64,000 bases of DNA from assembly GCF_963576615.1 (NCBI RefSeq), contig NC_088716.1, forward strand, positions 62,032,228 to 62,096,227. Direction: 5' to 3'. Every line of letters starts with the position of its first letter. Positions within the stretch are counted from its first letter, which is position 1. This document shows positions 1 to 64,000 of this stretch, piece by piece. This stretch comes from Watersipora subatra. Taxonomy: Eukaryota > Bryozoa > Gymnolaemata > Cheilostomatida > Watersiporidae. The position numbers and the translations under genes were made by a program. The notes under the pieces are model-generated. The model did not search any database. It saw only the letters and a program-made list of their open reading frames with translations, and had not been told where the DNA came from.

Positions 1-245
1 AGTGGGCAACTTCAAATTTTTTGCTTGGGTACAATTTTTTGTGTTGACTGTTGTTTGTAATAGATAGAATAATTGGTTTATTAGAATTATTGCGGCTATT
101 ATAGTTTTAAAGAAATGATAGCGATAGTATGAATAATAATAAGAAATGATATTGATAGCAATTCTTAGTGGTGGTTTCTTTAATGCTTGTAAATAACTTT
201 ATCAAAAAGGATTATTGCAGTTGTTTCAGGTTTTTATCTCATTTT

Positions 246-310
246 AGATTATCACTATGGATTATCACTATGGATTATCACTATAGATTATCACTATAGA
301 TTATCACTAT
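246..310. repeat. 13-bp tandem repeat, 5 copies
   Basis: The unit is about ATTATCACTATGG/AG, repeated five times with one or two base changes. Confidence 0.85.
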
Positions 311-758
311 GCCAGAGCGAAATATAGTCATAATATTACACTAGAGTTTATAGTTCAACCAGGTTTTCTTGTCAATGAATTTGAAGTTGTATCGTCTACT
401 CAAAATATTAAGACCGAAGTGAATTCAATTACCAATGGTCAAATGGCTTGTGTTCAATATTATGGACATTTTAACTTAGACTTAGTAGTGTTTATTGTAT
501 TAAGCATATGTACAATAGAGATATATATTACAAGTGTGTATATAATATGTGTGCAACTATATAACAATAATATAAATTTATTAAACTGAATATATCGACA
601 TATATATAAATTGGGGTGTTTATCTGTCTGTCATTGTTCGTTTGGCCAGTTAATAGCGATTGTTTTAAAATATACAAGCTTGCACACTTGCAGTCCGGTG
701 TGCAGTGTGTGATCATGTGTAATGATTACATGCGCAATTATTCCACTGCATGGCAGGT

Positions 759-846
759 GGTTGCATGGTCTAGTGGTAGTACGCATGGCTTAACATCTGT
801 CCATTCGACTATATGGGTTCGATTCTTGTGAGGTGCAATCTTTTTT
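759..846 (+). other. tRNA-like sequence with Pol III boxes (pseudogene or SINE head)
   Basis: The 5' heptamer GGTTGCA (759-765) pairs with TGCAATC (834-840), as in an acceptor stem. An A-box-like TGGTCTAGTGG (766-776) and a B-box-like GGTTCGATTCT (816-826) are correctly spaced. A T6 Pol III terminator follows at once (841-846). The anticodon arm has only an ATGG/CCAT stem with a 12-base loop, and four extra bases separate the T arm from the acceptor. It is therefore not a functional tRNA as read; a degenerate tRNA gene or a tRNA-derived SINE fits better. Confidence 0.4.
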
Positions 847-906
847 CAACACTCTTAGCTGGCTTCAGACAGACACGGCTCTTATTATAGTAAATATTAA
901 AATATT

Positions 907-945
907 AGCTTAAGTTACTAGCTTAAGTTACTAGCTTAAGTTACT
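907..945. repeat. 13-bp tandem repeat, 3 copies
   Basis: Three perfect copies of AGCTTAAGTTACT. Confidence 0.9.
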
Positions 946-1570
946 CATATTCATTGGGTAAGGAAACTTAGCCAATGGCAACTACATTACCTGTCACTGT
1001 CTACAAGGTGTTATAAATCTTGAGTGAATGTGTTGCATAAGAAGTAAAAAAATGTTTTTCAACAATCTGTTTTAGCGATGCCTCGGGCTTTTAAATATTT
1101 GAATTATGTATTGCGTGGACACACACAGAAATAAACAAAAAACTTCATTTAAAAGTTAGAATAGTAAATGTTGTATATATTAGTTAAAAATAAATTCTCT
1201 ATGCACAAACTTTTTTATTACCTGCGCAATGCCAAGCATTCAGCTTGCTATGCTATTTATGAATGAAATCTTTCGTAAATCTTAAAATTAAATTGAAAAC
1301 TTCAGGCAAATCCTTATGACTTCAGCATTTTGCGTTAGACTACTGCCTCGCTGTTCCATCAACCCCAGCAATTTGACACCCCATAAGCTTGCTAGTTGGT
1401 ATTCTAAGCTTTCACTCTCTGACCGCCTGCCTGACTCTGGTTGTGTTATGCTAGCTAACCATAACGCACAAATCTAATTATAGCATACGCGTATTATCAG
1501 CGCCCATCCATCAGAATGATTCACTAACTATGCTTGGCTAGGTGTGCCTAATATTGCCTTTTATTCTCAG

Positions 1571-1679
1571 TTCCAGCCCTCGGAGCCCAGACAGTTTCTA
1601 GTCCAGTCACCTCTCCCGAGACAAGGGCCCACAACAAACTCAGGGTCGTTCTTCCACCAACCAATCCTAACCTAAGAGC
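1571..1679 (+). CDS. MAP3K5: ASK-family exon: Ser/Pro-rich linker after the kinase domain
   Basis: The acceptor TTTTATTCTCAG and donor GC|GTAAGT are both strong. Two leading bases complete a codon, 35 codons follow, and it ends in phase 2. The peptide starts PALGAQTVSSPVTSPETRA and ends PPTNPNLR. The assignment rests on phase continuity with the next two exons, since linker sequence is poorly conserved. Confidence 0.65.
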
Positions 1680-4600
1680 GTAAGTTTTTTCTTAACTCTA
1701 TATCCGTTAACCTCGCCTTGACACGCTTATAAAACGGTTCAATCCAGAAAACATGGGAGTCGTCCGCTTTCCAATTCTTGAGAAGATGTCTACATTTCAG
1801 AAGGTTATTTTATGTGATTATCAAACCTGTACATTGACGGTTTTCATTGGTGCGCTTGAAATTAAATTTTAGTACATCTGTTCATCAGCTGAATCTTCAA
1901 CAATGGGACACTGTATATAGAAAAAAGACAACTCTAAGAAAGAACGAAAAGTGATTAGCGTTAGCAGTTTTAAATAGGAATGATCGACGTAGTGCTATTG
2001 CGTTACATTTTATGGTAGCAGTCTCGCCTAGCAAGGTATTGAGGTCACTCTTTTAGTGTAATAATTTCAAGTCTACCATCATGTATCATACCTTAATGTT
2101 TAGTATAATAATGTCAAGTCTACCATCATGTATCATACCTTAATGTTTAGTAGAATATGAGCCAAAGTTAACCGATACTAAAATATTGATAATCTACAAT
2201 GGCCTGGGGGTTTATCAGACCAGGTTTTTCATTCTAATACTGGCTAGGAATGTCTTTCCGCAAAGCTATAAGGAAACACAACTGTAGTCAAGGAAACTAA
2301 GTGTAATTGCTATAATAATTTGAAGGTTCGGAGTGGGGAGGTAATATATACCTGTTGGCATTGAGCGTCAGTCTATCAAGTGTCGAGGCTAGTGCGCTGT
2401 CCTATCGAGTATCGTGTTACTCAGATGCGTTTTTTAGCAGATACATGAAAGTTGCGTGGATCACGATGATTCACAGTCAAGCTATCCCACTCATCTCGAA
2501 TTCCCTAACGCCTCATTCTTTGACAGCATTACGATTCTATAATGCGTATCCGTTACCTCATACGACACTTCATACGACACTCATGTCCTATTCTCTTTGA
2601 CAGTCGATTTATACCACTCGTACACGGCATTCCTCAACCATGTTATGCTAGTCATTGTCTTTGAACAAGTCCCTATTTTGTGGAGTTTAGGAGTTGCTCT
2701 TCCTTGCTCCGATAGTCCTTTTAGAGTTCACAGCATTACGTATGAGTCATAACTTTGAGTCATAGAGGTGTGTAGTAATTGTATTAGTGACATTGTTTGT
2801 GCATGTTTCTATTACTGCGTATAATAGTATGCAGTTTAATTGTATGACTACATGTAGATTGCTTAGAGCACAGTCATAAATTTAAAAAATACTTCCATTA
2901 TGTCTTATGCAAGCTGCCAAAGAGGCAAAATGTATTTATACTCCATCACATTTGAGTATTCTATTAAAATATGTTACAATCTTTGCTTACAATAAGTATT
3001 AAAGGGACCTTTTAAAGAATGGTGACTCGTAGCAAGTAACATCGTATTATTTCATGTCTTCTTTCTTAGTGTGCACGTGAGCCCATTTATAGGGCATGAG
3101 AAGCCAGTCTTGCCAATTCCATTCTGTTAAGAACGAGCAATATAAAGTCTGTGTTTGACATTTTCTCACTTATCTGACAATTCGACTCATTTTTAAACAA
3201 TTTTTGAAAACCAAAAATGTGCTTTTTGTTTAAAGGTTCTTTTCAGCAGTGACTAAAAATGAGATGGTAGAAACGATTGGTGACTATTATGTAATTAAGA
3301 TCATCAAAATGATATGCCAAGTTGTTAGGAAAGATCCAAAGCAAACTGTTCAGCTGGTGATATGGCTAACTTCTTGCCTTTTACAGAGTGAACCGCCATG
3401 CCAGTGAGGGAACAGAAAGATCTATCTCAACATTTGCACAGACTACACATCACAGGTGATACGCCTACCTTACACAGTATAACAAGTGCTCTTTTTGGTA
3501 AATGGTAGTTGCCCTCTCACGATTAATGTTGGTGATCGGACAACACTTGTCAATCGCTAATCTGCCTCACCAATAGCTTCTGGGCTCATGTATGCGGAGT
3601 AGAAGATAGGTCACAGCTATGTTGAGTAGTGGCCAGTCGACTTTCACTCAGCATGGCTTGTCAGCTGCGCTTTCTTTCATATGTAACATCTTTGGTACTT
3701 TGATGCTCATGCCAATCTCTCAATGCTTCCTTTTTCTTGACTATGAAGTCTTCTTACACTGAGATTGTAAATAGATAAACTCTCCCTTAGCCCATAAAAC
3801 TGGCCTGCAGGTTACTAAGCAACTTATGCTCTGGTTCTCTTAAACAGGCCTATCACAGGTTCTCCGACAACCACTGTCTCCTCCTGGAGATTCTTCCCTA
3901 CTACCAGGTTTACTATCTCATCTGTTTAGTCTGTGACTGTCACTGGCTGTCTGCTGCCTTTGCTTTCACACAGAGTTGCCCTGAACCTTGCGTGCTTGGC
4001 TCGTCCGCTTTAGAATATGCATTCTTTGAACCCTTTCAGCGTGAAAGCGCCAACATTTTTCACTGAGGAGCATCAAATGCTTAGAACGAGATCAGTGGAA
4101 GCTTAACGTGGGCTTATTGTTGCCATTTGCAGTTTCTTGTTGTGTCAGCCTGTTTCAGCATATCTTGTTCTCACCATGTATGACAGCATGTCTACATTTC
4201 AGCCGCTCAGTGAGCCCTTGTAGGAGTATGACAGCTCCGAGCTGGCCGACCAGCTCTAGCTCAGTGTAAGAACTTTTCTCTCATCTTCTGCTGTAACAAT
4301 TTCTAAGTATTATTAGCTCATAGTTAATATGGTTGGTGCAGCTTCTCTAGGTATCGTAGAAAATGCAAGCTTGGATGTCTTTCATTTAGTATTCATCTGA
4401 CTAACGCTTTCTTTGAAGGTGCACGCCTCTCGCCATTCTGTTGTTACGACGGTGTTTCTTGTTTGCACAGTGTTTTGGGTTTGCTTCACATCTTTGCATG
4501 ATTGTCTATTAGCACCAATCTTGTCTATTCTTGTTGTATATGCGTGTCTATGTGCGCATGCTGTGTACGTGCGTGTATATGCTAAGAGTATTTCCTAGCA

Positions 4601-7600
4601 AGTGTAATGCTAATGAACCTTTTGCCAGTAACATAAAATTATATGATTGCAGATTTGTTGTATCATAAATCAAGCGGTTAACATTCTATGGCACGTTTTA
4701 AAGTTTATATTTTTCAGTGATGTTTGGGTTGTTTTGGTACTAAGCACAAATTTGGTATAATGCAGCCGATCCATATTCACCTGTTAGAATTGTTTTCTCA
4801 TATAAAGGGAGCCTAACTCCTAATGTTACTATTGTATTAATAATTCAATGGTTGGATGTTTTAGCATGGACTATGATACGCATCCCAATACACCAGGCAC
4901 TCCCAAAGACTACCTTACTTCTCCGCCAGTTGACAGCGCTGCCTCTTTTGAAGTCCGTGGTGACAGAAGTGGAGAAAGCGGCGGCTTGTTCATGTTAAAA
5001 AAAGACCAAGAAAGCCGAGCTAAATTGATTGAGATCTTAACAGAGGATGCAGCAAAAGTTAGTTCGAGTGTTCTAACTGTCTCTTTTGGATGTTTCTATT
5101 TTGTGTATTGTAACTTGTAACCTGATTAACATGCAGTTTTTTGAAAAAGTAAATTATTTTTATGTTTTTCAGCTATCAGAAATTTGGGCAGAAGATCAGA
5201 AGGCAAACCAGAAAAACTGCTTGTCGGACTTTCAAATGCACAACTTGGCTAAGGCCATGAGAGAGTTTATTCATACCCAGGAGAGCACAAACCTTGACAA
5301 TTATCTCAAGGAGTTGCTGACTGTCGTCCAGTATGGCAGCATGACGATGGAGGAGCTCCATAGGAGCATCTACTCTCTAAATGAAGCTGTAAGTTGTTAC
5401 TAGACTCTTTGTTACTCCATCTTGAAGGTAGCGTGGAGTTGTTACTGATCTTGTAATGAAGTAGGACAATGCCTCTATTCAATAAATTTAACAAATTCGA
5501 TTGGTCTAAGCTTTGGGAAGAAGATCTTATGATTAATTTGCTTTTTGCAGTGCAGCTTAATCTTGTTATTCCCTATACTTTTATTCTTTATCATTCTTCA
5601 TGTTTATTCCTCGTTTGAATCATTAGAACAATTTTCTCAAATTATACATTTGCGGCTTTTTGGCTAGGCTGCCCTACTTTTGCTGTTCACATGGATTGTT
5701 GTGTTTTTACGCAAATTAGCTTTGTTTTCTCATATTGAACTTGACGCATTTCAGTCAATGAAGATTCTGAAAGAAAGACAGATGCCTCCGCATTGGATGT
5801 TCGCATTTGATGGTTTCCTTAAGACTACGATAAAACATTCAATCGAATTCTTAACACCCGACTTGCGGTCTGACGATTCGATAGATGAAGAGTTGACTCC
5901 TCCCCCGCTCCTCTCTTCCATCAGCCTCATGAGTGGAGATATGTCAGAGGGCGCGCCCATCAGTAAATACAGGAGGGTATGTTAATAGTGCGCCATCGTA
6001 AGTTGGTGTGGAGCACAACTGGTGCACTTTCATTATCTAGTTGCTTCTTTATTTTGTACTTGAATTATCCGAGAAGTATTTGTGCTCATAAGCCTTGGCT
6101 ATGAGCTCAAGACGGTTGGTCAATCACTCGCTGAAAAGTCAGTCATTTTTACATTATTCCTAGTGTACACTATAGTGTATTGTAATTAACAATAAATTGA
6201 TATTGCTATTAAATCATTCTTTAGCTGAAAATTTACAATAAATATGAATAAAAATATCGCAAGATAGTGTCTGCATCATCTCAAAAGGAAATTATAACTT
6301 GCGCTATCATTGGCTTAATCGGTGAGTCAAACGAAATCGGCCGAAAATCTTTGTTGAGGTGTGATTGCTCTGACAAAACTAATGACTTATTTTGTGTAAG
6401 TTTCACCCTCGTGTGAACGAAGTATTACTCATAGATTTATTGTTTTCCTAACTTTATCCTGATTGGTGCGATCTAATGTTGACCTTCAGCTTCTTCTTTT
6501 GATGACCTAATGATTAGTCATTATTTCCAGCTAGTATCTAATTGGGTAGCACTGGGAAATATCATCATGACCTTGTGAGCCTTTTATTTGGCCAAACTTG
6601 CTAGCTTGAATTGACAGCTATGTGCGGTATAAAATAGGCATGAGAAGTAGTACTAGTAATAATGTTTTAGGAGTTCATGTATTTATTCTATTTCTATTCT
6701 ATTTATTCTCACACCTATTTTACACAGTGCATAGCCGTTACTTCAATTGCACATTCTGAGATAATAGCGTAATTACAAATTTCTGGAACTCCCTAGAATA
6801 GTCCACTAGATAAATTAAATCACTGTGGCCAAAACTTTACATCTTGTAGGATGCTAGTCACTGGCTCTTTAGGTCATGCAAGTTGCCACAACTCTTCCCT
6901 ATGCACACTGTTACGTTATGCACACCGTTACGTTATGCACAACGTTTTGCACACAGCTATGCACTTTGGTTCCCTAGGTAGAGGATTCTGGTCAATTGCA
7001 GGATATTCAGCGACTACAGGAGGAGTATACAAGGTCACAAGAAGACACTTACCGAATCCTCCAGGAGCTGCAAACGGTCGACAGAAATTACCAGCAACTA
7101 CTCAAGGGTGTGTTGCGTGAGCGCAAATCCCAAGTACAGTGTCTCACGTAAGTCTAACAATAAGAACTGTCAATGAGTGAGCATAATTCTCCATATGCAG
7201 GCTGGTAAAAGCTGCTGTTCTCTCACATTTGCTAAACTCCGAGCTGGTTGTAGTGCCTCTGATATCTAACTCTGTAGGCCTACTGCATCATTTAGTTTAA
7301 AACTTGAGTGAAATTATCTGCAGTACGATGGTGTTGGTATATCGACTGCTATACTCCATGTATAACAAAGCTTTGAATATTGGTAGGGATGCCATTGCTA
7401 TGCCACCTCCCAACTCTCTACCTATGGGGAGCAGTATTTACGGAGCAGACTCCCCACCCCAGTCAACCAACATGTCTACCAGTGAGCCGGAGAGTCCTGA
7501 CCTCAACCATATTACTATACCTCATCTTTCCCTGCAAGTAAGACATCCCTAACTCCATAATACTTTTATATTGCAAAGTATAAAGGTATACTTTTATACT

Positions 7601-8044
7601 TGGCAAAATGAGCTAGCTAAGCAATAGAAAGGTAATGTGATTTATGAGCAAACCGTATTAAAAGGGGGCTGTTAACAGACTGTTTCAAAAAGAAAGAAGA
7701 TGCAGTATGTTGTTTGGCAATTGTTCATTATGTTAATAACATGAAAAATTATGGATCTCACCTTGCTTATATTGGAATGTTGGTGGCAAACGTCCTTAAT
7801 TTCAATGAGGGAAGTGGTGTTTTTGATCTCTAGAATATTCTACCAGCATTAATTGTTATAAAAGCTAGGCTTATTTTACATGACCTTTTTTGTAGCAGCC
7901 GACCGCTGACAGCAAATTAGTCAAATGGTTGGAGTCGCTCAACTGTGACAGGACTACCATTTCTAGGTTTGCAACTGAGGAGTACACCTTTAGTGATGTC
8001 ATGGAGTTAATTTCAAGGGAAGACCTGCGGCGAATGAACTTGAG
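1571..8044 (+). CDS. MAP3K5: ASK-family MAP kinase kinase kinase, C-terminal part (split gene, 5' and 3' incomplete)
   Basis: C-terminal part of an apoptosis signal-regulating kinase (co-orthologue of MAP3K5/6/15), the stress-activated MAP3K that acts through MKK4/7 and MKK3/6 on JNK and p38. Eight exons are recognised: 1571-1679, 3387-3455, 4865-5057, 5173-5388, 5755-5976, 7002-7147, 7387-7537, 7896-8044. Every junction is phase-compatible and the joined frame is open for 417 codons. In order it shows a Ser/Thr/Pro linker with ERSIS (RSIS in vertebrate ASK1), the GLFMLKKD...EILTED block (GFFLLRKD...RILTED in ASK1), a helical domain, PPHWMFAFD (PHWMFALD in ASK1), an acidic stretch, a coiled coil, and a SAM-like end (KWLESLNCDRTTISRF, then REDLRRMNLR). 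The kinase domain must lie upstream of the window. The last SAM helix and stop are not resolved. The gene converges on PEX5. Confidence 0.9.
2052..2150. repeat. 47-bp direct duplication
   Basis: Two copies, offset by 47 bp, of a unit containing TCAAGTCTACCATCATG. A short third start follows. It lies in an intron of the ASK-family gene. Confidence 0.85.
3387..3455 (+). CDS. MAP3K5: ASK-family exon: RSIS linker segment
   Basis: This 69-nt exon has acceptor CTTTTACAG and donor CAG|GTGATA and is phase 2 on both sides. It reads VNRHASEGTERSISTFAQ. The ERSIS motif matches the RSISLP region of vertebrate ASK1 between the kinase and C-terminal domains. Confidence 0.75.
4865..5057 (+). CDS. MAP3K5: ASK-family exon: GLFMLKKD / EILTED block
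   Basis: Acceptor GATGTTTTAG, donor AAA|GTTAGT. One base completes a split Ser codon, then 64 codons to phase 0. It holds MDYDTHPNTPGTPKDYL and then GLFMLKKDQESRAKL...ILTEDAAK, the conserved start of the ASK C-terminal domain. Confidence 0.92.
5173..5388 (+). CDS. MAP3K5: ASK-family exon: helical C-terminal domain
   Basis: Exactly 72 codons in phase 0, from LSEIWAEDQKANQKNCL to SIYSLNEA, with acceptor TTTTTCAG and donor GCT|GTAAGT. It is collinear with the ASK1 segment that contains ITTLIASLREFV and the following helices. Residues AKAMREFIHTQE occupy that place here. Confidence 0.9.
5755..5976 (+). CDS. MAP3K5: ASK-family exon: PPHWMFAFD motif
   Basis: This 74-codon exon is phase 0 at both ends (acceptor GCATTTCAG, donor AGG|GTATGT). 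MPPHWMFAFDGFLKTTIK corresponds to PHWMFALDSIIRKAV of human ASK1, the most diagnostic C-terminal motif of the family. An acidic SDDSIDEEL tail follows. Confidence 0.95.
7002..7147 (+). CDS. MAP3K5: ASK-family exon: C-terminal coiled coil
   Basis: Acceptor AATTGCAG, donor AC|GTAAGT; 48 codons plus 2 nt. DIQRLQEEYTRSQEDTYR and the following LQELQTVDRNYQQLLKGVL form a heptad-like coiled coil, as in the LLEELVRKEKELQALL region of ASK1. Confidence 0.9.
7387..7537 (+). CDS. MAP3K5: ASK-family exon: Pro/Ser-rich spacer
   Basis: Acceptor ATTGGTAG. One base completes a Thr codon, then 50 codons to CAA|GTAAGA. The low-complexity spacer includes SPPQSTNMSTSEPESPD, ends IPHLSLQ, and lies between the coiled coil and the SAM-like domain. 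Confidence 0.85.
7893..7898 (+). other. Tandem NAGNAG acceptor (TAGCAG)
   Basis: The acceptor before the SAM exon reads TAG|CAG|CCG. Use of either AG changes the protein by one Gln without a frame shift. NAGNAG acceptors are a known source of single-residue alternative splicing. Confidence 0.6.
7896..8044 (+). CDS. MAP3K5: ASK-family exon: C-terminal SAM-like domain
   Basis: It reads LVKWLESLNCDRTTISRF, then ATEEYTFSDVMELI and SREDLRRMNLR. It aligns with WLRVNGADEDTISRFLAEDY and DDLKCLRLR of human ASK1. It ends in phase 2 at a perfect GTAAGT, so one more coding exon with the last helix must follow. Confidence 0.93.
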
Positions 8045-10270
8045 GTAAGTCGTCCTCCGTGTGTTGCCGCCACATTTTTATGTCTTTATGTGTTGACTTA
8101 AGATTCTATTAGTTGAGGGAGGGTAGTCATTTCTATTACAGGGTGTTCATTCATTTTGTATAAATCTTTAATTTATGAACAAATCAGGTCTACGCTTTAT
8201 GCACTGTCAGGCATGCAACAGCTTGTCATCATCATCTAGACGCAATAATGCGGCTATGAAGAAATAAACCAGGCAGCAAATTTTAGTTGTTAGTTAACAC
8301 AAACACCGAATAGTATATTAAAGTAGTTCGTGAATGCTTTGTTGTGCAAGTTATTCAGTCCCTCCACCAACAGGATTGCCTTGGTCTACTTGTTTAATAT
8401 GGCTGCTCATGAATAAAGAGAAAGTGCCAGCCTCAGTTTTGTAGCCAAAATCATTGTAAATCTAATTTGTTTCCGCAATCAGTTTAACAAACTGGTGTTT
8501 CCATGATAAACTGATAAATTGTGTTTCTGTGGCATCGCCTATAAAGAAAAACACATGTGTATACATGATGTCACGATGCTTAGAGATTTATAGTCATGAT
8601 GCTGCAAATTTATAGTCATACAGCTGAATGGATCAACTTTCCAAGCAGATGCAATTCTAGCAGATTGCTGAGTTTAGGCATGCAACTAATTGATTCATTA
8701 CTAGTAGTGGTTGTCATGAAATCTGTTATACTTCCATTATTAGAAAGAATGCCAGAGTTCTGTTTCATAGAAGTTTCTGTTTTTCATTATGTCACTTACA
8801 AACTACTGCACAATTAACTGTCTATAGCAACTTACCGTATCAACAAGATTGGAAACGGACAGAAAAATTATTGTAATTATGATACAAAAAAGATAATAAC
8901 CAATTGTTAAAATGTATGCAATGCATAACTGGGTCGTAAGTCATTCCAAAAACCCAGCAAATATTTTATCTTCTGCCTTATTTAGGGGGCCACGTTTCCA
9001 TGACACCCAAACTGGTATTCAATTTGCTTTCTTGGTACTAATTTGTTAATGTGCAACTCTATTGTTCATTATAAAGTTCGTTATTGGTGCAAAGCACTAA
9101 TCACTAAATCCTGATTTGCTGCCTATTCAATATTTCTTGTCTTAGAATTCGACCATTTATTAAATGAAAAAGCGATTCTAGTGATATAATTGGAATAGTT
9201 AGTAGTAAAATTAGCAAAAAACTCAGCTTTTCAACCCATTAGTTATACATCAATTATACTCATGAAAATGTAAAAATTGGTCATAGTTTTCAGAAATATT
9301 GTTGATTCAGTCTTTACGATGGCATTATGATGACATTATGAATATTTAGAAACTTTTGGTGTACTCAATTATGAAAAACCTGCTTTTCTTACATCTATAT
9401 TTTCTTACATTCTTAGTCCATGAATTTATTGTAAATATTTTACTTAATGGCCCGAAACACAGCTAGGACACCTCATCTTTAATACTGTCTGTCATAAAAC
9501 AGAAGCAGATAACTAGTTCACTCGCAATAACCGACTCATCTTTTACCAACGTTTGCTATTTACATGGCACCTTTCTCAAGTAGATTCCATTTTTCTGCAA
9601 ATAACTCTTCTCAAAGCATTCTAGAAAATCTGTGAGCAATCTTGTATTCATTTGTAGAGGTGGAGTAGAGTGCAGGATATGGCGTGAAATACTGCAGGTT
9701 CGACACACGGGCAACCACACCAGTGTTTGTGCGAACACAATGGACTCGGAATAAGATAGCCTCGTCATTAGCAAACCCTGTGCTTCATTATTTAATTTCT
9801 TCTCAAAACATATCAGGCTTTCAGCGTTGTGATGTCTGCTAGGAGTTGACACATTACTAATCGGTGCTATAAAACATCTTCATGCGCACAATCCCGCTCT
9901 ATAGGTTGTCATAACATTAAACCTTGTATATATTGTATATTCAATGTTCATAGCTTTTTCTATACATAGTATTACTGGTTAATTATTCTTTTTTACTAAA
10001 ATTCATATATGAAGCTTTTTAATGGAGTATTTGCAGAGGACTAATTATGCACTTGACAACCTTACACACTCTTGTTTTCAATGAACATTTTACAGTTGGC
10101 TACGACGTGCAATATTAGGCGGTTTTCTATGCCAGATTATAGCATTGCTTATCAGTCAGTATTCATTTGCCAGTTATTGCTGAGCAGTCAGTAAGTATAC
10201 TTCCGTGTTGTTGCAATGTCTCAGGTGGCCAGCAGTTCCAGGGCACCTGCCTGGTGCTGTCAGTGGCTAA

Positions 10271-10276
10271 AATAAA
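10271..10276 (+). terminator. Candidate poly(A) signal of the ASK-family gene
   Basis: AATAAA is followed after about 20 bases by the GT-rich stretch TGTGTTTTGTGTGC, the usual layout of an animal cleavage site. Its ownership by the ASK gene is inferred from strand and position only. Confidence 0.4.
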
Positions 10277-10568
10277 GTTCCATAAGGTGCAGCAATGTGT
10301 TTTGTGTGCTTAGTGTTTTCTTGACAGTTTCCGGCATCGGCTTCTATGCTAGCTACACTGAAGTTTAAAAAAAGAACATATTCTGATGATAATTTATACA
10401 CAGTAACAAGTTTAGCACAAAATCAATTACATACATTTTATCAAGCCCTGCAAGGTTTTTTCATCTATTTTGCTTCATTTGTGGCCTTTCACTGTCAAAT
10501 TTCAAATTTCTCATCTTACTAAAAGGGTTTATGATAATGAATTACTGAAGAAAATATTTACACAGTAA

Positions 10569-10574
10569 TTTATT
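10569..10574 (-). terminator. Candidate poly(A) signal of PEX5
   Basis: TTTATT on the plus strand reads AATAAA on the minus strand. It is about 365 nt beyond the PEX5 stop codon and is the first such signal downstream. Confidence 0.45.
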
Positions 10575-10936
10575 GCTTGTAGTGAAATACCAGGCAAGTA
10601 AAAAGCTGTCAAATGTGTAAAAAATAAGAATGGCTTCGTGCAGCGACAATAATCAGAAAGTGAATCATAATTATTCCTCATGTTCTGGCAGTTAATTATG
10701 TAAGCCAACTTCACCAGCAGGTAGCTCATGTACAGTCCAAGACCACACTGTACATTTTAAGTTTTATGATGATTAATGCCAATAAAACATACTTTTCATT
10801 TGACTAATCTTTGAGCAGAAAATCTGTGAAATAAATCTGAGCTCAAAACGTCAGCAAATCTTCAGAGCCTACCATGCTCAATCAACATTTCATCGGCAGC
10901 AGGCAAGCAGCTTGTGAATCCTACCGCAAAAATTGG

Positions 10937-11138
10937 TCAAGAGTTCACGTTAAACTCTTTATTTAATAGACCTAAATTTCTATTTTCACATTGCTTATAT
11001 AGGTCGATGCGACCCAAAAGCGAGAGAGTCATCCGCAATGTTGACCAGATGTTATCCGACATAACAGATTTTTCTCCACCTGGTCCTTCACTTTTCTTCT
11101 GCATGTTCAATGCCTGCAGAAAATGCTCTACCGCTTCC
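10937..11138 (-). CDS. PEX5: PEX5 exon 12 (C-terminus and stop)
   Basis: One base completes Arg554, then 66 codons and TGA. Acceptor [26 protein letters not shown] and [16 protein letters not shown] match EAVEHFLEALNMQRKSRG and SENIWSTLRLALSMLG in human. Confidence 0.96.
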
Positions 11139-14100
11139 CTGCAAAGTAGTTCCATAGGAATCATTCATAAGATAAAGAAGATAAACACTAGTGAATATAC
11201 GCTAGGAGCAGTCAAACACTACATTTCCGCGCTTCAAATGGGTTCGGAGTTGCTTCCACTCCAAACCATAGAAATGGTAAAATCAACGCCATTTCGTTCT
11301 GCTATATTTGTGCAGAGGCATTTGCAGTGAGAGTATTTCGACATAGAAATGCTGACAGCTGATGGATCTGAATAGATAATGCTTGCCTGAGCTTTCACCA
11401 GTGGAAGTAAAAAAAGCCTGAGCACACAACCACGTGGGTCTCTGCTACGAAAACTTTCTACTGCTACTAACTTTTTCTGTTTGAGTTTTTGCTATTACAT
11501 GAACATGCCAAGGATGGGTTGCTCGTTCGAGGGTGATGAAATAATTTCATTTTTGGTAGAACTGGTTGACTTCGCATGAATTGAAATGTGACTGTTACCT
11601 GAAAGCAAGTCTTAACAAGTTTTGTACAAATTGCAAAACGTGGAAAGATCTATAGCGCAATTTCGAATCATTGAAATGGTAAGTGCAAATTTGGCGGCAG
11701 CGAACAACTCTGAACCCATTTGATAGTGATATTGAAAATACAGTGATATTGAAAACTCGGAGTCATTGAAGAGTTAGGTTTGATTAGTAAAAAAGATCAG
11801 TAAGCCTCAAGACAATGTCACTATCCACCAACTACTCCTAGCTTCCTGTTAATATCTCATTGATACACTTATCACTTAATATTTGTAGCTCACTGCAACT
11901 CCCTTTTTCTTTGAACATTGTTCTTGATAAACAAATGCCTGTTATCACTATAGCAACCACAAGCTGTTAGATAACAGCCCGAATGGATAGATAAGAGTGA
12001 GGACAATCATGTTGAGAGTAGTTTGTTCGTGGTCAGCATTTTAGTGAGAAGAATTTCTATGAAGGTAATTGTGTATGCACAATTAAACACGGATCCGTCG
12101 AGTAGAGTGGACAAAAACTCGCTCTATTGCGCCCTTCGCTCTAAACACCGTTTGATAACCCGCCTTTGAACCCTGGCCTTTTTGTCAATGCGCATTAGTA
12201 ACCCTGAGCAGCCGGTCCAAAGATCCGAAGTTTTAAAACTTTTATATATGTCTGAACGCGCTCATAATACAATGATATTTGGTAGAACACTAGTAAAAAA
12301 GTCGGGCAACCTACAGCAAATGTCATCAAACAGAAAAAACAGTACTTTACCATTATTTGGGCTAAAGCTATAAAAGTTTGTACGATTTTTTAAAAAACTC
12401 GTAAAAATATTTACAATAGCATCATATTCATTGAGCACATGTTCATCATTAGTTTATGACTCATAATATACTGGAAAATTATAATTAGTTATATAAAATT
12501 TTTTATTTGCATCACAATCACTTATAACCTACCAACAAACGAGTCATGTCGATTTTTTCGCGATAACGTTCAAACAAAAAATTTGTTATTAAAACGAAAG
12601 AAGTAGGTAAAGATATTTAAAAACTGTTAAAAATGGAAGTGAAATTTCTGGTCTAACATCTGGTGCAAAAATTAATTTGATTGGTTTATGCTGTTACTTA
12701 GAAACGGCTTTGTAAACAAAGCCATGTGAATGTCGGAATTCCGGCCGATAGAGATTCTGACACACCCTACGCAATGCCTGAAAACCGACAGTTGGGGTTC
12801 AAACTTCAAAGGGTTGAGGCTGCCTGTTAACAACTGCAAGCACGAATATCGGTCGTTAGAAAATAGTAAAAAACAATAAATAACGTGAATAGAATTATAA
12901 TTGCATTGTAAATTTTAGAATATGTCTGATGGTTGGAAATGTTAGACATAAAACAAGTATCAACAAACCCGATACCTGACAAACTCGTTGGCAAAGAAGT
13001 ACTCATGCCAAGCACTAGAGTGTACCTAACTATGACTGAGAATATGACTAATAGAGTGTACCTAGCTATGACTATTAGAGTGTACCTAGCTATGACTAAG
13101 GCTATGACTAATAGAGTGTGCCTAACTATGACTAAGTTGATTATTCCTGCCTATAATGGCTATATGGCCGAGTAGAAAGCAGTTTTAGCCGCTGCCAGAT
13201 GATAACTTGCTAACAAAAAGTTAAGAAATCCCCCCTCAACATGTTTACAGCTAAAGCTCATGTCAAACTAAAACACTTTTACTCGTAAGCATCAAAGAAT
13301 CATTTAATATATAGAGAGTTGCTCTATCGTCGATATTTGTGGTCATCTGTAAAGGCAAAGGAGCTGCAATAGATGATCAGAAAATGTTGTCACTAAGTTC
13401 TGGCACTGACAATGAGCTACAACAAAAAATGGTAGATTCTCACTCGTACTTATCTACTCAGGCTATAGGAAATGATAAAAATATACTGGTACGAACCGCT
13501 GTGCCCCCAAGTTAAGACAGGATATGCCCAGGTTGAACCGACATCTAATATAGCCCGGGGATATGCCAAGGGCCTGACGGTATGCATCCACAGCTTCTTC
13601 ACTTCTGTTGCTATTGGCAAGTGTGGCTCCTAGTTTATTCCATAGCAACGCATCCTGCCATTCACCATCAATGAAATTGTGCAATACAAGTTTTTTTAGC
13701 GAAACAGGTTTATTTATTTCAATTACTAAGTTTTCATACAGAGAAAGTGTAGCCAAACCTACAGTAGGTGCGCCGGTGCCCATGCGCTACGCTGAGCCGA
13801 CAAGCTGATCATGTTTCCATAGGGCGCTTTATAAGAGTGATGCTTGTACGACGCCTCGTGTCAAGCTTGTATCTAGGTATCATATTACACGGTTGTAAGC
13901 AAGACCTATTCGCGCGCGCAATCACAACGCCATTGGTCACTAAGGCATTTCCATGGCACAAATACGGCGCATCGCACATGTGTTTCGCTTTCAAAAAGCA
14001 ACACTGAACCATGACAGAATGATAATGACACGACTGTTTCCAGCATAGCAGGGCTATACGGGGGTGTGTCACTACGCTATCGCTGTATGGAAACTGAGTA

Positions 14101-17100
14101 CATAACTCTTAGTCAAATGAAAACAATCTAAAAAGAACTTTATGATGGTTGATACTAATTAAAGGATTAAATAGAAGATTAACTAACTTTGGGTGTGACC
14201 TGAAGATGAACTAACCTTGGGTGTGACCTGAAGATGAACTAACCTCGGGTATGACCTGAAGATTAACTAACCTCGGGTATGACCTGAAGATTGACTAACC
14301 TCGGGTGTGACCTGAAGATTAACTAACCTCGGGTATGACCTGAAGATTGACTAACCTCGGGTGTGACCTGAAGATTGACTAGCCTTGGGTGTGACCTGAA
14401 GATTAACTAACCTCGGGTGTGACCTGAAGATTGACTAACCTCGGGTGTGACCTGAAGATTGACTAACCTCGGGTGTGACCTGAAGATTGACTAACCTCGG
14501 GTGTGACCTGAAGATTGACTAACCTCGGGTGCGACCTGAAGATTAACTAACCTCGGGTATGACCTGAAGATTGACTAACCTCGGGTGTGACCTGAAGATT
14601 GACTAACCTTGGGTGTGACCTGAAGATTAACTAACTTTGGGTGTGACCTGAAGATTGACTAACCTCGGGTGTGACCTGAAGATTGACTAATCTCGGGTGT
14701 GACCTGAAGATTAACTAACCTAGGGTGTGACCTGAAGATTAACTAACCTTGGGTGTGACCTGAAGATTGACTAACCTTGGGTGTGACCTGAAGAGCAGTC
14801 TTGAAACAGTCTACAGCTTTTTCGTATTCTCCAGACAAGTTGAACAAGACTCCGAGACCACACTGCAGCAGAACCACGTTTCATGTTTTAGAGACAAGAC
14901 AATGCAAACAGCATTCAGTTGATCACTTAGTATCCCCGCCCGAACTCACTGCTACAACATCAACTAAATATCAAAACTGTAACAGCGAGTTGTAAGACGG
15001 TTATTATTATTTGTGTATTTTTTATGCTCACGCTTTCTTAGGCTTCCTTTGGTTATTATGTAATTTGTTTGCGCTTTGTTGAAAAGCCTAAAAAGCTTAT
15101 GTCAGCTTGTCGCAGTGCCACTTGCTGTTAGGAATTAGAACAAAGAGGTTGTACAGTTTTAGAGGTGTCTAACAGTCAAATATAGTTACTAGTATCAGTA
15201 CTGTCACTGAGGAAAACCAAGACTTGTTAAGTGGTTAAAAGAATTGCTGCTACCAGAAGAGCTTTAGCATATGAACTGCCCAGCTGTCTTAGTTTATAGG
15301 ACTTACTATATGCTGGCAACTTGAGAAATAATCATCGCTGCTTATCACTAAGTGAAATTGTGCTTTATGCCTTGCATAGAACAAGTTAAACCCAATAAAG
15401 TACAAGTAAAGGAACACACATTACTGGGAACAAACGCATATGGAAAAAAGTTCGAAATCTTTTATTGTTTTACTCATAAAAAGTCTTAAAAATGTAAATA
15501 GAATGAAGGTCTGTATTGAAAGAAGGAGAAATTATTGAATCATGTTTTGCCAGGTTAAAATATCAAGAACTTATGAAACCAAAAGGTCAAACAAACTCCT
15601 TACTCCAAAAACATTAAACTAAGCTTTTACAGTGTTATCAGAGCGGTCACAAGAGTCATTTTCCTTACATGTAGCTTTTCAATTACATCGAAGAAGTCAT
15701 GCACTTCGTAATTTTTCGGCTGTACAATTTCTTTTCAACCAAATCGAGTTATGCCAACATCTACCTGAAGGTATCACAACCGCAATTATTCACTTATTAA
15801 TCATGGAAGTGGAACTAATATATGTTTGATGTATGGAATTTGCTGCAGCACTGCAAAATAATATCTGTACTCAGCACACATATGATTATACAGAACTGTT
15901 GGGTATGTCAGCATTCCTAGAAGATCAAACAAAATATAAATACTTTTGGTAGTAATTTGCTACTATGAGTACTCTACATGCCGTGCGTTACAAGTCTCTA
16001 AGTGCGTTACAAGTCTCCAAGTGTGTTACAAGTCTCCAAGTGCGTTACAAGTCTCTAAGTGCGTTACAAGTCTCTAAGTGCGTTACAAGTCTCCAAGTGC
16101 GTTACAAGTCTCTAAGTGCGTTACAAGTCTCCAAGTGCGTTACAAGTCTCCAAGTGCGTTACAAGTCTCCAAGTGCGTTACAAGTCTCTAAGTGCGTTAC
16201 AAGTCTCCAAGTGCGTTACAAGTCTCCAAGTGCGTTACAAGTCTCCAAGTGTGTTACAAGTCTCCAAGTGCGTTACAAGTCTCCAAGTGCGTTACAAGTC
16301 TCCAAGTGTGTTACAAGTCTCTAAGTGCGTTACAAGTCTCTAAGTGCGTTACAAGTCTCCAAGTGTGTTACAAGTCTCCAAGTGCGTTACAAGTCTCCAA
16401 GTGTGTTACAAGTCTCTAAGTGCGTTACAAGTCTCCAAGTGCGTTACAAGTCTCCAAGTGCGTTACAAGTCTCCAAGTGTGTTACAAGTCTCCAAGTGCG
16501 TTACAAGTCTCCAAGTGCGTTACAAGTCTCCAAGTGCGTTACAAGTCTCCAAGTGCGTTACAAGTCTCTAAGTGCGTTACAAGTCTCTAAGTGCGTTACA
16601 AGTCTCCAAGTGCGTTACAAGTCTCCAAGTGCGTTACAAGTTTCCAAGTGCGTTACAAGTCTCATTTCTTTATTAGCGGTAGTAGGACTACAGATCTGGT
16701 AATAGCGATACAACTACAAGTATATTCTATTAGTTTTCTAGCATACCTGCACGCCCGGGTCAATGCCATTTGGAGAACACTTGATTGCTTTAAGATATGA
16801 ACTCTTCACTTCATTATGCAGTTCTCTGTGAACAGTATATACGTAGCATTTCACAAGATATGTTAACATTAGGTCGTAGAGCAATATGGATATCATAACT
16901 ATTTAAAAAGGAACAGTATTTCCACGTCTTAACTTCACATATGGAACACTATGAAAGAGAATGAAACTGTAAGGCACTGATTGAATCACTTATTACTTGT
17001 AAGACATCTGACACGCAGTTGTCATGTTGTCTAAAAGTTACAATAAAGAGTCACCTTCTCCTACCCTTCAGTGTAACCATCTTATTTCAACAAACATTCA

Positions 17101-20100
17101 ATGTAGCGTGGATAGCCTGCACAGGCAGGCTGTGGGAATAGGCAGAATGATGATAGGACTTATGTGATGGTGTCTATATAACCTCAGTACCCCAATATAT
17201 ACAATCAATAATGAAGGTAAAAAATGTAGATGTCAGCTATTTGAGAGGTCAGGTCTCACAAGAATGTGGAAATACTTTAATGGTTGAACAAAACGAACGA
17301 ACTTACGGGGACATATATGAGCCTGTGTATCTGTAATACTCCTGCCCTCTAGACTGCGTAATACCTTCGTATTTAGGATTATGTGATAGCCAGTCAAGCA
17401 GAGCATGGCAGGCATGGCTTTGCAAGGACTCATTTGCGTATGAAACAGCCAATGACATGATGGCAGTGAGGTTAGATGGTTGCAGCTCAATGCACCTATA
17501 ATATAACATCATGGCTAAACAAGCAGATCTAAAGCTATGTAAAATCTCAAGATGAGTTAATACTACGTACTATTTGATAGCTTTTGGAAGGAAAGGTAGT
17601 AAAAGGAACTGACAAAATATTCGAGCTCATTCTGTAACACATTTACAGACTTGTTTTTATAGCATCAGCTGATGTAAAATTGAATGCTTATTAATTTGGT
17701 ATCAAAATCTTTTTCATAGACCTGGTGGTACAAAATGTTATGACAACTCATATGCGCTAATGTAAAATATTAGGTTTTACCAGATATTATATTGTCCCAG
17801 TAAAAAATGAATTGGGTAGCGAAAGAGTTCACTAGTAGCGAGTGCGATTGTTTCCATTTTATGAACACAGAAAACTATTCAGTATTTATGCAGCAGTCGC
17901 AACACTGCATGAGCATTTGTGAGTGGTTGCGATCAATTTTCTAACAATAAAAACTTTTAGCTGAAAGCCATTTTAGTGCAGAGGTCAAAGCTGGTTGACC
18001 TTGGATTATGGTTGACCCTAAGTCTATTGCCAGACAAACTTTTACATACTTTATACTATCATTTGCTGGCTAACATTACTGTTGAAACTTTACGCTGTGA
18101 TTTCGCCTCCTAATATATTACAGTAAATTTTGTCAGTTTGAACTTCAGCATAAAAGAATCAATAGCAAAAGGATAGCTGGGACTATTAGAGGCAGCAGCT
18201 CATATCAACTCCATCCCATATCTTCCCAAAGTTCACAGCGTGTGCCAAAACAATCAAATTTTCCTAATCTTTGATGCTCTGCGTATACTATCAGCCATGT
18301 GAGCCAACGGTTGCACTGAAACACGCAAGCATAAATGAAGAATTAACTTATCTCAACTGAAATCTCACCAATTTTTAGACTATCTCCCGTGCCATTTAAA
18401 AAGTCACGTAGTCTTTGTAAACATGGTTAAGTTCACATTATGCTGACGCTAAAGCGAACACACTTCTGCCGATAACCTCATTGTAAAAATACTTGTAATG
18501 ACAATACTTCATTTTATGTTGTCTTTAGTACCAACAATTTAGGTTTCAATATTGGTCTCTGTTTAAACTGTAAATGCACAATGTATTGCCTGAAAGTATG
18601 ATAAAATTATTACAGAGAGCCTAAGTAACAGATAAATATTAACGTTCACTCAAGGAGAACATGCTCACTATTGGTTCATAATACAATCTATTAACATAAC
18701 TTATTGTATACAGTACTTACCGTATATTATTGTATATAGTACTTACAGTACATTATTGCATACAGTACTTACAGTACATTATTGTATACAGTACTTACCG
18801 TATATTATTGTATATAGTACTTACAGTACATTATTGCATACAGTACTTACAGTACATTATTGTATACAATACTTACAGTACATTATTGCATACAGTACTT
18901 ACAGTACATTATTGCATACAGTACTTACAGTACATTATTGTATACAGTACTTACAGTACATTATTGTATATAGCACTTACAGAACATTATTGCATATAGC
19001 ACTTACAGTACATTATTGTATATAGTACTTACAGTACATTATTGTATATAGTACCTACAGTACATTATTGTACATAGTACTTACAGTACATTATTGTACA
19101 TAGTACTTACAGTACATTATTGTATAGAGTACTTACAGTACATTATTGTATACAGTACTTACAGTACATTATTGTATACAGTACTTACAGTACATTATTG
19201 TATACAGTACTTACAGTACATTATTGTATACAGTACTTACAGTACATTATTGTATGCAGTACTTACAGTACATTATTGTATACAGTACTTACAGTACATT
19301 ATTGTATACAGTACTTACAGTACATTATTGTATAGAGTACTTACAGTACATCATTGTATATAGTACTTACAGTACATTATTGTATATAGTACTTACAGCA
19401 CATTATTGTATATAGTACTTACAGTACATTGTTGCGAGTTTTTATGTACAATTCTTTTACCAGGGATTACTTAGAGGTAACTTACCATTGTCAAGCCTGA
19501 AATGCAGGGCACCGTTATCTCTAGTTAAAACGAAAGGGTGGTGCTAGAATAGGTGAGGAACATAATAGGCTTCGTCATGTTAATACAGTGACGTTGACAA
19601 ATTTGAAACGACCGTGGAGAGACTTTGAAAATACTCTGCGAATAGGCGGAATTTCAGTTGACGTAAATTGATGCTTCATTTACGCACACGTTTTAGCCTG
19701 TGAACCTGTGAATCGTATTAAACTCATTCAATTACCGTTTAAGCGCAGCAATAGCCCGAGGCTCCTGCTCATTCTCCGCCTGGCTTGTACCGAGGTATTG
19801 CCAAGCCTCCCCGTGTTCGGGATTCTTTTGAACAGCAGCTTCAAAGAGCAATACAGCATTGGGAATATCTCCGTGAGCGAGGCGCTTGAGACCCTCTCCA
19901 AAGGGATTTTCATGACTGACGAGGGGATTATCCTCTTCAAATCTGTAGGTCTGCAAGAGACAGCTTCAAGCATTACATCTTGTTGAAAAGCTGAATATAG
20001 AAATAAAAGGGTTTATCCGGTAGACTATTTCTACCTAGAGGGTTTATACAATAGACTACTTGTACTCAGAGTGTTTATACAGTAGACTACTTCTACTCAG

Positions 20101-23100
20101 AGTGTTTATACAGTAGACTACTTGTACTAAGAGTGTTTATACAGTAGACTACTTGTACTAAGAGGGTTTATACAGTAGACTATATCTACCTAGAGGGTCT
20201 ATACAGTAGACTACTTGTACCTAGAGGGTTCATACAATAGACTACTTGTACCTAGAGGGTTTATACAGTAGACTATTTGTACCCAGAGGGTTTATACAGT
20301 AGACTACTTGTATTGAGAGCGTTTATACAGTAAACTACTGGTACTCAGAGGGTTTATACAGTAAACTACTTGTACCCAGAGGGTTTATACAGTTGACTAC
20401 TGGTACTCAGGGGTTTATACAGTAAAATATTTGCCTCAGAGGTATTATACAGCAATCAGCTTGCACCCGAAGGGGTGTCAACCTAATGCACCAAGCAATA
20501 TGCATATGCAAAATTTGAGAAAAACACTGGATCTTCATTGGCAGCATAACCATTAGGTGCTCTGTTAGGTGTCATCCGTGGAGACGGCTTCAACAGTTTT
20601 ATACGAGCGATCGAAACTAACACCTTTGAAACATGATTGTTTCTTAAAGAAATATCAGTTAAACATCTATCAGGTAATTAGGCTAAACAGCTGTTAGGTA
20701 ATTAGGCTAAACAGCTATCAGGTAATTAGGCTAAACAGCTATTAGGTAATTAGGCTAAACAGCTATCAGGTAATTAGGCTAAACAGCTATCAGGTAATTA
20801 GGCTAAACAGCTATCAGGTAATTAGGCTAAACAGCTATCAGGTAATTAGGCTAAACAGCTATCAGGTAATTCAGCTAAACAGCTATCAGGTAATTAGGCT
20901 AAACAGCTATCAGGTAATTAGGCTAAACAGCTATCAGGTAATTAGGCTAAATAGCTATCAGGTAATTAGGCTAAACAGCTATCAGGTAATTAGGCTAAAC
21001 AGCTATCAGGTAATTAGGCTAAACAGCTATTAGGTAATTAGGCTAAACATCAAATGCACATTGGCTAGAAACATCTGACACTACTGACCTTGTATAAATC
21101 TGTGTTTTCATAGTCCAACCAGGGATGACCTTCTTCTCTGAAATGACAAAGTCAAGTGAAGAGACATTTATGACCCAATGGCTTGATAAGAGTCAATCGT
21201 GCAAGGGGGACAACTTAGCAGTACTCTATGATATGATAAAAGCAGTGTCCGACTGTTTGTTCGAAGTTACGCTAAAAGCATTAGGAAAAAAATTGCTTTG
21301 AACAGGAATTGAACGTGGATACTCCTATTTGCTGACCGGCATGCCACTTCACGAATTAATTTTACACATACCGGTTACTCATTACGATCTCTCACGGTGC
21401 ATGGGACTGCCAAGCAGACTAGTTTAGATAATAAAGAAGTCAAAAGAGAAGGAAAACAGAGTCAGTTTAGATAAACTCGATGAGAGTCTGTGCCAAACTA
21501 ATCTAGTAGAACTAGTGTGTCAAATCAGAATAGGTACATCATAGTGAGGCAGCTTATAGCGAGTCCATTATAAACATTCGTTTCTAAAACTTTAAAGATA
21601 CAGCTGTTACTAAACATGGGTTTCTGAGGCTTCAGCAGAACATGCTTTGGGTGCAGTTCAAGACTATCTTGGTTTGATTTCCAATTTGTGTACTCCTACT
21701 ACAAGGTTACTTATCTCACTCGTTGCAGCACTGATCACTTGTCAAGTCAGTTTTGGCTGGCACTTTGGCTGACCGCTGCCTCAACTGTATATATTGCTAA
21801 TAGAATGAAGCCTTTGGTATTTACCATGATCCGCATCAAAACAAACAAAAAGGTCTTTCAGGTCACATATGTCGCAGGTCATATACGCTACAAGAACATT
21901 ATTGGGTGCTAAACGGAGATTGGTATCTCTTAAAATTGACCAGGTTAAGGTGGTGAATTGTTACATGTGAAAGTAGGAAGGTTAGAATTGTTACATTCAG
22001 CAAGGATAATCACTGCCGGCACCGGAACTTGCTAAGGTCACGTAGATAGGTCAGATAGATAGGTGACATAGATAGGTTACATATATAGGTCACGTAGATA
22101 GGTCACATAGATAGGTCACATAGATAGGTCACGTAGATAGGCCACGTAGATAAGAACATGAGCATAGATACTTTGACATGTCATCCCACTGTTTCTCTAG
22201 CACATCCCAGAAGTCTTTTTCTGCCGGCTTTGTTGCTCCACCGGACATCTCAGCTTCCCACTTGTCAGCTAAAGATTTTCCGGTCTCTCGACCTTCCTCA
22301 GATGTCTGCATCGTCTGGAACTGGTTGACCCAGTCACGGACCTACAGCAACAACAAAGCTTCAGGCCAGATAACAACGATTCTAAACATATATATTATGT
22401 CAAATAGAATTGGTTATCAGTTTTTGATCGCCTAAACAAGCATATTATTTGATACATGACATAGAATTTGAGCAAATATTGAAGTGTTTATGGTTAAGCT
22501 TTAAAGCTTTGCGAACGAATTAAACGCAGCATAATGTATTCTTATATGAATGTTTGCTTCAACATATGAAGAAGCAAATATCAGAGCAGAGTAACATTGT
22601 ATGTCAAGGCTTGACTGTAATTGATTCACACGTAACATTTCCAGTCCATTGTTCTAGGAAGCAGACGGTTACTATTGCTAGACGGTACCAATGATATGAA
22701 CATGAAGCGGTATCAATCTCTTTCCTGCTCAATCACCATGCAGCCATGTCTTACCCAAATCGGTGAGCCAACCTTGAACATTGCACAGATATTTCAGCAA
22801 ACTATCGTCCATTAGGACAATAGTTCAAAATATTAAAAGGAACTTCAATGGAAGATCTGCAAGAAGTAGGCTCAAGGAGTTTACCCGCTGTTTACACAAA
22901 TAAACTGACAAAGATACAAAGAAGTTCATAAGCTCTGGGTAGACCGTCAGATAACTTGTAGAAGAGAAGAAAGCTTATATAAATTACAATTGCACAGGGC
23001 TAGATTCGAGTTATGTTGTAAGATATAACAATAAAATAATTCTCTATACGCTTGCTGTTTATATGTATTCAGATTACACTTTAATCACCAAATTAATGGT

Positions 23101-26100
23101 TTATGGCAGTGGTTCCAACCCAGGGAAGAATTCCCACAAAGGGAGAATTTTGAATATAAAGGGAGAACAGAGAGGTGTCCGATTAGTTAAATTTTTAATT
23201 TATGCCCTGCAGTGCCTGTGAGTTTGGGTTTCATCATTTAACATTTTGGTTTTATCTATAACACTAGTTGCTTATAATGAGCTACTAGTCAGAACCCTGA
23301 CATGCAGTATGTGAACACATCCATCCAGATTTTGATTGGATAGTAAGTTAACTTAGCCATAAACCAATTCACTTCCATGTCGAAGGTCATGTATTGTTGT
23401 GTTGTATGCGTGCTGTATAAAAATTGATAATATGTTGTTATATGTTTAGATATGTACAATAAAATGGGATTACAATTTGTATCTGTTGTTTTTAATCATG
23501 TGAGTTAAAAGTTTGTGGGGAATCAAATTTATGAAAAGATAAAAGGGAGAACTGAATAAAAAGGGTTAAGAACTCCTGATTTATGGAAAATTAACGCATG
23601 CTGTGTACTATCTCGTCTAAAAGCATTCTCAACCTTGGGCAATTAAGTTGAAATATAATTGAACTTGGGGAACAGATCCATTGTATACATACTGCCATGG
23701 GACTTGCATGTATACATACTGCCATGGGACTTGCATGTAATACATACTGCCATGGTACTTGCATTGTATACATATTGCCATGGTACTTGCATGTAATACA
23801 TACTGCCATGGGACTTGCATGTATACATACTGCCATGGTACTTGCATGTAATACATACTGCCATGGGACTTGCATGTAATACATACTGCCATGGTACTTG
23901 CATTGTATACATACTGCCATGGTACTTGTATGTAATACATACTGCCATGGGACTTGCATGTATACATACTGCCATGGGGCTTGCATGTAATACATACTGC
24001 CATGGGACTTGCACTGTATACATACTGCCATGAGACTTGCATGTAATACAAACAAATAGAGTTGACTAATGGTATCCCACATCGAAACACAGTCAATCTA
24101 GTTAAGACACCTTTATTGCAAATAAGTATCCGTCTGAACGACGATTCAAGTCATAGATGAGCCGGTCCAATTAACAGAGATGCATCAGAAACACACTAGC
24201 GATAACCATGGCAACCCATAGCAGCGATAAAAATAAGCCTAACATAAACATCAGCTGTTGGAATTGTCTATTGTGAAATGGCTGATTTGCAAACCAGCCA
24301 AGTCAACTGACAGTGTTGCTGTAAGAATGATGGCAAATACAACATGTTAGCACACATCGACGTGTGTGTTGTAAGCGTTCGGTTATCAAAGCCTAAAAAG
24401 GTTGAGGTATTTAGAAAAACCTGGGTTCTACGGTTTTCATCAATGCTTCAACATGCATGTCCTTATCCGCAGCCAATGAACCCAGCTCAACACGGTTATT
24501 GTGTAACATTGTGTACTAGCATGAACCACAAACAAGGCCAAAACTACCATTATTCTTCTAAAAATTACGATGGGTATGTGATTGGAATCCGAAGGCCTCA
24601 CATTAACCTAAACGTGTGTCCCCTACAGGTAGGTAGGCCGAAAGCAACCAAAGGTAAAATTAATTAAATAAAATATATTCTTATAAGAATATTTGCTTTA
24701 ACACGCGATGGTGTCAGGAGATAAAGCAAAACTTGAATTAGATTAACTTAAGCATGTAGAGGATGGAATGTATTGACCTTGAAATTGACCCTAATTATAA
24801 TAAATTATAACAAACAAATGTTTGGTTGTGTCATCTTCACAAAGTTATTGTTCTGAAGTTCAAGCATACCTATCTCTCCATTAACTCAGCTAATCTGTTC
24901 CATAGTTCCTGACTTACACACCCAGATGCGCATTAAAAAGGTATTCCCTTAAACTGGCTAGCAACTTTACTGATCCTCTAGAACTTTAGGTGAATCATCC
25001 AAAAGTGTAGGGGTTTTGTTAGAAAGAATCTGATTTGAGCGCTCGAGGATATAAGCGCTGCTTCTCTTGTGAGCTGTTTGCAGACAAACACTTAATATTT
25101 ATGTTCCTTTATTCAGGGTTCATTGAAATTGTCACACCGATGCAACTGGCAGTCTAAATACATTCACAATTCATTAATTCGTCGGCTAAGCGTAGAACTC
25201 AAGCACCAAGGATCTTCTAATCGTGATACAGAGTTTCTATGAATAGCACCTCTGTTTGTGATAACAGCAAGTAGGGTAAAGGTAAAGATGGCAAGTCAGA
25301 AGAGGAATCGGAGGAAGGAATTAATGAGCATAACTCTATAGTGACTGGTTCCTGTAAAAACTTCAATAAATGGGCTCATTAAGTTCTACAACTGTTATTG
25401 CTAACGGAGGTCAAGAGGTCATCAAAACATAGTGACCAGTGACTGCTTATCTACTAAGAGTTAGAAGCCATGGCAGAGTGTTATATATAATGTTAAAGCG
25501 TAAATGCAAATGCCAGCCTTGACACCCTCATGAGAAATGAGAGACTGTGTTAAACCGATCCCGTGCATACACAGACAGAGGCTACACGGCGTACCTTAGG
25601 GTCACTGGATGAGCTGCGTCTCACATCATTTCCCTCAATTGTAACCTCCTCGTCTGCTATATCTTTCACAAACTGCATAAACTAGGAGAGAAGGCAAGGC
25701 CTTAGTACAAGGTTGGTGCGGTGCATCTACGTCATACTGTTGCTAAAGTTAGCGCACTGTAAATAATCTAGGACCTACACTTGTTTCCGATAGCATACGC
25801 TCATCCCATGATAACAAAACAGAGGGAAAACACTCGCTATCAGAAGGCTTGAGGAAACTCATATAAGAAATGGTGAAGCCACCAGTTATGACTTGACAAG
25901 CAGCCTGCTCAGCATGTCTATTAAAGTAGAGATAGAGAGCTCACCTGGGAACCCTTGAGCTTCGGATCTGTCACGCTCTCGTGAAATTCTTTGGCAGTCT
26001 GTACCAACTCATCCTTCTCCTCAAAAGGCTTAGTCCAGAGCTCCGCCTGCTGTCGAGGTAGGTTGAATTGACGAGCCTCCCTGTGTAATGGATGGCGACA

Positions 26101-27371
26101 TGGCTATGTGTAGAATACAGCCGATGAGATAACATCCGACCACAGAGACAGTAACTAGATTTTACAAGAGATTATTTTGATGGCAAGAGAAGAAAAGAGA
26201 AACAGACTATTGTAAATATGGTGGCCACAATTTTTCAACTTATGTCTATTGGCAAACGACACCAACTAACAAATAACCTGTCTATTGATAAACAGTGTCT
26301 ATTAGTAACTATGTCTATTAATGAACCATGTGTATTAATATCAAAGAAAACTGAGCTCGAATGTTATCGGGACTTATAAAATATGAAACATAAAATAGTT
26401 TAAACAGTTTGGTAAATGCTGAAACTGGCTGCTAGTGATAGTCAGGTCTGATCTTTCCTCCTATAAGAGCAGAATTTACTGCTCAGCGAGATAACAACAA
26501 TATTCGAGCAAACCCTGATATGTGGCTAACTAACCAGTGTTGTTGTGGTTGTAGTCTTGGGCCCATCAGGTGGTGCTGAGGAGGTAATATCATCCCACCT
26601 ATTTGCGCCTTAGTTGACATGGTACTGTGCGGAACAATAGCATCAAAGTCAGATACAGGCCTTGACTTTTCATTGGCAAGAAATTCCTGAGCCCAATTAG
26701 CATGAGTGGCGAGTTCCGCGACAGCGGGTGCTCGTTGAGGAGTGGCTTGTTGGTAGGCAGCCGCTTCATCCATTTCTCTCATTTCTTGCAAGAGGCCAGC
26801 CATTTCAAAGCTCTGCGGCACCATCTGCCGCCTGTTTGTCTGCTCATATAGAAACTCATTGGCCAACTGAAACATAAGGGCCTTAAATGTTTATTATCAC
26901 GAGTGTATGACGCGGCATACCACATTGGCACGTACACTCGTTTCTGCACATTAGCTGTGGTGGAAGATGCCGGAGGACATATAAGTGCACTTCACAGCAC
27001 TTCACTTCATATATCAAGGACCTCTGGTGATACCATGGTAGGTACTAAGAGCCTCTGGTAGTACTATGATGGTATCAACAGCCTCTAGCAGTACTAAAAG
27101 CCTCTAGTAATACCTTTAATGTACCAAAGTGCATTACTATTTTAGGGTAATGAAAGAATTTAAAAACCCCGAAACAACCGAAATTCGCCAGAAAGTTTAA
27201 ACTTGCATTGACCTGTTCTTCTTGAGGAATACCAAGAGCAGATCTGGAACGAGTTGCTTGTGAAAAACCTTCTTGTCTTCGTGCCCTGTCTTGAGTCATG
27301 TGACCTGTCAGTTTCATCAATGGATTCATTCCTCCACACTCCGCTCCTACTAAGTCCCTCGCAGCAGACAT
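10937..27371 (-). CDS. PEX5: PEX5, peroxisomal targeting signal 1 receptor (12 coding exons, 620 aa)
   Basis: Cytosolic shuttle receptor that binds the C-terminal SKL-type signal of matrix proteins through its TPR domain and docks at PEX14/PEX13. Exons in transcription order: 27371-27213, 26866-26535, 26080-25945, 25681-25595, 22341-22172, 21137-21089, 19950-19736, 17495-17307, 16825-16747, 14862-14776, 13654-13497, 11138-10937. All phases match, giving 1863 nt and 620 residues (human isoforms are 602-639). Seen: Cys12 in AECGG, the conserved mono-ubiquitination cysteine; LANEF (54-58); WxxxF motifs at W111 (WAQEF), W179 (WTKPF) and W242 (WVNQF), plus a degenerate W266 (WEAEM). The TPR array runs from about residue 312 to 590, including [17 protein letters not shown] and [14 protein letters not shown] did not identify a PEX7-binding segment. 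Intron 10 carries a minisatellite made from the exon 10 splice junction. Confidence 0.97.
13016..13130. repeat. Short degenerate tandem repeat
   Basis: About five copies of a TAGAGTGTACCTAGCTATGA unit of uneven length, in PEX5 intron 11. Confidence 0.7.
13497..13654 (-). CDS. PEX5: PEX5 exon 11 (most conserved TPR)
   Basis: 52 codons plus two bases. Acceptor GAATGGCAG, donor CG|GTTCGT. It carries [37 protein letters not shown] and [12 protein letters not shown], nearly identical to human PEX5, where this region forms the PTS1 pocket. Confidence 0.96.
14177..14790. repeat. 28-bp minisatellite built from the PEX5 exon 10 / 5' splice junction, 22 copies
   Basis: Read in the PEX5 sense, each unit holds the exon end CTTCAGGTCACACCC(A/G)AG followed by the donor GTTAGT and six more bases. 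The copy at 14776-14790 is exonic; 21 further copies continue into the intron with mostly single-base variation (AAG or GAG before the donor, TTAA or TCAA after it). The junction was therefore the seed, or was drawn into the array. Confidence 0.95.
14776..14862 (-). CDS. PEX5: PEX5 exon 10 (TPR; its 3' junction seeds a minisatellite)
   Basis: 29 codons, phase 0. Acceptor GCTGCAG, donor [29 protein letters not shown] is followed by KTALQVTPK, matching TAALSVRPN in human. The last 12 coding bases and the donor are the start of the 28-bp array that fills the next 600 bp of intron. Confidence 0.92.
15983..16663. repeat. 19-bp minisatellite, about 36 copies
   Basis: Unit GTGCGTTACAAGTCTCCAA with C/T changes at two positions, in PEX5 intron 9. 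Open frames of 75-125 codons in this stretch are repeat artefacts. Confidence 0.95.
16747..16825 (-). CDS. PEX5: PEX5 exon 9 (79 nt)
   Basis: Acceptor GTTCACAG, donor [28 protein letters not shown] and GIDPGVQ align with LEVKELFLAAVRLDP and SIDPDVQ. Both phases fit. Confidence 0.88.
17307..17495 (-). CDS. PEX5: PEX5 exon 8 (TPR)
   Basis: Residues 383-445. Acceptor TTATTATAG, donor [28 protein letters not shown] and [14 protein letters not shown] match the [20 protein letters not shown] and LRDWLRYTPAY region. The loop after it is shorter than in human. Confidence 0.94.
18702..19434. repeat. 26-bp minisatellite, about 28 copies, with GTAAGT on the PEX5 sense strand
   Basis: Plus-strand unit about TACAGTACTTACAGTACAT plus TATTGTA. 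On the minus strand, the sense strand of PEX5, nearly every unit reads ACTGTAAGTACTG. It lies in intron 7, about 300 bp after the true donor of exon 7. Confidence 0.95.
19736..19950 (-). CDS. PEX5: PEX5 exon 7 (first TPRs)
   Basis: Residues 312-382. Acceptor CTCTTGCAG, donor [25 protein letters not shown] leads into the first TPR, then [20 protein letters not shown], nearly identical to human PEX5. Confidence 0.96.
20020..20450. repeat. 31-bp minisatellite, about 14 copies
   Basis: Unit about GGGTTTATACAGTAGACTAC plus TTGTACCTAGA, degenerating at the high end. PEX5 intron 6. Confidence 0.92.
20664..21046. repeat. 24-bp minisatellite, 16 copies
   Basis: Unit about GGTAATTAGGCTAAACAGCT plus ATCA, highly uniform. 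PEX5 intron 6, about 40 bp from the exon 6 donor side. Confidence 0.95.
21089..21137 (-). CDS. PEX5: PEX5 exon 6 (49-nt microexon)
   Basis: A 49-nt exon with acceptor ATTTCAG and donor AAG|GTCAGT. It gives [16 protein letters not shown], matching HPWLSDYDDL of human PEX5. Without it the reading frame of exons 5 and 7 would not join. Confidence 0.9.
22035..22152. repeat. 13-bp tandem repeat
   Basis: About nine copies of AGGTCACATAGAT, within 20 bp of the PEX5 exon 5 donor side. Confidence 0.85.
22172..22341 (-). CDS. PEX5: PEX5 exon 5 (WVNQF motif)
   Basis: Residues 239-294 plus two bases. Acceptor GCTGTAG, donor [19 protein letters not shown] is the third WxxxF motif. [17 protein letters not shown] matches DVDFWDKLQAELEEMAK in human PEX5. 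Confidence 0.94.
23107..23578. mobile_element. hAT-like non-autonomous DNA transposon (472 bp)
   Basis: The left end CAGTGGTTCCAACCC and the inverted right end CAGGAGTTCTTAACCC are hAT (Charlie-type) termini. It is flanked by GTTTATGG (23099-23106) and ATTTATGG (23579-23586), an 8-bp target-site duplication with one change. No transposase remains. PEX5 intron 4. Confidence 0.8.
23682..24052. repeat. 27-29-bp minisatellite, about 13 copies
   Basis: The unit contains ACTGCCATGGGACTTGCATG. Because it lacks stops in several frames it gives spurious frames of up to 163 codons on both strands. PEX5 intron 4. Confidence 0.93.
24060..25590. other. Remainder of PEX5 intron 4, nothing recognised
   Basis: About 1.5 kb without a recognisable exon, array or transposon terminus. 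The 107-codon open frame at 24344-24667 (plus) has no family I recognise and no supporting splice context. Confidence 0.5.
25595..25681 (-). CDS. PEX5: PEX5 exon 4
   Basis: 29 codons, phase 0 at both ends (acceptor CTCTCCTAG, donor AAG|GTACGC). [17 protein letters not shown] matches FLKFVRQIGEGQVSLES of human PEX5. Confidence 0.92.
25945..26080 (-). CDS. PEX5: PEX5 exon 3 (WTKPF motif)
   Basis: One base completes W164, then residues 165-209. Acceptor TTACACAG, donor [26 protein letters not shown] precedes [18 protein letters not shown], which matches TASDFVAKVDDPKLANSE in human PEX5. Confidence 0.93.
26535..26866 (-). CDS. PEX5: PEX5 exon 2 (LANEF and first WxxxF motif)
   Basis: Residues 54-163 plus part of W164. 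Acceptor ATGTTTCAG, donor TG|GTTAGT. It contains [22 protein letters not shown] (PQTFKMDDLLAEM in human), [11 protein letters not shown] and NWAQEFL. The last third ([18 protein letters not shown] and following) has no match I recognise. Confidence 0.95.
27213..27371 (-). CDS. PEX5: PEX5 exon 1 (start, conserved Cys)
   Basis: 53 codons, phase 0, donor CAG|GTCAAT. It begins [20 protein letters not shown], against MAMRELVEAECGGANPLMK in human PEX5. That alignment fixes the start at 27371 rather than at the upstream in-frame ATG at 27404. Confidence 0.93.
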
Positions 27372-28089
27372 CTTTAATAGTCTGTTAATAATAATATATT
27401 CCAAAAAAGGCTGATAATTTCTTTTGATTTTAAATTGTATAAAATACCAAATAAAACATAGTAGTGATCGGTTGTATGATGTGTTTCTGTTACAGTAATT
27501 TGCAGTATTCAGTACTCAAATGCTTGAAATAACAAAGATTAAAACTTATTTGTAAGTTTTTAACACTTTGAAGTCCACTCTTATAGAGTCATATCTTATC
27601 CTACGAACTTAATGTGTTCTGGGAGCTTGAATCTCGATTTACTCGTGTCTTCAGGCACCATGTCCTATATAAAGTAACTAAATACTTATTAATCTGTTAC
27701 CATACTATTATGGTGGAAAAATGTGCTTTTAATTGTTGTAATTTAGTACCTACGCTAAGAAAGTAGCTAATACCTCTTTAGTTGTTAAAATCTGCAATAA
27801 AACGTAACACTATGATGTACAATGCTGTAAGTTTTTACCTTCGATACAGATGTAGCGGCTAATGGTGGTCTGAGAGAGATTTGACAGCAACGTGCTCAGT
27901 ACACTAAATTTTTGTAACGCTACATAACAGAAACTTTGAATTTAACTTAAATGAAATTAGCTTACTAAACACATACTTAAAGCTGAGTTTTAATCTTTCA
28001 CTACACTTACTTTAATTTTGTCGTTTTCATTTTTTATTATCTGTTTCTGGTTTGGAGCGTTTTGCCTCGCGTTCACTGTATAACTTTTA

Positions 28090-28306
28090 GCCAATTTTTT
28101 TAATGTTTTGCAAACTGATTCGAGGAGAAAGACTGAGCGATGCTGTTCTCGAAAGTGGCTTCTCACATACTTGGCCATATAGTGGCCATCAAGAACTGAC
28201 TCGTATCTCAAAGATTTTCCCCACATCAAAAAAAATTGCTCGAAATGCAGCTCGTATCTCGATATTCTCATATGTCGTAGCACTCAAACGTCGAGGTATG
28301 ACTGTA
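28090..28306 (-). mobile_element. Possible Tigger/pogo-like element fragment
   Basis: The minus strand begins TACAGTCATACCTCGACG (28306-28289), followed by a stretch rich in CGAGATACGAGC-type words. This is the terminal style of TA-inserting non-autonomous elements. I did not find the second terminus, so the extent is approximate. Confidence 0.35.
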
Positions 28307-28465
28307 TCCAAGCAGGGCCTCTGGTCCTAGACCAAACAACATTCCATCAACTGTGAGAGCACTTAAAATAGCACATTTTATTTTGAACTAAGCGCCATTT
28401 TGATTCTGTAAGCATCCCGTTTGCAATGAAATAAACAAAAATCAACAAAGTAAATATATTTTATT

Positions 28466-28545
28466 TCACTTCCCCTCTCCAAAATGTGATGTTGTAGAAG
28501 GAACAGCAGAAACTGATAGATCACCTTCATTATCCTCTTCAACCA
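28466..28545 (-). CDS. Candidate terminal coding exon of an unidentified gene
   Basis: On the minus strand GTGTACAG is followed by a 25-codon open frame, VEEDNEGDLSVSAVPSTTSH plus FGEGK, then TGA running straight into AATAAA. An acceptor, an acidic C-terminus, a stop and a poly(A) signal in 90 bases resemble a last exon. I found no convincing upstream exon in 28546-32600 and do not recognise the peptide. It may be chance. Confidence 0.25.
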
Positions 28546-28702
28546 CTGTACACAAATAAGTATTTAGTGAGTGTATTTAGTGGGATAGTTTAAAAAAATC
28601 TATGATGAGCCAATCTCTGATCACCTTTCTCCCCGTGTACTTAGTCTTATTATAGTAGTACAAAGTATGTAGGCTACATAATTATGTAAGAATATATACA
28701 TA

Positions 28703-28735
28703 CTAGCTGTACTACCCGGCGTTGCTCGGGTAATA
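28703..28735 (-). mobile_element. Helitron-like 3' terminus
   Basis: On the minus strand a GC-rich hairpin (ACCCGAGC-AAC-GCCGGGT, 28731-28714) is followed 8 bases later by CTAG and then T. That is the hairpin plus CTRR end, inserted before T, typical of Helitrons. The body would extend toward higher coordinates; no Rep/helicase coding is seen and the 5' TC end was not located. Confidence 0.4.
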
Positions 28736-31700
28736 AAAAAGTCTTTGGTCAGAAAATTGATTTGTATTTAACATATAACAACATTTGCTATTCTAAATTT
28801 CAAACTACATATCATGAGAAAAGTGTTGGTTGAAATAAATTAATAGAAAATAAAAACAACTGTAAAAGTTTTCAAACTTTGTCAAACAACTTTTAAACTC
28901 ATATTTCCTCATATCATGAGGAAGATGTTTTGTGCAGGTCAAATAAATTAAAAAAATAAAACAACTATAAAAAGGTTTAGATGTAAATGCGAAATAATTA
29001 GCAAGTAATAGCTAAATTAAGTCGGTTTTGCTACAGTAATGATACAATTAATACGAACTGAGGAAACAAAATAAAAATCTTGAATATGTAGAATTAATAA
29101 TAACAATTCTGGCATAGAAGTGTGTGTATAACAAAGGTTACTGTGCCACCAGAAACTATCCATCAAAACTTTGAATATGGAGACACTCTTACTCTACGAA
29201 TACTCTTCCCACAGAAACTAAGTAATTGTCCGCGCGGTAAAAATTGGCCTTGACCTCAGATATAGTAATTGAACCTTACGAAAAAGATTTCTTAACAGGG
29301 GCTTCATAACTCGTGGCTGCTTCGGCAAAATAATCAGCGTACGTTATAGCTATATCTATTATAATTTAGCTGAACGCACGCACCAACACTTAGAAATATA
29401 AATATAAAATATAGATATTACATACATGTATATACATCTATATATCTATATATAGATGAATATACATTACATGTATGCAAATAAAAGGAGGTAAGTTTGT
29501 TCCATCATTGATGTGAGTGCCTATACACCTTCTCAATCAAGCTTGGTTATAAAGCCACACAGAAATATAGGTTTTATTGGGTGCAGTCTTCGGATTTATT
29601 GAAATAAAAATCAATTTATCTTTTATCTATCTATAATTGAATTGATTTTCTCGGCTCACAGCAACAATAGACTATGACCTAATGCGACTGTTGGGATTAG
29701 AAGCGCCTACATGATGTACCTGAATCACTACCTGAGTGTATTTCTGAGCTTTAACTACAAAGAAATTCAGGCAGTGTGTTATCAAAAACTGATTTCCGGT
29801 TAACACCAAATTTTCGATTCTCAGCTGTTTCGAAATGACCTCAATATTTCAGCACTACCTTGCAAACTAGTGACTCAATTAACTTAAAGGTTGACTTGCA
29901 ACAAAATTCACATTACAGTTATTTGGTATCATAATATTCACCATGTCTTACTCTGTTGTGTTGTAGGTGCAAAATATATGGGAATGTGATTACAAGCTCT
30001 TAAAAGCTCAAAAACGAAAAGCCGCCGTAGATTGGAATCTCTTTATTTATCTGACGTATTCATTACAGTTTGGTTATCTTCTTGTCACGTGATGTTCTCA
30101 GGTGAATTGAAAGATTAAATTCATTAAATTAAAGATTAAATTGCTAACATTAAACGACTGAAGCTAAAAACACTGCTATTACATTCAATAAAATTTGTGA
30201 AATTGACTTTTGTAAGAAAAGCTCAATTTTATGATGCGAGTGAATGTCCCACGCCCATCATACACTGACAAACTACATTAAACCCATTCCATGTTTACTA
30301 TGCTCAACCAGCAATTCTCAGCCCAGTGGGTACTGTTGTCCTGCCTGTACAGTAATCATGCATAAGGACATGTACATAAATATAATATATAGCCATTTTG
30401 AACATTGTGTTGTTTTCAACTTGTATGTTAGATAACTGTTTGAACTTCGTTTATGGCCACCAGCATTTTCAGACAAATGCTATAGCTTGTTTCTTCAGAT
30501 TAACTTTTTTAGTGATCTTTTCTGAATGCTAAATGACTTTACTGTTCACAGATATGAAACAATGAGATCAGACTGTTTCGGTGTTATTGTTAATCTCAGC
30601 TTGAACACATCCCTGATTATGAGAATATAATGGGCATGTCACGACTGAGTGCCGATTAAGTTTGAGTTTTTATACAATAAATATATTTTTGTATTGCTAT
30701 ATTCTTGTATACTGTTAATGTTACTATATTTTTGATATCTGTTGTATTTGATGTTAAACACTGAAGATTCGTATTGCTTTAGTAGTATGTACATCTAAAG
30801 CTTAATAGAAGTGGACTTATAATAAAATGGTTGGCTTTGATTGTCACTTCATTTAGCAATATTTTAATTTCATCCAATGCTGAGCATTACGCATTCCTTG
30901 ATAGTGTCGTTTTGTAGCTGCATAAGTTGTATCTATGCAAGAGTTGTAACACACATGCCATAATCGAATGCGTTTGAAACTCAACTTTAAGATAATGGAT
31001 TACTTGGATTAGAGACTGTAAGAAACAGAATAATTTCTGTTTTTAAGGGCTACATGTTCACCTAGTCATTCGCAGCAGCTTCAAATAACAAGCATATTGA
31101 ACAAGGATTTTTTTTACATACATATCAATGTAACATAATGCCCATCACAAAAGAACAAAGGTTCCAATATTCTTTTGTGATGAAAACCATTATCAACCTT
31201 TCTGCTAGTGTCGCTAAAAACCTGTTCTTTTATTTATTTCCAATAGGATGATTTATAAAACAAATTTATTTCATAACAATGGTGATTAAGTAAAGAAAGG
31301 AGAGCTCAACCTATCATTCTTATATTTCATCATGAATCATCTCCATATTACTCTTGATCAATAAATACAACACATGAAAATATAGCCAGGAAGGCTCAAG
31401 CAGCTCCAAAGTGGCATTTCAAGTTAAATGTCTTTACTGACATATGGCTCTTTTCTCCCTAAATAGGCTCTATATGTCTTCATATAACATGCTGATTTTG
31501 CTGATTTATACCAGCTACGGCGTAAATGCTCTGAACTAAACACTGGTCTAGTAGATGTCATGAAATGCACATTGCGCAGGCTGTCCTAGACCAATGACTG
31601 GCACAGCTACCCTAGAACAAACCCACCAAACAATCTGGAATAGATTAAATATAATAAACGAGCTCTTTAAGTGAACTATTGGTTTAGAGAGAAAAGTGAA

Positions 31701-32618
31701 TTTTGCAAGCTAAATCAAAGTGCAACTATGTATTATCACAATGTTAAACAATATTCTCGTGTTATTTAAAACCTATATAACCAGCTGATTAATTTAAAAA
31801 CCTCGTTCGACCATGTTTACAGACTTGTATATGACCACGATACGCCATATTTTACCACTAAAAAAACATAACCTCTTCAGACTCTTGAGGATCTGAACAC
31901 TCTGAGCAATTGCAATCTTATTCATCAGAAAGCATCTCACTTTTCGTGAAGTTGATTATCTCATATAAGACTACGTCATGCCCTTGCACGAGCTTGTCTC
32001 AATGCTTTTGAAACTCAACACGAGCCCGGAGTGACCTCCGGAGTGACCAGATGTGACCTCCGTTGTCAAACATTTCGTGGCTAAACTTCAATTTTTGACA
32101 CAATCTTTGGTGTAAATTTGTTCCTTAGCATTCATCAAGGTTACACCCAAGTTCTCGAATTATTTATGCTTACTTGGTTATTAATGATCAAAAAGGCGTT
32201 TGACAATCAACGTTGTTTGATTTTGTTTTTGTTTTACCGTAATGTATGAATATTTCTTTGTATTAATATCATATTCCTTATTCAGATTCATTTTATGCCT
32301 ACCATTTATATTGATACAGTCATATAAATTTCAAATCATTTGCGTCAAAAACATTCGTTTAGTAGCTCATTATTTAGGTACCATTCACACTGGAATACCT
32401 CAATTATTTGGGGCACCAACTATTTTGCTGAGACTGACAGTCGCTGCTTGCAAAAAGCGTTGATATCAGGCCCTTGCGGAGAATATTCTTTAATGTGCGC
32501 GTTGGAGGCGTCAGCAAGGGATCTCAAACATATTGGCTACTAATATGTAAACGTTAAGCTATTGTAGCGAGTGTTTCATTTGCATTTAATATCAATATTC
32601 GTTTCCGCTAACGAAAGA

Positions 32619-33343
32619 ATGTCTGATGTACAAGCTATCGAGTCGTCGGATATGGCAGATACTGATGAAATAGGTATTTTAGACAAAAAAGATATTGTTG
32701 GTAAAAGGATACAAGATCGTGAAGATGAGCGTATGCGAGAAATTGCAAAAAGAAAAGAAGAGGCGGAGAAAATTGATTCTAAAATGGAAAAAACAGAGGT
32801 GTTCATGGAGAAATTGACTTCAGGCGTTGGTGCGATTAAGAGAGGTCTGGCCAATGCGTCAAAACAAGATATAAACTCACTACCGTCTTATTTTGATACA
32901 TTGTCAACTGAGCTATGTGAAATTCAGAAATTCGTAACAGACTCTGTAATGTTTCTACCAAGTTATGATATAGCCCAAAAACAGCAACAGTTGAACGATT
33001 TACAAGGAGAAATTTCTTTAAGCCGAAACAGCTTACTTCCTAAATCTAAATTTGCATTCAAAAATCGAAAAAAGCAAAGAGTCGTTGAAAGCAAGTCGCC
33101 TGACAGAGCGACCGAAAGCGTGGCGCAGCCAACTAATCTGTCGTTGTCACAATTGACTGCTAATGAATATCGTATTAACTCTGTGTCAAACCAAATTATG
33201 AAGATTGATGCGGATAGCACCACCAACAAAGATATTGTAATTTCTTCAATAACTGAAAGCACTCTGCAGATCTTGGGTAATCCTAGTGCCATGCATTTTA
33301 CGAACTTGACAGATTCAACTATAGTAGCTGGACCTTGTGGAAG
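32619..33343 (+). CDS. TBCC: TBCC exon 1
   Basis: 241 codons plus two bases. It begins MSDVQAIESSDMADTDEIG and ends VAGPCG plus AG, before donor GTTAGT. An open frame continues into the intron to 33593, but that tail (VHSQNGVIPTIFY and on) has no TBCC similarity. Confidence 0.94.
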
Positions 33344-34991
33344 GTTAGTACATAGCCAAAATGGTGTAATTCCCACAATCTTTTATAATTATTCAAATCT
33401 TGGTTACTATTTTTCTTTGGACTTGCAAATAATAAACAAATGGTGGTGTTGGGTGAACTGGCGCATTATTCTTGCTAATATAAAAAGGAATTGCTTATAT
33501 GTGATCTCTAATGTTCGAACAATTTTATTAAGCTTGACCAATACGAATACCTATTCAAGTTTACTACACTTTATCGACTCCTTGTTTCACTAGTTACTAA
33601 GTTGTGGGCCTGAAACTAAGTCGCCAAACTGAAATTCATATGAGAAAGCAAACTATAGATACGCCATGAACATTATACTAGTGTAGCAAGCAAATTGAGT
33701 CACTTTCAGCAGCTGTTGTTTATCAGACTGAGTCAGTTTATGGTGATTTTGCTGAAGTTCTATTGGCTGAAATACGCATTTGCAGAAAAGCCATTTGTCA
33801 AAATTGAAGCCGCTCGTCAAAATGTGTAGTTTTGGTCGACAATTTAAGCTAATATTCAAAAACTTAAGCCATTTAGTCGAAAATAATAATATCAGACAAA
33901 AATGTTATTAATTATAATATTAATAGTAAGTTTTTACCTGTTAGCTAAATTCATATTTAACTTAGTGAACGTTAGTTTAGCTTTCTAATTTTTACTAGCT
34001 CTAACAGCTAAACATGCTATATATATATAACATATATATATAACATATATATATATATATATGTTATAATTGCTGTAGCCACTGTAAAAATACTTCACAC
34101 ACAATTTTGATATGCATGCAACCTATTTTTTTTTAATTCTGCAATATATGGGTTTAATAATATATATACATACATGTACAGCATACTGTGCGTGCCTTGG
34201 ATTCAAGATCCAAGTTACTATGTAGAATTTGGCTTGTTGAAACCAACCACAACGTTGCCAACATGCATGTTCATTTGTTTTACAGGCTTAGTATAGTAAA
34301 ATCTTTTGAGATGGCATAATTTTGATGTTATGGCTAGATGTGCACTTTTTAAGAATTCTAGCAAAACGATAATAAAATATGTAAAAACGTTATAATACAA
34401 ACCTTTTCAAGAATCTTTGACTAATTGTCTATGAAAGTATGGATTTGGCTATTAACTTCTCTGTTGGCAACAACGGTTTCAACCATTATCTTTTTGTTGA
34501 AACCTCCATTTACCATTTGAGTCTCACCATTAAAAAGTAGACTTACATGCAAATATGTCTTCATTTGCAGGTCGATCTTTATTGAGAATTGCTCAAACTG
34601 TGTCCTAGTCTTGGCGTGCCAACAGCTGCGGATCCATGAAGCAGTTAACTGCAGTTTCTTTATACACGTGACTAGCAGGGCTATTATAGAAGATAGCAAA
34701 GGTAGTTAATCACATTTTACTATTACACTATTGGTTTGCCTCTCATTTTGGAGAACATAACCTTAACTTTGTTACCCACTGAAACTTTCTGTGTCATTTA
34801 TGACAGGCTTAAAGTTTGCTCCCTACAAACTTTCCTATGATGGCCTTGAGGAACACTACAGGGAGTCTGGCCTCAATCGACAGATAAATAATTGGTATGA
34901 TGTAGATGATTTCAACTGGCTCGTCACAGACAAGCAATCTCCTAATTGGACAGTCATCCCAGAGGATGCGCGAATATCTCATAGTATTTAG
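32619..34991 (+). CDS. TBCC: TBCC, tubulin-specific chaperone C (3 coding exons, 346 aa)
   Basis: Tubulin-folding cofactor C triggers GTP hydrolysis by beta-tubulin in the cofactor supercomplex and releases the folded alpha/beta dimer. Exons 32619-33343, 34571-34701 and 34807-34991 join in phase (2, then 1) to 346 codons, the length of human TBCC. Seen: an N-terminal charged helical region (RIQDREDERMREIAKRKEEA), the spectrin-like helices with SVMFLPSYDIAQKQQQLNDL (SVFFLAAYDLRQGQEAL in human), PKSKFAFKNRKKQ, and the beta-helical C-CAP/TBCC domain ending NNWYDVDDFNWL. In CQQLRIH the Arg falls at residue 262, the place of the catalytic arginine finger of human TBCC (R118 in RP2). An in-frame ATG 16 codons upstream (32571) is less likely. 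A poly(A) signal lies at 35723. Confidence 0.96.
34019..34065. repeat. TA-rich microsatellite
   Basis: (TA)n tracts interrupted by ACA, in TBCC intron 1. Confidence 0.9.
34571..34701 (+). CDS. TBCC: TBCC exon 2 (catalytic arginine)
   Basis: Acceptor CATTTGCAG, donor AAAG|GTAGTT. SIFIENCSNCVLVLACQQLR matches SVFLEDCSDCVLAVACQQLR of human TBCC, and HVTSRAIIEDS matches QVTSRAIVEDC. The exon was missed by simple ORF calling because it is only 131 nt. Confidence 0.96.
34807..34991 (+). CDS. TBCC: TBCC exon 3 (C-terminus)
   Basis: Acceptor TTATGACAG. Two bases complete a Gly codon, then 60 codons and TAG. LKFAPYKLSYDGLEEHYRES, then NNWYDVDDFNWL and SPNWTVIPEDAR, match the end of human TBCC. Confidence 0.96.
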
Positions 34992-35722
34992 GAGATTTCT
35001 GTTGTGCAATTTTGACATTTCAAATCAGGCTTTCTATTTATTTTGTGTCATCGACATTGAGTTGGATACCAGGAGCAGGCTGGTAGGATGGGAGAAGAGA
35101 TGAGCTGGAATGCTATAACTGCTGTGTGCTTCTTTTATCTCTATACTGTTAAGTTATGTATCCCAGAAAGTTGCTGCGTTTTCTGGATTGCTGCCAACGA
35201 ATGAGCGTCTTATTCAGAAAACGATAATTTGGAAATGTCCGAATGTTCAAATGACTGTACTCTTTGTCTCAAAACACTTGTTATGCTAAAATCTTCTTGG
35301 GCTTAGCTTATTGGCCTTCTCCATTTTACTCTTATCTCTTTTACGTCGTATTATTTACATTTATCCCTCCCATTTCCTGTGATGTCTCCGTAGCTCAGGT
35401 CAAATTTGTGAGTTTGATTTGATTGCTACTTAAATTGCTTTCTCTAGATGCCACTTGTGTAAGATGTTTGTCATGTGACAATCAGGTATCTCAGGTGGTG
35501 ACTCAGACATACAATGTGTATACATGTATGTACAGCTTAGTCACTCAGTTTTAGCCTGGTTGGTTAGGAGTTGTATGCTTTGTACCAGTCTCTGTTCAAG
35601 GTGGCACAATTCCCAATTCCGCTAATTCCTAATAGTTTACATTTGAAAAAATTCATTTGATTTATTGTTGAGTGCATGTTCTAGGTATATGGCTTATATT
35701 TCCCTTAAACATTTGATGTCCG

Positions 35723-35728
35723 AATAAA
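35723..35728 (+). terminator. Candidate poly(A) signal of TBCC
   Basis: First plus-strand AATAAA after the TBCC stop, giving a 3' UTR of roughly 750 nt. Assigned by position only. Confidence 0.4.
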
Positions 35729-37020
35729 GAATGAATGATTCGGGTAGAATATTAGAGGAAGTAGTCTGTTACTTTGCTCTGTTATGGAGCAAGGAAGATA
35801 GTGTTAGCCACACATTCAACAAAAGCTGTAGCAGTTGGGTTCAGCTCAGCTGTTTTGATATCGAAAAAACTTGAATCACCTCTAGCAAGTCTAAACCTCA
35901 TATTGCAATTGACAGTTTCTTCTCAAGGTACGCTATGAAGAGGCTATATGTCTTTTGTGTTTGCATTGTAAAACTCTCAAAATGTCACTCACTGCTATCC
36001 CTTTGTATACAAATGTCATAACTTGTATGTAGCCTATGCTCCTGAAATTGAAACATATGTAGGATACTACGGTGATTGGCAGAAAACTTAATGAGTACCT
36101 TAGCTAACTTGTGTTAACAGAGGATAAAGGTTTGAATTAAGTCTTTCTAGTTTTGCAATTTTCAAGGGTTTAGACTTTACACAGCTAAAGATGATGCCGA
36201 TATCTCATAGGTACAGTTGACTAGTTTGGCAAGACACTATCTACCATCATTCCGCTATGCCTCTAATACTCTCACAGGATGCCTGAATAGCATTAAAACC
36301 ATGGATAACAGTAGAGTCATGGTGACTTCCTCTAAATTATAAAAAATATTTTCAACAATGTTGTGGCTGTTCATTTTTTGTTGCTGCTCAATGATTTAAC
36401 ATTCCATGGGTAAGCTAAGAATAGTATTGTTGGCAGAGGTGATTGGTCAATTACGATGTGTTGACACCCAATCATCAAGAGAGTACATGTATGTGTAATA
36501 GATATTGCTGTGTCAGTCTGATCATTGTAAGGGCAAGATTCAACCTTTTTGACTCTTGCGGTTTGCAAGATTTTATGTAGGCGAACACATCAACTTATTA
36601 AATTATGAATGGCTTCAATAGATGTAGCACTTCACATGAATTTGCTTACCTCTCTGCTGATTAAATTAGATTCAATTTGACAATGACTACGAGATAGTGA
36701 GATAGTCATAATGACTCATATGAATGTGAGTATTCCTGCTCTATACCTTTGAAGGTGTTGAATTCTTTTTATCCCGTCATGATCTTGTGATGCAGCAGAG
36801 TAAATCATCCTTAATTCTATTTATTAATCATAATCTTGAGAATTCTAAAACAGCCATATAAATATTTACCCTCCAAGAGGTTGGTAGGTTATTGCTAATA
36901 CACATAATGGCAATATACATGTACTAGAGTGTTCTCCAGGTGATGCTTGGGAATAATATAATTTAGGGTTAAGTTTGTTATAATAGAAATGTTTCTTACT
37001 AGATGCTTGAAGTAGAGAAA

Positions 37021-37116
37021 ATTGATGTTGCTAATAATACAATTGTTTTTAAATACACTAAGATTGTAATTGATGTTGCTAATAATACAATTGTTTTTAA
37101 ATACACTAAGATGGTA
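37021..37116. repeat. 48-bp direct duplication
   Basis: Two nearly identical copies of a unit starting ATTGATGTTGCTAATAATAC. Confidence 0.9.
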
Positions 37117-37334
37117 ATGCAATCTTTTTTCCCCAACTTTCAACCATGGCTTCGGTCGGACATCTCTTATAGTAAAGATAGAATGTTTTTGTAGCAATAA
37201 CCTTTGGTTAAACTCCAAAATGGCTACAAATTGCACAATTTTTCAGCATAATCAACAATTTGCTTTTCGGAATAACAATCAGCTGTATGGGTTATGGTGC
37301 GTCACAAATAATGTAGTAATGGTTTGTGTGCAAA

Positions 37335-37483
37335 AAGCTTCTGATTGTAACACACATAAAGCTTCTGATTGTAACACACATAAAGCTTTTGATTGTAACA
37401 CACATAAAGCTTCTGATTGTAACACACAAAAAGCTTCTGATTGTAACACACATAAAGCTTCTGATTGTAACACACATAAACAG
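37335..37483. repeat. 24-bp tandem repeat, about 6 copies
   Basis: Unit AAAGCTTCTGATTGTAACAC plus ACAT. Confidence 0.92.
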
Positions 37484-37633
37484 TAAACTATAATACTCAA
37501 GCTAGATGAGCCGTAAAATGTAGATCGTGAGGAAATAGTCTACTGCTCACCAACTTATAAATAAAATATGTAATTAATTCTACCAGAATCAACAAATGAC
37601 TGAGCTAAGGATTATGGAATTGCAATAAGTGTA

Positions 37634-38257
37634 GGTTTAGTAAAACGCGTGACGCGTGATGAATTGCGTGATGTCTAAAATCATGCCAGATCGTCATAAA
37701 ATTGCTCATATTGGCTTACCTGATGCATTTCTTACCAGATGCATTTCTTACCAGATGCATTTCTTACCAGATACATTTTAAGTAATATTTCAACAAACCA
37801 GTGGTTTTCTTTTCAAGTTTAAATTATTTTCAAGCTAATACAAGTGGAAGCTTTTTTTCAAGCATGCGTGAATATGACTCCTGACAATTTCTAATAGATT
37901 TTAAGTGTTTTTAGCTAGTTTTAATACATTTTGGACCAATTTGGACCCTCACGCATTTTTCTAGTTTATTGAGATTTTTGTCAAACTAGCAAAAATGTGT
38001 GAGGGTCAAAATTGGTTCAAAATTAATTAAAACTAGCTAAAATTGTCAGAATCATATTCACGCATGCTTGAACAAAAACTTCCACATGTATTAGCTTGAA
38101 AATAATTTAAACTTGGAAAGAAAATCACTGGTTTGTTGAGGTGTTACTTAAAATGCTTCTGGTAAGCCATTATGAGCAATTTTATGATGATTTGGCATGA
38201 TTTTAGCCATCACGCAGCGTCACGCAATTCATCACACGTCACATATTTTACTAAACC
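37634..38257. mobile_element. Foldback element with about 300-bp inverted arms and a 10-bp flanking repeat
   Basis: The left arm starting GGTTTAGTAAAA is matched in inverse by the right arm ending TTTTACTAAACC, and the arms continue with mismatches almost to the centre near 37945. The flanks carry GCAATAAGTG (37622-37631) and GCAATGAGTG (38259-38268), a direct repeat with one change. Long inverted repeats with a 9-10-bp duplication recall Mutator-like elements. There is no coding capacity. Confidence 0.65.
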
Positions 38258-38309
38258 CGCAATGAGTGAGCCTTTAACCTGTTAGTTTTTAATGATTCAT
38301 AACTGATTA

Positions 38310-38590
38310 TTTGTTTATAACTTACCTCTCACTAACTGATTGGCTGTTTATAACTTATTTTTTGCTATTGATTCACTGTTTCTAATTTACCTCTTGCTAC
38401 TAATTGGCTGTTTATAATTCACCTCTTGCTACTGATTGGCTGTTTATAATTCATCTCTTGCTACTGATTGGCTGTTTATAATATACTTCTTGAGACTGAT
38501 TGGCTGTTTATGATATACCACTTGTTACTGATTGGCTGTTTTTAATATACCATACTTCTTGTTACTGATTGGCTGTTTGTAATTTATCTC
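38310..38590. repeat. 32-bp minisatellite, about 8 copies
   Basis: The unit contains TGATTGGCTGTTTATAATTC; copies diverge by several bases. Confidence 0.88.
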
Positions 38591-39761
38591 TTTTGGCTAT
38601 GGAGATGTTTTTTGAATAAGATTGGTGCCCATACTATATGGTTACGATTTTCTGCCTTCATGTCTATTGTTTTGCAATTTTACAACTGATTAAACTACTG
38701 ATGGGGAGGGGCCGATAACACAAGTCTTTTGAATGTAAATATGAATGACACAACAGCTTAAGGGTTTTCATAAAAGGAGCATCGATTGAGATGCAACCCA
38801 ATGATTTGTCAAAGCATTTAGAAACTTTGGTGAACGTCAGAGTTATAGATTGTAAACCTCATAAATAATAGCGTGTATTGCAAGCTTCGGGAGGCTTTGT
38901 TTCCAATGCATCCTTCCTCTACCCATTATTTTAGACTGTTTGTTGATAAATGCTTGAGAACAAAAGTAAATATATAAAAATATTTGTGTTAGCTAGTACC
39001 CTTAGAAGTGTCAGTTCAACCTTTGTACTCTGACCTTAAGAATTCTTCCTCCTTACCGTTACTAGCATGCTTGCGTATTCGGTTGACGCCTGCGTTTTTG
39101 TTCGTAGTTTAGTTCCTTATTAACATTAGTTGTGATTGGGTGCATATTTGTCTCAGTCTAACCTCATGATACAATGCTGTTGGCTCTACTGACAGTCACG
39201 GAGATAAAGCCAACAGTAACGTTAAAGATAAGCGCTCTGTCAGCTAGTGGATTGACTCGTATCATACTTATGCAAGGTTAGTGATTGATGATATCCTTGT
39301 CGCACCCTTCATCTCACAGGTAGAAGGTAGCCTCATGATTCCTGATACACACCTACATGTATGTATCTTATTGTAATAATTATTGACTTAAACTAGAGAG
39401 GGGACATTTTTTCATGGATACTCAGTATGGTCCCATGTCGTGAGACAAGCCTCACATAACTTAAGTTCGGATCTGCTGTTTCAGTAGTTAGTGATGCTGT
39501 TCAGCGGCCATGCGGCTACTGTGAGTCAATGCGACTAGTTATCCAGCGAGACTCTGCTCAATGCTCAAATAAAGAGAATATTAAATATTACGTCCACAAA
39601 TGGTGTCTATTTTAGTCATCATGGCTATAGAAGAGTTTTTGACACTAGATGTGCCAGGCTACTTAGCTCTGCACGTACAGTGATTCTTCGATGAATTGAT
39701 AAAGAGTAAGGGTGATGGATGTGATGTCTTATCTGAGACTACACACTTGTAGCTGCCTGTC

Positions 39762-39916
39762 TATGGTAGAGTTATGAATGTCTTTGGTAGAGTTATGAAT
39801 GTCTGTGGTAGAGTTATAGATGTCTATGGAAGAGTTATGAATGTCTTTGGTAGATTTATGAATGTCTGTGGTAGAGTTATGGATGTCTGTGGTAGAGTTA
39901 TGGATGTCTGTGGTAG
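39762..39916. repeat. 21-bp tandem repeat, about 7 copies
   Basis: Unit TGGTAGAGTTATGAATGTCT plus G. Confidence 0.9.
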
Positions 39917-40032
39917 ACCCCAAAGTATAGGTATCTGGTGGAGCTACCAATACTTTAGGTCTCTATAGAGAGAATAGGTAGGACTATAGCAATATCATTT
40001 ACAACTATGCCAGACTAGCTTGGGTGCATATG

Positions 40033-40320
40033 CAGTTAACTCATGTCATGCTATATATAGCTATGGTGAACGCATGTCATGCTATATATAGCTATGGTGA
40101 ACTCATGTCACGCTATACATAGATATGGTGAACTCATGTCATGCTATATATAGCTATGGTGAACTCATGTCATGCTATACACAGATATGGTGAACTCATG
40201 TCAAGCTACATATAGCTATGGTAGATTTTAGACTTTTCACATGTAGCTATGGTGCAAAGAATGCTATATATAGCAATGGTGAACTCACGTCATGCTATAT
40301 ACAGCTATGGTAGATTCTAG
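40033..40320. repeat. 31-bp minisatellite, about 9 copies
   Basis: Unit about TCATGCTATATATAGCTATG plus GTGAACTCATG; several copies are truncated. Confidence 0.88.
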
Positions 40321-40692
40321 ACTTACTATGGTACAGAAACCATCAACTTATTATCAACAAAGAACAAAAGACAAAGAGAGGCCAATCATATTTTCAGCTC
40401 TATCTCGTAGTTCTCAAGAGACATTTTAAAACATTCTGAAAAAAACATATTAGGTTCTACACATAGATTGCCATTTACCAGTTCACAATTACCGGTAAAC
40501 AACCGCTATTTACTACTGTAGGATAGGCTGCCAAACAGGTAAGCAGTGAAAAAGGTAGTGAATTTAGTAGTTTCCTTGGCTCTTTTCTTATCTCTTATCC
40601 CAGTTTTAACTGTATGCGTGAACTTACTGTGCAACATTGCAGCTGCAGATAATTTCCGATGGGAGGTCGTTGCATAGACTAAGGACCAAGTA

Positions 40693-40858
40693 ATGTCAAA
40701 AAGCAAAGCAACTGTACGTTCTACGTCGTACCGTAGAGCTATTCAAGATGACCACAAGCTACCACACGCTCATGGTCAATCTACATTCATCTCAAGTTGT
40801 CATGATAAAGGCGATAGCTGTGAACTCACTGATGTTCAGGGTGTAGGTGATAAAACAG
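40693..40858 (+). CDS. Candidate first coding exon of the ARHGEF10-like gene
   Basis: An ATG-started frame, MSKSKATVRSTSYRRAIQDD to GVGDKT, ends in phase 1 at a good donor CAG|GTAACT. The first firm exon of the downstream gene (47998) needs exactly a phase-1 partner. The peptide has no match I recognise, and other 5' exons may lie between, so the link is inferred from strand and phase. Confidence 0.35.
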
Positions 40859-41617
40859 GTAACTTGAATGGTGATAAACTAGTATATCTTGTACAACAGG
40901 GTTTCCTCCAAGCACTGTTTAAGGTGTGTCAGGCATTCATCCTTAGATTAATTAATGTCAGTCAGACAGGCTGATATAGAGAGAAACTTTGAATTCTGTT
41001 TACTGGTATGCTTTGGTTTTGTTGCCATGCCTACATATCCTTCATGCATTTGCTCTAGTCGCTGATGTCACATCTGTGATGGCATCTAGACTATGAAAAG
41101 CAGGTAGCATATTTTTAGTAAAACTAACTTTATTGACTCAGTTTTTGTGTGAAGGGATTTGGTAAGAAACTTTCATCAGTATTTGCAGTATGTAGAGGTA
41201 TGCTTGCCACCTTGTGTCCTTGTGTCGCAGAGCATTTCCTGAAATTTTTGTCTGTCAGCTACATAAGGTTGAGGTATGCCGCGGGCTGTCTACTTCAAAC
41301 AGTCATTTTCAAAGGGGACTTGTACTTGCATAACTTGCCCTTCTGTTTGCTTACTCAGTTCTATTCAAAGTCATCATTTAACTACTCAGTAAATCAGTCC
41401 TGCTATATTGTTATCCTTTCATAGCTTTAAAAAATGCAATGGAGCGGCTAGTTAGTTTATGGCCTATAATTATGAAAATCATTTTGCTACGACACGCATT
41501 GCAATGGTTCATGACATCGGACTCTAAAAACACACAGATTGTTAGGATTGAGAGCTTACAGAGGATTACAAAGCTAGTGCTTTGTAAAGTTATGGCTTTA
41601 CAAAGTCATAACTTGTA

Positions 41618-41670
41618 AAGTTTTGCTTCTCCTTTACAAAGCTATGGCTTTGTAAAGAGAAGCAAAACTT
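41618..41670. repeat. Near-perfect 53-bp hairpin
   Basis: AAGTTTTGCTTCTC, then TTTACAAAGC, is followed after a TATG loop by the inverse, with a single extra base on the left. A related shorter palindrome precedes it (41578-41617). Confidence 0.85.
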
Positions 41671-42221
41671 CGGATTTTTAATGACTCACTTAACCATCAG
41701 CCTCAGGCCCCCCTTACCAATCAAGCCACTCGCGGAGGGACTGAATTATCTTGCCACAATTTCAAGGCAATGTGAATATGAACCAAGTGCTGGTAACCTG
41801 TCTGACAAAGATCAGGTGTGAGTCATAGTGTCAGACTTGGCTGTGCTGCCACTTATGATGATGAACTTCATGGTGATCTGCCTATTGGCCCTATTCTCTT
41901 GGTTGGTTATGTTATAACATGCTATGATTACAAGAACTGTTGCAGTGATAACAGTAAATTCTTGTAACTAGTTCATTTATTCATTAACTTATATTCTCGA
42001 TTGTCACTGTTTCTCCAAAGAGTTGTTCAACCGAGTATTTGGAGCCATTTAAAAATGGTAAATATCTGTTTACTGCAATGAGAGCTAGTCCTATGCTGCC
42101 TTAATATCTACATCTGTCATCAATTCTCTCTCTAACTTGATGATTGAGATGTCTCTCTGTTGAGTATTCATCCAAACCTCAACAGTTTTCAACTAATGAA
42201 CTATTAACATATGAGATGGCT

Positions 42222-43378
42222 TTACTCCGTCTGTTCTATGCTAGGAGAGGTACATCTCAACCCGTCTGTTCTATGCTAGGAGAGGTACATCTTAACCCGT
42301 CTGTTCTATGCTAGGAGAGGTACATCTCAACCCGTCTGTTCTATGCTAGGAGAGGTACATCTCAACCCGTCTGTTCTATGCTAGGAGAGGTACATCTCAA
42401 CCCGTCTGTTCTATGCTAGGAGAGGTACATCTCAACCCGTCTGTTCTATGCTAGGAGAGGTACATCTCAACCCGTCTGTTCTATGCTAGGAGAGGCACAT
42501 CTCAACCCGTCTGTTCTATGCTAGGAGAGGTACATCTCAACCCGTCTGTTCTATGCTAGGAGAGGTACATCTCAACCCGTCTGTTCTATGCTAGGAGAGG
42601 TACATCTCAACCCGTCTGTTCTATGCTAGGAGAGGTACATCTCAACCCGTCTGTTCTATGCTAGGAGAGGTACATCTCAACCCGTCTGTTCTATGCTAGG
42701 AGAGGTACATCTCAACCCGTCTGTTCTATGCTAGGAGAGGCACATCTCAACCCGTCTGTTCTATGCTAGGAGAGGTACATCTCAACCCGTCTGTTCTATG
42801 CTAGGAGAGGTACATCTCAACCCGTCTGTTCTATGCTAGGAGAGGTACATCTCAACCCGTCTGTTCTATGCTAGGAGAGGTACATCTCAACCCGTCTGTT
42901 CTATGCTAGGAGAGGTACATCTCAACCCGTCTGTTCTATGCTAGGAGAGGTACATCTCAACCCGTCTGTTCTATGCTAGGAGAGGTACATCTTAACCCGT
43001 CTGTTCTATGCTAGGAGAGGTACATCTCAACCCGTCTGTTCTATGCTAGGAGAGGTACATCTCAACCCGTCTGTTCTATGCTAGGAGAGGTACATCTCAA
43101 CCCGTCTGTTCTATGCTAGGAGAGGTACATCTCAACCCGTCTGTTCTATGCTAGGAGAGGTACATCTCAACCCGTCTGTTCTATGCTAGGAGAGGTACAT
43201 CTCAACCCGTCTGTTCCATGCTAGGAGAGGTACATCTCAACCCGTCTGTTCTATGCTAGGAGAGGTACATCTTAACCCGTCTGTTCTATGCTAGGAGAGG
43301 TACATCTCAACCCGTCTGTTCTATGCTAGGAGAGGTACATCTCAACCCGTCTGTTTTATGCTAGGAGAGGTACATTTC
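42222..43378. repeat. 35-bp minisatellite, about 33 copies, very uniform
   Basis: Unit CCGTCTGTTCTATGCTAGGA plus GAGGTACATCTCAAC. Nearly all copies are identical; variants are single changes such as GGCACATC or ATCTTAAC. The uniformity suggests recent expansion or homogenisation. Confidence 0.97.
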
Positions 43379-45200
43379 AACTCTGCATACATAATCTCGA
43401 AATCTCTTCAATAGTCTGATTCAACAGTAATATAGGGGTATTTCATGGCCTACTACAAAGTCTGAAGACGCTGAAAGTTGCAGGTAAAAGTTGTGGCATG
43501 TTTTTATATCAATCCTAATGGTAAAATAGCATTTTCTCAGTCTTTCACAGCGATTTCATAAGGCCTTTGGTAGTCTATGCAAACACAGCTGGTAAACACT
43601 GCATCATGATGCTGCATGTTTAGTTGTTTTCATCATAAGTAGCCTTGGTACGCCTCCTGCTCATTTCCTTTCATCATGTAGTATCAGTATTATCTACAGC
43701 TGCTATTATCTCATCTTAAACATCAAGTTATCGAACAGTGTCACTTTTTATCATGCGCACCACCATTTAGGGTTTCATCTATAGGTTACCTGTTAACAGA
43801 TCTTAGCCTAAAATCTCTCTCAAAGAAAGTTCACTGTATTTTAAATACTTCCAGCCTTTATAAACATACACTAATAGAGAGGAGCTTCTAAAGAAAAACA
43901 AGCTACCTGTACATGTATGTTGCCGGAGACTGTCCTACTTATGGTTAGCCACTATATACTATAATATTATATATATATATATTGGTATTGCATTTGTAAT
44001 ATTGCAAGTCGAGTTAGGCAATATGAACCTGCTACCGGTCGTACATGTACTCTGATGCCACCTGCAATGGGTCGGGTTAGCGGAGACTAACCGTCAACCC
44101 CATGTGAATGGGAAGGGTGAACTTGTCACCCTTGTAGAACTGAAGACAACATCTGTAAAAGCGCTGCGCTATACCAGTGTTGTACCTTGGCAGCATCTAT
44201 TGGGGAGAGGATAAACAAGCCTATCTATTGGCCAGCCATTGCAACAGGCTGGAAATGCATGTTTCGACTTGTTCTTGCCTCCTGAATACCATATCCTTCC
44301 TGTCGAAAGAGTGAATCTGCTCCTGCGAAAGCCAGAAATAACTTCACTTCCTCAGGCATCTTTATGGAATAAATGGCAAATGTAGTGATCAATGTCAGCC
44401 ACAACCATAGACAGTCTCATTCCCCTCGACTGGCCACAAGAGAAAGAATATTGCAAGTCAGGAGGCTGTTAAGTTCTGAATACGTCTTGTCTTGTTGCAC
44501 ACACCTCGGGTTTAAGTAGAACACCTTGCTAGTATTAGATAGTATTCTAGGGCTCTCATGTAGGTGTTATAATGTCTAGTTCTTACTAGCTTCTCCAACC
44601 TTCGACTTTCCTACGACCTTCAAAGACTTGAAAATAACCTTACAATAGATTTTAGTAGATTTTACGAGAAATAATCGGTATTTTTCTATCATTTGCGATT
44701 GTTTTTGATGTTTGAGGCGATCTGATTGTCAGGATGTTTCAAAATTATAATCTATAAAACTTGATGTAGTTTTATAGATTATAATTTTGAAACATCCTGA
44801 TGAAACATAAGATGTTTAAAGATTGAAATGCTCAGATCAAGAGGGGTTGAAACACTAGTCGATCAAAACGCTCAGATCAATCAAAAGTGCGATTATGATG
44901 TCTATATTTGCGAGGAGACCGACTGAGTAGAGACGAGTAACGCTGCAACTTGAACACAATAGCCGATATCAACTATCGCGACGCTGAAAACTGGCGACAT
45001 CATTTTGCACGTTCATCTGTGCGTTTTAATCTAGCAACAAAGTTGTATTTATTTTAATCTAGAAACATTCTGGCAGTCAAATCACCTTAAGCATCTAAAA
45101 CTTACGCAAATAGTGAAAAAATACGAAAAGTCTCTGATGAAATCTACATAAAATATTTGTATAAGTTCATCTTTAAGGAAAGGTTAGTTTTATCTGGGCA
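43379..45200. other. Unassigned region with one perfect hairpin
   Basis: No exon recognised. The segment 44030-44560 is less AT-rich than its surroundings and may be an old repeat, but no coding frame or termini are visible. A perfect inverted repeat lies at 44732-44797. Confidence 0.4.
44732..44797. repeat. Perfect 29-bp inverted repeat (hairpin)
   Basis: GGATGTTTCAAAATTATAAT and nine further bases are exactly inverted after an 8-base TTGATGTA loop. Confidence 0.92.
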
Positions 45201-45207
45201 CCTTTAC

Positions 45208-45930
45208 CTCGCCACACCTCACCTCACCTCACCACACCTCGCCTCACCACACCTCGCCACACCTCGCCACACCTCGCCACACCTCGCCACACCTCGCCAC
45301 ACCTCGCCACACCTCGCCACACCTCGCCACACCTCGCCACACCTCGCCACACCTCGCCACACCTCGCCACACCTCGCCACACCTCGCCACACCTCGCCAC
45401 ACCTCGCCACACCTCGCCACACCTCGCCACACCTCGCCACACCTCGCCACACCTCGCCACACCTCGCCACACCTCGCCACACCTCGCCACACCTCGCCAC
45501 ACCTCGCCACACCTCGCCACACCTCGCCACACCTCGCCACACCTCGCCACACCTCGCCACACCTCGCCACACCTCGCCACACCTCGCCACACCTCGCCAC
45601 ACCTCGCCACACCTCGCCACACCTCGCCACACCTCGCCACACCTCGCCACACCTCGCCACACCTCGCCACACCTCGCCACACCTCGCCACACCTCGCCAC
45701 ACCTCGCCACACCTCGCCACACCTCGCCACACCTCGCCACACCTCGCCACACCTCGCCACACCTCGCCACACCTCGCCACACCTCACTGGGTTACGCCTC
45801 ACCACACCTCACCACGCCTCACCACACCTCACCACGCCTCACCACACCTCACCACGCCTCACCACACCTCACTGGGTTACGCCTCACTGGGTTACGCCTC
45901 ACCACACCTCACTGGGTTACGCCTCACCAA
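45208..45930. repeat. Decamer array ACCTCGCCAC, over 50 perfect copies
   Basis: From about 45255 to 45780 the decamer repeats without a single change. Degenerate CACCTCACCA copies flank it and an ACTGGGTTACGCCTC variant follows. The plus strand has one G per unit and the minus strand is G-rich. Long open frames on both strands (up to 298 codons) are artefacts of a stop-free 10-mer. Confidence 0.97.
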
Positions 45931-47240
45931 AACTTCTCTCGCTGTTTTGCCTTCCAGAATCAGTCAATGACACACAAACTATATTCTTACAAACCTGAAT
46001 ATAATTACATTTGTACTTTCCTGTTTAAATTGACCAATAACATCATGCAATAGAGAGGCAACAAAAACAGATAATTACCCAATCATATAAATCCTCTCTT
46101 TTACAGAAACTTTTTGTCGTCACAACGTTCTGTCCTAAGGTTTGTCAGGGATTGTCTACTCATGAAAACTGGTCATTAATTGAGACACATCATAATGCGT
46201 CCAATTGCATCCAGCTGCATTCAAACAAAAGCTTCTTTAGGGAAGTGCATATATCTCAAGGACAGTTTGTAAAAAACACCGGTACGGCCTGTATAAATGG
46301 ACTTCCTTAGTGGATAAACAAAAATATTGCTAAAATAGAATGGGAAATTTGTTGCTAATAATAAATCAATGGATCAAACCAACTAAACAGCACTGCTGTC
46401 TTAAAAATTTAATGAGTTCCTGATATTCCCGTTAGCTCTTGTGTGATTCAATCATGTGACAATTGCAAACTGTCCAATCAGACGTTAGACTGACTGATCC
46501 CAGTTAAGAATGACTTATGCTGTTTGGCTGCAAACGTTTCAGCTTTGGCTGAGTTTACCAACTGAGGTGTAAGTTGGTTGTCATATGGCCATCTTTCATG
46601 CAGCCAGAGAACTCTTACATTTGTAAGCCATTGTGTACCTCTTAGAGCACACTTTCATGCGTTACGGCTCGACAGGCTCATACAAGGCACTGCTGAGGAG
46701 ATTTGCTCACACAAGTCAATATTTGCATATTATTTAAAGGTGTAGGATTGATTTTCTGTTCAACCCTGCTGATAAACAGACCCTTATGGGCTGCCTATTT
46801 GATTTCTTGACAAAGTTGTTGAGGTCATGATAGTCTAGGCTGCGCTTTAAAAATTTAGTTGGCCAGCACTATGATTGGCAATATGTTGAGAGAGCGGATA
46901 ATTCCAACTTTAGCTAAGTTGTGAAACTCCAAGTACGAGTCTACAAGAGTATCTACAGTGTGAGCACTAGTATCTAGTTAGAGTTATTATCTCTTGTCGT
47001 TGCAAAGTGAAATATCGAGCTAACTTTTAGAAATGCCTGTCGTCGACTACTAAATGGGTGACCCTATGCAGCAAAATGTGGTAAGCTCAGCTGTGATGTT
47101 GGGGTTTTCTTTGTCTTCATGGAACGTGTTGATGAAACCAGCAGGCTAAATGAATAGGAAGAGGGGGCTGCCAAGATATTTGTATTTTTAGGATGCAATC
47201 CCTAGTGTGCTAGTAGTTATTACAGGGTGCAATTGTAGAA
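45931..47240. other. Gene-free stretch, nothing recognised
   Basis: About 1.3 kb with no array, terminus or exon that I can support. Confidence 0.45.
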
Positions 47241-47242
47241 AA

Positions 47243-47865
47243 TGCATAATATGCTACAATATGCTATGGTATGCTATAATATGCTATAATATGCTATGAT
47301 AAGCTATGATATGCTATAATATGCTATGATATGCTATAATATGCTATGATATGCTATAATATGCTATAATATGATATGCTATAATATGCTATAACATGCT
47401 ATAATATGCTACGATATGCTATGAAATGCTATTAAATGCTATAATATGCTATGATAAGCTATGATATGCTATAATATGCTATGATATGCTATAATGTGCT
47501 ATGATATGCTATAATATGCTATGATAAACTATAATATGCTATGATATGCTATAATATGCTATAATATGATATGCTATAATATGCTATGATATGGTATAAT
47601 ATGCTATGATATGCTATAATATGCTATGATAAGCTATGATATGCTATAATATGATATGCTATAAAATGCTATGATAAGCTATGATCTGCTAAAATATGCT
47701 ATGATATTCTATAGTATGCTATAATATGATATGATATGCTATAATATGCTATATTATGCTATAATATGCTATAATATGCTATGATATGCTATGATATGCT
47801 ATGATATGCTATAATATGCTATGATATGCTATGATATGCTATAAAATGCTATGATATGCTGTTAT
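47243..47865. repeat. 10-bp ATGCTATAAT array, about 60 copies
   Basis: Units alternate between ATGCTATAAT and ATGCTATGAT, with occasional ATGATATGCT slips. It ends about 130 bp before the first firm ARHGEF10-like exon. Confidence 0.95.
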
Positions 47866-47997
47866 AGTGTATATAAAGTATGTTATGGATAATCCCGTCA
47901 TACCTGATATAATTCCCTGTCCTTTTAATATCATTACATGTATACGTGATAATGAGTTGACAGTTTTTGTAAAGAGTTGTTTATGCTAATGTTGTAG

Positions 47998-48056
47998 ACG
48001 GAGCACAGACCTTGAGTGTCTGCTCGCCTTATGCAAATGTAGAGGCAGCTGCTTTG
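47998..48056 (+). CDS. ARHGEF10: ARHGEF10-like exon a (59 nt)
   Basis: Acceptor TGTTGTAG, two leading bases, then GAQTLSVCSPYANVEAAAL to donor GTAAGT in phase 0. No family similarity of its own. Accepted because both splice sites are good and its phase joins the next exon; further 5' exons must exist. Confidence 0.6.
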
Positions 48057-51000
48057 GTAAGTTTATGGGTGTCAAAGTTGTTGTCGGATGTTTATATGCA
48101 ATTCATACACAGTTTCCAGCTGTTGACTTGAACTTGAGTGTCACTAACTCGTTGGCTAACTATTTTAGCAACTGACTTAGTCACTGATTGACAGACTTTC
48201 TGAGTGACTGACTGAGTGACTGAGTGACTGAGTAACTGACTGACGACCCACTGGTTGATTGACTGGTAGTCTAACCCAGTTGTATGCAGATTGACTGACG
48301 TATTTGCTGTTACACCAAACAGTTAGCTCATAGACTGACTGCAGTTTGTATATCTAGCCAGCCAGTGAACTATCTCTTGCTTCATTCTCGTTGTCTACTT
48401 CAGCTTTGCTAACGTAGGAAACCGTCACAAGCTCTGTGGGTGCTTATCTCATTATGTACCTCACTGTATTCTCTAGACAACAAGTGCTTCATTATGTACC
48501 TCATTATATTCTCTAGACAACAAGTGCTTCATGATGTACCTCACTGTGTTCTCTAGACAACAAGTGCTTCATTATGTACCTCACTATATTCTCTAGACAA
48601 CAAGTGCTTCATTATGTACCTCACTATATTCTCTAGACAACAAGTGCTTCATGATGTACCTCACTATATTCTCTAGACAACAAGTGCTTCATTATGTACC
48701 TCACTATATTCTCTAAACAACAAGTGCTTCATTATGTACCTCACTATATTCTCTAGACAACAAGTGCTTCATGATGTACCTCACTGTATTCTCTAGACAA
48801 CAAGTGCTTCATTATGTACTTCACTATATTCTCTAGACAACAAGTGCTTCATGATGTACCTCACTATATTCTCTAGACAACAAGTGCTTCATGATGTACC
48901 TCACTATATTCTCTAGACAACAAGTGCTTCATTATGTACCTCACTGTATTCTCTAGACAACAAGTGCTTCATGATGTATCTCACTATATTCTCTAGACAA
49001 CAAGTGCTTCATTATGTACCTCACTATATTCTCTAGACAACAAGTGCTTCATTATGTACCTCACTATATTCTCTAGACAACAAGTGCTTCATTATGTACC
49101 TCACTATATTCTCTAGACCACAAGTGCATTAACTGAGGAGAGTGATGAAGACTCTAGTATTGACAATCCCTTCTACTCCAATTCTGACCTTGTAAGGAAA
49201 TCCACAGTTGTACGGCCAAAGGCCACCGCTTCACCAGCTACTGCGCCTGTTCACGCCAGTCCAACAAATTACTCTCAGCCCACACTATCGGACGATACAA
49301 TGATGAATGAGTTAGCTAACACAATACAGTTGAGGTTGAAAGAAGACGACAACCAGAGAGTGTATGATGACGTACCCCCAATAGACTCTGAGAGCGAGAA
49401 GACTGTCTATGATGTGCTCAACGGTTGTGAAAATTTTGTCGGAGAGATTTATGATGAGGTACCTTCACCAGGTAAAATTTTGCTAGAATGAGTTTTGAAA
49501 TTCTACACGCTTTATGAAGCTTCTGATACAAGAAATAAGAAAATTAAGAAATTGAAAGAATCCAAAAATAGAGATGGATGAAAGGCTATACTGGAATTTA
49601 GCTATATTGGAACGAAGGTTCCTCTTGTTGCTCTAACTAGCTAGCAAAGTGTCAACCAGATTTGTGTTATTTGAGCAAGCGTACAGTTATATGTGTATAT
49701 GGAGTACAGGCTAACCTGAGTTGCATCAGGGTAGGCTATAAGATATGCTTTCTATCAGGCCTGACACTCTCCAAGCATTCTTATGATATTATAGTTAGCA
49801 TGTTGTCCCGATTTCAAGATCCCATTATAACACATTTGTCTACATTTCCTTGTTTTTACTTCAGGGTATGAATGAGTTAAAACTTGCATTTTTAATAAAG
49901 ATCAAGGTGGCAATAATAATTAACATTCATGGCACTAGACTAAGGCCATAGGGCTTTGTATCTAAATCCCTTTTCTTTCCATTTCACTTGTTTGGGATTG
50001 GCTATCTTATAGAGAAAGCTGTTTTTAGATTTCCAGAACAGCATGTAATGAGATTTCTTGCAGTCAGAATTCAGACTTCTATTAATATGGCCAGTCAATT
50101 AAAGGCTTCTAATGTTTATTGTGTGTGTGACACTGAAAGTAATTTCTTCTGTATGGCAGAGGAAGAAGACATAAACGCTAACAACATCACAACATTACTA
50201 GACGAGTCTGCAAGGCGCCTGCAAGCAGGACAAACTAACTCAATGCGTTCAGATGCAGTCTATGAACCAGTTGAACTCAACTATGGGTGTTTTGAAGAAG
50301 AAGACAGCGACAGTGAGTTTGAGTCAATAGAATCACAGGAAGGAGAGAGTATAAGTGTATCTCAGACTAAGGTTTGTAAGTGATATTCATGAAAACATCT
50401 GACGGTATAGTTGAACTTAAATACCTTCTTGTAGTATACCTTCTTGGAGAAGGTAGAACACGAGCAAACATTGAATATTTGTAAAACAAATTCAATGTTT
50501 GCAAACTCATTGCATTGCAGAAAACTTACTTTAGTCTAAATGCACATTTAGTGGCAATTGTTTTGTAATTGTCAATGATGCTATTATAGACATTTCTACA
50601 ATTGTCGACTATTAGTCAGGGGATCATCGACCCCGTTGCAGGTGTTCAGTATCCTCTACTGGAGGTACACGTGCTCAGTATCCTATGAGGACAGGTACTC
50701 AGTATCCTATAGGTACAGGTACTCAGTGTCCTATGGGTACAGGTGCTCAGTATACTATGGGTACAGGTACTCAGTATCCTATGGGTACAGGTACTCAGTG
50801 TCCTATGGGTACAGGTGCTCAGTATCCTTTAGGTGGAGGTACTCAGTGTCCTATGGGTACAGGTACTCAGTATCCTATAGGTACAGGTACTTAGTATCCT
50901 TTAGGTACAGGTACTCAGTGTCCTATGGGTACAGGTACTCAGTGTCCTATGGGTACAGGTACTCAGTATTCTATGGGTACAGGTACTCAGTGTCCTATGG

Positions 51001-54000
51001 GTACAGGTGCTCAGTATACTATGGGTACAGGTACCCAGTATACTACGGGTACAGGTGCTTAGTATCCTATGGATACAGGTGCTCAGTATCCTATAGGTAC
51101 AGGTACTCAGTATACTATGGGTACCGGTACTCAGTATCCAATGGGTACAGGTACTCAGTATACTATAGGTACAGGTACTCAGTATCTTATGGGTACAGGT
51201 ACTCAGTATACTATGGGTACAGGTGCTCAGTATCCTATGGATACAGGTACTCAGTATCCTATTGCTACAGGTGCTCAGTATCCTATGGGTACATGTACTC
51301 AGTATTCTATGGGTACAGGTACTCAGTATACTATGGGTATAGGTGCTCAGTATACTATGGGTACAGGTACTCAGTATCCTATAGGTACAGATACTCAGTA
51401 TCCTATGGGTATAGGTACTCAGTATACTATGGGTACAGGTACTCAGTATCCTATAGGTACAGATACTCAGTATCCTATGGTACGAGGATGATCTAAGACT
51501 TGACATTTCAGCTGGTTTACCAACTCAACTTCTATATTATAGTCTAAAGTTTAAAATGAACTTTTTCGTAGCCAGTAACAAATTTGCACTGTCAGCAGCA
51601 CCTAATTGGACACTGGCATAAAAACAAATTCACGGCTAATTCTGGCATAACTTAGTCTTTATATACCACAATTGGTTTTATTCTCAAGAATGAAGACAAT
51701 TTTCCTTTAATTTTCTTAGTCCGATTCTGCTAGTCGACATCTAGCTGGCAATCTATAGCCGATGTACTTGCGCTCCATAGTTGTATACTGAGGGCCGATG
51801 TACTTGCGCTCCATAGTTGTATACTGAGGAAGAAGAATGAGGGCACCTGCTTTTAGCTGCAGAACTAAATGCTGTTGTAAATTGCTAACTTGTGGTACAG
51901 CAGTGATAAGGCATGACAAGTTGATTAAAAACTAAAGTAATTCATGGTTCGAAAGTAAAATTCATTATGATAAATGCATAAGAAATGTATAATAAATGTA
52001 TAATAAATGTAATGATATGTGTATGCTAAATGCAATAATGTTGCAGAGCAAACTGCTTGACATTCACCACGTTGATGATGTTTTTGTCTTTTCATTGCTT
52101 TAGGAAATAACTAGCCTTGCTTCTCACAACACCAAGCAAAGTAAGGCTGCCTCTAACAAAAATGGGAGGGGTAAAGCTTTTCCATTCAACGAAGACAAAC
52201 ACCCTTGCCCAAGCTTGCCAGACTGTCCCGAAGAACTCACAGAAAAACAGGTTTCTGCTTTTAGCATTTTTATATGCGCTCTGGTCTGTTCAACAGCTGA
52301 CATTAAATTTCTCGAGCTTCCTAATGATCTAATACTAAACACTCAAGTATTCAACGATACTGAATGACTCACTTGTTGTGATAATGAAAGACTCATTCAT
52401 TGTTTATAATGATTGACTCACTAGTTGTAATAATGATTGACTCACTAGTTGTGGCACTGAATGACTCACTCATTGTGATAATGAAAGACTCATTAGTTGT
52501 AATACTGATTGACTAACTAGTTGTAACACTGATTGACTGACTAGTTGTAACACTGATTGACTCACTAGTTATGGCACTGAATGACTCACTCATTGTGATA
52601 ATGAAAGACTCATTAGTTGTAATACTCATTGACTCACTAGTTGTAACACTGATTGACTCACTAGTTGTAATACTGATTGACTCCCTAGTTGTAATTCTGA
52701 TTGACTCACTAGTTGTGATACTGAATGACTCAGATCCTAGATTCAGTTTTCTATATTATTTTGCTCTTTCATATAAACCTTTCAACTATTTCGCACCAAC
52801 ATTAGAATGGATAAAATATCTATGAACATTTTTTTATGCTTCCATAGCATGCAATTATTCTGATAAACTTTTAGATATGTTTAAGGTGTCTGGGTTTTCA
52901 GTTTTTAATGATAAAACTTACATGAGGGAACATATCATTTATTAATTGTTTCTTTCTATCGACAGCAGTAGTAACTATGGTATTAAGCAAAGGGTAAGAG
53001 AGGCACTTGATCAATCGTAGGGCCAAATATAGGCATTAGAGAGATCATTTATTGCATGTAAATGCATTGTAGAGATCTCTTGGTGCACATTGTAGACAAT
53101 GGAGAGATCATAGGTCAATAGTTGCACAGAATGAATACAGGCACCTATTTGATATCTTTTACTGTTTGTTAATGTTACACAGAATTTTATGTGCTCACTA
53201 ATTTCAACAACCTGGCTTGTTTACTCCGTTGTACAGTATTATATCTTTGGTAAAATGATAAGTGAATTTTTCAAGTTTTCTAAGAGCCTATTGTAGTAGC
53301 TTTCATCATCGCAATATGTAAATATCTCAAGTAAATCTACCCTTACCCTGAGTATTTCAGGCAATGTTGTACATACATTTTTATGTTAAGATTTTCTGAT
53401 ATTACAAGAAAATTTGAAGCTTTAATTTTCAAAAAACAATCGAAACCACAGCAGCCATAGTTTTGTTTAACTGAGGCCAGCTCAAGTTATCCACAATCCG
53501 ATTTACTGTTGAAGTTTTGTCATTTTATTGTTGACAGCTATAGGTCCACTACATGTCTATGTCTATGTCTATTGTTGACAGCTATAGGTTCACTACATGT
53601 CTATGTCTATGTCTATTATTGACAGCTATAGGTCCACTACATGTCTATGTCTATGTCTATTATTGACAGCTATAGGTCCACTACATGTCTATGTCTATGT
53701 CTATTGTTGACAGCTATAGGTCCACTACATGTCTATGTCTATTGTTGACAGCTATAGGTCCACTACATGTCTATGCGGGGTTTTGTAATCTTGTGTAAGT
53801 CTTTGTCAGATTTATTTTCGGATGAACATATACAATGTATATATAGTTGTATGGAGGAATATACACTGTGAATATAGTTGTATGGAGGAATATACACTGT
53901 GTATATAGTTGTATGGAGGAATATACACTGTGAATATAGTTGTATGGAGGAATATACAATGTATATATAGCTGTATGGAGGATTATACCATGTATATATA

Positions 54001-57000
54001 GTTGTATGGAGGAATATACAATGTATATATAGTTGTATGGAGGAATATACACTGTGTATATAGTTGTATGGAGGAATATACACTGTGAATATAGTTGTAT
54101 GGAGGAATATACAATGTATATATAGTTGTATGGAGGAATATACAATGTATATATAGTTGTATGGAGGAATATACAATGTGTATATAGTTGTATGGAGGAA
54201 TATACACTGTGAATATAGGCGTTTGGAGAAGTATACAATATGAATATAGATAACTTAAAGGATTATATTGCATGAAAATAGGTAGGTACCTGGAAGGATT
54301 ATACCTTGTTATTATTGCACTTTGTGAGTCAACCTGTGAAACTATTTAAACATGAATCTCACAACTCTATTGCATCATTGTAGGAGAAGAGACGGCATGT
54401 CGTGGCGTCTATCATCGAGATAGAGAATTCTTACGTCAGATCTCTTGATATACTTCTTGAGGTAAAGTCTCTATAGCTTATCAGATTTAGCTTGTCCTCT
54501 GAACATTAGTCATATGATATGAGATGAATAGGCTGCTAAAATACGAGGACTGTCATTAAATAAATGTCTTTGTGTATGCGAGACTGAGGCATGTTAGATA
54601 TACGTTTAGGATCTCTGTTTGATTGTGTTTGCGTTGTGTTATAATACAGAATTGAGCAATTGTATATGTATGGGAGGTCAATAGATGTAACAACCTAGAA
54701 TACCAACCTCCAAAACGGGGCTTTGCATCTCTATAAATACATGTACAGTAAGTCGTTGACTTATGACCTTTGCGACATACGCCTACTCGACTTTACGGCC
54801 ACATCCGTGGAAAGGTCAGGCGGCTCAGTGCGAGGCGTACCAAAAGCCATTCTTCGTTATTTTCGTTAAGCGCTTTCGTTATTTTTTCATTAGGGCAAAT
54901 TTTTTCTGCCACACAATAACAATAATTTCTCTCGAAATTAAAATTTAGCAATTTGTGTACTGATTATATACATTATTAAAAGATATACCTTGCTTGCCAT
55001 GGCGAGTTCAGCGTTATCCGTTATAATAAAACGAATTCGCAAACAGAAAAATGATAAAGTTTAAAAATACATACTAAAATTTCCTTCAACTTACGTCCAA
55101 CTCGTCTTACGACTGGCCGGCTGGACCCAGATGCAGTCATAATTCGACGACTTACTGTAATACATGTAGATGATGGCTGGCAACCAGTGACAGAAGGCAT
55201 TTTGAATTATACCTTTATGTCTACATTTTCAATCACGAGGCAGCGGTTGGTAAAGGAAGCCATACCATGGGCTAAAGACTAGCTAGCTTCACCTTACTAA
55301 CTCAAAACTTATGATTTGACTCAACTAGAGAGGACACTTGTCAAGTACTTACTCGTGTCAATGACTCCAGTTGTTACACTCTTCATTCAGTCTCCAGTAG
55401 GAGAAGTAATGAATATACAGACTTAGTCTGTGAAGCCTGAATCATAGGCAGCAGAGCTGTCTGCTGTCTGCATTTGCTGTTTTTATACGATGAGAAGATG
55501 TAGGAGTTCCTCATATTCTAGGCTAGTAGCTCTATAAGACTAAGGCTTGTATATCATGAGCATATTCCTTTATGATCAGACATTCATGTTCATAAGCTGT
55601 ATACACATGAGTTGTTTAAAGTGTTCATTTAGATGTGCATCATGCATCAGCTATGGTGGATGTTTTCTCTCAGTAGAAGCAACTAATGCAGAAAAACCAT
55701 TTATGCTTGATGCATGCACTCTGTTGGTAGTACTACAAGAAGCCTCTACTCAAAGGTGACATCCTGTCTTCAGAGAAAGTAGAGATAATATTTTACAAGC
55801 TAGAAGACATTTTAGATTGCCATTTCATGTTCCGCATTGCTCTCCATGATCGGATGAAAAACTGGGATGAACATGAGGTGATCGGCAGCGAGTTTTCAGA
55901 GGTGATTTTTGATGACAGTATTTAGATCATTTTGCGAAATGGTATTCTGCTTTTAACAGTTTTTGACTTTGTTGTGCAAGCTCTCGCCCTGAAGAGATAA
56001 TTGTTTAGCGCTATCTGCCATCAATAGATTTTCATATATTTGTAGATATCAAAGGACTTTGTCTTGGAAGTCTATAGCGAGTTTATCAACAACTTCATGA
56101 AGGCTACAGAGCTGCTCAAGAAGTCGATGAAAGATAAAACCTTTTCCGAGTTTGTCAATGTACGATGAGTATTAGAATAAAATATAAACATTTTGTATTG
56201 GTATATTTACTTACAGATAGTAATGCTGGGCCTATACAGCAAATAGCCTGCTACCGGATAATGATAAGCAAGATATTATTCATATATTAACACAGCTTTT
56301 AATCTATTTGTGAAATGTTTATTCCAAGCTATAGTATTTTTCCAAATATTAGGCAGGCCCGTATTCCCTGGGGCAGCTGAGCCGCCCCAACTTTTTAGTG
56401 ATTTGCGGCGACCAAGTACTAAGAATTGTAGTTTAAGCTTATTCACTTGGAATTTTCAACAACTAATTTACTAGCAACTAGCGTTCTATATTGTCTCCGT
56501 GGTGATCTCGCCAAATGATTGATCTTGTGAGACTTTATTAAGACTTGGAAACTGAATTTTATTGCTTATAAGTGGGGTGTGAAGAAGACCCCCAAACTTG
56601 CATTTTCCTTATCATATAAAACCTAATCAACGTAGAATCAAAACATCGATGAGGAGCACTATGGGGCAGACTCGTCTAAATAATCTTCTAATATTACACA
56701 TATACAGTATAAAGATGTTGAAATAGATACAGAATCAGTTGTGAAAGATTTCTGCCATGGCCACATTGACAGAACAAGAGCTATTGCAATAAAAAGGTAA
56801 AAGCTCTTGTTCTGTCAATGTTCCTTACAGAAATCTGTAGTGTCATAAGTTTTATATCGTTTGTTGAATAAAGAAAAGTTTTGCATGCCATGAACCATCA
56901 ACAATATATTTATATGGAGATTTAGATGCTTACAATTGATTGCATTTATGCATACTTTGAGGGTTATTGATGCTTAGAAGGTCCAGCGCTTCGGGGTACC

Positions 57001-60000
57001 GCCCTCAACCCCGTTGGGGGCTTACACCGCCCCCAAACCCCCAGGTGTTTATAACTAGTTGCCTAACATTTGCCGCCCTAACTTGCAGCAAGAGAATACA
57101 GGCCTGATATTACTGTAGGTATAAACAACCACTAAATAGCATTTTATGTAAACTCATTGTTAACTAAATATTTATCGTTTCAAACCTAACTTGGTGGTTG
57201 GATGTGGTCTTACAATATTAGCTTTCTCGGTTGTGTAGGCACAGATGAAAGCTTCTAATGACATGGTTGGACCTCATGGTCTCATGATCAAGGTTGTACA
57301 AAGGTTTCCTCAGTACATTCTTCAAATCAAGGTAGGTCAGAAGTTGTGCTCTTTTCTGATCATAGGAGCTTCATACTGTCTGTTGTTCCTTTGTAATGTG
57401 AGTGATGTCTTCACAGATATGTTCGTATACACTGTTTATGTTCATTTACATTGTTGCAGTTTTTGTGATATCTTTTTTGTTGATTAAATATATGCTACAT
57501 TGTGTTTTCATACTTACATGACTAACGGATGATCACAGCTTATTGCGACAGAAGTGAAACTCTCCACTTACTATACACTCTTATCTCTTATCGGTTAATC
57601 TGTTAGGACCTGCTGAAGAATACTCCAACTGATCATGACGATCATCTCAAGCTATACTTGGCTTTGTCAAGGTTAGAAAATGTAGCCTACCAGCTTAATG
57701 TGAAAAAAAGAACAAGCGAAGAGCGCCTCGCTGCCAGGCTCCTTCTCAGCAGGATCAGCAAGTCAAATGAAATGAAGAATCCAGACTCTATTCTCTTTAG
57801 ACAAGATGACGTAAATGAAGTGGTATGGTGAATATCTTCCTTCAAAAACTTAAAAAATGTATGCTTTTTGTTTCAAGTTTTACAAGATGTACTCAGATAG
57901 CTTTACAGGTCAGTAATACAATGCAGTTTGTTTATTGTGATCAAATACTAGTTTGAATGGAGCCATAAAACTTTTTTTATTACAGTAAGATTGATAAAAT
58001 AATTGTAGTGCAGTTTGCGCATCATGCATGATGTTGTCGCTGTTTGTTGCTTTATAAAATGCTAGCCTCCCTTTATCTATGCGCTTCTTCTTGGGCTACA
58101 TAACTATTAAATCACTGATCTAACTTTTGGAAGTTCTATTTTTTTAGCTAGCATCAAATGGAGATGTCCTTGACATACTAATGTAATGAACTCCAATGAT
58201 GAAGCATGATTGCCTCAAGCTTTTTATTAGCGTACTTGTAGCTGATTTGTTTGTCACTATTACTTATATTCAGCATGGCAGCATCTCAACAGACTGGCAG
58301 CATCTCAACAGACATGGCAGCATCTCAACAGACACCATTGTATTATTGAGAATCTTTTTTACTAAAACTTCATATCTAAATTTAAATGGTTTTGTATGAA
58401 CAAAAACTTAACATCATTTTGTGAGACTTTCATGTTATGCATTTTACTGAGTCAACTGCAAGCTACTCAGATTAACTCAGAAAGTTAGGCTAAAGAGTGT
58501 TGTTAAGAGAGAAGCAAATTTTAAAATTTGCTTCTTAAGAATATTATTCTTAACATTTTAGTATCCTGTCAGTATCATTGTGACAAAAATCAAATGTTAC
58601 TTGCAGTTCAAGGTTTTGTAGTTTGAAGCTTTTTAGTTTGTACTAGCTTTTGTAATTACCTGAATAATTTGTACTCAACTTTTTCTAGTTGATGTGATTT
58701 CTACTTAAATCATACTAGTTGATGTGATTTGTACTTAGCTCGTACTAATTGATGTGATTTGTATTTAGCTCTTACTAGCTGATGTGATTTGTACTTGACT
58801 CTTACTAGTTGATGTGATTTGTCCTTGACTCTTACTAGTTGACGTGATTTGTACTTGACTTTTACTAGTTGATGTGATTTGTACTTGACTCTTACTTGTT
58901 GATGTGATTTGTTCTTGACTCTTACTAGTTGATGTGATTTGTACTTGACTCTTACTAGTTGATGTGATTTGTACTTGACTCTTACTAGTTGATGTGATTT
59001 GTTCTTGACTCTTACTAGTTGATGTGACTTGTACTTAACTCATAACAATTGATGTGATTTGTACTTGACTCTTACTAGCTGATGTGATTTGTGCTTAACT
59101 CTTACTAGTTGATGTGATTTGTACTTAACTCATACTAGTTGATGTGATTTGTACTTAGCTCTTACTAGCTGATGTGATTTGTACTTAACTCTTACTAGTT
59201 GATGTGATTTGTACTTAGCTCTTACTAGCTGATGTGATTTGTGCTTAACTCTTACTAGTTGATGTGATTTTTACTTAACTCATACTAGTTGATGTGATTT
59301 GTACTTAGCTCTTACTAGCTGATGTGATTTGTACTTAACTCTTACTAGTTGATGTGATTTGTACTTAGCTCTTACTAGCTGATGTGATTTGTACTTAACT
59401 CTTACTAGTTGATGTGATTTTTACTTAACTCATACTAGTTGATGTGATTTGTATTTAGCTCTTACTAGTTGTAGGAGTTATACAAATTAATAGTCGATTA
59501 GCATTCTTCATGCTAAAGGTTTCCTGTTGCCCTTGTAGACTCACGGTTCTGGTGGAACGAGCAAAGAAAAGCCAAGGCGTCTTCTGCTTTTCAATGACAT
59601 GATTTGCCTTATTAGCCTTGACAACAGGTAAGCATTTCCTTGTCAGCAATATCTCCAAGTTGAACGTACAGCTGTTATTTCTATTTATTAAATTGTGTGA
59701 TACTTAAACCATAACTGTCACGAACAACTTTTATCGTATTTTCTAGGTAAATCAGACACGCTGATTCCGATTTTGTACTCAAAATAAAGATTAGTCCACT
59801 AACCTTCAAAGTCATTTAAGCTTTTTTAAAGCGTTTCAATATCCGTTTCAAAAACAACACGATCGGCATTACAAGCTCCGCCCATAAATATGTGACGAAA
59901 CCTAGCTTTTTTAGAAACGGAAGTTGGGAATGTTTAGACCGATTTAGAATAATAGAGATGAGTGTCTTAAAACCCATTATTATCTAAATCCAGCCTGTAA

Positions 60001-63000
60001 AATAGTTTCAGTTTTTTATGAAACGGATATAAACTATTTAAAATTGCTCGCAGCTTGTTACATGACGTTTAAATAGGCTGGACGCCGAGAAAAATGAGCT
60101 CAAAAAGCACGGTTTTATCACGAGCTAGCGTTGTTATCGCGCTTTTTAAATATGCAATGCTAAATAGCTTATCTACCTTTCAGAAAAGACTGATATTATT
60201 TTTAAGGCTGAATTTAGATATTAATGGATTTTAAAACACCCATCTCTATTATTCTAAATCGGTCTAAACATCCCTACGTAACTTCTGTTCCTAAAAAGCT
60301 AGGTTACGTCAAGTATTTATGGGCGGAGCTTGTTATGCCGATCGTGTTGTTTTCGAGACCGATATTAAAACGCTATAAAAAGTTCTTCATTACTCTGAAA
60401 GTTAGTGGCCTAATCTTTATTTTGATTACAAAATCGGAATCAGCATGTCTGATTTACCTAGTAAATATGATAAAAGTTGTTCGTGGCAGTTATGGTTTAA
60501 AATACGAAGAACGAACCCGGTAATTAATTTAAGACATTTTACGGCACAAATGTTCTGTGCGATTTGTTTTTGTGCTGTTTTCTGCATGGCGAGATTGCTC
60601 ACAGTATCACTTGACTAAAACAAAACTTGAAAGCTCAAACTCGAGCTGCTACCCTCTAATAAAATACTAAAACAGTGCAATGTTATTAACTTGATCATTG
60701 CAATTATTTTATTTGTAAAAAAAGTGAAAACAAAACGAACTCTCTTTAGGGTTTTAAACTGTCACTGGTGTTCCTCACACCTCCCTTTCTAGAAAACAAA
60801 ATTTATCAACAACTACCAAAATTCAAATAGAACAACTAATTCAACATCAGACAAGTTTTAGGTAACACAAAAATTTTTAGTTTCAACTCTTTTAAATACA
60901 CTACTTATCTGCCTAAAATACAAAATACACTACTTACCTGCTCTTGTTTCGATATTTTTTTCGCAGATCTGGTATTCAAACATTAGAAAAGATTCAGCTC
61001 AAATGGTCATGTCCAGTGCGAGACGTGGAATTTCATGAAAGTGGAGCCTCTCCTAACACCAACTCATTGGTACATAGTGCCTCAGGCGCAGTGCTCATAC
61101 AGAGCAGCACTATAAAACAGAGGAAAATTGCAGAATCAAGTGAGTTGCTGCTAACTACTACATTTTAGCTGCCGTTCTGGTGTTTCTAATGCTTCCCAAT
61201 CTTTTACGACATGATTATCTAACAGAAACAGTATGTAGTTAGTCAATAATTAATATAGGTAATAGCTAACGGACAGGGTAGGTAGTTAGTCAATAATTAA
61301 TATAGGTAATAGCTAACGGACAGGGTAGGTAGTTAGTCAATAATTAATATAGGTAACAGCTAATGGACAGGGTAGGTAGTTAGTCTATAATTAAGATAGG
61401 TAACAGCTAATGGACAGGGTAGGTAGTTAGTCTATAATTAAGATAGGTAACAGCTAATGGACAGGGTAGGTAGTTAGTCTATAATTAAGATAGGTAACAG
61501 CTAACAGATAGGGTAGGTAGTTAGTCATTAATTTATATAGGTAACAGCTAACGGACAGGGTAGGTAGCTAGTCAATAATTAATATAGGTAACAGCTAACA
61601 GACAGGGTAGGTAGTTAGTCAATAATTAATATAGGTAACAGCTAATGGACAGGGTAGGTAGTTAGTCAACAATTAATATAGGTAACAGCTAATGGACAGG
61701 GTAGGTAGTTAGTCTATAATTAAGGTAGGTAACAGCTAACATATAGGGTAGGTAGTTAGTCAATAATTTATATAGGTAACAATAACGGATAGGGTAGGTA
61801 GTTAGTCAATAATTAAGATAGGTAACAGCTAACGGACAGGGTAGGTAGTTGTGCAATAATTAATATAGGTAACAGCTAATGGACAGGGTAGGTAGTTAGT
61901 CAATAATTAAGATAGGTAACAGCTAATGGACAGGGTAGGTAGTTAGTAAATAATTAAGATAGGTAACAGCTAACGGACAGGGTAGGTAGTTAGTCAATAA
62001 TTAATATAGGTAACAGCTAACGGACAGGGTAGGTAGTTAGTCAATAATTAAAATAGGTAACAGCTAACGGACAGGGTAGGTAGTTAATCAATCTATAATA
62101 TAGATTGACTAACTACCTACCCTGTCTGTTTGTATATTATATAAATCTCAAAGTTGGTCTGTATGTACTTGTGTAGTTTGGTATGTCAAGTTAAAGCTAA
62201 TAAAACCTTGGAATGAAGAATCCGTATCGCGGAAGGTTAGATCTTGTCAACATGCTCAACAGATCAATCTCTTGGCATGTCAGTATGAATTATTCATATT
62301 TTGCCAGGGTCCTTATCACTCTTACATCAAATAGGTTTTTGTACTCTATGATTGCAAAAAAAGTAACTTTTGTTATTATTAAAGTTGAAACGTAGATGTC
62401 TGTATAGCTTGGCATCTATAAACAAACTGTTACAGATGTGACAAATCAAACTACAGCTGCCATTCATAGAGAGCTTGATGACCTCATGCATGATCAAACA
62501 ATTCTCGCTCAAATCATGAGCTTGACCTCCTCCCTCAAGCAGGAATATCAGGTAATATCCTTGTGAATATGGTCAACCATAAGACAGTCAATTTAGTATC
62601 ATATCATTAGGTTGCAAAAGACTCACGTATAGCGGTTGAGGACTCTTGCCACCCTCTTGCAACTCTCTTGCAACTCTCTTGCCACTAATTGCAAACCTAA
62701 CTCTCCTCTATCTTTTCACCTCAGCTGCAGCATAGCAACCACACGCTTCTTTCATATAAAAATTGGGTTTTTGAGCTTGGATACTGAAACTTGTGGGTTT
62801 ACAAAGATTTTGGGCTCCAATAAGTTTTCACAAACATAAATGTTGAGCAAAGCATTTGATAGAGTAAAAACGACCTTCTTTTATAGATATTATCAGACTA
62901 CTATAAGGTATTCACATTTTATTAACTAGAGTACAAATGATATATCTAATATGTTTTGGTGCCTTGACTATTTGCTTTATGCAGTTTCTGTAAAAGACAC

Positions 63001-64000
63001 ATAAGCTTTAGGTTAGTTGTGCTGCAAACTATTTTCCTGTTAGTTTTCTTGACTTACGAAACTCGACTAAATGATTATAGCTAAAAAGAAAGACTTGCAG
63101 TTTTAATTTCAAAGTGTTGAACTACTCAGTATTCTCTGGAGTCTTGTTACTTCCCAAGTGTTGAACTACTCAGTATTCTCTGGTGTCTTGTTACTTCCAA
63201 AGTGTTGAACTACTCAGTATTCTCTGGTGTCTTGTTACTTCCCAAGTGTTGAACTACTCAATATTCTCTGGAGTCTTGTTACTTCCAAAGTGTTGAACTA
63301 CTCAGTATTCTCTGAAGTCTTGTTACTTCCAAAGTGTTGAACTACTCAGTATTCTTTGGTGTCTTGTTACTTCCAAAGTGTTGAACTACTCAGTATTCTC
63401 TGGTGTCTTGTTACTTCCCAAGTGTTGAACTACTCAGTATTCTCTAGAGTCTTGTTACTTCCAAAGTGTTGAACTACTCAGTATTCTCTGGTGTCTTGTT
63501 ACTTCCAAAGTGTTGAACTACTCAGTATTCTCTGGAGTCTTGTTACTTCCCAAAGTGTTGAACTACTCAATATTCTCTGGTGTCTTGTTACTTCCAAAGT
63601 GTTGAACTACTCAGCATTCTCTGGAGTCTTGTTACTTCCCAAGTGTTGAACTACTCAGCATTCTCTGGAGTCTTGTTACTTCCCAAAGTGTTGAACTACT
63701 CAATATTCTCTAGAGTCTTGTTACTTCCAAAGTGTTGAACTACTCAGTATTCTCTGGAGTCTTGCTACTTCCAAAGTGTTGAACTACTCAGTATTCTCTG
63801 GAGTTTTGTTACTTCCAAAGTGTTGAACTACTCAGCATTTTTGGAATCCTGTTATTTACAAAGTACTAAACTGTTTTTATTTGCAGGGTTTGAATGCAGA
63901 TCAACTACAAGACCAGCTTAAGAATATACAGACATCAATTCGAATCCGAGATGAGCAGCTCCAGATGGTAGACAGCTGCCTCATATGTCTTTCTTACATC
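47998..64000 (+). CDS. ARHGEF10: ARHGEF10-type Rho guanine-nucleotide exchange factor (13 exons seen, 3' end outside window)
   Basis: Co-orthologue of ARHGEF10/ARHGEF10L, a DH-domain GEF that loads GTP onto Rho GTPases. Exons: 47998-48056, 49117-49471, 50160-50371, 52104-52250, 54384-54461, 55731-55901, 56046-56159, 57239-57331, 57607-57822, 59539-59627, 60967-61139, 62436-62551 and 63887 to beyond 64000, all phase-compatible. Seen: an acidic N-terminal region with VYDDVPP, IYDEVPS and SEFESIESQ (IYDDV and SEFESYEEQ in human ARHGEF10); DH domain from RRHVVASIIEIENSYVRSLD through HFMFRIALHDRMKNWDEHE and the signature HGLMIKVVQRFPQYILQIKD (LMMKPIQRFPQFILLLQD in human); then a PH-like region with RRLLLFNDMICL and LKWSCPV. 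The C-terminal WD-like propeller lies downstream. The start codon is not certain. Confidence 0.93.
48445..49121. repeat. 40-bp minisatellite containing a 3' splice site, 17 copies
   Basis: Unit TGCTTCATTATGTACCTCAC plus TATATTCTCTAGACAACAAG. Each unit repeats the acceptor TATTCTCTAG and the first exon bases (ACAACAAGTGC). The last copy (CTCTAGACCACAAGTGC) is the working acceptor at 49116. One copy (about 48711) has lost its AG (CTCTAAAC). Confidence 0.95.
49117..49471 (+). CDS. ARHGEF10: ARHGEF10-like exon b (acidic N-terminus with YDDV motifs)
   Basis: The acceptor TTCTCTAG is the last copy of the 40-bp array. 118 codons plus one base to CAG|GTAAAA. TTSALTEESDEDSSIDNPFY starts it, then VYDDVPPIDSESEKTVYDVL and IYDEVPSPG. 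Human ARHGEF10 has similar IYDDV motifs in its N-terminal half. Confidence 0.85.
50160..50371 (+). CDS. ARHGEF10: ARHGEF10-like exon c
   Basis: Acceptor GTATGGCAG, donor AAG|GTTTGT. Two bases complete a Glu codon, then 70 codons. AVYEPVELNYGCFEEEDSDS and EFESIESQEGE match the LEYGWSSSEFESYEEQ part of human ARHGEF10. Confidence 0.85.
50642..51490. repeat. 24-bp minisatellite, about 35 copies, open in all plus frames
   Basis: Unit GTACAGGTACTCAGTATCCT plus ATGG. As 24 is divisible by 3 and the unit has few stops, all plus frames stay open over long stretches, giving YGYRYSVS or TGTQYPMG octapeptide repeats. Intron between ARHGEF10-like exons c and d. Confidence 0.95.
52104..52250 (+). CDS. ARHGEF10: ARHGEF10-like exon d
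   Basis: 49 codons, phase 0, acceptor GCTTTAG, donor CAG|GTTTCT. A Lys/Asn-rich start is followed by DKHPCPSLPDCPEELTEKQ, matching DCKHPEAILTPMPEGLSQQQ just before the DH domain of human ARHGEF10. Confidence 0.87.
52335..52735. repeat. 24-bp minisatellite, about 16 copies
   Basis: Unit about CTAGTTGTAACACTGATTGA plus CTCA. ARHGEF10-like intron after exon d. Confidence 0.92.
53533..53775. repeat. About 44-bp minisatellite with internal ATGTCT hexamers, 6 copies
   Basis: The unit contains TTGACAGCTATAGGTCCACT and a variable number of ATGTCT hexamers. Confidence 0.9.
53825..54222. repeat. 31-bp minisatellite, about 13 copies
   Basis: Unit about TATAGTTGTATGGAGGAATA plus TACACTGTGAA. Minus-strand open frames here (up to 155 codons) are artefacts. 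Confidence 0.93.
54384..54461 (+). CDS. ARHGEF10: ARHGEF10-like exon e (start of DH domain)
   Basis: 26 codons: EKRRHVVASIIEIENSYVRS plus LDILLE. This is the first DH helix (CR1), comparable to SVVDSEKNYVDALKRILE. Acceptor CATTGTAG, donor GAG|GTAAAG. Confidence 0.92.
54746..55157. mobile_element. TA-flanked TIR element (412 bp, pogo/mariner-like MITE)
   Basis: Left end CAGTAAGTCGTTGACTTATG and inverted right end CAGTAAGTCGTCGAATTATG differ at three or four positions and are flanked by TA on both sides. No transposase. Located in the ARHGEF10-like intron after exon e. Confidence 0.7.
55731..55901 (+). CDS. ARHGEF10: ARHGEF10-like exon f (DH domain)
   Basis: 57 codons: YYKKPLLKGDILSSEKVEII, then LEDILDCHFMFRIALHDRM and NWDEHEVIGSEFSE. 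It aligns with KPLSEMEPKVLSERKLKTVF and ILQCHSLFQIALASRVSEWD of human ARHGEF10. Acceptor TTGGTAG, donor GAG|GTGATT. Confidence 0.95.
56046..56159 (+). CDS. ARHGEF10: ARHGEF10-like exon g (DH domain)
   Basis: 38 codons: ISKDFVLEVYSEFINNFMKA and the rest to FSEFVN. Matches FSKSMVLDAYSEYVNNFSTA and PAFLEFLK in human. Confidence 0.95.
56354..57116. mobile_element. hAT-like non-autonomous element (763 bp) with internal hairpin
   Basis: Termini CAGGCCCGTATTCCCT and, inverted, CAGGCCTGTATTCTCT. Flanks ATATTAGG (56346-56353) and ATATTACT (57117-57124) are an 8-bp duplication with two changes. A large inverted repeat lies inside at 56747-56838. ARHGEF10-like intron after exon g. Confidence 0.7.
56747..56838. 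repeat. Inverted repeat inside the hAT-like element
   Basis: ACATTGACAGAACAAGAGCT is exactly inverted after a 19-base loop, and AGATTTCTG pairs further out. Confidence 0.85.
57239..57331 (+). CDS. ARHGEF10: ARHGEF10-like exon h (DH CR3 signature)
   Basis: 31 codons, AQMKASNDMVGPHGLMIKVV then QRFPQYILQIK. The QRFPQYIL segment is the conserved long helix of DH domains. The usual Pro of KPIQR is Val here (KVVQR). An AG six bases downstream gives an alternative start lacking Ala-Gln. Confidence 0.95.
57607..57822 (+). CDS. ARHGEF10: ARHGEF10-like exon i (end of DH domain)
   Basis: 72 codons, phase 0. DLLKNTPTDHDDHLKLYLAL, then LENVAYQLNVKKRTSEERL, match DMLKNTSKGHPDRLPLQMAL and LETLAEKLNERKRDADQ in human. 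Confidence 0.95.
58680..59470. repeat. 30-bp minisatellite, about 26 copies
   Basis: Unit CTTACTAGTTGATGTGATTT plus GTACTTGACT. Higher-order alternation (TTAGCT / TTAACT) is visible in the second half. It ends about 70 bp before exon j. Confidence 0.95.
59539..59627 (+). CDS. ARHGEF10: ARHGEF10-like exon j (PH-like region)
   Basis: THGSGGTSKEKPRRLLLFND then MICLISLDN, in place of KTKERRVFMLNDVLMCAT. Acceptor CCCTTGTAG, donor AG|GTAAGC. Confidence 0.92.
59704..60500. mobile_element. Foldback element with about 350-bp inverted arms
   Basis: The left arm TTAAACCATAACTG is the inverse of the right end CAGTTATGGTTTAA. The arms continue (CTAGGTAAATCAGACA, GCTGATTCCGATTTTG) to a central loop near 60100. 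No coding frame and no clear target-site duplication. ARHGEF10-like intron after exon j. Confidence 0.75.
60967..61139 (+). CDS. ARHGEF10: ARHGEF10-like exon k (PH-like region)
   Basis: Acceptor TTTTTTCGCAG, donor A|GTGAGT. LEKIQLKWSCPVRDVEFHES matches SQRYLLKWSVPLGHVDAIEY in human ARHGEF10. Confidence 0.92.
61231..62100. repeat. 47-bp minisatellite, about 18 copies
   Basis: The unit contains TTAGTCAATAATTAATATAG and GTAACAGCTAACGGACAG. It starts about 90 bp after exon k and ends in a hairpin. Confidence 0.94.
62070..62126. repeat. Hairpin formed by an inverted array unit
   Basis: GACAGGGTAGGTAGTTAATC and eight more bases are directly followed by their inverse, with one mismatch. The last array unit therefore has an inverted partial copy. 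Confidence 0.9.
62436..62551 (+). CDS. ARHGEF10: ARHGEF10-like exon l
   Basis: Acceptor CTGTTACAG, donor CAG|GTAATA. HRELDDLMHDQTILAQIMSL then TSSLKQEYQ, comparable to LLHDLNVIGQITQLIGNLKG in human. Confidence 0.92.
63106..63840. repeat. 44-bp minisatellite, about 17 copies
   Basis: The unit contains AAGTGTTGAACTACTCAGTA and CTTGTTACTTCC. It ends about 45 bp before the acceptor of the last exon. Confidence 0.94.
63887..64000 (+). CDS. ARHGEF10: ARHGEF10-like exon m (runs off the window)
   Basis: Acceptor TTTATTTGCAG; open to the last base. GLNADQLQDQLKNIQTSIRI then RDEQLQMVDSCLI match LNQSVAHDWTSGLQRLI and KKEDEIRAADCCRIQ in human. Confidence 0.9.

Follow-up and report, generated by a model that had tools for sequence, protein, structure and literature searches.

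A 40-bp minisatellite across a predicted intron-exon boundary of an ARHGEF10/17-like gene in Watersipora subatra

The gene and its predicted exons

The window, i.e., the whole stretch analysed (64,000 nucleotides of Watersipora subatra, contig NC_088716.1, positions 62,032,228 to 62,096,227; coordinates below are positions in this stretch unless a contig is given), contains on its plus strand a tandem array situated between two predicted exons, as well as several further parts of what appears to be the same gene:

48005-48056, plus strand: predicted exon a, left in phase 0 at the donor GTAAGT after 48056
48449-49127, plus strand: 40-bp minisatellite of 17 copies (TRF and register), reaching from the end of the intron 11 bases into exon b
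48437-48476, plus strand: diverged first copy (by register), with GTGCTTATCTCATT where the other copies have GTGCTTCATT
48677-48716, plus strand: unit that has lost the acceptor AG (by register; CTCTAA at its end)
49077-49116, plus strand: last unit of the intron, carrying at 49115-49116 the AG of the predicted working acceptor
49117-49127, plus strand: exonic part of the last copy, ACCACAAGTGC
49117-49471, plus strand: predicted exon b, entered in phase 0, donor after 49471
50160-50371, plus strand: predicted exon c of the same gene; 3' end uncertain, with a better-scoring GT after 50312
55731-55922, plus strand: open frame with a RhoGEF match (Pfam, E 3.3e-6, just above the curated cut-off)
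56046-56165, plus strand: open frame with a weak RhoGEF match (E 0.001, under the curated cut-off)
57607-57828, plus strand: open frame with a weak RhoGEF match (E 0.0065, under the curated cut-off)
60967-61139, plus strand: predicted exon with a PH_19 match (E 2.4e-5, just above the curated cut-off)

In the PDB, the frame at 57607-57828 additionally matches intersectin and further exchange factors, though weakly (best E 0.0034). Beyond the window (locus L007), two frames match WD40_2, with E values of 5.2e-5 (just above the cut-off) and 0.00059; a whole-genome search for WD40_2 lists a single match, on C10, and does not include the exons of this gene, which matched only weakly when scanned directly. 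RhoGEF, PH_19 and WD40_2 are hence all represented, each by a match just above its curated cut-off, in a combination characteristic of the ARHGEF10/ARHGEF17 type, and by these matches the gene looks like a member of that family. An earlier note, made from the letters alone, had called the gene ARHGEF10-like; what the domain matches, barely above their cut-offs, support is membership in the ARHGEF10/17 family. The wording of exon b may resemble the acidic N-terminus of human ARHGEF10; a Pfam match of its own was not found for this exon.

From 49117, immediately preceded by a TAG, the frame of exon b stays open over 118 codons until the donor after 49471. Exon a lies in a frame (47973-48128) that is in phase 0 at the donor after 48056, such that the two exons join in frame; this fits the donor position proposed in the earlier note. 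No acceptor scoring above 2 was found in frame for exon a. Concerning the start of exon b, eleven AGs are present between 49085 and 49222, among which the candidate start 49117 ranks first with 1.5, the other ten reaching at most -1.9 (acceptor scores from a generic matrix). By the same measure the acceptor at 49116 is middling, its score being reached by 6.7% of the plus-strand AGs in 144 kb (8,665 in all). Its moderate score and the lack of a Pfam match would both be expected if exon b were unreal or started elsewhere and the array were an ordinary intronic minisatellite with a chance AG. We regard this as highly improbable, since no better AG lies nearby, the exons join in frame and the open frame begins exactly at the acceptor, being the third longest in a scan of open frames at array edges (67 arrays, 268 readings), where the longest one passes through an adjacent array.

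Sixteen other array-edge readings were inspected by eye, and only that at 63103-63864 seemed to lie next to a real exon. At this place (63103-63886), a 44-bp array ends 22 bases short of the predicted acceptor 63886; a degenerate part-copy may continue from the array towards this acceptor. It is possibly a decayed boundary array. An attempt to recognise exons by codon usage (window, flanks and random stretches) was dropped, as the separation was poor and 13 of 60 known kinase exons scored 0.

Structure of the tandem array

In TRF, the array extends from 48449 to 49127, with 17.0 copies at a period of 40, 95% matches and a score of 1246. Copies of the acceptor are situated at 49116-40n, with 16 positions upstream of the predicted working site; AG is kept in 15 of these and has changed to AA in the remaining one (n=10, 48716). 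The last copy passes the predicted boundary at 49117 by 11 bases (ACCACAAGTGC vs ACAACAAGTGC upstream), such that the tandem repeat spans the exon-intron boundary as predicted; the exonic part differs from the other copies by a single base (ACC vs ACA), which leaves the amino acid unchanged. Both the 40-bp unit, carrying the acceptor together with the first bases of exon b, and the sixteen upstream acceptor copies, one of them devoid of AG, had been described in the earlier note and are borne out by TRF and by the register.

The 40 bases of the last intronic unit recur without any difference in five of the 15 full upstream units (n=1, 2, 9, 12 and 13). Every copy possesses its own pyrimidine-rich stretch and AG-free zone, and the unit carries, besides the acceptor AG, a further AG at unit positions 7-8, whereby the spacing of AGs alternates between 32 and 8 nt. 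An additional ATCT is found only in the first copy, and ACC only after the last one; since both are missing from the copies between, the edges of the array, i.e., the first and last copies, have escaped homogenisation. The motif GTGC occurs at the left edge of the array, at each repeat junction and, at the right edge, within the exon. Searching the 784 Mb genome (with contigs C1-C11 of 46-79 Mb) for 80 bases of the unit yielded this locus only (very common words being skipped and only the best candidates scored), and a dispersed satellite or mobile repeat was accordingly rejected. COX1 gave no match in the assembly.

Directly behind a 47-bp array at 61231-62130, part of the unit is repeated in inverted orientation (ATTGACTAACTACCTACCCTGTC), so that the array end could fold back. 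At 45206-45870, (ACCTCGCCAC)n is present in 66 copies with a strong GC skew, lying within open frames of up to 320 codons and not being a gene by itself. A 27-bp array of 141 copies extends over 3.8 kb at L010 (98542-102351 on the scale of the window).

Reading frame from the upstream acceptor copies

Read in phase 0, all 16 upstream acceptor positions lead to a stop after 5-39 codons, namely after 19 codons (n=1), 31 codons (n=2), 5 codons (six copies) or 39 codons (eight copies). According to the earlier note, three units meet TAG, one or two units shift the frame, and only the last copy joins the frame of the exon. This is correct; in addition, six copies meet a stop well ahead of the acceptor's own TAG, namely a TGA created by a CATGATG variant. 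The in-frame stops also led us to reject the array as a coding repeat. Because the last copy is the only one joining exon b in frame, we infer that it is the acceptor in use, with exon b predicted to start at 49117.

The upstream copies might be conceived as poison acceptors, whose regulated use would yield a stop-bearing message and thereby set the protein level, with array length as the dial. The stops from 16 of 16 upstream positions would suit such a role, as would the human IFI6 gene, where repeat units are reported to serve as splice donors (PMC4526556). However, the stops are largely due to the TAG before the exon and to a unit length of 40, which is not a multiple of three, and are therefore no sign of selection, and lancelet arrays of a comparable kind are reported without aberrant mRNAs (PMC3087553, PMC3902484); we consider a regulatory role of this sort extremely improbable.

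Origin of the array

Tandem duplications of exon-intron boundaries are known from lancelets as mirages (Adh3, troponin C, globins BflGb6 and BflGb9, and PGBD5; PMC3087553, PMC3902484). The array of W. subatra is probably a mirage as well, i.e., a minisatellite seeded by tandem duplication of an existing intron-exon boundary. An existing acceptor boundary would have been duplicated in tandem and the copies then expanded through slippage or unequal exchange; the simplest history would begin with a single 44-bp duplication across the acceptor, followed by a loss of 4 bases and then by expansion. The presence of GTGC at both edges and at the internal junctions is as expected if the first duplication, by slippage, used this motif. 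The growth of a minisatellite from a splice site, as proposed in the earlier note, is supported, short of proof, by the single-locus unit and the GTGC edges. Points against the mirage reading are the lack of a Pfam match for exon b, the moderate acceptor score, the weak acceptor of exon a, and the absence of this gene's exons from the whole-genome WD40_2 listing.

Arrays are plentiful in introns, covering 12,269 of the 64,000 window bases (19.2%) and 23.7 of 200 kb elsewhere (11.9%, ranging from 0 to 46% among 10-kb pieces; 80 kb of this sample border on the window). The array might accordingly have been born inside the intron and have supplied the acceptor only later, its edge having entered the exon and the splice site having shifted to the last copy. 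This order of events is unlikely in our opinion: a local unit with AG and bases continuous with the exon is more simply explained if the acceptor came first, and several of the arrays at kinase genes described below likewise hold bases of the kinase exons. The best reading is a passive minisatellite on a pre-existing acceptor, and we find no evidence of a function of its own.

Chance or recurrence

The window contains 23 arrays, whose unit lengths sum to 684 bp. From uniform births, 0.2-0.4 overlaps with splice junctions would be expected (the number of junctions in the window being guessed at 20-36), so that a single boundary array is unsurprising. While the repetition at the ARHGEF10/17 gene is no chance product, its meeting a splice site may be one.

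A sample of 60 loci was drawn from 142 protein-kinase exon matches. Of these loci, 20 were hand-picked and 40 were taken largely as they came in the list, the latter having open frames no longer than 250 aa; internal stops were absent from all 60. Junctions were set by eye from the frame and GT/AG, aided by known kinase sequences; a few loci share a gene. At a TRF score of at least 60, 35 distinct arrays were found (the array common to L058 and L087 being counted once), seven of which include a junction of the primary exon: five at donors (L032, L047, L054, L055, L087) and two at acceptors (L050, L076). Two more, both at L044, are situated at donors of neighbouring exons. In all of these (7 primary and 2 neighbouring exons), it is the exon-proximal copy that is joined to the coding sequence. 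The L032 array begins exactly at the intron GT and contains no exonic base. TCAG/GTAAGT (slash at the boundary) is present five times at L044 and TTGTTGCAG three times at L076. At L055, AACAGATTGG stands in 14 repeat copies in place of the exon's AACAG/GTTGG, such that these decoys have lost GT; in the other kinase boundary arrays many, though not all, copies retain the splice signal.

Two of these loci show further peculiarities. At L044 (C7:65264787-65266184), two donors of one kinase gene, presumably PRKD-like, each bear an array (38 bp x 5 and 21 bp x 8.7). At L055 (C3:66857807-66858940), the change from GT to AT is common to all fourteen copies while the exon copy keeps GT; this one change seems to have spread through the array.

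As a birth rate, we took the unit lengths of the remaining arrays in the same 60 kb of flanks (28, 21 or 15 arrays) and applied it to 120 boundaries. At score cut-offs of 60, 100 and 150, this yields 1.64, 1.38 and 1.03 expected boundary arrays, compared to seven observed (Poisson probabilities, calculated post hoc, of 0.0015, 0.0006 and 0.0001). Boundary arrays hence recur and look common in this genome.

Genome-wide words were counted as three copies with gaps of 15-45, against the same word reversed; the word windows are not independent, and the counts are silent on whether the arrays touch exons. The donor word CAGGTAAGT gave 443 word windows vs 68 for the reversed word (singles 8,135 vs 3,358; 2.7-fold when normalised), at least 95 of them from one array on C1. 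For the second donor word, AAGGTAAGT, the counts were 801 vs 23 (singles 12,144 vs 10,838; about 31-fold by word windows); the first 100 rows, reaching to 56.4 Mb of C1, can be assigned to about 12 separate arrays, with 51 rows falling to a single one. The acceptor word TTTTGCAG was found in 52 word windows at 14 loci vs 6 for the control, the single word being itself 2.4 times commoner (71,551 vs 29,568). The counts agree with recurrence, strongly for one donor word and modestly for the other. Donor-like units in 62 arrays (window, flanks and random stretches) numbered 9 vs 5 reversed at score 3, 5 vs 2 at score 4 and 1 vs 2 at score 5, i.e., no clear excess was found in this set. The C1 array (G000, C1:3480598-3483294) that yields at least 95 word windows is a very long 28-bp donor-word array, in which every printed unit contains TACAGGTAAGT.

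Taken further, minisatellites might be born preferentially at splice junctions in W. subatra, such that several percent of junctions, donors most of all, would lie at the edge of an array of their own near-copies; we put this forward tentatively, being more inclined to doubt than to believe it. If true, thousands of serially duplicated splice sites, identical but for their position, would be available in this genome as a natural library. Were boundary arrays as frequent as the kinase sample suggests, many natural experiments could be read from one RNA data set, with relevance also for intron gain and for the reasons why tandem duplications start at particular places.

Choice of the splice site

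According to PMC1431707, which also names exceptions, the 3' splice site is the first AG downstream of the branch point, and the branch point is found within the AG-free zone or some 15 nt upstream of this zone. As AG recurs at intervals of 32 and 8 nt in the array, the branch point for 49116 must by this rule be sought in roughly the final 50 bases of the intron, which are repeated throughout. Since the branch point region is repeated too, the working site is not marked by its own sequence; and as the 40-nt units of five upstream copies are identical to its own, it differs from these only in its position and in what follows. The earlier note's remark that the pyrimidine-rich tract of each unit bears on the scanning for AG is a fair one, each copy having both tract and AG-free zone.

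The exon-proximal copy would be the one used. Its likeliest selector may be exon definition from exon b, which works in favour of the acceptor closest by; a message spliced to one of the upstream copies would contain a stop and would probably be degraded. With identical branch-point region, tract and AG in the predicted site and in several upstream copies, only position and the downstream exon differ, and RNA reads from such arrays would tell apart exon definition, the order of transcription, and a linear search for AG.

Comparison with known systems

The IFI6 (6-16) minisatellite (Turri 1995, cited in PMC4526556) likewise supplies repeated splice sites, but in human, on the donor side, and with units used as alternative donors. 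In human duplicated genes, tandem repeats situated at exon-intron boundaries, with units of about 30 bp, alter splicing, yet these belong to segmental duplications, have 4 units on average, and are tied to novel introns (PMC2812944). A published single duplication of an intron-exon boundary copied the branch site, tract and acceptor, as is the case here; unlike the present array, it was one duplication that led to a new intron. No survey of boundary minisatellites was among the literature matches listed, which were mostly from non-subscription sources.

The lancelet mirages (PMC3087553 and PMC3902484, with lancelets as the only hosts) are the most similar: They, too, are minisatellite-like tandem duplications of an intron-exon boundary, in which many units carry AG/GT and copies at the edges escape homogenisation. 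The BflGb6 mirage lies on the same side, comprising the 3' end of an intron and the 5' part of an exon, and the units of the Adh3 mirage (10-72 bp) bracket the 40-bp unit found here. A difference exists in copy number, as the two BflGb6 haplotypes contain 6 and 3 copies of 150-160 bp, compared to 17 copies in W. subatra. In lancelets, splicing is reported, with RT-PCR, to be undisturbed and without aberrant mRNA. Judged by its anatomy, the W. subatra array is a mirage and belongs to a known kind; what may be new is the scale and the bias of boundary arrays in this species.
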